From positions 3,472,001 to 3,536,000 of the forward strand of contig JAKULF010000004.1 of assembly GCA_022661535.1 (NCBI GenBank): 64,000 bases of DNA, in the 5' to 3' direction. Below the pieces are notes generated by a model, which was not told where the DNA came from, did no database searches, and saw only the letters and a list, made by a program, of their open reading frames with translations. Source of the stretch: Eutypa lata (Eukaryota > Ascomycota > Sordariomycetes > Xylariales > Diatrypaceae). Of this stretch, positions 1 to 64,000 are shown piece by piece; the stretch's first letter is position 1, and each line of letters opens with the position of its first letter. Made by a program: the position numbers and the translations under genes.

Positions 1-1696
1 GGACACCGAGTTTCATGACGGCGATGTCTTGGTCCCGAGTTGTGATGCAGTACTTGACAACTCCAAGACGTTGAGCTATTCTGGAGGAAAATCCACGTCC
101 TTAGATGAAAACTCCGAGTCAAATGAGAAAGAAGGAAGGGAACGTAAAGCATGGATATCGTTCAAGAATGAAATCATACGCCTGGCACATACTCTAAGGC
201 TCAAGGGCTGGCGAAGGGTTGCTTTGGACAGCGGCGAATCGATTAGTGTAGAGCGGCTTAGTGGGGCTCTCACCAACGCCGTCTATGTAGTATCACCGCC
301 AGATGACTTGAAGGAGAAGATGGAACATAACAAGAAACCGCCGGCCAAACTTCTCCTGAGAATCTACGGTCCTCAAGTAGAGAATATTATCGACAGGGAG
401 AATGAATTAAGTGTCCTTCGACGCCTCGCGCGCAAGAAAATCGGACCTCGGTTGTTAGGAACATTTACCAACGGTCGTTTCGAGCAATACCTCAATGCTG
501 CCACTCTGACGGCAGCGAACATTCGAGAACCTCAGACGTCTAGACAGATTGCGAAGAGGATGAGAGAGCTTCACGAGGGAATGGAGCTGCTAGACGAAGA
601 AAGAGAAGCTGGGCCGGCCGTCTGGAAGAACTGGGAACAATGGCTTCCAAACGTCGAACCAGCAATTACTTTCTTAGACAAGAAAATACTTGCTGGTAAT
701 CTTGGTCCTGTAAAGGGACCAGCAGATTCTTGGAAGGAGAGAGGGCTCGTCTTAGGGGTGGAGTGGGCTATATTCAAGGCAATGGTAGAGAAATACAGGA
801 AACACCTACAAGATCGATATGGGGGCCCTAAGGTCATACGCGATCACCTAGTCTTCGCACACAACGACGTGAGCAATTACTATTTATTATCCATTATCTC
901 GGTTGAATAAACTACTAACACTAGTAAGACGCAATATGGCAATATCCTTCGGATTCGTCCCGACGATTCCCAATCGCCCCTGCTACAGCCTAACTATGAG
1001 CACAAACAGCTTGTTGTCATAGACTTTGAGTATGCTGCTGCTAACATGAGAGGTCTCGAATTTGCGAACCACTTTACTGAGTGGGGTTATAACTACCACG
1101 ATGAGAACGCGCCTTACGCATTCAAGCCATCCCTGTATCCCACGCCAGAGGAACAGCGTCGCTTCATCAAAGCGTACATCGAGCACCGACCCGACTATTC
1201 ACACCCGGGCGCTTCGACTCCCACTCTAACACCATTGGCAACGCCTCCTGTAGGTTCTACGACACCGAGCTTAGGTCCTGCAACTGGCTCTTCAAGTTCA
1301 ATCGTGGAATTCATGCTAGATGCCCGCGTCCCTCCTGGTGGCTGGCGGGAGGAAGAGAAGCGCAATGACGACCAAGTTGAGCAGCAGATCGCTGAATTGC
1401 TGGAAGAGACACGACTCTGGCGCATTGCCAACAGTGTGTTCTGGGTAACCTGGGGCATTCTGCAAGCTAGTATCCCCGGGTACAACCCTGAGGGGGCTAA
1501 TGATGCCGAGGATGCTCAACCAGAGCCGTCGGCAGCTGCTGAAGAGGAGGGAGAGGATGCAGAGGCATTCGACTATTTGGGTTACGCACATGAGAGAGCA
1601 ATGTTCTTCTGGGGTGACTGCGTAGGAATGGGTTTAATCAAAAAAGAGGAACTGCCAGAAAGAATGAGGGCTGAACTGAAGATGGTTGAGTACTAA
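1..1696 (+). CDS. Choline kinase (ethanolamine kinase family), 5' truncated by window edge
   Basis: Phosphorylates choline (or ethanolamine) with ATP, the first step of the Kennedy pathway of phospholipid synthesis, in the cytosol. The frame is open to the left edge, so the N-terminus is missing. Exons are 2-868 and 929-1696; the intron 869-928 (60 nt, gtgagc...taag, branch actaaca) splits the Brenner phosphotransferase motif, and splicing restores FAHND-TQYGNILRIRP. The later IDFEY is the metal-binding motif that corresponds to DFG. Upstream, the segment with VERLSGALTNAVYVV is characteristic of fungal choline kinases. Between IDFEY and the C-terminus lies a Ser/Thr/Pro-rich insert and an acidic stretch, as in other mould homologues. 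It ends at TAA 1694-1696. Choline versus ethanolamine preference cannot be settled from the sequence. Confidence 0.9.
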
Positions 1697-2740
1697 ATCG
1701 GAGGGCGACCACCGACCATTGAACAGATCTTGATCTGCCCACCTATTCATGTAACCGAATCAACGAGCATGAGCCAGTAATGAGAATGGGTGCTATTATG
1801 AGATAATCGGCACACAATTTTGGAAGATGGGTTGTCTTGTAAGAGTTATCGAGGGTTCTCAGTGTTTTCCAACGTCATGTTTGTAGCCGAGTAATGCTTC
1901 CCGGGGAGTTTCAACACGTTTTAGAGCAATCAACTGGCGTGGATGTGGCTATAATAAAGATGTGCCCGCAACATGTCCAGGCCGTCTCCCAATATACATA
2001 GCATTAGTTTATGAGTAGGTAGCTGTTATTTTCAACTGAATTTCCCTTGTACAATAAATACCATGAGTTCTTTACTATATTTCCTCTTCGAAAGCATTCA
2101 TTGCATGATATCAGCTATTCACGTATTCTTTCGTTTCTTCTAAGACTTATGTAACTATTGTGCATGAAGGTAGGATCAAACAAGGGGGCACCGTGAATGA
2201 GTGTACGAATTACTACAATGGAACATAATATCTTGATAACATCTTGAAGGTGGTAGGCTGTGTGGCTACCATGAACTACCTTGGCACATTAACCCCCTAT
2301 TTTCAGAACAGCTAGTCTCAGCTGAATTGCCACCTCGTATACACAAAGTATACATGTAGTGCCCTATTGAGCATAACAACTGGCTGTAAGAAGCCCAATA
2401 CTTATCGATATGCAGATAAGCTGTAATGTTTGCCCCACTTGCTAAAGTGGGTGCATGTAGCTTCTCTTCGTCCCTTGTTACTTATCATAAGTAAACTTGT
2501 CACAATACTAATCTACAGATGGTAGTTGGAACATGCATATGAACGGTATATTATATTACGTGAATCGAATATTTCCATCACGATAACTGTCTAGAATTCT
2601 CGCCTATCATTGGTGGTGGTCGGCCTTGATGATGCATGGGCCACCGCATCGCGTTTAGGTTTTAAGCCATACAGGTGTCAGCAGCGTCGGGTCATTAACC
2701 AAAGAAGGGTCACAGAGTGGCGGCGGTTGGCCCTTGCGTT
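1697..2740. other. Intergenic, no gene seen
   Basis: About 1 kb between the choline kinase stop and the TATA box of the next gene. I see no open frame with family features, no tRNA-like A/B boxes and no long repeat. Confidence 0.6.
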
Positions 2741-2747
2741 TATAAAA
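2741..2747 (+). promoter_or_regulatory. TATA box of the SPP1-like gene
   Basis: TATAAAA lies 54 nt upstream of the chosen ATG at 2795. This implies a very short 5' leader. It also argues against the longer frame that would begin with GTG at 2717, upstream of the TATA box. Confidence 0.5.
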
Positions 2748-2794
2748 GGCGTTCCCTGATTTGCCTGTTTTATTTTTGGCCTTGCAGCACAGCC

Positions 2795-4438
2795 ATGTCA
2801 GGCCCGGATTCCAGAGATGTCGAGATGGGAGACGGCGGCGTCTCAGACGTCCAAAATAGCAAGGGTGATGGGAACGTGCATATCTCCAACAACAACAATA
2901 ATAACAACAACAAAGGCATTGAACAAACGAACCTCTTGACTCATACCTCACTCACCTTCGAGGTCAAGCAGGATCTAGATGAATCTGAATCCCAGCAACA
3001 ATCCGTGCCTCCTTCTTCATCGCCAGTCAGTACCTCTAGCAAGATGAAGTCATCCTCTGCGGCATCCAAAAAGAAAGGCACAGCCGCAGCGAAGAAGGGC
3101 CCTAAGAAAACTACAACTACAACTGCAGCTGTAGCCACATCGTCATCATCAACATCTAAGGCCCCCAAGACTAAGAGGGGAGCCAAGAAGAAGAAGAACA
3201 AGGGAGGACCCAACGCCACGAACAACCCGGAAGAGAGCTCGGACGACGAGACGGACAACGGGCCCTACTGCATCTGCCGGGGGCCGGACGACCACCGGTG
3301 GATGATCAGCTGCGACGCGTGCGAGGACTGGTTCCACGGCGAGTGCGTGGACCTGGACAAGGAGACGGGCGAGCGGCTCGTCGAGCGCTTCGTCTGCCCC
3401 AACTGCACCGACGGGAAGCGCAACTACACCAAGTACAAGCGGACGTGCTCCCTGGCCGGCTGCGGGAGCGCCGCCCGCCTCTACGCCAAGAACCCGCGGG
3501 ACCGGAGCGTCTTCTGCTGCGCCGACCACTGCGACGCCTGGTGGGCCGCCGTCATCAACACCCTGCCCACCAAGGCCGCCTCCCAGAAGGCCCTCGAGGT
3601 CCTCACCCAGGAGGACTTCGTCGGCTTGCTGGCTAGTACGGCTGAGAAGGGCGGCTGGAAGCTCGGCGATAAGCCGTTTGGTATGTTTTTTATTTTTATT
3701 TTTATTCAATCCCCTTTCTCATATCGTTCGGCTCCTTCCCCTATTAATTCATTACATGCATTTTCTTTCCCCTTCAACTAACGAACTAAGTAACTAACTC
3801 CGTCTTCAGGAAATATCGAGGGTCTATGGTCGAACGGGCTGCCGACCCGCCCGGACGTCCTAAGCGACGAGGAGCAGGCGTTCCTCCAGAGCTCGGCGGC
3901 GGAGCGCCTCGCCCTAGGCAACGAGATCGTCCAGTACAAGAAGATGCTGCAGCTGATCGACTGGGCGAACCAGCGGCGCCAGGCCGCCATCGACGCGGGC
4001 CGCTTCGCCAAGGAGAGCTGCGGCTACGACCACCGGCTGGACACGGTCTCGGTGCGGCACCAGTTCGCGGCGTGGCTGGACACGGCCGAGGGCCAGTCTA
4101 CGTTCAAGTCGGGGAAGCTCGACGTTCCTCTGTTATTATCGTCATCGTCAACATCGCCGTCGCCTGATGGTATGGAGGGAATCGTCGCCGCCCCCGCCCC
4201 CGCCCAGGACGCGGTCGTCCGCGGCATGTGCGAGAAGAAGCGCTGCAAGCCCCACGCCGGTTGGTATAAGATCCTGACGAGCGCGGTCCGCGTCCTGATC
4301 AAGGAGACGGCCACGGCCGCCGCGGACAAGCTCGAGGCCGAGGAGGTCATGCGCCGCGAGGCCGAGGTCCGCTACGAGAGGCGCCAGCTGGAGAATAACT
4401 GGGTCGAGGTCCTTCAGGAGGGTGCGATGGCTGAATAA
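2795..4438 (+). CDS. PHD-finger subunit of COMPASS (Set1 H3K4 methyltransferase complex), Spp1-like
   Basis: Spp1/CXXC1-type proteins read H3K4 methylation through a PHD finger and support Set1-dependent trimethylation in the nucleus. Exons are 2795-3680 and 3810-4438; the 129-nt intron (gtatgt...cttcag) has a branch site taactaac. The 504-residue product begins with a low-complexity region (poly-Asn, Ser, Lys-rich basic stretches). The PHD finger follows at about residues 159-204, starting YCICRGPDD and ending FVCPNC. After it comes a Cys-rich YKRTCSLAGCGSAAR segment. Near residues 436-447 is CEKKRCKPHAGW, the C-terminal signature of the Spp1 family, followed by an acidic/basic helical tail. 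Codon use becomes strongly GC-rich from the PHD finger onward, which creates long spurious frames on the other strand. ATG 2795 was chosen because it lies just downstream of a TATA box. Confidence 0.87.
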
Positions 4439-7400
4439 AGTAGTTGGTTAGTTGATTTACTGATTGATTGATGCCTACCTAGGAGGACCGGAACATCGCT
4501 TCGTTAGCCTAAGCAAGCCAACTTACGGTTCTTGTTATGCCAAACTCGTTGTATTGCGTACGATCAGGAAGGAGGTTCACCAAGAAAGAAAAAAACAATA
4601 GGACGTGGATTGGTATTAACTGTATATACTATAAGGTGACTAGAGTATGCGGTGATTACCTGCTTCCTCTAGTATCCGTGACTTCTAATTGTAATATTTA
4701 CATTTTTGTTACACGAGTTATTGACTATGATCGTACCTGTTGTCGAGAGCCGTTACCTAAGTTAGAGAGGGGTCATCTATAACCACTTGATCATAGGAAG
4801 CCATTTTAGGCCAGTACTAACTATATCACGCTGAGTTTCTATACTCTATTCACTGTCTTCGTTATAATATATTATTAATACACTCGAGGCTTACGAGGAA
4901 ATAGCTCATAACCCCCGCAATTCCTAGGTCCGACAGGAGTTACACGGAGGGCGCTGAGTTCCATCATGATAGCCAATGGCTAATTGTTCTCGTTCCTATT
5001 CATAATTCGTTCAGATAGCAGGGCCGGAGGCTTTACTGGCAGTTGTAATATCTTTTTGCTTTTTTTTGTCCATGTTCCTTTAGGAAGTCCGAAAGCGCCA
5101 TCCGGGGGTCGGACACCACAGCACCGAGGAGGCTATGCCGAGGATGAAATTCGGCGTGTCTCATCGTCCTGGTGAGATATATAGACCGAATGGATGGCCG
5201 TAGTTTGGCACTGGCGCCGACAAACATAGCCCCCCCTTTCAAGAACAATGTGATATATTTTCCCTTGACACGGTCTCCTTACTAAAAACTCTCCAGGTTT
5301 ATGTGGAGGAAGTAAGAACAGAACGCCTATCGATAAGTCTCCCCTCAGGAGGCGTGTCGATGTCTACCTTTGTTACCTGATATCAGGGATGGCTGAAAGA
5401 AGGTCACAACTTAGCCATCCCTAAACCGACGGCCGTTCTACTACTCCTCCCCCTAGGTCGTCTTCCTCAGGAGTACAACAGCCTTTGGCCAACTTGAGTA
5501 AGTTAGTCGCCGAGACAGTTCCTGTAGGTATGCTTTCTAACCTAACATCGCATTAGTTCACCATTTCCTAGAGCAAATTCAGGGGCCTCTACGAACGCGA
5601 TTAAAGAGCATGCATAATCAGGGGGGCTGGTGGTAAGCCCTGGGCCGAGAAGGTCGAAGAGCTCACAAAGCCGACAGGTGTAATCGTCACGATGGCAAAG
5701 GTTTTCTAATGCTTCTTTTCGTTCTTTTTTTTTTCCACTTATCGATCATAACTAGGAGGCTAACTAACTACGTTGCTAGCTTCTTGAGAGCTGCCGTGTC
5801 AATTCATCGTATGCTCTTTGCCGCATCCGATATGTCAGTATCTATGTATGTTTGAAGTGTATGCCTACTTGAGGTACAGACGGTGGTTGGTTTCAGCCAC
5901 AGCAAATCGATGCACTGTTCAGGACTGGATGGTAGTCAATCCACAAGGGCAGCCCAAAACAGAAGGGGGGGCAGGGGGGGGAAGCCCAACCCGCAGAGCC
6001 CCCTTCTTCCTTTTTCCGACTACTGGCTTCTGTCCCACTTCACTTTGGGTCAACTGAAACGTACATACGTAGAAAGCAAACTCGCTTACTGCCACCTAGA
6101 CTGTCAGAACGCATATGCAATCAATAACTAGGTAGGTAGGTATATGGTGGCATTGTTACGTAGGATATTCACTCGTTTGGTGCGTTTCAAAGGCATTGTC
6201 ATCCCGTGGGGCCCGCTGCGAGATGCTCGAATTGGACCATCGCCGTTCGTCTCGTCTTCTCAAACATTTAACTACGTACATGTAGGTAGGTACCACAACC
6301 CACGTTACCTAAGGAAGTAGATACATGTCGATTAAGTCTCTTGTTAAGCATTCGCATTTATATGATGTGTACCTACTCTGCTGCTGTGAGAATGTCGTTG
6401 GAAGATTTCCCGTGTTGACAGACGACCTTGGAATAATCCAGGGCCGAAGTGCATGCGACAAAAACAACAGCATCGGCCTCTTTTATTACTTATGTTCACT
6501 CGTAAGACCAATGTTATTTTCTCCGTTCGGTCCACCTCTCGAATAGTCATGCCATAATCAATCAGGAACCATGTCGATCATTCCGCCCCATTGCAGCCGT
6601 CAGTAGAAGAAATGCAACTGATAACTCTGCCAAGCCCTGCTTTCGTTCGACTCAATAACGGTCTTATTAGTCAATGACGTTGAGTTATGCCGTAGAGGTG
6701 TCTCGGTGTCAATCGGTCCCATTTCTTAAGCCTGTCCGTGATGACATGTCAATAAATGCTGTGTTATGCTATGCTAACATAAAAACAAACAACAACACTA
6801 GTTAAGCAGAATATCTCCCGTATGTTCCATGTGTCTTTTCTGTCTGCAGCAACGGTGTTTACACTAATTAACTATCTGAGTAGCCGCACTGCCGCATCTG
6901 CGAGGACTGCTGCGTCCTCCTCAACGATAGTCTAGACCCCTTATCGTCAGATCGTATGAGGTCAACACAGTGTATGATGTTCAGGACGTTAAATGTCAGT
7001 TCTAGACGCAATCGACCGTTTAGATCAGGTAGTTTTCAGTCTATGTCTCACGAGCTCAAGAAGCGCGTCCTAACTAATGCGCGTCTCCCTACTCTACGTC
7101 GTCCTTGGTTGGTCGATTGAGGGAGCTTTTAGAACACAAGTCCAGATCGCCCTTGTGGTGGCTGGAATGGACAGTGGGAAAATGATTTTGGACACATTCT
7201 TCCTCCAATCCTTCTATTTGGGTAAAAATGTTATTACTTTATGCTTGTTTATTGTTTCTCTGCCTATACGAGCAGACGAGATAGCGACACAGAGAGAGTG
7301 AGTGGGAGAGAATTAGAGGGGCAGAGAGCAAGTTTTCAGTCACAATTATTGCTTGCTGCATATGTATGTTACACACTTGCTTAGTTAGGCTTTGCGGCTG

Positions 7401-8094
7401 AGAGGGGGGGGAAAATCAGCAGAAAGATGCATGCATATCCATATCGACACATGCATGCATTCATCAGAAAGCCCTCTCTGCATATCCCGACGCATCTATC
7501 TTCCGAAGAGACTAGACAGATCTTACCCGGGAGGGTTCTGTCAGATTTGACAGCCCAACGGAAACCACCGTTTGTTACCCGCTACCAGGCTTTTGTGTGC
7601 GCCAGGTACAGAGAGCGTACATAGCTATTGTATTGTGCATTCCGTGGCGTATTAGTGCTACCTACCGTACGCCTAAACAAGTAGGAGCAGGGCGTGGCGC
7701 GCGCTGGAATTTCTTTTCCCTTGCTGGCTGTTGTTGCTATTATGCATATTTTGCACAAACAATCCCCCTCCTAGAGCGAATTCCGATGACCCTGGGGACC
7801 CATCAAGGAGCTCCGCAAAGGCAAAGGCACCAAAAAAAAAAGACCTTACTAGTAGTATATCCCTACATCTCCTCACTGTTGTTGATATGATTCAGTTCTG
7901 GATCTGATCCTTCCCTTCTTCCCCGCGTGTCTCTCCAGGAAGCCCCCCATAACTCACATATATGTTGTCGATCCGCCACTCGCTGGTCGGCTTGGATCTA
8001 CGACCTTGGTCTAACGTTCTGTCTTGGTAAGGCACCGAGGTTCCGAACAAGCTGCCTCTATAAACCTCCCCCACACCCTCGTCATAGGTAGGTC
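4439..8094. other. Long intergenic region without recognised genes
   Basis: 3.7 kb with only short, unconvincing frames. It contains homopolymer and TAGGTA-type motifs (for example 6129-6141 and 6284-6293) and several pyrimidine runs. I found no coding sequence, tRNA or rRNA signature here. It probably includes the 3' UTR of the SPP1-like gene and the promoter and leader of the next gene. Confidence 0.5.
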
Positions 8095-9660
8095 ATGCAG
8101 AATCGCAAATCTCGATCCATCATGGACTTCACCAACCTCTTCGATAACTCTATTCACGAGAAGAAGCCCATCATGTGTTCCGAAGGAGGATTGGGTGCCA
8201 CAGCGAGAGGATCTGATGTCAGATCAACGGCGCTACCTGTAAAACCGGGCATTGGGCCTAACTTCTCCTATCCCAGGCCAGAAGGGCGTCCAAGCCGCCA
8301 TGAGGCGAGCAATAGCCGCTCCTCAGTAACATCAAATAACTCTATCCCGGAGATGACAGACTCGTCTGACTCGGAGGTGTCGCTAGATGATGACTACAGT
8401 CAGTACAACGCATCAGCAAGTGAGCTGTGGGATAGTTTCTGGCCCAGCACGGATGACGGCAAGACGAGGGATTCCCTCGAGGAGCGGTCCCAAGCCGTCG
8501 CTTCCAACAAGGCACCGGCGCGCCAGACGCAGGGTTACTTCTCCTTTGACTTTCTCAAGCATTATACCGACGAAGCGGACGATGACACCATCACGCTCTC
8601 GCCGTTAGAGGATAAGGCAGAGGGCACCACCAAGGAGACCCAATGGCCCTGCGAACCGGTGCCATCCCCTCCTCGCTCATCCCTTCGGTCATCTCCCCGG
8701 CGGCCGAATAGCAAGAGGTCTGCGGCAACCTACTCGGTGTATCCCAAGCCACAGCTATTGCCTCCTCCTCGGTTCCCACACCCGCCGCGGACTTCCTCGC
8801 TAAACTCCCAACAACAACAACAACCACCACCCCCTTCGTCACCCCCGCCACAACAACAGCATCATGGCTGGAAGGGCAGCAAGTCGACGCATGATCTCCA
8901 TGCCCTATCCACTTCCCCTCCTCCTTCTCCCCCAACAATGCAACATGGTAGTCAAATCATCACTACTACCATAACCGCTACTACCACAAAATCGGTACCA
9001 GTATCGCCGGCATACCCGCCTCCCCCGCCCCCTCGGGCCCTTCGGCCCTCGGTATCGGCCGTCAGCCTACGTGACAAACTATTCAACATTAGCAACCCCA
9101 TTTTCATCGGCAGTGGCAGCAGTAACAAGAGCTACGAGAACGTGCGGCATAATATCACGGCACCGCTACCGCCGTTGGCGCCGCGGTTAGTAATCTCCAA
9201 GCCGCAGCCGGATCAGCAGCAGCAACGGTTCGTCTCCGTCTTCGAGTTCGACTCGGATGCCGAGTCGATTTCCGAGAATAATAACAGCAGCAGCAGCAGC
9301 AGCAGCAGCAACAATCACAACAATGGATCCAACAGCTTCGCAAAGCGCCTCCTTATGTCTTCTCGCAGCTTACACAAGAAGAGCGGCGGGGGCAGCGGCA
9401 GCAGTGGTGGTTTGAGCGAGAAGAAGCGCAACGGCAGCTTGGCCGCTGCTATTGATACGATAGCGGCAAATGCCATTTATTCTTCTACTACTAATTCTTC
9501 TACTTCCTCTTCATCTGCCCCCTCCCCCACCTTTCCCATTGGGAGTGGTAGCAATGGCGAGTTGAACGCCAAGGAGAAGGATAATGAGAAGGAAAGGGGA
9601 AGCCCGAGCCGTAAGAGAGGTGGTAGTCTGGGCCGGATTCTAGGGCTCAAGAGCCGGTAG
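8095..9660 (+). CDS. Ser/Pro/Gln-rich fungal protein of unknown function
   Basis: A single open frame of 521 codons; I do not recognise the family. The product looks mostly disordered: an acidic SDSEVSLDDD patch, proline tracts alternating with glutamine runs, a poly-Ser stretch encoded by a CAG/AGC microsatellite (about 9285-9312), Gly/Ser spacers and a basic C-terminus ending GRILGLKSR. More ordered-looking segments are DSFWPSTDDGK and RFVSVFEFDSDAESIS, which may be short linear motifs. There is no signal peptide or membrane segment. The first ATG (8095) or the second at 8122 (context atcATGg, giving MDFTNLF) could be the start; the second has the better Kozak context. The downstream polypurine tract (9672-9730) is probably 3' UTR. 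Expression is inferred only from frame length and composition. Confidence 0.65.
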   Translation: MQNRKSRSIMDFTNLFDNSIHEKKPIMCSEGGLGATARGSDVRSTALPVKPGIGPNFSYPRPEGRPSRHEASNSRSSVTSNNSIPEMTDSSDSEVSLDDDYSQYNASASELWDSFWPSTDDGKTRDSLEERSQAVASNKAPARQTQGYFSFDFLKHYTDEADDDTITLSPLEDKAEGTTKETQWPCEPVPSPPRSSLRSSPRRPNSKRSAATYSVYPKPQLLPPPRFPHPPRTSSLNSQQQQQPPPPSSPPPQQQHHGWKGSKSTHDLHALSTSPPPSPPTMQHGSQIITTTITATTTKSVPVSPAYPPPPPPRALRPSVSAVSLRDKLFNISNPIFIGSGSSNKSYENVRHNITAPLPPLAPRLVISKPQPDQQQQRFVSVFEFDSDAESISENNNSSSSSSSSNNHNNGSNSFAKRLLMSSRSLHKKSGGGSGSSGGLSEKKRNGSLAAAIDTIAANAIYSSTTNSSTSSSSAPSPTFPIGSGSNGELNAKEKDNEKERGSPSRKRGGSLGRILGLKSR

Positions 9661-10463
9661 AGGGCAAAGAGAAATCGAAAAGAAAAGAAAAGAAAAGAAA
9701 AGCAAAAAGAAAGAGGAAGAAGAGAAAAAAGCCGAGGACGATGAGAGAATGATTACTATGACGAACGATGATGATGGGTGGAGCTCGGCTACACTTTCTT
9801 TACTGTATCGTTTATTTGTCTGTTTATGCATGAAGGTCGGGTATATGTATCTTTATGAGTGTGTTCATCATTTATGGGAGGCGGGGGGGGACTGGAGTAG
9901 GAAAAAATGAGTAACGAGACTCGAGGACTCTACGCGCCCTTTCATGGGAATGCCATTACGGGAAAAGTTTCTGTACGAATTAACTTGTCGTTTCTTTTGT
10001 TTCTGGTGGTTGCATTGGGAGGGGCAGAGGGGGAAGGGGAGAGGGGAGACGACGTCCAACGAAAACAAGGAGTTTACGAGGCCAAAAACGCAGAGAGCTA
10101 AGATCAAATATATAATCATATTAATTATAGAATTTGATATCTATTAATAAAAAATATGTCTTCGGTGTGAGAAATGCTATCTTCCATCGCCCCAAGTAGT
10201 CAAAGCATTCTATTCGACGCAATACGTGCTAATGCTAAATTAATTTCTAGCCCCCTTTGTGTGTAACTTAAACTTTACTCAAATACCACCTCGCTTCCAC
10301 ACCGGTCAGGTGGTGAAATGGGAATTTATTGACGGATGACGACGCAATGGCTAGGTTTGGCAACGTGATTTGTAGTATTTATTTAACCATACTTGCTCTT
10401 CAAGCATGGGAACAGCATGGGTAACATCCACATGAGCCTTCACTTGGATTTGTCTCTTGCGCC
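9661..10463. other. Intergenic, AT-rich, no gene seen
   Basis: Begins with an AAAAG-type polypurine tract (9672-9730), then G-rich stretches near 10018-10050 and an AT-rich stretch near 10100-10155. No supported gene. Confidence 0.5.
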
Positions 10464-12903
10464 ATGGCCGAAACCCTCGGGATCGTTGCCAGTGCGGTCA
10501 CGGTCGCAGAATTAGCTGTGAGGGGCTCCAGCGCAGTGTTTAGACTCAAAGGACTGTGGGATGAGATTCAACAGTAAGAGCTCTCAAATTTATCCGCAGT
10601 CCGGTTCTGGTGACTCCTCCAAGTTCATATAGAGGTTTCTAACGCTAGGTGCCGCAGTGTTCCCAAAACAGTCCAGGACTTGATGCAGCAAATCGAGGTT
10701 CTTAACCCACTGATACAGGAGATAGAGGCCGAGACCAGCAAATGGCCGGATGCTTCTGCCGACACGGCTATCCCATCCAATGCCATGGCGATGCACAGGA
10801 GCGCCGGATTTTGTCGAGAGTCGATAAGAGAGCTGACGGGTATGGTGGATGACTTACGCTCGCAGATCTATGCACGGAAGAAGCTGAGGCAGGTGGTTGC
10901 AAGAGTGAAAATCGTCCTGAAAAAGAAAGTTCTGCTAGATCTCGAAAGACGACTGCAGAAAGCTGTTATGCTATTAAGCCTTGCACAGCACAGCTATACA
11001 ATGTTTGTGTACTTCACTTACCATACTCCCTTTCTTTCTTTCTAGGTATTAATTATGTCTTGACGCTAATAACCTGCCTGCGTCAGGGGTCTCATAAAGT
11101 TGTATCCTCATACCATTATCGGACAACTAGACATGGCCAAGAATAAGCAGATGTACCAGCCAAATATTGGAAAGGAAGAAGCTGGAAAGGACTCCATGGA
11201 TGATCAGGTGACAATCCGGAATAATTCAGATGTGAGAAGGGGCTATCAGGAGAACCGACACCACCCGATACCTTGGTTAATTTCTACAGACATGAAGATG
11301 AGAAAGAACCTACCATTTCCATGGCTCAAAGATTCGAGGACCGGAAACATCACCACTTGCGTTTGGAGCGATGACCTGACGCCTAGCGGTATCCCCCAGC
11401 TACGTGAGTATGATAGCTGTAACAACATCACCTATAGATAAATAGGTGAACAAGACTAATTGATTCGCACATATACCAGATTATGCTCTACGAATCCAAC
11501 TTCCCAGCTGGTTGGCAAACATCGTATGGGATGTCCAGCTCACTAGGGCCGCCTCGGGATGGAAAGCGAATCTTAGAGCATGGCGAGTAGCCCCTGATTC
11601 CCCGGCCATAGCGGCCATTGAAGGAAGTGATGTTCGCAGCCTACTCAATGCACTTCAAAGTGGTAGTAGTAGTATCTGTGATCGAGACGAATGCGGTAAC
11701 ACATTATTACATGTAGGATTTCCCAAGGATTTTAGTCTTGTTGTTGTTTTGTTAACCACGGGGAACTCCTTCCTAACCCACCCGCTGACGCTGTGCAGAT
11801 TGCAGCTAAGGGATCGAACCACAACATCATGTACCTATCTCCTAGTGGCCGCCGGCCTTGACTTCACCGAAACAAACCACCATGGGATGACGGCGATGCA
11901 AGAGCTCTTCAGCCAAACCCAGTGGGCTAACCACGAAAACGTCCCCGGCCTTCTTCGCTTCGGACATCTGTCCGTACGACCTGGTCGAAGACAACCAGGC
12001 GGTGTTCCAGCAGATCTCCTACGCAGCCGGGATATCGAGCGTGTGGGACAACGAGTCCCAGGGACTGACCAAAGCCAACCTCTTGTCCATATACCGCAGA
12101 GTCGACTTCACGAAGCGCTGCATACTCCTGTACTACGGGAGACTGCCAATCGACCCGCAAACACTACGTTTGGCTCCTATGGCCAAGCGGGCAAATCCGC
12201 AAGGATGATATCGACATGTTGAAGGTGGACGGTTTCTCGTTCTTCCATTTAGTCGCGTCCACCATCGGCATCTCGTGGGCTAAGTACGGCGTGCGGGGAC
12301 AGGAGCATACTGCGGAGTGGAAGAGTCTCCTTGGCGGGATATTCGAGCTCTGCGGCGTTGACGAACTACTTCACAATGACATTCAACTTCGGACTGTGGA
12401 ATCTATACACCAGTAGTTCCCACATTTCAAACTTCCCAACCACGCCTTTGGTCACATTCATCTGTTCGTACAGCTGCGAGGAGGTCGCGAAGAGGCACCG
12501 CTCTAGCGCTCTCGGTTTCCGCGCCCTCTATGAATCCTACGTACGACCTGCTCTCCAGGAATAGCTCTCCCTACTCCGACAATCCGGTGTGAACTTGCTG
12601 CATTACGGACAGCAAGAGCACGGCATCCTGGAAGAACACCGCCCTCTTGTGTTGATGATCCCCTGGGCGCGATTTGACGGTCCTCTTGATCCTACGCCGC
12701 ACGTGACGCTGAAGAAGATCATCCATGGCGACGACCCTGTGGGGTGGGATTTAGAATGGGGTGATGAAGAAGACATAGACGAGCCTGTCAGAGAGGGAGA
12801 ACACCCGGCGCGGGACAATGCACAGTGCGACGGATATGAACACAACCATACTTCCATGCCAGGCAAATGGCCAACAGAAAACGACTACGGATGGGAAGGG
12901 TGA
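10464..12903 (+). pseudogene. Decayed STAND-type N-terminal/ankyrin-repeat gene
   Basis: The 5' part is well preserved. ATG 10464 opens MAETLGIVASAVTVAELAV, typical of the helical N-terminal domain of fungal NLR/ankyrin proteins. Plausible introns are 10574-10648, 11003-11086, 11404-11479 and 11713-11798, all GT-AG and phase-consistent up to the ankyrin segment DRDECGNTLLH-IAAKGSNHN. After that the homologous frame jumps at about 11840 (to LLVAAGLDFTETNHHG), 11955 (to ASDICPYDLVEDNQ), 12190 (to IRKDDIDMLKVDGFSF) and near 12350. A TAG at 12562-12564 sits inside an otherwise continuous LQE-stop-LSLLRQSGVNLLHYG. No short introns explain these shifts. Each jump moves the frame by +1. The stop could derive from TGG by a G-to-A change, as repeat-induced point mutation would give. 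An intact product is unlikely; a shortened N-terminal protein remains possible. Confidence 0.7.
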
Positions 12904-13441
12904 CAGACAGACAGCATGGTGGAGACCAAGCAAGACCTTAGCAATAAGTACCTACAAGTAAAACTAAACGCACTAGGTAGAATAGAAGCTCGCATTAATT
13001 CGTAGGAGGTATAAGAAGATCCCATCAGGGACAACGTATAAGTATTATGAAGACCGAAAATAATATATCGAAGTAACTATCGCTATCGTTCAAATACCAG
13101 TCTTTCGTAAAAAATCGTGCATCTATGTTAAGTATATCCATGTCTCTCGTAAACGCCATGCCAGCAATGTCTGTCCTCATGCAATTCATATCCATAATAT
13201 TCCATAAATCCGTAAGCCATAACCATAACCATTAACACCATCTCCGTGGGCCCATAAACATTATACATATCTGCCCGTTTGTATGCATGTATTCTCCTAA
13301 ATCGTACAATTCCATGGTTTCCACCAATTTGGATAAGTTGTTTTTTCTCCCTAAGGGGAGAGAGTGTGTGTAAAGATTAACAATAAAACATTAGATTCGA
13401 AATGTAAAATACGGGGGGCTCCTCTTCTCAACGCCAACTCC
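12904..13441. other. Intergenic between convergent pseudogene and DUF3433 gene
   Basis: About 540 nt, AT-rich, with no open frame of interest. It likely contains the 3' UTR of the minus-strand DUF3433 gene. Confidence 0.4.
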
Positions 13442-16297
13442 TCAGAAAGCCTCGGAGTTGTTATCATTATCTCTTCGAAAGAACGAGCTACCGTTATCAG
13501 GTAGCAAATGCTGCTGCTGCTGCCCATCTCCCCGGACCTGACGGTCGTACTTGCTGCGCACGCTGCGGGGGCTGACCGTGTACTTGCTGAAGCGCTTAAC
13601 GCCAAGCCTCTCGTTGTTGGCGCGGCCGCAGCCGAAGGCCCAGCGGCCCTGGCTGGCCGAGGCGACGTCGAGGCGGACCCGCAGCTCCTCGGGGCCGCGC
13701 GGGTAGTTGAAGGCGGGGTCGGTGCAGAGCTCCTCGCTGCAGCAAAAGCTGATGATCTCGGCTAGGCAGGTCACGGCGTGCGGGAGGCGGAACTGGTCCC
13801 GGCGGGGCACGAGGGAGATCAGGCTGAGGAGGTAGAGGACGAGCAGGACCAGCACGACGGCGAAGGCGGCTACGTTGGGGTACATCCGCACGACCCGGGA
13901 GGGCGGGGTCAGGGCCATGAAGAGGCCGCCGCCTAGGATAGGTAAGAGGAGGAAAAGGGGCGCTAGGAACGAGATGAAGGCGACGCGCCAATGCTTGTTC
14001 CCTACGGCCTTAAACGTCGCACCCCACGGCATGCAGGCAGCGTAATCCACCAGGAGCGACTTCTCCGCCCTAGAGCCCTCGGACCGAGACAGCTCGCCCC
14101 AGGGCGTCAGGATTCGCAACGTGAGGTCCAGAGACTGGAACGCCAGGAAGAGGATCATGCCGATGAGCGAGGGGAGGAACGAGTAGAGGAAGTTGGCGGC
14201 GGAAAACACGCCAGGGGTGGGAGCGGCGCTAAGTCCCGGCACGAAACCATACCTCACGTCGGTAGCGTGGTTGAAGGAGACGGCGATGAGGGCGATGAGG
14301 AGGATCAGCGCCGTTACGACGAAGAGGCTGATTTGGCCACTGCGGAAGCACCACGGCAGGTACTGATAGCGTGCATCTATCGAGTCGGATTCTAACCTCC
14401 TTGCGGATGATCCAGCAGATGCTTCTCGTAGTCGGTCCCACATCTGCCCGCCCGTCGATTGAAACGCGACCTTCTCTTCGTGGCTCGGCACGCCGATGCT
14501 GTACCATCTGGAAAGCTCCGGCGCCTCAGTCGATGACCAGAACCCCAGTTTCTCCACATTGTCTCTCAGCCATGATTTCATCTGTTGCCGGCTCGAGTAC
14601 ATCTCCGTTCCACGGTACTGTGACAGCGAGTTGCTTTGGGCAGAGATGTAGATGATATCCGCAAGTGTCCTGAGGTCCCAACCCGCTAGCATGCCAGTTT
14701 GCCTGCTGTGCCAGTAGACAAATACGATCACCAGCGCCGAGAGGAGCGACACGTACAATGCCACCAGCGTCCACACCACGCCCTGCACTGTTGCCCAAAT
14801 CCAGGTACCGTCGACGAGCTTGACAGTGAAAAGACTGCACAGGAGCGGTATGGTGAAGTTCAGCAGCCACACGTTCAGCATAGGTATCCAAACGTTCCAG
14901 GGCCCGACAAGTTGCGGCCAGAGGAAAGATTTCGGGTATAAAGGCAGGAAACCAGCATCGCGACGTTCTCGTACGTCATCGGAAGCCATCAGAGAAAACG
15001 GCAAGACTCGAAACGATGCAGCGATCACGCCCTGGGCGTAAAAAAGTAAGACTGCGCCAAGCAGTTGCGGTAACACCCGGAATAGGAAGTAGTCGCTCCC
15101 ATACATCGTACCACCGTATTCCATGAAACCGTTGCGGCCGATAGAGTATACGGCGCAAAAGATTAGAGCCACGATCATCAAGAGGCACAACATCATCAAA
15201 AACAACAGAGATCGGTCCTGGAGGATCCAAGGCTTGAATGTCAGCGGTGGAGTATCCCTAGCTTTCTCTGGGTCTCCCAACGCAAGTAGCGAGTTGGACT
15301 CGGCTTCCCAGTGCTCTGCATCTCTCGGAAAATGAATGATAGAGGCGGCAGACTGGGGGCGAGGGCTGTTCTGATCAGTGTGCCGCTCAGGAAAGAATGT
15401 CGGCTCGGGTCTATTCCGAATATTTGGTAAATTGGATGACGGCTGATAGGCGAAAGGCAAGACGCCAGGTGAAGGCGCGGGCCTCTCCTGCCATTCTGGC
15501 TGGGAACTTGGGGCGAAGTCAGGGGTATACTGTTGTGGCACCGCACTAGTAGTAGGGCGCTGGGCTCGGTCGGGCCGCAGCATCACAGGAGAGGGTTCAG
15601 GGACATGAGGTTGTTCTGGTGGAGGGCGGGAGACGTGAGGTTGAAACAAAGCAGGAGTCGCATTAGGGACGAGATGGTGTATCCTAGGATAAGATTCGTC
15701 GCTTTCGGATGAATCGTGCTTTGGATACCCCCAGCTGTCATCTCGCCGTCTCGTCAAAGCATCAAGAGCATATTGAATGTAGGGGACATCTGGGACGCCG
15801 GGTGTCACCGACTTCTCAGCAGCTATAGCCAATTCATCCTTAAAGTCCCTCGAGAGGGTGTTGTCTTGTTGTAAGAAGGCAGCCATGGGTAGCTGCTGGC
15901 CGTCGAAAGGACTGGCGGGACTTGGCGTCACGGGTTGATTGGCATTCTGGGTTATGGGATTTCGCAGATGGCCGAACACTCGCTCCGGGCCATATGTCTC
16001 GGCCTCAGATGCAACGGACGGGGGCGTCGGAGCGTAATGAATTGCAGAAGGTTGCGCAGAGCGAGATGGAACCTCGCTGTGCAGGTTGGTAGAGTTGGTC
16101 TCTCGGCGTGGGTCGTGAACGACGGTAACCTGTGAGGCTGTCGCTGGATGTGTAACAGTATTATAATCTGGGTGTAACCGTTCCGAATCTAAAATAAAAT
16201 AAATGAATAAGCAACCGATCTCTTCTATAGATAAAGTTTTCAATGTTGACTTACTATTTGGTTCGAAATGTTGAAAGTTTGGGTTTTGGAAGCTCAT
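13442..16297 (-). CDS. DUF3433 multi-pass membrane protein
   Basis: A large fungal membrane protein of unknown function with two DUF3433-type modules. The N-terminal third is a disordered Pro/Ser/Gln-rich cytosolic tail. Each module then has about four hydrophobic segments: the first around FLMMLCLLMIVALIF, LPQLLGAVLLFYAQG, MLNVWLLNFTIPLL and VALYVSLLSALVIVFV; the second around VVTALILLIALIAV, LPSLIGMILFLAFQ, LAPLFLLLPILGGGL and AVVLVLLVLYLLSL. That makes eight predicted transmembrane helices. The C-terminus is short, with QQQQ and an acidic Asn/Asp tail. I place the start at ATG 16297 (MSFQNPNF) with a 66-nt intron at 16254-16189 (gtaagt...ttttag), giving about 929 residues. Because the intron length is a multiple of three and has no stop, reading through it stays open, and a start at 16408 would also be in frame. 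Confidence 0.82.
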   Translation of the reverse strand: MSFQNPNFQHFEPNSKSTLKTLSIEEIGCLFIYFILDSERLHPDYNTVTHPATASQVTVVHDPRRETNSTNLHSEVPSRSAQPSAIHYAPTPPSVASEAETYGPERVFGHLRNPITQNANQPVTPSPASPFDGQQLPMAAFLQQDNTLSRDFKDELAIAAEKSVTPGVPDVPYIQYALDALTRRRDDSWGYPKHDSSESDESYPRIHHLVPNATPALFQPHVSRPPPEQPHVPEPSPVMLRPDRAQRPTTSAVPQQYTPDFAPSSQPEWQERPAPSPGVLPFAYQPSSNLPNIRNRPEPTFFPERHTDQNSPRPQSAASIIHFPRDAEHWEAESNSLLALGDPEKARDTPPLTFKPWILQDRSLLFLMMLCLLMIVALIFCAVYSIGRNGFMEYGGTMYGSDYFLFRVLPQLLGAVLLFYAQGVIAASFRVLPFSLMASDDVRERRDAGFLPLYPKSFLWPQLVGPWNVWIPMLNVWLLNFTIPLLCSLFTVKLVDGTWIWATVQGVVWTLVALYVSLLSALVIVFVYWHSRQTGMLAGWDLRTLADIIYISAQSNSLSQYRGTEMYSSRQQMKSWLRDNVEKLGFWSSTEAPELSRWYSIGVPSHEEKVAFQSTGGQMWDRLREASAGSSARRLESDSIDARYQYLPWCFRSGQISLFVVTALILLIALIAVSFNHATDVRYGFVPGLSAAPTPGVFSAANFLYSFLPSLIGMILFLAFQSLDLTLRILTPWGELSRSEGSRAEKSLLVDYAACMPWGATFKAVGNKHWRVAFISFLAPLFLLLPILGGGLFMALTPPSRVVRMYPNVAAFAVVLVLLVLYLLSLISLVPRRDQFRLPHAVTCLAEIISFCCSEELCTDPAFNYPRGPEELRVRLDVASASQGRWAFGCGRANNERLGVKRFSKYTVSPRSVRSKYDRQVRGDGQQQQHLLPDNGSSFFRRDNDNNSEAF

Positions 16298-17604
16298 GTC
16301 TGTAGCTATCCGTCCGTCTTTGCGAATGTTGATGATAGCTATGATGCTGCTCTCTGCTCCAAGTGTCTTGTCTCTCTTTTCACTCCTCCACTTGGTTAAG
16401 CCGACCAATTATTAGCTCAAAGCACTATAACTTGTTGTAAATTGCAGATGCAGATGCAGATGTAACAGTTCTCTAGAATGCATTACGAGAAGCTGCAGAA
16501 ATCAAATATGGCCGGACGGGTTCTTACCGCGTCTTGTTAAACAAGAAGAGGCTGGGTGGTGGTTGTCATTATACAGAAGGTTGGGCAACTAAACATGCAC
16601 ACCCAGCCACCCCGACCAGGGGTTTTTCTCACCTACTGAAACAACGCTTCAATTGATCCCCTGAAATTTATACAAGGGTATTTTATGATTGTATTCTTCT
16701 TCTTCTTGTAACAAGTTATTATTTTTAATATTAAGCTTTTTATTATAAAATAATCAATGTGAATACAAAACTATAGATTTCCCTACCCAAGTATACATAG
16801 GTACCTTTGCGTTCTAAGGTCTTTGTGTGAAGGAAGCTCCGGTTAGTGGGGGTGGGCTAGAGGTTAATAAGTGGAAGGAGTGGAGAGGAGGGGCAGGATG
16901 ACATGGCAAGGCACAAGGCTTTTGTAGACCCACTAAATATCACAGTTAGCTGACCCGTGGAGCTTGGACCATCGTTTTGTTACCCATTTTTATCATCTGT
17001 CCCAAACGATTGGCGCTATTAGTTTACAATCTGACAGTTATGCCACCACTTCGACCCCACGACCCACTGAATTAACTATGTATTCAGTTATGCTAGGCTG
17101 GTATCTCTCACATGTGATTTTAATAAGACAGCTGAATTGCTGCCAGCCAAAGTGTGATATAATCACTGGCGGGCTTGGTTATACGAAGTGTAATTGTCGG
17201 TCAATAAGAAACCTACATGCCTATTCCGAAGTTCATAATTGGCCAATTCCTGTATCAAAGGCAGACAGACGTAATGGCACTTTTCTTTCTACACTCCCGC
17301 CGAGCCTTATCCAGGCAAGTCAGCTATAAGTGAGTACGTAGTGGGCACACAGCTTCAGCCTTCTCCGCATCAAGTGCTGTTTCTTAAACGGATAAATTTT
17401 AGTGCAGCGGGTGGATATAATCGACGCCCCGATGAACCTATGGTGTCTCCTCCACCAGGGATATAGTCGTACACCTACAACTGCCCTTCTCTGATACAAA
17501 CCGGCTTGTCGAACGATCCCCTTCAGAAACTGCCTTTAGACTGTTCTAGGCCGGCTCTAAAGTAGTCGGAAGAAACATTCTTCTATCTGGAAGTGACTGG
17601 ATGG
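16298..17604. other. Intergenic, AT-rich, no gene seen
   Basis: Divergent upstream region of the DUF3433 gene grading into transposon-derived sequence. A GCAGAT short tandem lies at about 16444-16462, and an AT-rich TTATTATTTTTAATA stretch near 16715-16755. No supported coding region. Confidence 0.45.
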
Positions 17605-18167
17605 CTGTCAGTGCCGGATAGAAACCGAACGAGTCTAAATGTACCTTATTAAATCTCTTCCTTTCTACCAAGCACAACTTATTGAATAATTAAGAGAATA
17701 AAAATTTGGAACTTATCGAGTATTTTAATTTGAATTCTTTATATTTTAACGTTTTTAAAATGATTATTTATGCATTAAGCTATATGAAGGTCGGGTTCAA
17801 TATCATACACCATGCCTTACCTCATACATCAGGCCTTTCTCGGCTGGTTGTATCTTACGTACCCACTAAGCCTAATATAGAAAAAAACCCACAAATCCCA
17901 AAAGCCAGCCGAAAGAGGCCTGATCCAATTTGGTGATTTTTGACCCTGTAGATGTTAAAAACGCCCTTTTCTTTATACAAATCGATTTTGACTTCTTTTA
18001 CGTTTTATTTAATAATTAATTAACCAAAATATATATTAAAAAACTAAATATATCATTAAATGCGAAATTAAATAAGGATTAAAAATATATATATATTATT
18101 ATTATAAACCCAAAGGAAAGTAGTTCGCCCCAATTTGAAGTTCGGAAACCTGTAGATGTTGGAATAT

Positions 18168-18330
18168 CTTGTCCGGACGCCCTCATGGCTAGCATACCAT
18201 CAACATAACTTTAATCATTTCGCAAAGGGCCTTCCAAGGGTAACATTGTATGGCAGAAGCCCGGAACGTCATGATTTTAACGATGCAACAAGTGGTTATG
18301 GCATACCAAAGAGGAGGGCGTTCGGACAAG
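18168..18330 (+). repeat. MITE-like element, copy 1
   Basis: Begins CTTGTCCGGACGCCCTC and ends with the reverse complement of that 17-mer carrying one C-to-T change (gagggcgTtcggacaag), giving a 163-bp unit with short terminal inverted repeats. Its interior matches copies 2 and 3. Confidence 0.65.
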
Positions 18331-18331
18331 C

Positions 18332-18518
18332 TTACGTAAGCTACTTGTCCGGACGGTCACTTGATCCGTATGCCACCACCACCACTTTGATCAGAAAAAT
18401 CATGATGCTCCGGGCTTCTCCCATACAATATTACCCTTAAAAGGCCCTTTCCGAAATGATTAAGGTGGTGGTGGTGGTATGCGAACCAAGTGACCGTCCG
18501 GACAGGTGGCTTACGTAA
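18332..18518 (-). repeat. MITE-like element, copy 2, inverted relative to copy 1
   Basis: Terminal inverted repeats of about 32 bp start TTACGTAAGCTACTTGTCCG and end with its complement, with two mismatches. Read on the minus strand, the interior (accaccaccaccttaatcat, then tttcggaaagggcc) aligns with copy 1. The copies lie one base apart, head to head. Confidence 0.65.
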
Positions 18519-18524
18519 CCTAGT

Positions 18525-18705
18525 CCGGATCTGTAGGTCTATAGGTCTGTAGGTCTGTAAGCTGTAGGTTACCCTGTAGGACTGTAGGTCTGTAGATTAC
18601 CTTGTAGGTCTGTAGGTTACCCTGTAGGTCTGTAGGTTACCCTGTAGGTCTGAAGGTCTGAAGGTCTAAAGGTCTGAAGGTCTGAAGGTCTGAAGGTCTT
18701 GAAGT
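18525..18705 (+). repeat. CTGTAGGT minisatellite
   Basis: About 180 bp of tandem CTGTAGGT-type octamers. Some are separated by TACC to form a higher-order unit (ctgtaggtctgtaggttacc). In the distal third the unit drifts to CTGAAGGT. Confidence 0.75.
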
Positions 18706-18721
18706 TCTTCTTGGCCGCATC

Positions 18722-18870
18722 TTACCACCACCACCATCATAATCCTGATCATTTGCAAAAGAGCCGTATAAGTGCAATTTAGTATAGCAAAAGCTCTGCA
18801 TATTATGATTTTTCTAATCAGGGCAATGGTAATGGCATGCATATAAAAAGCGCATCCGGACGCGTCTACA
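18722..18870 (+). repeat. MITE-like element, degenerate copy 3
   Basis: Shares the ACCACCACCACCAT start and the order of interior blocks with copies 1 and 2 (atcatttgcaaaagagcc, tagtatagcaaaagctct, attatgatttttctaa) and ends near atccggacgcg. Compared by eye with copy 1, many differences are G-to-A or C-to-T, which fits repeat-induced point mutation. Confidence 0.5.
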
Positions 18871-19204
18871 GGGTGATTTCTGCAGGGTGATTCCTACAGG
18901 GTAATTTATCGGTTTTAATCCGTACGGCTTTATTTTAAGCTTAAAAAAATAATGAAAATTCCTGATTATATATTAGCTTATAGTTTTAACGTATATAAAG
19001 TTTTGGACTTATCGGGTATGTTTTGAATTTATTACGAATTATTTTATATTATAATGCGTTATTTTGTAACATTTTGAGGGGTAGAAATCACCAAGTAGGC
19101 TCAGGCCGCCGTAGCTCGCGAAAAATCCTGAAGATTTGATTGGCCCAAACTTGGTGCATTAGCGTGGTACAAAATATACATACGGCGGCCTGAGATCTGA
19201 GGCA

Positions 19205-19577
19205 AACCATGCCAAGCAATTAACTACAATACGTACCTTCGATTATATCCCATTAATACAAGTAATACCATTTGTCGGCCATTTATTATAATTAATTGCA
19301 TTATTATTATTTAATTAATATATATTTTACGTATTATTAAGTTTAATTATTTTTAATGTTATTTACGTTTAAGTAATAATAATAATTAAATAATAATACT
19401 TTTCGTATTGTTTGTACTTATAATAACTTTACTTAAAAAAAATAATAACGGCTAGAGCTAATAATGGTGATGGTGCAGCGTCTAGCTGGCGGAAGCAAGT
19501 GACAGACAAGTGGCGTCACCTGTACTAATGGGATACAGCCGGTAATGCGCACTGTAGCTAATTGCTTGGCATGGTAT
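19205..19577. repeat. Inverted repeat (foldback) with AT-rich loop
   Basis: The left arm at 19205-19262 (accatgccaagcaattaact ... cccattaatacaag) and the right arm at 19515-19577 (cctgtactaatgggata ... agctaattgcttggcatgg) are near reverse complements. The 250-bp loop is AT-rich and has further TAATAAT/ATTATTA symmetry. The right arm also belongs to the right end of the 2.07-kb element. Confidence 0.6.
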
Positions 19578-19682
19578 TTGATATTGAACCCGACCTTCGT
19601 ATAGTATGGTATGTTTTGAATAAGTGAGTTACGTGAGGTACATTTAGACTCGTTCGGTTTCTATCCGGCACTGACAGGATGG

Positions 19683-21675
19683 ACAGATGGATTATCAAGG
19701 ATAAGAATAAGCTCAATATTCTAGTGGAGCATGTCCGACTTCGTAACAGATCTCGAACGATGAAGTTCACAAACAGTGGGGCATCTCTCCCGAAATGAAC
19801 CAGCCTGCCTTAGTTGAGAATGAAGAGGCATCTCCTAACAACAAACCCGTTATTCCAAGCATGGCTAGCATCTAACTGCGGTCTCTCGGCACCCATATGC
19901 TCCCCGCTCTTACAACAGCAAAAGCGGATGATGACTAGAGAAAACCAAAGCGTATCAAGTAAGGGGGACCACTGGTTCAAGAGGGATGCTATGGAATATC
20001 ATAATGGATTAATTTTAAAATCATTAGGTCCATATGATAAGTGCTTGCCAATACATCTCGAGGGGTACTGACATTAGTGACCTTGTTCCTACGTTAGGTA
20101 GCTCGTTATGCAAGGGCGGGCCGTTCCGCAAGACCACAAGCCGCCTCTCGTCATAGCCGTTAGAATTAGGCAAGCCGGCTTTCTGTTGGAGCCAAGCTTT
20201 AAAGAGACATATTTACCTTAAGACTTTACACAGGGATAGGGGGTCGCAGGGTAAGACTGCCCACGATATAAAATGAAAGTCTGCTTTTTCAACACATACC
20301 GTTAATGTTTCTATACTCAACCTGAGACTCCTGTAGCGGGGCAGGCCGATCCCTTCCTCGACCGCATCCATATTCTTGATGTGCTTCGCTGTGGATTGTT
20401 TGTGTTCTTACAGCCACCCAGTGCACCATGAGATATATATATATATATAGTAGGCTTTTAACAGTAATGAAAAAGACAAATAGCTAGGATTGTAGCCAAG
20501 ATGTAGATTATGTTAATAGACCACACCATAATCATATGTATAAACAAGGATCTACCTCCTCAGGACATCCAAACATCTGCAGTATGGTATTCTCTTCCCT
20601 TTTTGTCGGAGAGACCATATCGTGTTCAGTTATGAGACGCCAATTCTATGGCTAGACTAAGCCTAGACTACTGTGGACAGTCAGGAACAAGAGTTGAAAT
20701 CCTAGTCCCATGGTTGACAATAGAGCCTGATTGGAGCGTCGAGGTCAGACGAGTCAAACACTTGAAGGCTTCGATGCTGTCCGGTTTGACTGATTAGAAA
20801 CACTAAATAATACCTACGTCATATGAGCAAGACAGCTACATAGAACGCTTCGGGATATAGCCAGATAGCAAAAGACAAATAAGTAAGCAAGGTAGGCAAT
20901 GTCTCGTCGATCCTACCTCTCTGCTCTACTTTGCGATGGTTAAATCAATCTCCTTAGACATGTCATTTTCTCGGGTGACTTTTGGTGATATGTCGTTGAT
21001 ACGTATCCTATAGTCAAGTGCAATTGCTATTATACGGTGGATAACATTTATCTCTTCGTCAAACGTCTGTAGTAAATATCGTCCTTGTCAAAGCATCAGT
21101 TGCTTAACTTCTGCAGCCACGGATACTTAAGCACGCCAGTAACTCTGGGAGTCGAAACTAATTGATTCGTTTTTGAAGCTTCTCTTCATGGAAGCTTTAT
21201 GAAGGCAAACGTCTCAGCAGAAGACTGGCAGACTAGATATTAATCCGAAGATTTCATATCAACCTATCTTACTTACCTCTAACCCCTTGCTGAAAGAACG
21301 GCTTGTCGTGTAGTCAAGTAGGCATCCCAACCTTCCTAAACCTCGCAGGGGCAGCACAAAATAGAGAGTTTCGTGATTTAAGGGGTGATGGAATGGATCA
21401 CTGGAAGAGGTCTCTGAAGATTCAGCGATGGCCCGGTGAGAGAGTCGGTGCCCCGAGACACCGTAGACTGCATCCACCAATAAAGTTCAAACTACATCAA
21501 GCCTTCTGTGTTAAACAACTGATACTCACTACCCTAAACGATTATGGCGTGATATATTTTGTTTCGGCAACGAAGGGGTCGACGATGTAAGGCCCGATAT
21601 GTTCTCTCGGCAGCTCGGGAGGCAGAGAGCTCTTCTGTCCGCAACAAATCGTGTGGACTGGCGGAGAGAACAACA
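19683..21675. other. Intergenic, no gene seen
   Basis: About 2 kb between the transposon remnant and the secreted-protein gene. It contains an (AT)n run at about 20432-20448. Short frames here show no recognisable domains. Confidence 0.45.
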
Positions 21676-21683
21676 TATATAAA
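21676..21683 (+). promoter_or_regulatory. TATA box of the pentapeptide-repeat secreted protein gene
   Basis: TATATAAA lies about 150 nt upstream of ATG 21831, with a CA-rich pyrimidine leader between them. Confidence 0.45.
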
Positions 21684-21830
21684 GTGCCATGGATCCTCAC
21701 CTAGATAGTAAGTTGGAGAAGCACACAGCAGCATCAACGATCAGATACAAGAAATAGTACGAGCCAACCCTTGTAGCCGACGTTTAGTTACCGTTCACAT
21801 CATATTACCCCTTCAACACCCATCAACAAG

Positions 21831-22928
21831 ATGCTGAGCAACATTTTCCTAGCGGTGCTAATCCCAGTTCTTCTGGCTAAACCAATCGAGTAAGTCTCCA
21901 TCGGATGATATAATGTGGCTAGTTAACTCACATTATTCAGGGTACCAAACGTTCATGTGGTTCGCGATGACTCCAAGGAAGCACCCACTGTCACTGTCCT
22001 ACCTAGAGACGATGTAATTTTCCCATGGCCAACAGTAAAGCTCCCGTCTCTTAGCTTTCCCCTCCCGACAGCTTTACCAACCACGGGTCTATCCACCATC
22101 GCCCTACCTAGCATCAGTCTACCCACCACCGGTCTACCCAGCATCAGTCTACCTACTATCGCTCTACCTACCACCGCTCTACCCAGTATCAGTCTACCCA
22201 CCGCTGCTCTACCCAGCGTGAGCTTGCCCCACATCAGTCTGCCTTCCGTTACTCTACCTTCCGTCGCTCTGCCTTCCGTCGCTCTGCCTTCCGTCAGCCT
22301 TCCTACCATTAGCTTGCCAAACTTCAGTCTACCCACCGCCGACCTACCCACTATCGGCCTACCAACTATCGGCCTACCAACTATCGGCCTACCAACTATC
22401 AGCTTACCCCCTATCGGCCTACCCACCAGCATCGAAGCATCAGCCGTCACCCCACACCTCCCAGATGTTTCAATAGGCCCGATCTTACCGAGCCCCCCAT
22501 CGAGTGCCTGCGACTTATTGTGCACTGATATCTGCTTTCGCGCAAACGTCGGCTTCGAGTTCGCGAATTGCCGGAATAACTGCATCAAGTTATGTGATAG
22601 CTATTTCCCCGGCAAGAGACAAGAGGTATTACCACCACCACCACCACCACCATCACTAAAGGCAACCCACATTGCCCCTTTCTTCTCCTCCTCTTCCTCC
22701 TCCTCCTCGTTGTTGACGGCCTGCGGTTGTGGGCCTCGCTGTTCTGCTGAAGTTAAAGCTAATGGTCTCACAGACGCCCTAATCTGCTTCGATGCATGTC
22801 TAGCAACGTGCCTTGACGTTCCGAATGTGACGAGTACTTCAATCACGAATGAAGTTACCAGAGTGGTTTCTCCTTTAGGGGGTAGTTTCCCCTTGAGGGT
22901 TAAACGGGGAGATGGAATACAGGAATGA
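21831..22928 (+). CDS. Secreted LPxIx pentapeptide-repeat protein with two six-cysteine modules
   Basis: I do not recognise a named family. Exons are 21831-21889 and 21941-22928 with a 51-nt intron (gtaagt...attcag), giving 348 residues. Residues 1-16 are a hydrophobic signal peptide (MLSNIFLAVLIPVLLA). Residues 65-179 are 23 uninterrupted pentapeptides of the form L-P-[ST]-[IVTA]-[SAGT], encoded by a 15-bp tandem repeat. A six-cysteine module follows at residues 210-238, spaced CX3CX3CX11CX3CX3C. A spacer with GKR, seven prolines and poly-Ser leads to a second module (CGCGPRC ... CFDACLATC) with the same CX3CX3C end. The C-terminus has another dibasic KR. The dibasic sites could be Kex2 targets; that is inference. 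Secretion, wall association or effector function are possible. The poly-Pro/poly-Ser spacer might be a missed intron, but the frame is open across it. Confidence 0.72.
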
Positions 22929-23611
22929 GTAGGTTGTGTTCGAAAGTGGAAAAGGGGGAGATAAGGGGTAAGGGAGGAGGTGAACTGGTTGCTTAAAATT
23001 TCATGATGTCACGCCTCAAGTGCCTCTACGGTCGTTTTCTTGAAGATTGATGAACAAATGTAATGGAAGATTTATTTTATGATGGATGACACTCGCTTGG
23101 GAGGCACTAGGCTATGCTGGATTTAGGAAAAGGGGTGCAAGAAGTAGAAGGACAAGTTGGATTAATAATGGCAATTAGGAAGTTTTAAGTAGGAATTTGG
23201 ATCGATCATTACACCAGTATCCATCTGCATATATCGTAATGGCTTGGCTATTGTGCTTGCAACCTCCACTGGATCACTTAGAAATAGGTTCATAGAGCAA
23301 CCTACAGGGGAAAGGTAATGTCTTCACCACACGGTTATTCTCACTCACCGTAGGACTACTACATCAATTTTCTCGGAGAGCTTTGTCAGTGCAAAGGGTA
23401 GTGCGGGGATAATATAGACAATCTGATAAACTATAACTTTTTTATGTATCCAGCAACAACAGCAACAACAACTATTACGTGTTCGTCCTAACCCCCTCTC
23501 TTCGTACGTCAAAGACCCCAGTCCATGGCTTATACCTCGATGGGCCCGGCCTCCGAAAGAAATCCAGAACTTCGGATAACTTCATAGACGAAGTGGTCAT
23601 GCGGAGGGCGC
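22929..23611. other. Intergenic between convergent secreted-protein genes
   Basis: About 680 nt separating two convergent stop codons. It should contain both 3' UTRs. An (ACA)n-like short repeat lies at about 23453-23472. Confidence 0.4.
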
Positions 23612-25318
23612 TTAGCAGCCAACGTAGATGGCGTTGGCGAAGAGCCTATATATCACCCGTTAGTATCATGTGCCTGAACGTTAGGAACTTACATCTTATT
23701 TCTTTTTCTTTTATTGTAGAAGACAGAAATAGTCGGATATAGCCATTTTATGCGGGTGCAGGTGTCCCACACCGCAGGATTTTGAGGCTTAAGACATGTG
23801 TACTTACTACAAGAGAATGTTAGCTACCAGTAAGCTCCAAAGCAATAATCAAACGAGCACAACTCAGTGCCCAGCCAATGCTATCAACCGGGCCAGGAGG
23901 AGGTGAGGAGATGAGGGGATACATACCGCGTAAGTGTCAGCGTGTCGCAGGTTCTGCGAGGCAGAGAGCCCCCGGACACCACTGTAGCCGTAGGTGCTGT
24001 AGTCATCGGTACCGGCGATCTGGCTAAGGTGGGTGGTCTCGTGGAGGGTGGTGGTAGCCTGGTCCTGAGCGTGGCAAGTGCGCGAAAGGGGGGACAGGGC
24101 GCTGAAGTACAGAGGGCAGTTCACCATGTACGATTGCGACGGCAGCGTGTACGCCAGGACTGCATATAATATCGGGAGTCAGCAACAGGTCTTACATGGT
24201 GGAAGTCTAAAAGAAATTGAAATAACCACGGGGAAATTGCTTACCGTTGCTGGAGCACGCCCCGTACACGTCAGAGCAGTAGTACCGTGCTACTCCCGAC
24301 GACGTGCTGCCGCACTCAGTGGCCACACGGGTGAACACGCTCGAGACGGTCGATCGCGTGCTAGTAGTGCTAGACTTGTCTGTATGACAGAAAATAGAGG
24401 CTAGAGTCAGCGACTGCTCACATACTCATCTAAGGAATCGGATTTCTCTCTTTCGAAGTCCCTCCTGAATTAGGGGATAGACAAAAAGAGAAGAGAGAAG
24501 ATAAAACTCACAGTACTCCTCAAACTTGGCGGCAGCACCAGAAGAAGCAGCCGTAGCAGCAGCACGGGCCAGGCTGGCGCAGCTGCTCTCGGCGCTGCGG
24601 ATGGCGGTGAGGTAGGAGCCGGTGCAGTCGGACTGGACGATGGAGCGCTTGTCGAGGCTGAAGAAATCGGCGCGGGCGGCGGCGGCCTCGGCCCCGTCGA
24701 CCTCGACGGACGCGAGGACGTTGCTCGAGAAGGGGACGACTCCCGCGATCTCGGTCGTGTTCAGCTCGGCGTACGAGAAGACGCCCTCGGCCGAGAGGTC
24801 GACGGCTCCCCCGGAGCTCAGGTCGTGCGTCTGCGCCACGTCGAAGGTCGAAGTGATCGTCTCGCCCGCCGCGATCGTCTGGAATACGTCCTCCGATAGG
24901 CCTGTGGTCAAGGCGCGCAGACGGATGCCCTCGAAAGTGAGCTTGTTGCCTTTTTTTATTTATAGTATTAGTATTATATGCCAACTAAGTGCTACTACTA
25001 CTAAGACGTAGGTATCATGCCATGTCATGGTCATGGCATGGTCATGTATATCTAGATAGGTATATCATTGTTTTTTTTTGTTTTTTTAAACGTACTAGCT
25101 TGGAAGACGCCGACCTTCTCAACGGGAGTCTCGTCGAGGAGAGAGCTGGTCTTGAAGAGCTTGAGGTCGGTCTCCCCGTTGTTGGTGATGCTGGCCTTGA
25201 CGGCAGTGTTGCCGACCATCTCCAGCTTCACCTCGAGGGGCGTGTCGCGCTTGCCGAGGTCGATGGACACGGCGCTAGCCAAGGAGGCCAGGAAGGAGAC
25301 GCTAGCGAGGAACTTCAT
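23612..25318 (-). CDS. Deuterolysin, secreted M35 zinc metallopeptidase
   Basis: An extracellular metalloprotease made as a preproenzyme. Exons on the minus strand: 25318-25096, 24949-24512, 24379-24245, 24159-23928 and 23645-23612, giving 353 residues. Residues 1-16 are a signal peptide (MKFLASVSFLASLASA). The propeptide runs to the dibasic site LDKR at 173-176. The mature enzyme is then 177 residues, the usual size for deuterolysins. The zinc motif HETTH is at 305-309, followed by GTDDYSTYGY and HADTYA, which carry the acidic residues expected for the third ligand. Splicing the final exon gives the family C-terminus LFANAIYVGC. Simple GT-AG splicing of the last intron misses the phase by one base; a [D1,2] stwintron fixes it (see the separate feature). 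The first intron ends in an unusual AAG acceptor. A TATA box lies 116 nt upstream of the ATG. Confidence 0.88.
23646..23927 (-). other. Putative [D1,2] stwintron (intron within an intron donor)
   Basis: The exon ends at 23928 in codon phase 2 (HADTY plus GC). Base 23927 is G. The internal intron 23926-23807 (gtatgt ... branch gctaac ... ttgtag, 120 nt) separates that G from TAAGTAC at 23806. Removing it creates a perfect donor, GTAAGT, for the external intron, which ends ctaac...tatatag at 23646 (162 nt in total). The final exon then begins with G, completing GCG (Ala) and continuing LFANAIYVGC-stop. No single intron between these exons keeps the frame, because the only usable GT follows GCG in phase 0 while the final exon needs phase 2. 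Confidence 0.75.
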
Positions 25319-25433
25319 TTTGGGCAGATGGTTGGTTTTTGAGAACTTCTTAAGACTGCGACTGGAGGTTGTTGCTGTTGCTATTGCTGGTCTGGTGGTT
25401 TTTCTCGGACGACTGACTTGGAGGAACTCCCCC

Positions 25434-25441
25434 TTTATATA
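25434..25441 (-). promoter_or_regulatory. TATA box of the deuterolysin gene
   Basis: Read on the minus strand, GTATATAAAGG lies about 116 nt upstream of the deuterolysin start codon. Confidence 0.45.
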
Positions 25442-28400
25442 CTCAACAACGGCGAGATGACTACCCCCCCTGGCCCCTCCATGTTATACACTGTCGATAG
25501 TCCGCTCGTCCGCTCGTCCGCTTTCCATAAGTGCCTTTTTCTTCTTCAGGGCGCGCTAGGCAAGGTATGAAATTATCGCAAGCGGAGGTCTCTGCGGCGA
25601 CGCTACCCCCAAGTTGCTTATTAGTCCCTAGCATCGAGAGAGCTCAAGGCGATGCAACCACAGCAGCTTCAATGCCGACGACCGAAACTATTTAGTGCCA
25701 GTGGTTGGTATAGATTCTTTTGTCATGTAGTGATAGGTCCACAGGGCAGACCGGAGGAGCCCGTCACTCCACATACACCATCCCGGAGAGATAAGTCTTC
25801 GAGCTACTACTGACTTTGGAAGGAGCTCTCTTGTCTGTTCTGATATACTGTAACACGATCCAACCATACTGGGTGAGGTTTAGGATGCGGCGGCCGTCGT
25901 AGTTTATCTCTAGCATAGGTGCATCGTCCAGGTCTGAGAGCGAACATGGGCAGACACCTGCGAACAGTATTCCCGGACAAGCTATAGGCCCGTGTCTAAA
26001 GAGCCTGTAGGCTATCGGCTGTTTAATTCACGCCTAGCCTTCAGAAGTTGAGGGAATACTATAATAAATCCCAAGTCAACCATAGACAGAGAGCCGTTCC
26101 TCCTCGAGGTTCCAACCAATGAGAGACTGCGTGATTATTTCACGTGGGTTTAGAGGTGGCCTTGAAACCTGGGGTATATATGATCTAAGCTACAGGCCAG
26201 TCTTGGCTTCTACGTATAGTAACTGTAATATAGTATATGCATATGCCAAAAAGCTTGTTTGTTCAACTGCCGATCCCATTCAAAAAGTCTCGATCGGTCT
26301 TTTCTCCCAAAAAGCCATCAGACACAGCCACCCAGGAGTGTCGGCTGCCAAGCGTTTCTATGCCCAATTCTCTTCAGCACGCATGCATTAGGATCTCGGT
26401 CAAGCTTCTCCGGGTGTGATTATTTAGATTGGGATTTATCGGAATTCGAAGCGGCGGTATCTTCAACCGGTAAGTCGCAACCCTGTGGCGTGATAGTGGC
26501 TATTTACCTAGTGAAATTGTAGCCGCACCTTATCGCGACGTTGCTTTATGCAGGTACTCGCGCTCCTGCTTCTTTGGATCAGCTGTACCCTGCTTGGGGG
26601 GTGGCCTCTCTGGCTTCGGTTATCTATGGTGGTCTTGCGGGTGTGTGCTTGGTGCTCTCAGATGTCTCAGCATTTATATCAAATACCTATCACCAGGGCG
26701 TAGGCGAGAGGATCCATTGACATACCGGCAAACTTAACCGAGAGGCTACCTTGCATTCTAACCATCTCATGACACGGTGGGAAATGGAATTCTTGGCGGA
26801 CCTTTGGAATATTCCAGAAACAGGGTAACCGTAGAATTCTGTTAATGAAAGGACACTGCAGAGTCGGGAGCATGGACAATCGAGACATACAGATGATCAG
26901 GCACCTTCTGTTTTCTGCTACAATACCGACTGCTGCACTTACATAAGGATGTTGGCTTTGCATTACAGGAAGTGGGAATTTTGGCGTCCTATGTTCCTTC
27001 GCTACTCGTTTCCCCTATTCTGAAGAATTCCATTGGTTCTCTTTCTCCCTCCCCCCGTGCCAAAATCATTGGGAGTTATAACCAACTTTCACTATATTGA
27101 GCTAGTCCGTCTGCTTCTTTAGTATGCTCTAGTTGTCTCTGCCGGTATGGGGTGGTTTCAGTGTCCAGAGTAACATTGCCTCATAGGCAAGCAGGGGCGA
27201 GTATTGATGTCCCGTAGCAAATGATCTGCAAGCCTTTAGGCCATGTAACTATGTCAGCTCACCTAGTACGTGTATACACAAATTTCTATCGATGAGCAGA
27301 TAAACATCTCATGTGATACTATGTCAATGTTCTAAATACTGATCGGGCCATCACGATCACCCTGCGATGCGGACCACGCCGTGATGGTTGCGCCTGTGAG
27401 CACAGTCCCTGAACCGCAATATCAATTACGGCTCTTCGCGCCTGAGAGGCTTGTAAAACTATTCGTGGATGGCCATAGAAGTGTCTCTTAAGTGGTAGTT
27501 AGTTTACGGCCCTGCCTTGGGTAACGCTCCTTACCTCAATTTCAGACATTGTTGGTGCTGTCTCAGCACACACGCCTGACGAGGGATAACTATATGAACT
27601 GACATAATGCTTCCGTGGTTCCTTGTTTACTAGAAGCACGTCAAGATGCATTTACCGTTATCTATTCCTTAGGCTATCAACTCCCTTGGATCGATTCCAT
27701 GCGTATCGTTCAAGATAATACAAAAGACGAGTATAAGATCAATCTACAAGAATGCGTAGTGCAATATTGCAGACGGATGCTTCAGTATTGATCCATGCAT
27801 CACAAACCTCTGCTTATGTACTTCAGTTCATAAGTCCAAGAAGGTAGTGGAATATCAGGTATCTGAATTTTCTACCTGCAAGGATGATATCTCTTTGCGG
27901 AACCTGTAAACCTTGCATATCAATAACCAATTATCAAAGTCACGCAAGCTCTGCCGAACAAACGTGGGTGCATTGTTCAAGATCACTGCTTAACAAGGAA
28001 GTCGTTAACATTTCTGAGTGTCAGGTCTACTGGAAGTGCCCAGAACTCATGGCTTCTGAGCAATTTCCTGCCGGCGTTCCTGAAGAGTTACGGGAAGGCA
28101 AGCAATACCAAGTCTATTCGCTTGAAAGAGAACCGCATCTCAACCTTGGGGGAGAAATATACGTCCGTCATGCCTAGTCCGCCCCGGTAACGCTGTACAT
28201 GTCCTACATATATTCTCAGGAATCAGACAAGCTGGTCGCCTTGACTCACACTGCGAAGTTGTTATATGGAGTCGAGTTGTGCTAAACGGCGATGCTTCAG
28301 CTTTGGCCGGGTTGGTTACTGTACCTACTTGTTGCTGATGGTGTTTGAATATAGGGATTTCGGCAAAGGATAGCGACGTTGGCCTCAATTACTGGGACGA

Positions 28401-30517
28401 AAAGATAACCTTAGTCGATGTGAATATAGCATGGTGGTCTAGTATTCAATAGCAGAGTAGTCCGAATCTTCTATTTCTATTTGTGTGTACTGGGTGTGAC
28501 GACAGAGGCAAACCCCATGGCTTAGTATTAAGAATACTTCATAACTTGAGCAATAACGGTATGTAAGGATGGGGGTGTCACAAGATTAGTACCGCCAGTC
28601 GCATGTTGTCGAGAAACTAATAGCTTTCTGCCTCAAAATGATGTCTTCTGGACATCTACGTCAAATAGGAAAGCTAGATCTGGATGATATACCAGGCTGA
28701 CTGACTTGGTTCATACTGTTACCCCAAGTTAACTAGCCCCTTTTCGAACATAATTTCCAGCACGAAACGCCGCGTAAGATGTGATACCGTAACAATATTC
28801 TCCCCACTGCTGATATAAAGGCTTACATTTAATATAAACGTGTTCTAAAATGCCTAAGCTACGGACCCAAGCTGCAAATAGATACCCTTCGAGTTTTGAT
28901 TGACATGTGGTTTCGGGTCCCGCCCCTGTAGTGAAGGTTAACTACTCCTAAAACGCCACGCAAGATATTGTTTCTAACCGAAGAAGCATAGAAAGCAGCC
29001 TGGTTTAGAACGGTTTAACTAGGGTATCGCTGCAAAGAGATGAGATGACAATGAATTTACAATATAATCGCTAGAGATCACTTCGACTACTTAGCAACGT
29101 GCATGCCTTCCCATAACGGAACACGGAACAGGTGGCCGATTAGAAACCAACGGGTTCTTGCTTCGATGGGGAGCTTCTGATCATGGGGTACGTAGGGAAT
29201 GGACCTCACGTGGAAACGGATAGCGACAGCTAGTCACCCTAGCCCCCATGGCCCTTCGCAGCCTTACTTCTAAGACATAACTTATGTTAGACAGTAACGG
29301 CAGGCTGCGGTTTTCAAAACAGGACGTTGCATTGCTGCAGTAGAGGATTTTCCTACAAACTGGCAAACTTGAAGAATCTACTACACCGCCGAGACGGTCA
29401 CACACTTAGACGGGATGTGTTTGCTGAACATTCGTCGTGATGCTAACTTGGACGAACCCGGAACCGCAATGTGCACCACCCTCCCCTGAACTGCAAAACG
29501 TGATGGAGAGAAATGATTGTAGGCTTTGGAGATGTGCGATGAGTTTTGAAGGTGATTGACGTTTGGAAATATAAACATTTGAAAGGTTATAAAATGTACC
29601 ACAATTCTTGTATGAAACAGAGAGCATTGAAGCTCCCGGACCGCTAGAGCTATATATACTTGAAACGTATATGCATAGGTGCTAAGGGGTTATAGTAGTT
29701 AGGTACGATGCAATCGGGAGGTCGCCTTTGCAGCGGGGCTAATATTTGTCAACCGCGCCAAAGCCAACAAGGCTGTTGTCTACATTCAGGACGGGTATGT
29801 ATAGACTCGACTGTTGACTTCGGGGCGTTATTCCTAGACCAAATATAGCAGGTCATACTTACACACTTGCACTAAGTCTTAACTATGTAAGCTTTGATTT
29901 AAGAGAAAAGGAAGTGTTTATTTAACTATTGAAACGCCGAGTTAGTTTTGTTTGGTGATCGTCCGAGGTTTAGATGATCGGAGGAGGCGTCTAGACTCTA
30001 GAGTTAGGTAAGTACATGCAAATAGGATGGGCATCGGGCGATCGTGCTGTTCCCGGTCAGCCCGGTCAGCCGGTATACTATGGGCAGATCACGTCTATCA
30101 ATCAAAGTCTGCTAGGTCTTTCCTGTGACTGCCCGGGTGGAATATACAATGGTTAAGTAGATGAATATTTTGTAACCACGTGCCAGAGCAGCTGGAAGAC
30201 AGTTTTGCATGATGTATGATGCAAACGATGACCATAATCACGAGGATATATTTTGGAGACTAAAATGTACATTCGCCCGTACTACGCCGCTAGGTCGCTT
30301 TGGCAAAGTATTGGTACTTCCAGTTTCCCCTCACTCGCTTCTTATTAGTGATCGTTGCATTTTACGAGAAAACCTCCAGCATGAGGGGTTATCCGATACC
30401 CACGAAGGTGAGTTACGAGGTTCTGAGAGAAGAGGAAGATAAGAAAAGGCAGGTGGTATTTGACCATAGGAGAAGTTCAAAACCCTCCCGAATAAGATAC
30501 GATGAAGGAGTTACGAA

Positions 30518-30543
30518 GTGCAGTGCAGTGCAGTGCAGTGCAG
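30518..30543 (+). repeat. (GTGCA)n microsatellite
   Basis: Five tandem GTGCA units in the gene desert. Confidence 0.85.
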
Positions 30544-30682
30544 AAATATTATTAACGCTTATTCAATTGCTTTAAGCGCCTACCAGAACCAATCGACCTG
30601 TGCGATCGTATATGTCAATTAATTAAATGTTAGTCCACACCAGATCTCACAGGATCGAGATGCCTGGATGTCTAACCGCGAG

Positions 30683-30712
30683 CCTGCCTGCCTGCCTGCC
30701 TGCCTGCCTGCC
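30683..30712 (+). repeat. (CCTG)n microsatellite
   Basis: About seven tandem CCTG units. Confidence 0.85.
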
Positions 30713-33078
30713 GTCTGTTAACTATGCCGTGCCTGCAGCTTTCTCTTATGTGCTAATGTGCGGTTGCTCCCTGGTTAGCTAGTGGAACGAAAAAAGCAGG
30801 CTGAGGTGAGATCCCTGATGATCCGCAGCTTGCCTGGCCCCATTCGGCTTCTTACAAGTGTTGGTCCTGGTAAAAGATCTGCTCCAGGCGGTTGGGTTCT
30901 GTCGCTGATAGGGGCGATTTTAGACTGAATTGACATAGTGGAGCGAGAGCCTTCCCGGGCCTTTAGCCTGTACCGTACAGTAACCCGTGCGCTTGATCAA
31001 AAATCTACGTAGTGTTCAGGGAACAACACTGTAGTGTCGTCATTATTGCTTACTATCTGCAGCTTGTAAGCGCGGGAAGACCACGGTATAAAATGAGTAT
31101 TGGCTATACTGTACGTACACGAGGCCATGTCCACTTTTGATTAGGAATGAACTCAGCAACAACATGACGGCACAATTGGGCTGAGGCATGAATACGAGTG
31201 GGTTTATTCAGAATAGGAATCCCAATCAACTCAACGTAGGCTTATGCATAACTACATGGTAATTCAATTGAGACAATGGATACGACTTTCCGATGCACGT
31301 ATTGCTGGTTGGCAGGTTGGATGCAGGTACTGGCTTTATTCACTCTAGCTTTGAGAATAATAATAGCAGAGCCTGAAGAGGGAGCATTATTAAGTTGGCC
31401 TTCAACATTGTATAAAAAACGGATAGGTACCTACATACCTACCTACGTGCCCAATGGCAATGAGAGAGGGGAAATGGGGGCGCATCCGATTGAGCAAGAC
31501 CTCGGGACTCGTCTAGCTGTCCGAATGGATACCCTGCAGAAGCTGACGGTTCGGCTTGAGATCTTCCCACTCTACGCGTAACTTGAATTGTAAGTTCACT
31601 TAATTTTGTTTAATTGCTGTCATAACATTACAAAAGCGGATCTTGTCTTGTTCCATGCTTGGGAACCTTTTTTGTTGATATATGTTCTCTTATGGCAAGA
31701 TATGTTTTAATTACTGCATTCCTACGAAGTAATATGTAGGTAAGCAATGTTGAAGTAACCTTAACCTTCAGAACTTTCACTTCGTTGGATAAAGTACAGT
31801 TACATATTCTGGTTTGACAATCCTTGCACAAAATCCATACTTAGCGATAGTGTTGTACCTGGACTATCTTGGCATCTTATTTTTTTTTTTGACTTTTGGG
31901 GGCCTGGGCTGGAGCAGGCTGACCAACTATAACCAATAATATGGCCATGCTTCCTTTTTACATACTGGAGTAGATTGTCTGATTGTACAATACAGCATAA
32001 GTCCGGGGTCGGCATGCCATATCACTCCCATATCCTTGACTTGCGCAACATGGTAAACTTGATTTAATTGGTTCACTTATTAAAAAGGCCGCGGCTTCTT
32101 CCTCAAGGATCTTGGTTATCTACATTATGTACATACATACATATGTACCCACTATACCTTCTCAATAGTTAGAGGCAAGGTACGAAGTACCTACCTACCT
32201 ACCTAGCATTATTCAACTTATCCATCCAAACCGTCCCACCAAGTTTAGCCCATTCTCTCTCTCATCCTCTCTCTCCCTATTAATGAACATTTAATGATAT
32301 CGAATGTAGATGCAATCGACCTATTCTCCTACTTCCCCCTAATTCCTAACTCCTAACTGGACCATCTTCACTTCATTTGCAACGCCTTTCACGAGGCTTC
32401 CCGTTTCCCGTTTTCTATTTTCTGTTTCCTGCATATCTCTCATTTTGTAATCTCGAGAGCCTTCCCGTCCAATTAATTAATTTACATTCGCCTTCATTCC
32501 TTTCTCCCACCATAATTCCACTTTATACCAGTAACATAACATAACATGCCTTGCACTTAACTACCTCATTCGCGGCTGTCGGTGCTCAGTTGCTTTTTGC
32601 TTACAAGCGAAAGGCATATTCGAGTTGAGATTAACTCTAATCACCGCCACGCCAACGCCCACGGCCACGTCCGCAACCTTGTTTTTGGGTGGCACAACCG
32701 AACGTCTTAGGTCGCACGGAATTTTTATCGTCATAATCGTCACGACATTGCCGCTCCGGCTAGGACCATCTCCTTCCCCAGCTAGATGAACCTTAACTCA
32801 ACCTTCGGCTATCTACATATTCTCCTCTAAAGGAAACCTCGTACTCCGGTACCTTCCTAAATCTCGACCTATCTAACCTATCTCCGTTCTTTGGCTTGAA
32901 GTTACTGGCCGTGCTGCCACGTTTCTTGGGCCTCTTGGTCCCCCAGTCGTCAAACTGGATTCGTAAGTTTGCCATCCGAAGTCTCTCTTCGCGCGTTATA
33001 TTCTCCTCTGTATATATGGAGTCTGCTTCACCTACCTGTTTGGGACTCTCTTCCTACTTCAACTTATAAGCCGCTAAC

Positions 33079-35163
33079 ATGACGATCTTCAGCTTCATTC
33101 ACGTTGCTGCCTGGTCGCAGCACCGGAATCCGAGTCCATCACCACGCCATTCCCTTGGTCATCTACGCTCGTTCTCAAGTATCTCTCCGTCAACCATCTC
33201 TACCCGGTCAAGATCTCCCGCCAAATCGATATCATCCACTACGAATGTCGCGGATATGGCGATTTCTCTGGATGCGGCTACACTTAGCGCTCCGTCACAT
33301 AAGCGCATGCCGTCATCCCACTCCGTGATGGATGACCAAGACCACAGTACCATACCGGACCCGAGAAAACGGGCGTTGAGCTCGGCAACTAATGGCGACA
33401 CGACCACACCCACACACCATCCCGATCTAGACCACGAGGTAGCAGCCCTAAGTACGAAATTGATCAATGCTTTGAACCATCAGACTAGCCTCGACGATAC
33501 GCTTTCTGCGACAAGACAAGACCTGGAAGCTTCTCGTGAACGAATTACAGAATTGGAGGCATTGGTCGCGCGACAACAGGAAACTTTAGCTGGCGACGTC
33601 TGGGTGAAGCGTTCAAGCACCGAGGCGGAAAAGCACAAACTTCTTTTGCGCATTGCTGACGAGAAAAGGCAACGTGGTGAGGTGGAGAAGGAAAAGAAGA
33701 AGATCGAACAGGAATTGGAAACACTGACTGTATCGCTCTTTGAGGAGGCTAATAGGATGGTCATTACTGCCAAGGAGGAGGCCAAGAAAGAGGAAGACGC
33801 TCTCCTACGAAAGAACGAACAACTCAAAGCGCAACTCGTTGACACGGAGGGCCTTCTAAAATCTCAACAAGAACAGCTAACTGAGCTGAAACATGTGATG
33901 GAGCAAATGACAGTCGAGCGGGATTCTCATACTGGCACTGCACCCTCATCGCCGGGGCTCAGCAAATTTGATTGCAAAGAAGACGATATTCAGACCTCCG
34001 ACGGCATTTCCCAATATGGCCATGTTGAGCCCTCCTCTCCGACGTATCCTACGAGCTTTACCCACCTTTTGCAGCCTGTTCTCAGGACTGACATCGCATC
34101 CTACGATGACTTCATGACCCTTGTGGGGACATCCAAGAGGCAGTCAGCGAGCCGGGTCTCCTCGGGCTCCTACAACGGTCTCAATCCTCTACTTGGTTTC
34201 ACTAGTAGTGGGTCGGGCCCAGCCCCGTCGAATGCGTCTACGACCTCCGTCTCGACTGCCGGAACTCCTGCGTCGAATAATGTGTCGCCCCAGACACCAA
34301 ACACGCCTGCTTCGGCCCTTAGTTCTGGGTCGGCCGCATCTTTAGGGCCACTGCCACCATTGAAAGATTCAAAATTCTACAAGAGGGTCCTAGCTGAGGA
34401 CATCGAACCGACACTCCGGCTCGATACAGCGCCGGGTCTATCGTGGTTGGCCCGTCGATCTGTTCTTAATTCAATGAGCGAGGGTTCCTTAGTAGTGGAG
34501 CCAGTACCTACCAGCAGTCCGTTCGCGTCCATTAGCAAACCGCAGTTCTATCCTTGCTCTCTTTGCGGTGAGTCGCGGAAGGACCCATCACATCTACGCA
34601 ATCACCGTTTCCGTACGAGCGAATCCGATTCTGCTCAGCGATACCCGCTTTGCAAGTATTGCCTCAGCCGTGTGCGGTCCACGTGCGACTTCCTTGGATT
34701 TCTGCGTATGGTCAAGGATGGTCACTGGCGTGCTGATGATTTGGAGTCGGAACGAGCTGCTTGGGAAGAGAGTGTCAAGCTCAGAGAGCAAATGTTTTGG
34801 AGCCGCATCGGGGGTGGTGTAGTCCCAATTCATCATGGCCATGGACATGCAGAGAAGAGTGTTCGTAATAGCCAAGAAGCTCCCAGGCCCTCTACTGAAG
34901 GTGACAACACAATTGAGCCTCCAAGGCTATCCGAAAATTTAAACGACGCTACAACTGTCGACGACGAAGGCCGCCATGATGAAGCTCAGGTAGTAGAGCA
35001 GTCTCACGAAGATGTCATTGACACTACATCATCTGCAGAAACCACCGAAGACTCCACGAATACGACGAGGGCCTCCGTGCAATCTCTCGAAGGATCGAAG
35101 CCTCTATCAGAAAAGGACCTAGCAACTAGGCTCTCTATTACAATCCCTGGGGCGTTCGAGTAG
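33079..35163 (+). CDS. Rab guanine-nucleotide exchange factor, Sec2-like
   Basis: Sec2/Rabin-type proteins activate the Sec4/Rab8 GTPase on secretory vesicles for exocytosis and polar growth. The single open frame encodes 694 residues. The Ser/Pro-rich N-terminus is followed at about residues 120-285 by a long heptad-rich coiled coil, including ELETLTVSLFEEANRMV, the core of the Sec2 exchange domain. A Ser/Thr-rich linker leads to a conserved segment FYKRVLAEDIEPTLRLD, then a paired-cysteine region (CSLCGESRKD ... LCKYCLSR) at about 493-535 that could bind zinc, and FLRMVKDGHWR. The acidic C-terminal tail is rich in Glu/Thr. ATG 33079 is the first in frame; starts at residue 60 or later would still keep the coiled coil. 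Yeast Sec2 is 759 residues, so the length fits. Confidence 0.85.
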   Translation: MTIFSFIHVAAWSQHRNPSPSPRHSLGHLRSFSSISPSTISTRSRSPAKSISSTTNVADMAISLDAATLSAPSHKRMPSSHSVMDDQDHSTIPDPRKRALSSATNGDTTTPTHHPDLDHEVAALSTKLINALNHQTSLDDTLSATRQDLEASRERITELEALVARQQETLAGDVWVKRSSTEAEKHKLLLRIADEKRQRGEVEKEKKKIEQELETLTVSLFEEANRMVITAKEEAKKEEDALLRKNEQLKAQLVDTEGLLKSQQEQLTELKHVMEQMTVERDSHTGTAPSSPGLSKFDCKEDDIQTSDGISQYGHVEPSSPTYPTSFTHLLQPVLRTDIASYDDFMTLVGTSKRQSASRVSSGSYNGLNPLLGFTSSGSGPAPSNASTTSVSTAGTPASNNVSPQTPNTPASALSSGSAASLGPLPPLKDSKFYKRVLAEDIEPTLRLDTAPGLSWLARRSVLNSMSEGSLVVEPVPTSSPFASISKPQFYPCSLCGESRKDPSHLRNHRFRTSESDSAQRYPLCKYCLSRVRSTCDFLGFLRMVKDGHWRADDLESERAAWEESVKLREQMFWSRIGGGVVPIHHGHGHAEKSVRNSQEAPRPSTEGDNTIEPPRLSENLNDATTVDDEGRHDEAQVVEQSHEDVIDTTSSAETTEDSTNTTRASVQSLEGSKPLSEKDLATRLSITIPGAFE

Positions 35164-37722
35164 TCTCACAGGGAATTATCCAACTAATGATTATACTTTT
35201 GATGCCTTTTGATGCGTAATAGCGAAGGTGCCATTCTTTTTTTTTATTATAGCTCTGTACCACCTTTGCTCTTGCATATTACTTATCATGGGGTCTCACT
35301 ATCACGCTGTACTATTATCTACATACTAAAATCGGGTGCGCTCGAGGACACGAAGGGGAGTTGTCCTCCAGGGCGTTGGAGCATGGGGAGACGGGCGTTT
35401 GTGTATGGCAAGGGGACAAACACGTCCTTTGCCATTTAAGAGCATGCATCTTCAAGACGTATCTGGGAGCATTGATGGCCGGGAACGGACTTGGATTGGT
35501 TGAGCATCTATTGGTTTTGGAATGGCACGGGGGTGGATAGAGGGGAATTATCAATACACGGCACGAAAGGAGAGCGAGCGGTCTCTCTTTTTTTACTATC
35601 CAGTGCGAGGCCGGTAATAAGGGCTCCTCCCTAAGTGGATTGATTGATTCGAGTGGCGAGAAGATGGGGGGGGACATGCATACATTTATTACCAATGAAA
35701 GTTAACAACAACAACACCTTTTACGTGTGATAATCCACAAACCTAATACTTGCTTCCTACAGTCTTGTGTGATAAAAGTTTGATCCAGTTATGTGTGATT
35801 ATTTGTTACTTACCGTAAGGAATGAATCCATCTAGTTATCTAGCTTTGGCCATAAACTGACCTATGTTGTTGGGGCTAAGCACAGGCAACATGACGATGT
35901 TTGCTTGTCATTTTATTTTATTCTATTTCATTACCTTCCCCTTCCCCTTGAAATTTATTCATTTACCCCTGAACTCTACAAGCCAAGTAAGTAGTAAGCA
36001 TGCAACTATCATTTCTTTCTTCCATTTAGTTATCTACTTAACTACTTACTTATCTTACATACCTACTTACATACCTACTTATTCTAACCCTTCCATGAAT
36101 TTGAGATATCTTAATTGCTTAAATTCTTCATAAAAGAAAAAAGGAAAAAAGAAAAGAAATTGGCCCGTCTAACCACTGCAGTAGAAAATCTGCGAATCAG
36201 TTAGGCAGTCAGTCAGTCAGTCACCTTCATCTGTCTATCTAACCATTACTCAATGCTGCTCCTTTATAGTTAGTGCTCATGAGGTAGGTACGTAGTTGGT
36301 TGGTTGGTTGGTTAGGTATACAATAGACACCTGGATAGAGGATCCCTGTACGGATAGAGTTATGGCGTCTTTGGGGGGAGGGTAGTCGAGATGCCTAGTA
36401 GTATCTGCATACCTATCCAACTGTTTATACTTGTATATATACGAATACCGAGGTACCCGAGAGAGGCAGGTAGATGACACGCCGTCAACAGTAACTAGGT
36501 GATTTATATATCTATCCGTAAATCTAGGATTGGTTATAACTAAGGTAAGTGGGCTTATAGCATGTCAGCCATAGGCAGTACATGCTAGCCACCTAGGTAG
36601 GTAAGGTTTAAGTATACCTAAAGCCTGTGCGTGCTTCCATGATTGCTGTTCTCGTATGATTTAGCCCTTCATATGGCGATATGACAGTGGTGAGCTTATG
36701 TACTTGCATCATGGCCATCAATATTTACTTAGACCACACACACACACACACACGCACACACAGTCAGCTCGCTTCACTTAAGTCTTAGGAAAACCCTTAC
36801 TTCAAAAAGAAGACTGGCCACGTCACGTCACGTCGTAGAACAAGCATTATCTTGGTAATGGGATTTTTTCATTATTTTAGGCTAGATAACAACGATGTGC
36901 TACTAGTCGGATAGATAGGTCATCCAGGCCACCTATCTATCCATCGATTCGGGGAGGTGTTCCAGGGGGGATGTAAACGCCGCGACGCAGCTCGACTGTA
37001 TTGCCGATCGACCCAGTTACCGGTCGTAAGGAAAGGTCCTGGAAAGGTCGGGTCGAAGAAGGCTCGGCTCCTCATACAAAAAATGGAATGTTAGAAATCT
37101 AGCATCATCCATCGAGGTCCTTCTCGACCCCCATCCCAAGAACCGAACGGCTCGGTGAACGGCTCTCCCACAAAGGTCTCCCATGATGTCTGTTCACTTG
37201 AATCAGACAGAAAACTCGGGATATATCGTCGCGGGATTCATATGTTCTCTCCATCTTCGTTCCTTCACTCCAATCATCTCTCTTTACATGAATTCGTGGC
37301 CCAGCCGAAGCAAAGGGCCTTACATGACATGATCTTTTCTAACAAGGGGGGGCTAGCATATCTTCGTTATGGCTTTGCAGTCAAAACCGAAGGAAAATCT
37401 TCCAGCAAAAGATGGGCTAAGGGGATCAGTAAATATGGGGGTTAGGTGTTGTGTGTTGCTAGGGGTATGTGATGTTCTGGCGCGTATTGGATTACTAGGG
37501 CAATGTATCAGGGCTCTATATACATTCAGGTGTTCTATTCAGTGAAAGGGGCAACAAGCAAGGGCAGGGGGTAATAGTAGTGCTGAATTCTCTTCCAACT
37601 TCGAAGCAAAGCTACGACGCAGCAAGCGCGGTTAGCTCATCATGAGAATTGGGTGTTATGTGACGCGATAACGTTGGGCGAAGGAGGGGGGTGTGGTGGT
37701 AGAATGGGAGTGCGGGCTTGAT
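35164..37722. other. Intergenic, repeat-rich, no gene seen
   Basis: 2.6 kb with a (TTGG)n run (36295-36314), an (AC)n run (36735-36761), and many TACCTA/TAGGTA motifs around 36045-36085, 36283-36290 and 36592-36602. No supported coding region. Confidence 0.5.
36735..36761 (+). repeat. (AC)n microsatellite
   Basis: A run of about 13 AC dinucleotides interrupted by one G. Confidence 0.85.
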
Positions 37723-40700
37723 TCAAGTCTGCTGCATAACCGATTGACCACCGCCGATTTGGCGCTTAACCTGTTCCCGAGCCCATCGTGCAGTTTCAAT
37801 GGTGCGGGACTGGAATTCGCGGTTGGTCTTGGTCTCCTTGATCATAGCATTGAGCCAATCTGATCGGAAAGCATCTGCAAGCTCGCCATGGGGGAACGCA
37901 TCGGCAAGATCCCTACAATTCGTGTTAGCAAAACGAACATGTAAATCTAGGTCATCCAACTTACCCAATAACACCCATTGTAGACCGCATCAGAGGCTCA
38001 CTGCGGTTCACATCGTTGGCAATGACGTTAAGCAGGTGAAAAATAGGCTGGACGTAAGGCTGAAGTGCTGGGGCTATATACAATTAGCATCCTGTAGTAC
38101 TAGATAGATAGGCACACACATACTCTTGCCGCTGAGTTTCAAAGCACCAATAATGCCACTCCAAGCATCCATAATGCCTTCACGCAGAGAGATGACATAG
38201 TCGTACATCTCGTAAGAGCCTTCTGGCGAGGCTGTGACATTGGCAGCCTGTTGCAAAACCTGTGCCACGACAGACAGGTAGGTTTCGAAATGACCACCGA
38301 TAGCATTAGCGATATCACCGAAACATTGGAGAATAGCCGGCTTAAACTGCGTGGAAAGGTTTGTGCTCTAAAAATCAAGTTAGCTAGATGAAATGCAAAG
38401 ATATGCCATAAAAGGGGAGTAAGTATAGCCAAAGGGAAATTTGTGGTACATACCCTAAGGTTGTTAAGGAGATGGTTCATGAAGTTGTCGCAGTACGGTT
38501 GACTTCGCTCTCCCATGGAACGGGTGATATCGCTGACAAGGCCAATAGCCATAGAGCAGAGACTCGGTTCTTCTTGATTTCCGAGGGCATTGTATAGGAA
38601 GGGTGTAAAAGCATCCATATACTTAGCAAAGTCCTCCTCCATCGCATTTGATAGACCGCTAATCGTGGCAAAGATGGACTCTGGGACAATTGACTTGCCG
38701 CTCACAGTGCTTAGGATCTGAAGTGAGACTTGCATGATGCGGTCACCCTGCGGTGCGATCTCCTTGTCTAGACGTTGAATGATAGCCTGCAGCACCGTGT
38801 TCAAGCTTGTCTGCATCTCCTCTAGGGCTATCTTGTCCTCAATGCTGACAACCTGTGTCTGCATGGGGATAGTATCTTCCAATCGCTTGATGATAACGTT
38901 CGACAACTCTGCAACCGAGGGGAAGCTGTCCTGAGCTGCGTGCTGCACAAAAGCGCTGAGAACCTCATAGGCAGTGGTGCGAACAGAAGTCTCAATGCCA
39001 GGCTGAGAAGTTACAGTGAGCAGAGTCTGTACGCTGTTGTTGAAGTGAGCCGTGAGAGGGTTTGTGGTGGCATCGAAATCTCCGGAGAAGCGCTCGGCTA
39101 GGTTCATCAAGGCCCAGCAACACGAAGCAGCCATCTTGATATCATGGACACCAGCGAATAGCGACCGGATGAGAGGATCGAGGTGGGTGGTAGGATCAAT
39201 GGCTTCCGAACAAGCTTCAGTAATGCGACCCAAGGCATACGCAGTTGAGTCCTTGACAAAAGTAGAGCTGTCTTCCATCATCGTGATCAGAATAGGCAAG
39301 GCCTGCTTCACGATCGGCTCCAGAACCTTCTCCTCTGGGCCTTCCATAATGGCACCAAAGGCAGCAACAGCAGCTTCCCGGAAATGCCAGTCCTCGGACC
39401 GCAGGTGTTGCTCAACAAACTGGATTACAGGTGGAATGATGTTAGGTCCAACAGCCTGAGCATATAACTGCAGGCATTGATACGATGCGCGTGATAAGTT
39501 GTACTCGTCATCTGTCGCATCCTCATCTTGCTTCGTGAGAAGTGTTAGAAGGGTAGGGACGACTTCGTTTGTGGCAACGCGCGCAAAGTTGTAGAATGGT
39601 CGCATTTGATCCGAGCTCTCAACCTATTGGTACTTAGTAAATGCCATCAGTTCATGACCTTAAGGAATAACATACCTGAGCGTTATCCTCTTCAATGTTG
39701 ATCTCTTCTTCGCAAACTGTGCTCCAGAATTCAACAGCGAGCTTGGCGACGTCCTCATCCTCGTTCTTCATTCCCAAAATGGTTAGGCCAAAAAGTGCCT
39801 TCTCCATGTAAAAGCGCATGTTTTCATAGTAGAGAGCCATGATACGGTTGAGACAGCCGAATGCACCCTGCTGTATCCGCGAGTCGTCGGCTTGTGTAGC
39901 CTCGCAGACAACTTGCATGATGTAGTTTCTCTCGCCCTCGTGTTTGAAATTGTTGCCGACGAACTCGAGAGAATCACCAAGGGCAGTAATAGCCGAAAGC
40001 CGTACATCGCCATTTGTCTCTTCCTTCCTGGCGCCCTGGACGACAGCTGTGAGAATGGCATTGGAATGGCTAACGAGGGCAGACCGTAATTCTGCGTCTT
40101 GGCTTTCACAAATGAAGCCAATACATGTCAATGAGGCCTGCTTTTGATGAGGTGCACCGCTGCTAACATTCTGCACCAGGGTTCCCATAAGATCGGTCCA
40201 TTGGTTTCTAGGAAGCTCGATAGCTGCAATAGAGGCGATGACCTGTGCAGCTGCCTGGCCAGCCTGGGCATTGGAGGAAGCAAGAGTCTGTAAGGAGAGA
40301 CTCTTGACACGCTCTTTGGTTTCTTGATCGGTTTGTTGCAGCCATTTGGCCTGTATCTCCTGCTGGCGCGAAAACTCGCGGGTTGTGAATGCGTTCTTCA
40401 GTGCAAGACCAGCAGCTACTCTGATGTTGGCTTCGCTATTCTCGTCCGCTAATGCTTGAACAAGGGTGGCTAGGTATAGGGGCTAAACGGTGGAAAATTC
40501 TCGGTTAGCTATGCAAATATACATGTACTAGGATGGGCGGGGACAAAGAAAATCAAGGGTAACTAATTGTAAGGGTGGCGCAACTTACAAAGTTATTCTC
40601 AGCAGCCTGTGTGAGTTGTTGCTCAGCACCGTTTCGCGTCGCCGCATCTATAAGGAAACACAAGGGTTAGTAAAGGGAGAGGAGGTACGATACGTCGAAA

Positions 40701-40861
40701 TTTGCAGCTTCAATATGTGACGCGCGATAGGGTGCGCAAGGCTACAGCGCCACTGAATCGATCCACAACTAAGTAAATAATACTCCGGGATAAATATGAC
40801 TTGACTCACCTGGCGACAGCGAGTTGCTGAGGACAAGGTTAATGTCCGCGTTGTCTGCCAT
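37723..40861 (-). CDS. KAP95: Importin subunit beta-1 (karyopherin Kap95-like)
   Basis: Carries importin-alpha/NLS cargo through nuclear pores and releases it on binding Ran-GTP. Exons on the minus strand: 40861-40810, 40647-40589, 40482-39676, 39623-38454, 38367-38124, 38073-37965 and 37912-37723. All junctions are GT-AG and phase-consistent, and together they give 876 residues, close to yeast Kap95 (861). The N-terminus MADNADINLVLSNSLSPDA followed by ...NGAEQQLTQAAENNF is the importin-beta N-terminal helix pair. The rest is HEAT-repeat helices, including the acidic loop around ENEDEDVAKLAVEFWSTVCEEE. The C-terminus contains WAREQVKRQI. The small second exon (59 nt) and six introns are typical. 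It is divergent from the gene to its right and convergent with the SEC2-like gene. Confidence 0.95.
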
Positions 40862-43159
40862 ATTTGCCGATTATTGACAAAATCGAGACTTCAAGATTAT
40901 GGGAAATTTGGATTGGATTGGATTGGCGTTGTGGATGTGGTGGTGGTGGCGGTAGTAGTGAGTGATGATGTCGTAGTTAGTGGAAGGGGGGGTTTTGTTG
41001 TTGTTTTTATTTTAATGTGGTAATCCGGTTTGGTCAGGTCAGTTTTAAGTAGGTAGGTAGGTACTTTTAGTCAAGTCCGACCGTCAAATGGTAAGAGGAA
41101 GAAAAAAAGGTCTAAAGGAGTATGTAGGTATGGTCGGCGACAAGTCCTTGAAATAAATGAGAGGACGAAGTTGAAGTTGAAGATTATTCTTGACCGCCTG
41201 AATATAGTAAAGTGATGCAAATGCAACAAGGCAGGGTCCAAGACACTCTGAGAAGGGGAAAAATGTTTGTCTGTTCTGGAGAAGAAGTTGGGAAGGGTTC
41301 GGAAAGAAGATGAAGGGTGCAGAATCGGCGAGGTGAGTGGTAGACCAGAACGTGCTAATGTACCTAACTAGGCCTACTGTCTACTGCATGTATGTACCTA
41401 CGCTGCTAGATGCAGCATGCAGCTCATCCATTGATTGGTCTATGGCGGGGGGGTATTACCTGGTTTAGTGGAAGTCCTTTTCTTCTCCGGTGCATTGAAG
41501 ACAGTTCGACCAGTAAACTTATTTTATTTTAGTTACCTAACCTATTCATACCTTTCTATGTATGTCTTTTACCATCACTTTGGGTTGGCATGTAAACTAC
41601 ATTCGCATACATACCTCTCATCCTCATCCTACCACATTCATGCCGTATGCATACCACATGTAAGTAGTTATGTAGTTATGTATGTATGTATGCATAGGTT
41701 TCTAGAAGCAATAGAGCATAAGTTGAATTCCCACATCTATCTTCATTGCATCCGGCTAGAATCATCTAAATCCATACACATAACTAAACGTAACTTGTAT
41801 ATGTGCAAATTATACATATGTTTATTGGCAATTACCTGATAGTCAGTCCGTCACTATAGTTACCTCAACTAGATACCTCTACTACCAGGCAGGCAGTACT
41901 AGAGCTAAATTATTTACGTAATTCTTGCTAAGACGTATACTTACTATGTATTCTGCAATTTCCTTTTACCAGTTTTATTAGATACATAGGTAGGTTTAGC
42001 TAACACTTGTGTCCAATGCTGGTGCTGCTGGTGAGGTAGTTAGGTAGATATGCCCATGGATATAAATATATAATGAATGTGTCCAGTGTATACAACTAGT
42101 TATAGCGATCATTCACATGATCTATCTCCCTACTAGCTAGGATGGGTATAATCACTGAGCTCGCTAAACCTACATATATAACTGGATTGCCGTCACTACC
42201 TATCAACAATAAATAGGGAGGAAAGGTCGAACCCCCTGATAGTTAGCAACTAATAATAATATCTATATGTATGTACCTCCACTCTATAAGCAGGCATATA
42301 ACGTACCTAACCTATCGTACTGTTCAATTCCAATTCCCACCGCCCATCACTTGCACTAGAAGCTTGGAGTGAACCAATAGCACAGGCCCGGCCGCTGGAG
42401 CAGGATTAACCCACCTACCCACACAGCAGAGCTTCTGGAAGCGGCGATGGCCTGAAGGCTGCAGTGTGCCAGATGCTTGCGGCGGAAACTGGAATGTTTA
42501 TTCTCACCCAACTTCCTCCTCCCTCAGCCCTGAGATCGGTATGAGACCCCCAAGACACCTCCCTACAGCAGGTATGGCAGGGGAGCTCTCCCTTTATCGG
42601 ATGTGGGTCTGAAAATGCCCAATCATGATGGAGGAAATGTCAGTACCCCGCCATTTGGTCAAGTCAGAGTTTTTATCGGCACGTGATAAGTACCCTTGGT
42701 TTCCCACTGCCCCGCATCCATCACGGCCCGTACAAGGGCATAACGGAAAGCCCCCTTTTATCAAAATAAGCCTCCCGGCCGAGTCACGCAGAGCCATACC
42801 TATGGGGTCTGGGGGTCATACTTTAGGATTCTATACAGTTCTGGATTTGAAAACATTCATACATGTCTTGTAGGAATTGCCACAAGGATCAAGTGCCAAT
42901 GTTAATTAAAGACCACTTCTTTTTGTTTGTCTCCCTCGAGTATAATATAGAATTGCATAGGTACTTTTATTATCAGTTTTAGCCACCACAAATGCTCCAA
43001 ACCTAAGTATGTAGCCGAAACCAGAAAATATGATCGAGATCAGTCTCATAATGTTAGCCTTGGATTTTTTTTGTATCCGAGAACAATGCCAGCAGATGCA
43101 TGAGTTAGTTATGAAAAGCCAGATTTACTCTAGATATGCAAACACACCCATCCTTCTTT
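40862..43159. other. Intergenic, no gene seen
   Basis: 2.3 kb containing the KAP95 promoter and leader (a GGATT and GTGGTGGTGG-rich stretch at 40909-40950), TAGGTA tandems (41049-41064), and TATGTATG/ACATACAT microsatellite-like runs (41664-41690). No coding region that I can support. Confidence 0.5.
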
Positions 43160-45304
43160 TCACGAGCCATTAACTTTTGCCTCCAAATTCTGTACCACCT
43201 CAGACGGGGCAGCATGTGAAGCCACGGCACCGTTAGTCGCAGTCGGAGGACTCAATTTTCCATTGAGATCCAACTCCCGACTGAGGCTCCGTTGGGGAGC
43301 CTGCTTTGCGATGATGGGGCTTCCGGGCCGGCTGAGGATAAACTGTAAGATAGAATTGTTAGTACCATGTAGGTTTTTGTAACCTTAGCTTTCTGTATCA
43401 AACTTACGTTGCTAGCAGCACCCAAGAGCGCAACAAGAGAACTTTGGACCACATCTTCGTGGATGCCAACCCCCCAGACCTTTTGTGATGTGCCGGATGC
43501 TGTACATTCGATATAGGTGGCAGCCTTGACTTCTCGTCCACCTCCAATAGCATGCTCCTTGTAATCAGCGACGTCTAGGTCTATCCCCACACTTCTTAAA
43601 GCATCAGCCAAAGACGAGATCGGACCATTGCCCCGTCCCCGAAGTTTGTACTCCTTGCCATCAATAGCCACGATGCCTTCGAAAACACGAGCGAGATTTT
43701 TGGTGTCCTGAGACTTTCCGGGCTCTGGAGGAACGGGAGATGTAGATCGGTCGACAGAAATCGAGTAGTCGACGATGCTGAACCGGGGGTTGTCGCGTAA
43801 GAAATATGTTTTCTCAAATAGATCGCTGATTTCGGCCGACAACAGCTCTCTGCCGAGCGCATCCGCTTGCTTCTGAACGACCTTACTAAAGGCGACCTGT
43901 AAACCACGTGGCAGGTCGAGTTCGAGTTTCCGCAAGATAATCCAGGCAGCGCCACCCTTGCCACTTTGCGAGTTGACACGGATGACGGCTTCGTATGTAC
44001 GGCCAATATCTTGGGGATCGAGAGGAAGATAGGGAATTTCCCATTGGTCCTCGTAAGATTTTCCTTGTGCCTCACGGACCTTGAAGCCCTTCTTGATAGC
44101 ATCTTGATGTGACCCGCTGAAGGCACATACAACAAGAGAGCCTCCATACGGAGCTCGGGGGTGCACTGGGATCTTGTTGCACATCTCGACAGTGTCAATC
44201 ACACGGCCTAGGTCAGAGAAATCGATGTTGGGGTGGATCCCTTGGGTGTATAGATTTAAGGCCAAAGTGACCAAATCCACGTTACCCGTTCGCTCACCAT
44301 TGCCGAAGAGGCATCCCTCCACCCTATCGGCACCCGCCATCTGGCCTAATTCGGCAGCGGCAACTGCGCATCCTCGATCGTTGTGTGGATGAAGTGATAC
44401 ACAAACCTTCTCCCTCTCTGAGATATGCGTACAGAAGTACTCGATCTGGTCAGCATAGACGTTGGGGGTCGACATCTCTACCGTGGCGGGGAGATTGAAG
44501 ACGATGGGAACTTCCTTCGTAGGTTCCCAAGCGGCCTTGACTGCTTCACAGACACGAAGGGCAAAGTCGGGGCTTGAATCCGAGAAAGTCTCCGGGCTGA
44601 ATTCGAAAGCCCATTCCGTTCCTGCTTGCTCAGGGTCATCCTTAGTTATCGAGCGGGCGTACTTGGCGCACGCCACAGCTCGCTCAAGGCATTCCTCTTC
44701 GCTAAAGTTAAAAACTATGCGTCGGAAGCATTCGCTCGTAGCGAGGTAGATGTGTAGGAGAGCCTTCTTGGCACCCTTGAGAGAATCGACGGTTCGACGG
44801 ATGAGGTCTTCGCGGCAGGGCGCAAGAACCTGGAGCCAAACATCGTCGGGGACGGCTCCGGGAGTCTCGACAATGCGCCTCGTGAAATCGAAATCGGTTT
44901 GCGAAGCTGAAGGAAAAGACACCTCGATCTCCTTGTATCCGAGCTCTACTAGCATTTTGAAATATCTCCATTTTTCATCGCCATTCTGTATGTTCCCATG
45001 TTAACCGGTGCTTCGACGAGGAATTGCTATGGGAGCTCGAACCATTGGGTCAACCAGACTCTGGTTTCCGTCTCTTAAATCGGTTGCCAAGAACCGCGGG
45101 CTCTTCTCGATCGTCCGCGAGGGCCATTGTCGGTTTGGAAGATTTAAAGGCGTGAACCTTTTGTATTTCTTAGATGGATCCTTAAGCCTATTGAATTGAA
45201 TAAGTGGTATTTATTTGTTAGCCAGTGGTTATATTAACCTCAACTAAGAGAAGATGATTGTTGTATTGTAGCATTGGATTGGTTTTGGTGACTTACATCG
45301 GCAT
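43160..45304 (-). CDS. LEU4: 2-Isopropylmalate synthase
   Basis: Condenses acetyl-CoA with 2-oxoisovalerate, the committed step of leucine synthesis, usually in mitochondria. Exons on the minus strand: 45304-45297, 45187-45043, 44985-43408 and 43342-43160, giving 637 residues. The 8-nt first coding exon supplies ATGCCGAT; joining it to the next exon gives [11 protein letters not shown], the expected fungal N-terminus. Catalytic motifs are LRDGNQSL in exon 2 and SLHPHNDRG in exon 3, whose histidines bind the divalent metal. The C-terminal third is the LeuA dimer/regulatory domain that senses leucine ([10 protein letters not shown] ... [11 protein letters not shown]). The last exon adds a variable tail ending KVNGS. 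A TGAGTCA site upstream suggests cross-pathway control. Confidence 0.95.
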
Positions 45305-45636
45305 GTTGCAAACGAGGGGCAGAGCCGAAAATTGTGGTAGATGTTAAGTGGGAGGATAACGATAAGGAGGTCACAGGAGGGGTTCTGTTGTGCGAGGGAC
45401 CACTGTATACAAAAAGGAGAATCGAGGATGCTCTATTAAAATTGGAAACCTGAAGTTCCGGATATTAGGTATTGAACAATTGGATTTGTTCATTAATAAA
45501 TAGTTTGAGGATATCAAAGGTGAGGTCGGTGTCTGCTTCGGACACTTCCAGGCCAAGATATTAATATGTTCCTACTCGAGGTTTAGAGGTATGTAGTTAG
45601 TTAGTTCGGTACATAAACGATGACTGGTTGGACCCT

Positions 45637-45643
45637 TGAGTCA
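45637..45643 (-). promoter_or_regulatory. Candidate Gcn4/Cpc1 site upstream of LEU4
   Basis: TGAGTCA, the consensus for the general amino-acid control bZIP activator, lies 333 nt upstream of the LEU4 start codon. The site is palindromic apart from its centre, so strand is nominal. A single 7-mer match can be chance, but the gene is a classical target. Confidence 0.45.
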
Positions 45644-46204
45644 TCCGACTGGATATTTTTCTTCACGTTCTCCGAAAAAAGTGTGACGATTCAGTTCGTT
45701 ATACTACGTACATACATACCTACATATGCATACCTACATGTATGTGGGGTACCTAAATCAGTGATTGTAGTGCACATACATACATGTATGTACCTCCTAC
45801 TTACTATCTACATACCTTATGTACCTACAGATGCGTGAGCCTAAAACGAAGGGTTCTACATTTTCGTCATTTCAGATGCTATGTGGATTAGTAGAACTTG
45901 CGAAATCGCAATTCACCTACACATACATATGGTAACCGTCGCTAACCGACAGCCTTATCTGCTTAGGTCTGTACCTAATGTAGGTAGGGTAGGTAGTTAT
46001 GTACAATGTGGGCTTACGCAGAATAAGGCGCGCGGGGTATGTCTAAGTTAGGCAATTTTAGAGAGCGAACAACCAATTAGCCGCGCCTTTTTGTTGACCA
46101 AGGCAGTTCGTTCCTGTTCTAGTCTATACATACATCATCCTCTGCAGTAGACGGGCTGCGGGCACAACGGGAACATAAAGTTCTTGTGATCAACATTTGT
46201 TCTG

Positions 46205-46226
46205 CCCCCCCCCCCCCCGCCCCCCT
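46205..46226 (+). repeat. Poly-C tract
   Basis: Fourteen consecutive C, one G, then five more C. Confidence 0.9.
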
Positions 46227-46894
46227 CACGGATATTTCAAAGCATGTTTTCTAATATCTGTCACGCCCTTCGTGTTACTGTTTCTTATATGAAAGTCTAT
46301 TTTGACATCATCATTAGTGTTATGAGCACCCAACGGCCGCTCGCTTGGCCCACCTACGTAATATGGCAACTGCTGGAACTGCAAATGATTCTACTTATAT
46401 AAAACATGTTCAGATGCCTATAACATGATGCCTAATACATCTTCTAGAATCTCCATGGTACCCGTAAATTTTACAAAAGAGACAGAAGAGTATAATGAAT
46501 GATGGACATATATACTTTCTTCCTGGGAAGGAATTAAACCCCCCCAAGGTGATTAGATATACACAACTTGTGACCGACGATGTCATCTGGGATATGATTA
46601 AATCAAATATGTACAAGATTTCAAAATTGCAAAAATTGCAAACCCAAAAAGTCAGCGCTCAATGCGAAGGCTAATAATCCCAAACATCCACATGCAATAG
46701 TAGGTATCCCCTTCTCAAACGCCAAACCTTTTAAAGACGCCCAACAATGAGTTAATATAAATCGCTTTACCCTTAATAACTTTGCTTCCAGATTACCTCC
46801 ACATGTTGTATCTCATATGTACGTGGTTGGCACGCTTGTACCCCAACCATGTCCCGTCATATCCAGGTATCTATAACGAATGGCGTGGCTGTGA

Positions 46895-48772
46895 TCACCA
46901 CGTGAAGCTTTCTTCTTCGAAATGTATCACATTGCCGAAGTCTTGACACTCGCGTACACCATGCCGCACGTCGTCAGCCAGAGCCCCAGGCCCGCAGACT
47001 GTAACGCACATGGCGCCGACCTGCTCTTCCACTTCCCTCTTTAGGAGCGTAGAGACATCAGGTCGACCTGGAAACATCTGAACGGTGCTGGAAGGTGAAT
47101 GTATTTCTTTGGCGTTCTTCGGTCTGGTAATGAACAGCCGGACATTTAGGATCTCTCTGCGGTTAGGCATGCGCAGAACCTCATCCATCCACGGCCGTAC
47201 CCACTGCAAGGCATCGGTATCGCGCATGATCCATACCAGCGTGATACGTCTCGTAGCCACAGTACCATTATTGAAACCCTCGATAAGTGGTTTTAAGTGC
47301 GACATCTGATGCGTTATGCCAGTCGCGCCGGCAAATAGTACAACATGACCATACGAGTCGAGAGAGTGGTGGCCAGCATAAGGGCCTTCTAGCGCCGCAC
47401 GAAGTCGGATCGACTGGGCACCCCCAGCACAAGCTTTGTTGTACAACTTTCTCGTGAATCCGGAGTGTGCTCCGATGATGAAAGAAACGGCTGTTGTCCC
47501 CCTCTTGATGTCGGCTTCCGTATAGTTCTTCTCTATGATAGCCGTCTTGTCGGCGTCAGGCATGTGCTCGACCCAAGCAACAGAAAATGGATGACTCTCC
47601 CAAGGGTTAACGCCCATGAAACGAAGATAGGCGTGCGTTCCTGCTTCAACTTCGACATGCCGTGGCAGATACATCGTGACGCGGCAACTATCACCGGGCA
47701 TGGGCTCGACGAGTGCTTCGGTGAGACCCTTGGATGACCAGTTGTTGTAGGCGAGGTGGAACATGCGGGCAAGTCGATCGGCGAACCAGAGAACGAAGAT
47801 GGCCATTACCATCGGAAGTTGTGGCAGGATACCAACATGCGCAGTGACGCAGTGGACCCATGTCATGGCGAAAATTATGAAGGCGAGGATGATGTGGACG
47901 TTGAGAAATGTCTCGTAAAAAGCGTGTCGCAGTGGTGAGACGGATAGAACGAGGAGGATCATCAGGGCGATGGTGCCCACAGAGCCAGATGCGATGAACG
48001 AGTCTTTGATCAACTTTCGGTTCATCCCATCCCAACCATTAGCAGCAACATAGACATAAGCCCAAGCAATCGTGTGGATAACCGCCTCAATCACGACGAT
48101 GCGGCCTAACCAACGGTGCAACAGGTTGTATGTATCAAAGCTAACCTTCAGCATGAGGATGAGGGGGTTATTCCGGCCAGCAAGGATAATGAGTGGCACC
48201 ATGTTGACAGCAGAGAGTGTACCAGATCGACCTCGAATCTCAGCAGCTAGAGCGTAACGGTTCTCTTGGTCCCAGTCAACTACCAGAGTATAGACCAAGT
48301 TGCTAATTAGGTAAAGAGCTAGGATGACAAAGTGGAGCCGCGAGGGTAAGGTTCCGATGCTGATGGCTTTGGATAACTGAATTTCTCGATTATGACGCTT
48401 ACTCCACAAGGGAGCATATATGAGGTGCTTCTTCAAGCTTGGCATCCACTTCAGTTGGGATGTCTTCCAATAGCCCTGCCTTTCGGGTGGTGTCGACATA
48501 GCCGAGACTTGTCGAAGCTTGCACCAAACGATCTCGAAAAGGCGTATTGCAAGTACAAGGAGGGCGAGAATACCGAGCGTCCAATATAACATGTCCTTAA
48601 AGAGCATGTTTATAGGCTGGTTGACGCCATTTAGGGCAGTGGCGAACGGGGCGACAGTGTTGGCGGCTGCCGCTTGTTCTGCTTCGGTCCCCGTCCCCGA
48701 GTCTCGGAGGGCGAGGGCTGGTGTTGGTGTGAACGGCCCGAGGGCAGCGATCCGGCGCCGCAGTAAAAACAT
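46895..48772 (-). CDS. Ferric-chelate (metallo)reductase, FRE family
   Basis: A membrane flavocytochrome that reduces Fe(III) or Cu(II) outside the cell using cytosolic NADPH, for reductive metal uptake. The single exon encodes 625 residues if started at ATG 48772 (MFLLRRRIAAL); an in-frame ATG at 48841 would add 23 residues unlike a signal or membrane segment. There is an N-terminal membrane segment near MLYWTLGILALLVLAIRL and a ferric-reductase transmembrane core. Paired haem histidines lie in LLHRWLGR/VIHTIAW and FLNVHIIL/TWVHC. The FAD-binding motif is HPFSVAW. The NADPH-binding motif is VVLFAGATGITHQMSHL, and the C-terminal signature CGPGALADDV is followed by EEESFTW. Upstream TGATAA repeats (about 49102-49120) could bind an iron-responsive GATA factor; this is speculative. 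Confidence 0.92.
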   Translation of the reverse strand: MFLLRRRIAALGPFTPTPALALRDSGTGTEAEQAAAANTVAPFATALNGVNQPINMLFKDMLYWTLGILALLVLAIRLFEIVWCKLRQVSAMSTPPERQGYWKTSQLKWMPSLKKHLIYAPLWSKRHNREIQLSKAISIGTLPSRLHFVILALYLISNLVYTLVVDWDQENRYALAAEIRGRSGTLSAVNMVPLIILAGRNNPLILMLKVSFDTYNLLHRWLGRIVVIEAVIHTIAWAYVYVAANGWDGMNRKLIKDSFIASGSVGTIALMILLVLSVSPLRHAFYETFLNVHIILAFIIFAMTWVHCVTAHVGILPQLPMVMAIFVLWFADRLARMFHLAYNNWSSKGLTEALVEPMPGDSCRVTMYLPRHVEVEAGTHAYLRFMGVNPWESHPFSVAWVEHMPDADKTAIIEKNYTEADIKRGTTAVSFIIGAHSGFTRKLYNKACAGGAQSIRLRAALEGPYAGHHSLDSYGHVVLFAGATGITHQMSHLKPLIEGFNNGTVATRRITLVWIMRDTDALQWVRPWMDEVLRMPNRREILNVRLFITRPKNAKEIHSPSSTVQMFPGRPDVSTLLKREVEEQVGAMCVTVCGPGALADDVRHGVRECQDFGNVIHFEEESFTW

Positions 48773-51700
48773 TTTTGGTGTGTATAATATGTGCGTTTTG
48801 TTTTGTTGATGAATGGTCGCTCTTGGCGATGTCTTAATCAAGTCGGAAAAAGAGTGTAAACTTGAAACCAGGCAAACCTGGGGGGAACCAAGGGAAATCT
48901 ATAGTGCAATGTTGTTCTTTCGACGCTGGTCCAGAAGTCTAAAGGGCAAAGAAAAAACGAGTGGTCTGAGGCATAAGTCATAAATGCATTGTTCAGAAAC
49001 AACAAAGGTATAGAAGCATGGTATGATGGCGAATTCTTTGTCCGTCTAGGCGGTCCGTGTCGTTGAGTGACAAACGGGACGTATACTTTCTTCGTTCCAA
49101 TGTGATAACAATGTGATAAAATGAAAGGAGACGAAGAAGCCTAGACCAAATGCAGTGCCGATATCAGAACTATAGGGCGGGTATCTTCCCTTTGTCCTTG
49201 GTTGAAGTGAGCGCGTTTGCTTCGGGAGTTCTGGCCGAATATTGAAGATGAAGTTGTTCCAAATAAGGAAAGTGTGGGGTAAAAACAGGTGTTGATATAT
49301 TGGCTGACTCGAAAGATCGTGAAGGATGTTCGGTAGATGGTCCGAAGCAGCATAGACTGGTGGTGTGGCCGAGCAGCGGGTGGTGGTTGCAGATCCTGAT
49401 TTCCGGCACAAGCACTCCCGTTCGGACGTCTGTCTAACTACCCCAAATACTGACGGGGTTGCAGCGTATTGAACTTCGATGTACCAGAATAAAGAATGAA
49501 GGAATGGGATGAGAGAGAGCTTGTTTAGAAGCAGCGAAAGATTTCTGAATTGATTGTTAACTGGCAATGATTCTAGACCTCGGTGTGGATATTGAACAGT
49601 GCATCAAGCTGGAAAATTGGGATGTTCGTTTAGCGGGCAACCAAGTTGTGGCTGTGACCCAGTCTTTATGCAGTGATAGTCTTGGAATGGTTATGATTGA
49701 AGTCGATGTAAATACCGAAGAACTAAATTATCAAACAAAAAGTAAAGACCTCACGTTGGTTTATCAAAGGGAAGATCCGAAAAAACAAGAAATAGATAAA
49801 CAATTAAATCATTGACTAGAAGAGGGTGATTCCTACTAGATATGAGTATGTTAAATACGTCCAAGCCACCGTCCGATTACGATTACCCCTTGCATTAGAT
49901 CTACCCGTGTTCTTTCGTATTTCTAGATGTATACTTCGTACTTGGATTTAGCTACTAGAAATCTTGGTAGTGGCTCCATTGATGTTGTTTCTTTCCCAGT
50001 TTACCGGTTTTTGGAAGATAATACCGCCTTTGACTGCCTGGTTAGGTAGGCAGTTTAGAGAGGTTCCTCCCCTCCCCCAACATACGATCAAAACATACAT
50101 TAGACATGCCATGAATATAATCGTTATACCTAAAATACTGGGTTTGTTCAAAACGCAGCAGCCATGCAGAGTCCAAAAAGCATTGCTCGGTGACCTATCA
50201 TCACCCAAACAATCGAAGATTCTATTCCCTAGCCAAGTAACTAACTCATAAGTGAACAAGCTGTCGGGCTCCCTCTTGCTCAGGGGATTTCATAATGAAA
50301 CGCGCGGCCACTTCTGATTGGTGTGGAGTGTCTAGCTAGTATCTTGGACTATCCCTGTTGAAAGGGGAAGACTAGACTTAATAGGTCGGCTGTTTGTGAG
50401 GCTGGGTCTCTTCAGGGACATGATCCGAAAAGAGTAAAGGATGTTTCATTTATTTGATCAGCCTGAGCTTGGCGCAAATTAAGCAACATTCTTAGATGAT
50501 GATTGGTTCAGATAATTTGCCAAAAGACCATCCAAGCCCATCCAAGCCATTCAAGCCCATCTTTGAACGGGCATCCGTTCGGACGCCACCGACTCTCTCG
50601 TACGACATCATATGCCCGAAAATGACCTTTCATTATGCAGGTAACCCTTTAACTATTGAAGACTTCATGTAACCTCACGCGCGTATCTCTCAATCGGAAG
50701 GCGGGTACCTATCTTTCGGGTCGGGCTAAGGAATTGTAAGTAGGTACTTACAGGTATGTAATCCGGACTCCGCCAATACGGAACTACTAAACTGATGATA
50801 ATGATAATGACATTAACATTGGCAGTGGTTTTCAACAGGCCGACACTCCATATGAATAGAATAATACATACGTAGCTCGCACATGAGATATACCTCTATG
50901 TAGAAACTGTAAGAGCCATTGATAACAATGGCGTATTTTCAACTAACCTGGAAGGGACTGTGGATTTGCAATTATCCCCAGGTATATTTCTTCGATAAGC
51001 CTATGAAGCTGTTAGGTGAAGCTACCTTTTTACTACTTGATAGATAGTTAAGGAGTTTCTCACAAAAACACTTCGTAGAAGAACCGCCTAGCCGGTATCA
51101 TCATTTTGGATCTCTTATTCCCTATGTGGCCTGAGGGCCTCCTTCGGATCGTGCCGTCGCTTATACTCCCAAGGCGGCAAGCGTTGCCGTTAGTCCGGTA
51201 GACCTAACTCTTTAGCTTGTAAGAAGTCATTCACACCTTTTTATCTAGCTCTAACCACGGAGATGGGTAAGGGTATAGTCCGCCAAGCTTTTTACCATGT
51301 GCAGATAGGCTATCTGGTTTATATAGATGCAACGCCGAACATTTCTTGTCAGCTGTTCAATGTTCCCGTATTTTGATTCCTCCGGACTCTAGCTCAACCG
51401 TGGGCGATATTGACACTAGTAAGCTAATATATTTGACGAAGTCATATTTTCCGAATATCCTTATATTTCTTTAGCTTGCTAGTCACCTGAGCTTGACAAC
51501 CCCCACCTGATACAGCGTCCGTCGTTGTGCATGTGAAGCGGAGCTTACGTATATTAAACATGAGGACTAAGCGACGTGCTGCTTCGACTAACACAGCTAC
51601 GTACGATGTCGGTTGTACGGTTTTGCGCTTTATCGAAGCGCAACTTCTACACCGATGAGCGGCCAGGTCTAATTCAAATTAGGCTTGCGAAGTGGTCAGA

Positions 51701-53188
51701 TCATCGTGTGAACTAGAGTTGAATATATGTGTTGGTATAAATTCCCTAGCCATGATTGGCTCCTACCACCCTAACTAACATTGGTAAACGAATGGTTGGT
51801 TATGAGGAAACTAGTTAGGAAGAGGTTCAGTTGGCATTTATCTGCTTCGGTTAAAGTTGAGCCCTTTCCCTCAGTGCCATCGTAAGACCTAACTTGAGAA
51901 GGAGAGGTTTGACGACAATAAAGTATTTGAGACTAGCATCCTAGTTTGCCTCGGAGTTTATACCTTCATGTTAGGACTAATACGCATAGGAAGGGCCTCG
52001 ACTCAGCCACCACTTTTTCAAGTAGGTATAGGTACTACAGATTTAGTCTCAAGATCAGGAGCGTCGACAACGACGCCTAGGAGAGTACGCAGCGCTGAGC
52101 ACACTACTGACTGCACTGTACTTCTAGCCATTTTCCGAATCAAGGCCTATCAAACTTGGTTAGAATTGTGAAGAGAATGATGTTGCCTTCTTCAACAAAC
52201 TGCCTTTTCAAGGAAAGGACGCTATTGAAAATTTGAAGTTACCCAGCATGTCGCCTAGTCCTGAGGTGGTCTACGGGGAAAGGTGGCGAGAAGAAAGTAT
52301 GTATGCTCGGTATTCCCCACAGGATCTAGGCCGGACGGATTCATCAATCAAGGAAATGCTAGGACAACGGAAATCTCTATAAGTTGAACTGTGTAAGCCA
52401 ATTATCATCTTGCTTGCATCCAAATAGGGAAAACTAGAGGTAGAGTAGTGCCTTTCGGTCTTTGTAGTCTTTTCTTGACGATTTAGGAAAATGGGTATGA
52501 AATGGCTGAGTTTAAAATCTGGTGCTAAGGTTGAGTGAGACAACATTGGATACTATCTAGTAGTCTAAAGATTGTGATATTCTCTTAGCATGCGAGATAT
52601 GAGGTTATGGTTTCGTTGGATCTTTTTTTTTCGATATCATTTCGTTAAGTTGACAACATCTGTTGTCAATGCTGCATAAAACTGGGACGTACCGGTTATG
52701 TCGATAGGATCGGATAATAACATATAGCAATCCTTAAAAGGGGGCTAATAGGAGTGGGGCCATATTATCGCTATAAACGTGCAAAGATGTCTACCGTAAT
52801 AAGGAAGTCGCAGCTCAAGGCTGATACATACATACCGACCTACATTTAACACATTTAATCTGTGAATTTACATGATGTAACATTCCGCGACCGTTAAGAC
52901 TCATGAGAATACAGAATCGGACGCAGCTTCTTTAAATCGAAGAAGCCGTGAGAAAGCCAGGGCCAAGTCAGTCTTGTCTGATATCGACAGTTAACGTTAG
53001 TTACCCAACGCAGGAGCAGACTAGAGGCTACTTGTGCACAGAAGACTTCAAAACCGACATGACCTTTCGTCACCAGAGAACACCCCGCAGAATGGTGAAA
53101 GAGGGATGAATGGTCATCTCACTGCCTTCTTCATTGTCGACAGCTATCTCCATTCACTACATTCATTCTATGACTTGATTCTGAGGCC
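48773..53188. other. 4.4-kb gene-poor region
   Basis: No recognisable coding region. It includes the ferric reductase promoter with two TGATAA motifs near 49102-49120. Frames of up to 173 codons exist but start with TTG and have no domain features. I saw no tRNA or rRNA signature. Confidence 0.5.
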
Positions 53189-55564
53189 ATGTCTCGATTT
53201 CTAAACCCTGCCAAGATTGGCCTGTTGGCCCTAATCGAACTATATACCAACAAGGCGGTACCGACCTCTTCGATTGTCGAGGTTCTTTCCTTCATCACAT
53301 CCCATTTGATCGACTATGATCTTTCAAGCACGTCTACCGACCCTAAAGGACGATGGAAGAGAGCAGAGAGCACCGTCGGCCTGGTCATCTCGATTGCCGA
53401 TTTCGAGAAGGTCTTAACCCCACTTACCGCAGCATCTGGCATGCCAGGTCGGACTCTGTGGTATGTTTTTGTCGACAAGCTATGGAATATTGATTCTTTT
53501 GATGCTCTCCATACATTTGTCAACAATTGCTCTAAGCTTTTAGTCAAGACTAAGGAGGAGCTGCGTCGCGATGCCGAGATGGGCATTGCTGCCCCTGGAC
53601 CTGAGGTCATTCTACTATCTCGCAATTCGCCCTTTGGTGCCTTCGTGCGCAGAGCACAGCTAGAATTCACACGACTGAGATTTCACGACTCCCTTGAATT
53701 ATGGAAAGACTTTGTCAAGTACCGTCAGACAACCGCGACCTATTATCGCAGGAAGACATCTTCATTCCAGAGGCTCAGCTTCGACAATGTCCTCCTGACT
53801 GGAGAGTCAGAATGGGGTACAGGTGTAGAAGCCATCGCGTCGGTAGCATATGGCGACATGCTTCGGGATGATCCGACATCAACGCTGCCTGTCAGCACAG
53901 ATGACATTGAGAAACTCTTGGAGTTTCAGATCGAGCAAATGCAGAAGTATGGCAGCCGAATACCCTTAGAGATACGACACCAGTTTCAAGATCTGCTCAA
54001 TGACAGCTCCATGATTCCGAGTCTTTCCCACTACCTTAGTTACCTAGACGCCTGGAGAGCGGGCGATTACTCAACGTCCTTTGACTATCTACATCGATAC
54101 TTCGACTACACGATGCAGAACCGGGACAGATTATTCTACCAGTACGCCTTAATGAACCTTGCAGTACTCCAGGCCGACTTTGGATGCTATAAGGAAGCGG
54201 TTGCCGCGATGTTAGAGACTGTCTCGACAGCTAGAGAAAATCGGGACATGACCTGTTTGAACTTCGCTCTCAACTGGCTCTTCCATTTCGGTCGAGCGCA
54301 CCCTGAGGTCACCAGACTGTTAGAGTCAAATAGCATGCTTGGCACAACCAAGGAGTCGCTAGCATTTCTACGAAACAAAGCCAAGGAGACGGGTATGTGG
54401 TCGTTGTGGAGTTCAGCTCTCATGAGCGAGGCCAAAATGTGCCTCTCCAATGGTGAAAACATAGCCACAGCCCTAGAGCATATAGTCAGAAGCTCCCAGA
54501 TATTAGTGGAACGCAACATCAAGAGCATGATAGGCTCGCAACTATCCCTCGGTATCGCATTATGGGATCGCCTCGGCGTCTCCTATCTTTCCTTCACCAC
54601 CTGTGAAGTATTCCTGCGCTGCCACGCGCGTCACTCGATATTCGACGACGAGCTCAAAGTCACAAGCCGACAAGCCTCTATGCTAGCCCTGCGAGGTAAA
54701 TACGACGAAGCCCTCTCCAAACTCGAAAGCCTCGAGGCGAACTCCCTCCGCGCCTGGAAATCCAGCCAATACTGGCACAAGTTCCGGGGCATCATCAAGC
54801 TACGACGGGACCTCCACCACAACAACCTAGACGGCGCCGAGCTCCTCCTATCGCAGCTCCTACAGTCCAAGAGCGAGGACCTAGAGCCCGACCTCGCCTT
54901 CGTCATCGACACCCTGCACGTGGACTGCCTCGCGCGACGCGGCGACCTCCCGGCGGCCCTCGCCAAGGTTGAGTCGCTCGTCGCCATCTTCCGCGACGAG
55001 AACAAGGACGTCGCGCTACGTATACGCCTCCTGCTCCTCAAGGCTGAGCTGCTCGACCGCGCCGGCCGGTCCCGCAAGAGTCTGACCATCTCCATGCGCG
55101 CACTCCACGCTGCCTGGCGCGCCCGCCTGTTACCTTACTTGTGGCCGGCGGCCGGCAGCGTCGCTGTCGTGCTGATCTCCCTGGGCGAGTTCCCGGCCGC
55201 GGTGCGCCTGCTCGCCGCCGTGCTCCCGCGCGCCCTCGAGTGCAGCAACGCCGCCATGGTGGCGCGGCTCTACGCGCTGCTGGGCGACGCGCAGGTCGGG
55301 ATGGCGGGCGAGAATGTGGCTGATGGTGGTGGTGCTGGATCGAGCCGGGGTAGACGGGAGTGTTTCACCAAGGCGATGGCGGCGTTCGAGAAGGCGTTCG
55401 ATCACTACTCCGCCATCGAGGACGTCGGGAACCAGTGCGAGATGCTGGCTAAGAAGGCCACCCTCATGAAGATGGCGGGAGATCATCTGCTCGCGAATGA
55501 TTATGCGGCGGCGTATGTGGCGCTGAGACGGGAGGCGATGGAGAAGTGGGGTTTTAGGGGTTAG
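53189..55564 (+). CDS. APC5: Anaphase-promoting complex subunit 5
   Basis: A scaffold subunit of the APC/C ubiquitin ligase, which drives the metaphase-anaphase transition. The single exon encodes 791 residues starting MSRFLNPAKIGLLALIELY, typical of fungal Apc5. The family core is YLSYLDAWRAGDYSTSFDYLHRYFDY, followed by tetratricopeptide-like helices (LMNLAVLQADFGCYKEAVAA, LNFALNWLFHFGRAHP). The C-terminal half is a series of Ala/Leu-rich TPR helices, with GC content and codon bias rising sharply from about 54.6 kb. The stop TAG at 55562-55564 is part of a G-rich TTAGGGG-like repeat, so the last codons (GFRG) come from the repeat edge. It is convergent with CIA30. Confidence 0.9.
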   Translation: MSRFLNPAKIGLLALIELYTNKAVPTSSIVEVLSFITSHLIDYDLSSTSTDPKGRWKRAESTVGLVISIADFEKVLTPLTAASGMPGRTLWYVFVDKLWNIDSFDALHTFVNNCSKLLVKTKEELRRDAEMGIAAPGPEVILLSRNSPFGAFVRRAQLEFTRLRFHDSLELWKDFVKYRQTTATYYRRKTSSFQRLSFDNVLLTGESEWGTGVEAIASVAYGDMLRDDPTSTLPVSTDDIEKLLEFQIEQMQKYGSRIPLEIRHQFQDLLNDSSMIPSLSHYLSYLDAWRAGDYSTSFDYLHRYFDYTMQNRDRLFYQYALMNLAVLQADFGCYKEAVAAMLETVSTARENRDMTCLNFALNWLFHFGRAHPEVTRLLESNSMLGTTKESLAFLRNKAKETGMWSLWSSALMSEAKMCLSNGENIATALEHIVRSSQILVERNIKSMIGSQLSLGIALWDRLGVSYLSFTTCEVFLRCHARHSIFDDELKVTSRQASMLALRGKYDEALSKLESLEANSLRAWKSSQYWHKFRGIIKLRRDLHHNNLDGAELLLSQLLQSKSEDLEPDLAFVIDTLHVDCLARRGDLPAALAKVESLVAIFRDENKDVALRIRLLLLKAELLDRAGRSRKSLTISMRALHAAWRARLLPYLWPAAGSVAVVLISLGEFPAAVRLLAAVLPRALECSNAAMVARLYALLGDAQVGMAGENVADGGGAGSSRGRRECFTKAMAAFEKAFDHYSAIEDVGNQCEMLAKKATLMKMAGDHLLANDYAAAYVALRREAMEKWGFRG

Positions 55565-55588
55565 GGGTTAGGGATTAGGGATTAGGGG
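55557..55588 (+). repeat. Telomere-like G-rich tract at the APC5 stop codon
   Basis: Five G-runs of three or four separated by TTA or ATTA (GGGG, GGGG, GGG, GGG, GGGG). This meets the usual G-quadruplex pattern and lies on the APC5 sense strand. Confidence 0.8.
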
Positions 55589-56311
55589 AGATGAGATGAG
55601 ATGATGAGATACTTGGTATGTGTCTTTGCGTCTATGCTGTGTTGTATTCTGAGTGTTTCAGTCAATGGTCTTCTGGCTGGCTGGCTGGCTGGCTGATTTG
55701 TGGTGGTAGGATGTACCAAACAGTCGATTCAAGCAAGTGACTTGACTGTTATCAGGTTTCGCATGATTGCTGAACTGTACTACTAGATGTAATTGAGGGC
55801 AAGGCAAACCCCTAGGAAGAAAAACAAGAAAAGCAAGAAGAAAAAAGGAAAGGGAGACACAGGAAGAAATCATGATAATTAGCTAGACTTGAGCAGTTGA
55901 CCCTCAGGGGGGAAATGAATAAAGCTGCGTTTCGCTTAGGTTATTAGTAAGGTCTTTTATCCGTACAAATCCTACAGTAGCGGGCCATTTCCCTTTCTAC
56001 CTTTGAATAAAGAGTCTCTCACTGAAAAAGACGGCTCTCGTTAGTGAGCATTTATGTAACTATGTCCGGCAACTCTCGGAACTATCACGTTGCTGCTCAT
56101 TAGGTACTCGCTCGTAAATTAAGTATGCATCTCTTAGAAATGTGCTGTTGGTATCATATACATACATTCATACCTATTTGAATGGGATTCCACTTGCAGG
56201 ACTGTCTAAAGCCGTGCTTGCATCATACCAATTTTGTTGTCATCCAAACTGCCCCCCATATACTTCGTATGTACATCGCCATATGATATTGTTAGTGAAG
56301 CATAGTGTTGT
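55589..56311. other. Intergenic between convergent APC5 and CIA30
   Basis: About 720 nt, AT-rich in its middle, bounded on both sides by G-rich tracts on the respective sense strands. GAGAT tandems lie at 55589-55612. No gene seen. Confidence 0.5.
55673..55694 (+). repeat. (CTGG)n microsatellite
   Basis: Five and a half tandem CTGG units in the APC5-CIA30 interval. Confidence 0.85.
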
Positions 56312-56336
56312 CCCCTATCCCCTATCCCCTAATCCC
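56312..56336 (-). repeat. Telomere-like G-rich tract just after the CIA30 stop codon
   Basis: On the minus (CIA30 sense) strand it reads GGG, GGGG, GGGG, GGGG separated by ATTA or ATA, beginning 4 nt after the TGA stop. It meets the G-quadruplex pattern. Confidence 0.8.
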
Positions 56337-56339
56337 TTG

Positions 56340-57280
56340 TCACTCATTCCAGCTAATATTCTTCCCCTGCTTATTCCTCAGCTGTCCCTCCTTCACAGCA
56401 GCAGGAGAAGCATTATCCTCAGGAGACTGCGGGGGTTGCTCATATTGATTATGATGATGATGGTGACTATAACCCTCGCTGGCATCATTCGTAGCCCAAA
56501 CGCGCGCAATGCACAGCTCGAAGGGCCCCGGCACGCGATCGGTCAAGCCGACGCCGATGGAGCGGACGCGGCGGCGCAGCATCTCGGTCTGGGGCTCGAC
56601 GACGAAGCCGTGGTTGGTGCGCACGAAGTCGTTCCACCGCACCAGCACGGTCTCCCACTCGCCGGGGCGGCGCGCGAACAGCCGGTGCTGGTGCAGGTCC
56701 GTCGGCTCGACCGACTCCGTCTGCACGTTGATCAGGTAGCTCCGCTCGTCCGTCCACCGCACCCGCAGCGCCAGGTACGTGTACATGTCGATGTCCCACA
56801 GCGAGCGCCCGAACACCGTCGGCGGCCGGTCCCGCGTCCGGAACCCCGCGTACCCCGACCGCTGCACGTCCGGCCGGTTCGGCGGCAGCGCCGTCGATAT
56901 GGCGCCGTGGAAGCGCGCGTGCGCTGGCTCTGATGTGGTGGGGGAAGGGGAGGGGGAGGAAGAGGAAGAAGAAGGTGAAGATGAAGAAGGAGGGACCCAG
57001 TCTAGGGATGCTGTCGAGTATCCCCCGATATCGGCATCGCTCATCACCTTGCAATCATCTACAGAGTCGGGCGAGGAGAAGTCGTGGAGTACGAACGGGC
57101 CTGATGGGCCCTTGACACCTTCGAGTTTGAAGGCTGTTCGGCGGATTGATAGTTAGAAAAGAAAGCAATGGCGGGAAGAGAAGAGAGAGAAGACTACGGA
57201 CCTATGTTGGAGAGGCGTTTGAATTCATCAAGACTGCGTCCCCAGAAGCCCTTGGACAGGCATGTTGCTGTCGGGCGCAT
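56340..57280 (-). CDS. Complex I intermediate-associated protein 30 (CIA30/NDUFAF1)
   Basis: A mitochondrial chaperone for assembly of the membrane arm of NADH:ubiquinone oxidoreductase. Exons on the minus strand: 57280-57202 and 57133-56340, with a 68-nt GT-AG intron (gtccgt...gaacag), giving 290 residues. The N-terminus MRPTATCLSKGFWGRSLDEF matches the fungal family. The CIA30 domain includes FVLHDFSSPDSVDDCKVMSD, the GYAGFRTRDRP strand, YTYLALRVR and VRSIGVGLTDRVPGPFELCI. An acidic/Ser-Pro insert interrupts the domain after DWVPP. The C-terminal tail has five consecutive histidines and low complexity. An in-frame ATG at 57376 would add 32 residues; it is less likely because homologues begin at MRPT. 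Confidence 0.9.
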
Positions 57281-58249
57281 CTTTGTGTTTGTTTTGTCTG
57301 ATGGGAGGAAGTCGATGTGATTATGTAGGGGAGCCAAAAGGCTCAATTCCTCATCTTTAACATTAGTAGTGGGCACAACCTAAATGATCCCGTGTTAGAG
57401 GTCTTGAGGTGTTCTGAAGTTACGGTACAGTTGGAGGTGTCTAGCTCTAGGTAGTGCAGGCCGAAATCTCCGTCATCGAGAACTCAAGACGGGTCGGCAT
57501 CACACTGATAAACTGATATGCAAATACCGAATAGGAAAGTAAGCTTTAATTAACTCGGCTTCTGGAAGCATGCAAGTGGTGCTCGAGAATGATGCACTAA
57601 AACAATATTACATGTAACTACGGATAGTACATAAGGTTACGTCAAGCTTGCGCCCCCCAGTGCCCAGCCGCGCAATTCCTTAAATGTTAGCGCTACATTG
57701 CAGCAGTGGGTGGAACAAGAGCAGGAAAGAGGCAGCAGCCAAGTGCATCTCCAATTAAAGCTTCAAATCGTCAACGAGATTCTCCAAGAGGCTGACGTTG
57801 CCCTTGTTCTTGGCAGTTGTTTTATTGTAGCCTGAAACTCAGTTGTAAATGTTTATTTCTTCTTGTCTTTTCTGAATTGTGGTGTTGTCGTCTCTCTTTC
57901 ACCCCCCCTTTTCAACGGACTAACAGCGTTATCACTGGCCTACCTAACTACTTCGTACTGTGGTGGGGTGTGCGCTTCTTCGTTAATCAACCTGCCTGGT
58001 GCTGATCTATATTTAATTACCACCTACGGAGACAGGTAGAGGTAAATACTAAATAGTTTTGGGTAGCGCTTCAAGTCTGAAGTGCCTTTACTTAACCGAC
58101 AACTTCTGGACATCGTAGTCCTTCCTCTCTTACACGACCACACGCGTATCCTCCATCGACTTCTGATCCATCGTATAATCCTATTCGAAGCATTGGGCTA
58201 GAGTTCACCGAATAGCGCCCAAGTACTTCGGTACAGCAAGTAGCCCATC
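57281..58249. other. Divergent promoter region between CIA30 and SLA2
   Basis: About 970 nt shared by two divergent genes. No coding region or clear motif. Confidence 0.45.
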
Positions 58250-61200
58250 ATGGCTACCATTCGCACCTTGGACCATACGAAGTATGTCTATATATCATCA
58301 TCCTAGATTAGATTGGAATAGAGTCCGCAGGCGCATTTATTGGCATCGCTGGTCCTTAGCATAGGTCCCCGACACTAGCTAGATAGCCAGCCAACCAGTT
58401 ATTATCCTGTTATTCTAGACCTTAATCCTAACTTGAGCGCATCACAGGTCCGAAGCTGAGCTTGCTATGAACATCAAGAAGGCCACTAACACCGACGAGA
58501 CGGCCCCGAAGCGGAAACATGTGCGAAGTTGTATCGTTTATACCTGGGACCATAAGTCCTCCCAATCCTTCTGGGCCGGCATGAAGGTCCAGCCCATCCT
58601 TGCCGACGAGGTGCAGACATTCAAGGCTCTGATCACTGTCCACAAGGTGCTGCAGGAAGGCCATCCTCAAAGTTTACGAGACGCGATAGCGAATCGCGGA
58701 TGGATCGACAGCCTAAATCGCGGTATGGCCGGTGAAGGCATGCGAGGATACGGGCCGCTCATTCGAGAATATGTTTATTTCCTGCTAGCGAAACTGTCCT
58801 TCCACCATCAGCACCCTGAGTTTAATGGCACCTTCGAGTACGAGGAATATGTCAGCTTGAAGGCTATTAACGATCCGAACGAAGGCTACGAGACGATTAC
58901 CGACCTTATGGCTCTCCAGGACAAGATCGAACAGTTCCAGAAGCTGATCTTTTCTCACTTCCGAAATGTCGGCAATAACGAATGTAGGATCTCAGCTTTA
59001 GTACCTCTAGTGCAGGAGAGTTACGGTATCTACAAATTTATCACTAGCATGTTGCGGGCTATGCACTCTAGTAAGTCGTTGCTCCTCGCCCAGTAGCTAA
59101 AAAACAGCACTAATAGCACACGAAACAGCGACCGGCGATAATGATGCATTGGAGCCCCTCAGACAGCGTTACGATGCGCAGCATTACCGATTGCTCAAGT
59201 TTTACTATGAATGTTCTAACTTGCGATATTTGACGAGCTTAATCACCATTCCGAAATTGCCGCACGATCCCCCCAACTTGTTGGCCGAGGACGAGAACTC
59301 GCCAGCTCTGCCAGCTCGACCGAAACAAGAGATTGAGCGTCAGCCTACCCCGGTTCCGCAGCCCAAATCCGAGGAGCCCGATCAGATAACAGAGTTCTGG
59401 CAAAACGAGATTGAGAGGCAGAACAAAGAGTATGAGGACCAACAGAGAGTACTCCAGGAACGCCAACAACAGGCCCTACTCGCCCAGCAACAAGCTCAGC
59501 TGCAGGCTCAGCGTGAGTTCGAAGAACAGCAACGACAGCTGGCGGAGCAGCAGCAAAGGGAGCAAGAGGCGCTCCTAGCCCAACAAGCGCAGTGGCAAAC
59601 GCAGGGTAGGCTAGCAGAGCTTGAACAGGAGAACTTGAACGCTAGGGCCCAATACCAGCAGGACCAGCTGATGCTACAGCAGTACGACCAGCGGGTTAAG
59701 GCGCTCGAAGGTGAATTAGGGCAAATACAAGGCAGCTATGGCCATCAGATTAGTAGTAAAGACGATCAGATTCGATCTCTCCAAGAGCAGGTCAACACAT
59801 GGCGAACGAAGTATGAAGCGCTCGCCAAGTTGTACTCCCAACTACGACATGAGCATCTTGATCTTCTCCAAAAGTTCAAATCCGTCCAGCTAAAAGCAGC
59901 TTCGGCTCAGGAAGCCATCGAGAAGCGCGAGAAGCTAGAGCGGGAAATCAAGGCGAAGAACTTGGAATTGGCTGACATGATCCGTGAACGAGATCGTGCC
60001 CTCCATGAGAAGGACCGAGTGTCCGGTAGCAACAAGGACGAGGTTGAGAAGCTCAAGCGAGAACTGCGGATGGCGCATGAACGAGCCGACAACCTCGAGC
60101 GCAGCAAAGGCAACGAACTGTCTACGATGCTTTCCAAATACAACCGTGAAATGGCTGATCTGGAAGAAGCACTGCGCACCAAATCGCGTGCGCTCGAGGA
60201 GGCTCAGTCCAACCTCCGGGACGGCAACTCGGATATCGAACAATTGCTGCGTGATAAGGAGGAAGAGCTCGAGGTTTACAAGGCCGGCATGGATCAGACC
60301 TTGATCGAACTAAACGAGCTGAAGCTCAACCAGGGAGATACAGACCAGGTTCTGGACGGCCAGATAGATGCCCTAATCATGGCCAACTTGGACAAGATTA
60401 ACGAAATCATCGACTCGGTTCTGCAGGCTGGTGTGTCTCGAGTGGACGATGCGCTGTATGAGCTCGATTCGACGATGCAAGCTGGTAACCAAAATGCGTC
60501 GCCGACATACGTCTTGTCGCAGGTCGAGAAAGCTTCGGCAAGCGCTATGGAATTTGCAACTGCTTTCAACAATTTCATCGCGGACGGTCCCAACGCCACG
60601 CACGCCGAGCTCATCAAAGCCATTAACGTCTTCTCTGGATCCCTAGCAGACGTGTGCAGCAACACGAAGGGTCTAACCCGACTCGCCACGGACGAGAAGA
60701 AGAGCGACCAGCTCATGAACGGGACACGCACGGCGGCCCAGTCGACGGTCAAGTTCTTCCGGGGCCTCCTGAGCTTCCGGCTCGACGGCATGGACCCCAT
60801 CCAGAAGACGGACGTGGTCATCAACAGCAACAACGACGTGCAGATGAACCTGCAGAAGCTGAACAAGCTCGTCGAGACGTTCGCGCCGGGCTTCGGCCGC
60901 CTGACCAACAACAAGGGCGACCTGGGCGACCTCGTCGACTCGGAGCTCAACAAGGCGGCGGACGCCATCGCGGCGGCGGCGGCGCGCCTCGCCAAGCTCA
61001 AGAACAAGCCCCGCGACGGCTACTCGACCTACGAGCTCAAGGTGCACGACTCGATCCTCGACGCGGCGACGGCCATCACGACGGCCATCGCGCAGCTGAT
61101 CCGGGCGGCGTCGGCGACGCAGCAGGAGATCGTGCAGGCGGGCAAGGGGTCGTCGTCGCGCACGGCCTTCTACAAGAAGAACAACCGGTGGACCGAGGGC

Positions 61201-61779
61201 CTGATCTCGGCGGCCAAGGCGGTGGCGTCGTCAACCAACACGCTGATCGAGACGGCCGACGGGGTCCTCTCGAATCGCAACAGCCCCGAGCAGCTTATCG
61301 TGGCGTCCAACGACGTGGCCGCCTCGACGGCCCAGCTCGTCGCCGCCAGCCGCGTGAAAGCCGGCTTCATGCGCAGCCGCAGCCAGGAGGACCTCGAGAC
61401 CGCCTCCAAGGCCGTCGGCGCCGCCTGCCGCGCCCTCGTCCGCCAGGTCCAGGCCATGATCCGCGACCGCGAGAGCCAGGACGACGAGGCCGTCGATTAC
61501 TCGAAGCTCGGCGCGCATGAGTTTAAGGTCCGCGAGATGGAGCAGCAGGTTAGTAGTCGTAACTCTTTTTTTTCGTTCTTTCTTTTTTATGTTTTTATTT
61601 ATTTGGACTTTTGGGGGGACCGGGGGATCTCACACACACACACCCAGAGATAGACACGTTACTAACCACATCCGTTTGTTCGTTTATTTTAGGTCGAGAT
61701 CTTACAGTTGGAGAATTCTCTCGCTTCCGCGCGACACCGGTTAGGCGAGATGCGGAAGATCTCGTACAGGGAGGAATGA
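58250..61779 (+). CDS. SLA2: Endocytic actin adaptor Sla2/End4 (HIP1R family)
   Basis: Couples clathrin-coated sites to actin during endocytosis and polar growth. Exons are 58250-58281, 58448-59070, 59129-61548 and 61693-61779, giving 1053 residues. The 32-nt first exon encodes MATIRTLDHT and joins to KSEAELAMNIKKAT. Residues 1 to about 280 are the ANTH domain, with the basic KRKHVRS segment that contacts phosphoinositides. Residues of about 310-660 are a Gln/Glu-rich coiled coil, which would bind clathrin light chain. Residues of about 840-1000 are the I/LWEQ (THATCH) actin-binding domain (starting near DGYSTYELKVHDSILDAA). The last exon adds the C-terminal latch helix (VEILQLENSLASARHRLGEM). 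GC content is high in exon 3 from about 60.6 kb, producing long spurious frames in other phases. Confidence 0.95.
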
Positions 61780-62969
61780 TGAACGGTTGATCCTTGAAAG
61801 GATGTAGCGGCAAGTGAAGGTGTGGTAGTGAGTAGCAGGTAATCAAGCGATCAAGATCTATGGGCTACGTCTAAGATAAACACTAGTACCTACTTACCTA
61901 ACCTACATCTGAGCTATAAAAAAAAAAGAAGCAGAGGGAGGCGTGGATTTCAAGTTGGTCTCGATGCCTGCCTACCTACCTACATGTACCGAGAGGTAGG
62001 TACTTGCTACGTTTACCTTTAGCGCGGTTGATTATTATATTTACATGTAAATTGTGCAGAGAGGGAGAGAGAAGGAGAGCAGCGTAAATACAAAAGCGAA
62101 GTCCATCAGGTTGCTGATATGAGCAAGCGTATGCATGTATATTCTCATGTTGTACTCAAGGGATGAATTAGGACACACAAGACATCATGTACCACCAGAT
62201 GCTTTAATGCTTTAATGCTTTGGAAGTATTTTTCAAGTGCTTACTCAACTTACTAAAGGATACTTATGTTTATATCACCTCACCTCATACACAGCAACGG
62301 ATAAACATGCTTAAACTTTTTTTAAAATCGTTACTTTTTTTCTTTTCATTCATCGGGAAGGCAAGACAAGAAGCCCGCTTCCTCGCTATAATCCAACAAC
62401 CACTATTCATGCTGGAAGGGGCATATTTTCTCATGCCCGAATCATATATATACACCAAACAGACATGCCTTCCTTCTGAATGGCAATGTTCGCAACTAAT
62501 CCTGCGACGCCTGCATATTTCCTTCCGACTTCTGCAACAATCAATTCATAACCTTGGGGAAATATACCATCAATCGATACCGCAGATATTACGAAGTCAT
62601 GGCAGACTCTTCTATTCTGCTTAACTGATGAATTCCAGTCCAAATAGTAGGACCTCGACGAGAATAAGATAGTAATGGGGTGGGTGGCTTCACTGACACA
62701 CCATATGGTGATGTTTTGTCAGTTGCCGAAGAGACCTCAAGGTTTCAACATTATCTGAGGGGGGTAAGAAGTTGGCACACATGGCCTAGAAAAGATATAG
62801 GCCGAATAGAAGGATTCATGTACGTGTGCTGGGTATATATGGAAAATCATAAAACAAGAAAATGTTGGTGGTGAGGAGTCAATTGACCAAGTCCAAGACG
62901 GATCTTTTGAAACTCAGGTGTGGCCAATATCACGTTGATACTGGTGTTGGTTCCCACGAGACCAAGTAA
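61780..62969. other. Intergenic between convergent SLA2 and palI-like gene
   Basis: 1.2 kb with poly-A (61919-61928), TACCTACCTACATGTACC-type motifs (61973-61999) and purine runs. A 134-codon frame at 62220 starts with TTG and shows no family features, so I do not call it. Confidence 0.5.
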
Positions 62970-64000
62970 TTATATACCTGGATATGCCGATCCAGGTATC
63001 ATACCTCCTCCCGGTCCTCTAGACGGGCTAGGATTTCCATTACGGGCCGTGGGTAATTGAAAGTCTGGATTGCTATTAAGAATATTCACGTCGTTTCTAT
63101 TAACCGGTCTCCGTGGCGGTATTTGCTGGTTGTACCCTGGGCCTGGGGGCGGGGGATTCCAGCGAGGATTTATTCCTCGTTGAGATATCGATGTAAAACC
63201 GGATCGCTCAGAGATCGCAGGGCTTCTAGAACCTGGACCAGCGTGATCGTCCTCATAAGTGCCTGGTACGTCTAAATTTGTTTGCAAGGGCTGTAAGGGC
63301 TGCAAGGACTGCAACGGCTGCAAAGGTTGTGAGGCTGCGGGACCAGGCTCTGCAAAGCGTGGGTCTATATCCTCGTAATAGTCGCCCGCATCAGAGGGTG
63401 CTCGCTGCGAGGGTGCTGCTGACCTATTGTCGGGTACTTCTGGAGCCCGGGTTGCTACGTTCAGAGGCGATGGAACACCTGGAGACGACCTCCCAGGACC
63501 CTGATTCCATATTTGCCTTGGCGGGACATATTGACTACGATGTGTCAGCTCTGGTAAACCGTGGAAGAAATATCTATGAGAACTTACTCTTCTTGACTAT
63601 ACCTGCTTCCTTCGCTCATATAGGTATCGTGCCGTTGGCTCGCCGAAGTCCTTGCTTGTTGTAAAGCTAGCATACCCGCTACATCTGCATCACTGTCTCT
63701 CAATTGGTTGTTGTTGAATTGGCCAAAATTCGCAGGTGGGTGTGCCGGACTTCCTGTATTAGCATCCATCTCCACCGCCTGCCCAACTCGTTCGTCTCTT
63801 GTATCGTCCATGCCGGGCAACGGGGGAGGTGATTCAGCCCTAGGTAGATCACTAGCCCTGTCAGGGTTGTACGCTTCGTAGCTACCCGTGCCCAAAGTGC
63901 CAACTGAGCCGCTAGGCATCGGGGCATTCATGTCATATGCAGCGCCTGGCGGGGCGGGAGAAATTTGGCGACCTGGCGGGTAGTTTCCATATGCATCCGG
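62970..64000 (-). CDS. palI: pH-response regulator palI/RIM9, C-terminal part (continues beyond window)
   Basis: PalI/Rim9 is a plasma-membrane helper of the alkaline-pH sensor PalH in the Pal/Rim pathway leading to PacC activation. Only the cytosolic C-terminal tail lies here; the membrane-spanning N-terminus is beyond the right edge. Exons on the minus strand: 64000-63588 (open at the edge) and 63534-62970, with a 53-nt intron (gtaagt...tcgtag). Recognisable palI tail signatures are VGQAVEMDA, LRDSDADVAGMLALQQ, YYEDIDPRFAEP, FTSISQRGINPRWNP and a terminal GSAYP. The tail is Pro/Gly/Gln-rich and includes a short LQPLQ repeat (about 63292-63327). Family assignment rests on these tail motifs; the diagnostic SUR7/PalI membrane region should be confirmed in the adjoining sequence. 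Confidence 0.78.

Follow-up and report, generated by a model that had tools for sequence, protein, structure and literature searches.

The window, i.e., the whole stretch of 64 kb of DNA that was analyzed, contains an intact M35 deuterolysin gene on its minus strand (25318-23612), and the gene model (Table 1) gives a product of 353 residues. M35 peptidases are defined by the motifs HExxH plus GTxxD, and the spliced product has both HETTH and GTDDY and matches Pfam PF02102 over its full length, which identifies it as an M35 deuterolysin. With the exons joined, this match reaches 322.2 bits and covers profile positions 7-352 of 352, that is, up to the last position. The solved "neutral protease II" 1EB6 aligns with the product to the last residue, a Cys, and is gap-free at the junction discussed below; in the M35 family, the terminal Cys is held in a disulfide. 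Some other features of the region were also recorded. The acceptor of intron 1 (24950-25095, minus strand), AAAAAAG, is unusual, and an inverted repeat (CATGACCATG..CATGGCATG) was noticed by eye inside this intron. The protease gene is adjoined by a plus-strand open frame of 333 codons (21927-22928), which consists of many LPxxxLP-type repeats of five residues (15-bp repeats at the DNA level) and then a Cys-containing part. Rfam and tRNA scans of the 64-kb window returned no matches at their thresholds.

Table 1. Features of the deuterolysin gene, of its twin intron and of the repeated introns elsewhere in the genome (window positions unless contigs are named)
Feature	Position	Strand	Details
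Exon 1	25096..25318	-	ATG at 25318; gene model and Pfam PF02102
Intron 1	24950..25095	-	146 nt, GTACGT...AAAAAAG; plain; gene model
Exon 2	24512..24949	-	gene model
Intron 2	24380..24511	-	132 nt, GTGAGT...ATACAG; plain; gene model
Exon 3	24245..24379	-	gene model
Intron 3	24160..24244	-	85 nt, GTAAGC...ATGCAG; plain; gene model
Exon 4	23928..24159	-	ends in phase 2 in codon GC/G after HADTY; holds HETTH and GTDDY
Whole twin intron	23646..23927	-	282 nt in the [D1,2] reading; 23926-23645 in the [A2,3] reading
G1 of split external donor	23927	-	[D1,2] reading; exonic in the [A2,3] reading
First constituent intron	23807..23926	-	120 nt, GTATGT...GCTAAC (23824-23819)...TTGTAG; internal in [D1,2]
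Hybrid site TAG/TAAGT	23802..23809	-	G at 23807 common to both introns
Second constituent intron	23646..23806	-	161 nt plus a G (162); TAAGTAC...ACTAAC (23664-23659)...TATATAG; external in [D1,2]; with G23807, internal in [A2,3]
Exon 5	23612..23645	-	34 nt: G, codons for LFANAIYVGC and TAA; reads G CTC TTC .. TGC TAA
Repeated introns	L080-L094 on C1, C2, C6, C7, C8, C13, C15, C20, C21		GGTATGTATAAAAACATCTTGCCCCTGAATCC..GGACAACATGTTAATATGCAAGCAG; about 14 members, ~150 nt

Near the 3' end of the gene, 282 nt (minus strand, 23927-23646) split HADTY-GC from G-LFANAIYVGC. Exon 4 ends with ..TAC GC at 23928, followed by a G at 23927 and by GTATGT from 23926. A consensus U2 intron is thereby placed between G1 and T2 of an external donor (G23927 / GTATGT..GCTAAC..TTGTAG / TAAGTA), and the external intron has its own branch point, ACTAAC, followed by 10 nt and TAG, with the conserved frame restored behind it. 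An initial annotation of this DNA had proposed a [D1,2] stwintron (a donor-split twin intron) here, in which the lone G at 23927 joins TAAGTAC to form a GTAAGT donor for an external intron ending in TATATAG at 23646. All of its coordinates and sites were confirmed on the minus strand, and the claimed restoration of the frame, of the codon GCG and of the family C-terminus agrees with the PF02102 match, which runs to the end of the profile. On the other hand, exon 5 begins with a G (23645) directly after the last acceptor, and TTGTA plus this G rebuilds the upstream acceptor, so that the element is equally [D1,2] or, shifted by one base, [A2,3], with the introns in reverse order and an identical mRNA. 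That the same stretch can be read in both ways when the first base downstream is a G has been described in passages of three papers (PMC5639578; PMC9024468; PMC8469720). Thus, a stwintron is by far the best reading of the locus, whereas its assignment to [D1,2] is not unique. A third consensus donor, GTAAGT, is also present within the external intron and delimits a potential intron of 47 nt (23692-23646, minus strand) with the same branch point and acceptor.

The G at 23807 is the one base shared by the two consensus introns, and each intron would use a site that the other destroys, so that their removal would have to be sequential. In the [D1,2] order, 23926-23807 would be removed first, G23927 would then join TAAGTA to give GTAAGT, and G23927 together with 23806-23646 would follow. 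In the [A2,3] order, 23807-23646 would leave first, TTGTA would join G23645 to give TTGTAG, and 23926-23808 and that G would be excised afterwards. Either order would result in the same mRNA (..HADTYALFANAIYVGC), with a predicted mature junction of ..CTTACGC/GCTCTTCGCC.., and the intermediates are predicted to read ..TACGCG/TAAGTACAC.. for [D1,2] and ..CTTGTA/GCTCTTC.. for [A2,3]. Two spliceosomal cycles and an order between them are inferred here from the arrangement of the sites, and the [D1,2] order appears to be the more likely one because its first intron is shorter and is transcribed first.

Other splicing routes through this stretch were enumerated. Single introns were taken as GT-AG pairs no shorter than 42 nt whose donor lies at 23935 or below; only one of these, from GTTGAT (23888) to 23646, puts LFANAIYVGC in frame, with an off-consensus donor and 13 extra residues. 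The initial annotation ascribed a +1 frame error to the removal of a single intron, which holds for 23926-23646 but was not exhaustive, since this one route stays in frame. For two-step splicing with consensus sites (GTRWGY donors, DYTRAY branch point, HAG acceptors), 10 routes were obtained, six of which reach LFANAIYVGC, and only two, giving the same mRNA, yield ADTYALFANAIYVGC without inserted residues; no other consensus route leads to an insertion-free family C-terminus. Loosening the donors to GTNNGN increased the number of routes to 37 and of those reaching LFANAIYVGC to 10, and the insertion-free ones were the same two. Removal of the internal intron alone (23926-23807) gives a stop at GCG TAA and 343 aa (306.8 bits to PF02102), and a distal splice alone (23926-23646) gives the +1 frame and 399 aa (308.3 bits), the PF02102 matches ending at profile positions 342 and 343, respectively. 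When only 23807-23646 is removed, a product of 363 aa with a foreign tail is obtained, which ends 20 codons on in intron sequence. Every incomplete product would thus appear to be defective, as the [D1,2] intermediate would stop at the junction and lose the last ten residues and the terminal Cys and the distal splice would shift the frame, and there is no reason to propose a regulatory role for the element. A U12-type intron from GTATCC (23922) was also considered and was dropped after examination of the sequence by hand, as it does not give the frame of LFANAIYVGC; ascomycetes are generally not known to possess the minor spliceosome.

A total of 589 homologues were found, and the counts given here refer to the 120 matches listed. 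The family end ADTYx[LI][FY][AS]..C occurs without insertion in 101 of these 120 matches, and an end identical to LFANAIYVGC in 34 of the 120, while the remaining 19 of the 120 are models that end early or continue into different sequence. These homologous C-termini indicate that LFANAIYVGC is coding. A break after L[FY]A[NQ], four codons further on, was present in 15 models among the 120 matches listed. Within the same genome, a paralogue on contig C14 (L003:2481-2534) reads RHADTYAQFANAIAVGC followed by a stop, uninterrupted and with the same GCG codon, so that the seamless junction is backed by this copy as well as by the 101 of 120 listed matches. Another paralogue, on C8, matches profile positions 75-346 in one open stretch. 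The homologue P0001 is 78% identical over the whole length and has a complete C-terminal end; it comes from a contig of 1378 nt and is therefore probably a transcript or an intronless copy. In P0089 (source name Colletotrichum sublineola), the model breaks at ADTY/GK, as if there were a plain phase-1 intron displaced by one base relative to the stwintron, and a one-nucleotide intron shift is possible in this case.

The three Monosporascus models among the 120 matches listed, DL771_000919, DL769_001652 and DL768_006965 (77-80% identical), all break at ADTY[AS], the codon that holds the stwintron. P0003 and P0004 end with ..HADTYS directly after that codon, as predicted for a phase-2 [D1,2] element whose external donor is TAAGT if just the internal intron were spliced out (NNG TAA), and P0002 runs on into ADTYAADPCATIPEEG.. 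(ADPCATIPEEG..), for which no simple prediction fits. All three models fail at the same codon, with loss of the ten conserved C-terminal residues and the terminal Cys. These protein models suggest that the stwintron is common to Monosporascus, and the breaks could instead reflect another annotation failure. The locus offers a clean example of an intron on which automatic annotation will probably fail.

Considering the sites, the frame and the match of the last exon to the family end, the stretch 23927-23646 can be interpreted, with a probability of roughly 0.93, as a U2-type stwintron of ambiguous [D1,2]/[A2,3] class, located in phase 2 towards the 3' end of an intact gene that encodes a secreted M35 deuterolysin. 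Chance formation of the hybrid site was assessed by holding the first 7 and last 24 nt of the element and shuffling its interior 20000 times. Of these shuffles, 300 of 20000 (1.5%) produced an HAG/TRWGY hybrid site together with a branch point, and 20 of 20000 the stronger YAG/TAAGT form; these figures control the site alone, and the restored frame and C-terminus come in addition. On both strands of the 64-kb window, the full motif was found at this site only, as compared with four matches in total in 20 shuffled windows. Neither the similarity between the internal and external introns nor their self-symmetry was above that of shuffles (428, 320, and 240 of 500 as good).

Several other explanations were weighed. 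If 23926-23807 were the sole intron, the gene would end at GCG TAA (..HADTYA and stop) and LFANAIYVGC would be a fossil of coding sequence. The intron itself is good, the stop is clean and two of the Monosporascus protein models end at exactly that residue; however, exon 5 still codes for the precise C-terminus of the family, up to the terminal Cys and stop and identical to that of 34 of the 120 matches listed, and is preceded by a consensus branch point and acceptor, whereas relaxed selection should have eroded it. Since the product is, in addition, 15 bits lower with a PF02102 match ending at 342 of 352, this explanation is considered highly improbable. Slightly less credible still is one ordinary intron with a weak donor, from GTTGAT (23888) to TATATAG (23646), 243 nt, which would give ..HADTYA-VCIPSSPHLLLAR-LFANAIYVGC. 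Although it is the one enumerated single GT-AG intron that keeps LFANAIYVGC in frame, and uses the good branch point ACTAAC, its donor lacks the +5 G and falls outside GTNNGN, the consensus donor GTATGT 38 nt upstream would have to be skipped, and the 13 added residues have no counterpart in 101 of the 120 matches listed or in the gap-free alignment to 1EB6. The least probable explanation, which can hardly be entertained, involves two separate introns flanking a small coding exon. Consensus routes of this kind exist, such as 23926-23824 or 23926-23803 combined with 23692-23646 (47 nt), but the additional residues that they would place between ADTYA and LFAN, numbering 44 or 37 (or, with looser donors, 18 or 11), are absent from the 101 of 120 listed matches with a complete end.

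A different question is whether the stwintron, being real, is spliced once at its distal sites (23926-23646) in part of the transcripts, which would keep one G and encode the frameshifted product of 399 aa. Such distal missplicing of [D1,2] stwintrons is documented (PMC12403724, PMC9024468). In the M35 element, a duplex can form between the first 13 nt and the segment that runs from the external branch point to the acceptor (-13.3 kcal/mol, attained in 14 of 5000 partial shuffles), and the same measure gives -1.0 to -3.2 for the three plain introns of the gene and -1.8 and -4.4 for the constituent introns. This stem has 11 bp, includes a bulge and a single GU pair and covers most of the donor; it could bring the distal sites together, and if real it would favor occasional distal missplicing. 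However, little weight is given to it because the test was devised after the fold had been seen; of 18 branch-point-plus-YAG tails in the window, among which the element's own may be counted, one pairs equally well with this 5' end, the whole element does not fold conspicuously well (z -1.63, matched by 12 of 200 shuffles), and the product would be out of frame. Occasional distal splicing of the stwintron therefore appears possible but rather unlikely. A similar near-terminal stem, pairing the 5' end with the stretch between branch point and acceptor, has been reported for sister stwintrons with NTIRE-10 elements, and the full NTIRE-10 pair is present in only some of these according to PMC12403724. 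Unlike these, the M35 element has no relatives in its genome, its stem has letters unrelated to NTIRE-10 (GUAUAAAAAC), and, given the bulge and the GU pair, no fully complementary NTIRE-10 pair was found in it.

The initial annotation regarded such introns as rare, which is wrong for this lineage: more than 1500 [D1,2] stwintrons have been reported in Hypoxylaceae (PMC9024468) and 288 sister stwintrons in 14 Xylariales (PMC12403724), and further candidates are present in the same genome (see below). The M35 element shares with the [D1,2] stwintrons of Hypoxylaceae and Xylariaceae (PMC9024468, PMC12403724) the donor split between G1 and T2, the consensus sites and the one-G overlap, and differs in the gene concerned and in a host that appears to be nearer to Diatrypaceae/Monosporascus than to either family. 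It is comparable to the Hypoxylon class termed "uniquely occurring" (strain CO27-5: 81 of 117; PMC9024468), as a DNA search found no sequence relatives in its own genome. The gap between branch point and acceptor is mostly 14 or 19 nt in the sister stwintrons described in PMC12403724, in contrast to 10 nt in the M35 external intron. A parallel in splicing exists with the alternatively spliced [D1,2]/[A2,3] stwintrons of the Helminthosporium solani alternative oxidase gene and of a multidrug pump gene, which also have a G after the element and two exclusive orders with the same mRNA; two alternative pathways were demonstrated in H. solani, according to PMC5639578, whereas in the M35 gene they are predicted. 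The view that none had been described in an M35 peptidase is consistent with the literature search, in which no paper joined "deuterolysin" with "stwintron" or "Monosporascus" with "stwintron". In the main text of PMC12403724, PMC9024468 and PMC8469720, none of "deuterolysin", "M35" and "peptidase" occurs, and that of PMC5639578 has neither "deuterolysin" nor "M35". As this kind of intron is already well documented in these fungi, the M35 element is one more example, and a single additional stwintron will not surprise a specialist.

A genome search with the pattern RCTAACN{4,12}YAGTAAGT gave 22 matches; two permuted patterns gave 17 and 16, and the reversed pattern 23 (the match lists include a few overlapping duplicates), so that no genome-wide excess of the short hybrid pattern was found. 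Real and control matches separated only when a full [D1,2] model was required, which could be built in 8 of the 22 real matches versus 2 of 17 and 0 of 16 permuted ones (8/22 vs. 2/33, Fisher p 0.006); the M35 site is among the eight, and excluding it leaves 7 of 21 versus 2 of 33 (p 0.013). Four further domain-supported [D1,2] candidates appear to be present: one in a pirin gene, two in a single 2OG oxygenase gene and one in a choice-of-anchor B gene. In the pirin candidate (L022, C5:2269358-2269378), the first-acceptor version, with one extra residue, is spanned at the junction by matches to PF02678 and to solved pirin-like proteins; the element ends in a TAGTAG double acceptor, and the second acceptor, three bases on, gives FEIFSY/VLSGELTHRDSM, which is closer to the family. 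The candidates L035 and L036, about 356 nt apart on C21, lie in one 2OG-Fe(II) oxygenase gene, and PF03171 extends over both junctions (27 bits vs. a cut-off of 23), with a weak solved relative (E 1.4e-4). The strong candidate of 201 nt in the choice-of-anchor B gene (L078:1501-1701; junction FFD/IYPEDD), which was located via the 5' signature of published sister stwintrons, is crossed by TIGR04312 (101.3 bits; cut-off 100). For L017, open stretches of 108 and 263 codons surround the junction, with no Pfam domain matched, and the frames of L026, L029 and L031 do not convincingly support a [D1,2] model.

The signature in question, G + GTATGT + ATAAAAAC, corresponds to the 5' start of published Xylaria sister stwintrons, in which the 5' NTIRE-10 overlaps the donor (PMC12403724), and was found nine times in the genome, compared with none for the backwards control. 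Seven of the nine occurrences clearly belong to a family of similar elements of ~150 nt ending in ..GGACAACATGTTAATATGCAAGCAG; in addition, L076 matches this repeated family in two pieces, and L078 has a weak match to it at the 3' end (E 4e-4; small search). With one member as the query, 15 matches at 14 places were returned, two of the matches being pieces of one place. Most members look like plain introns without a hybrid site, 12 of the 14 are preceded by a G, and 5 of the 14 contain TTTCTAGAAA, which is quoted in a passage of PMC8469720 as the central palindrome of a cropped sister intron of Hypoxylon. The repeated introns thus look like a sister-stwintron or introner-like family or like cropped sister stwintrons. 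A DNA search with the M35 element in its own genome found itself only (E up to 10), and a profile of the 14 repeated introns did not report it (E up to 1000, filters off); a likeness of its 3' part to the family, noticed by eye, was dropped with these negative searches. Tentatively, and at a little under even odds, sister stwintrons and cropped forms of them may be propagated outside the two published families as well, and the M35 stwintron may be an old single-copy product of this process, common to Monosporascus.

The indication of stwintrons, and of repeated introns with the published sister-stwintron start, in a Xylariales genome apparently outside Hypoxylaceae and Xylariaceae bears on the question of intron spread. 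The host is a Xylariales fungus and is probably nearer to Diatrypaceae/Monosporascus, as judged from two proteins whose close values do not settle the family. The nearest named matches of the M35 protein, among those listed, are from Monosporascus (77-80%), which is placed in Xylariales incertae sedis in the NCBI taxonomy. The APC5 protein of the window has one 100% match, to an ENA record, followed by four Monosporascus proteins and Diatrype stigma at 81%; identities are 79-81% for Biscogniauxia and mostly 74-79% for Hypoxylaceae and Xylariaceae. A telomere-like repeat inside the contig, TTAGGGG x5 (window positions 55554-55588), overlaps the end of the APC5 open frame.
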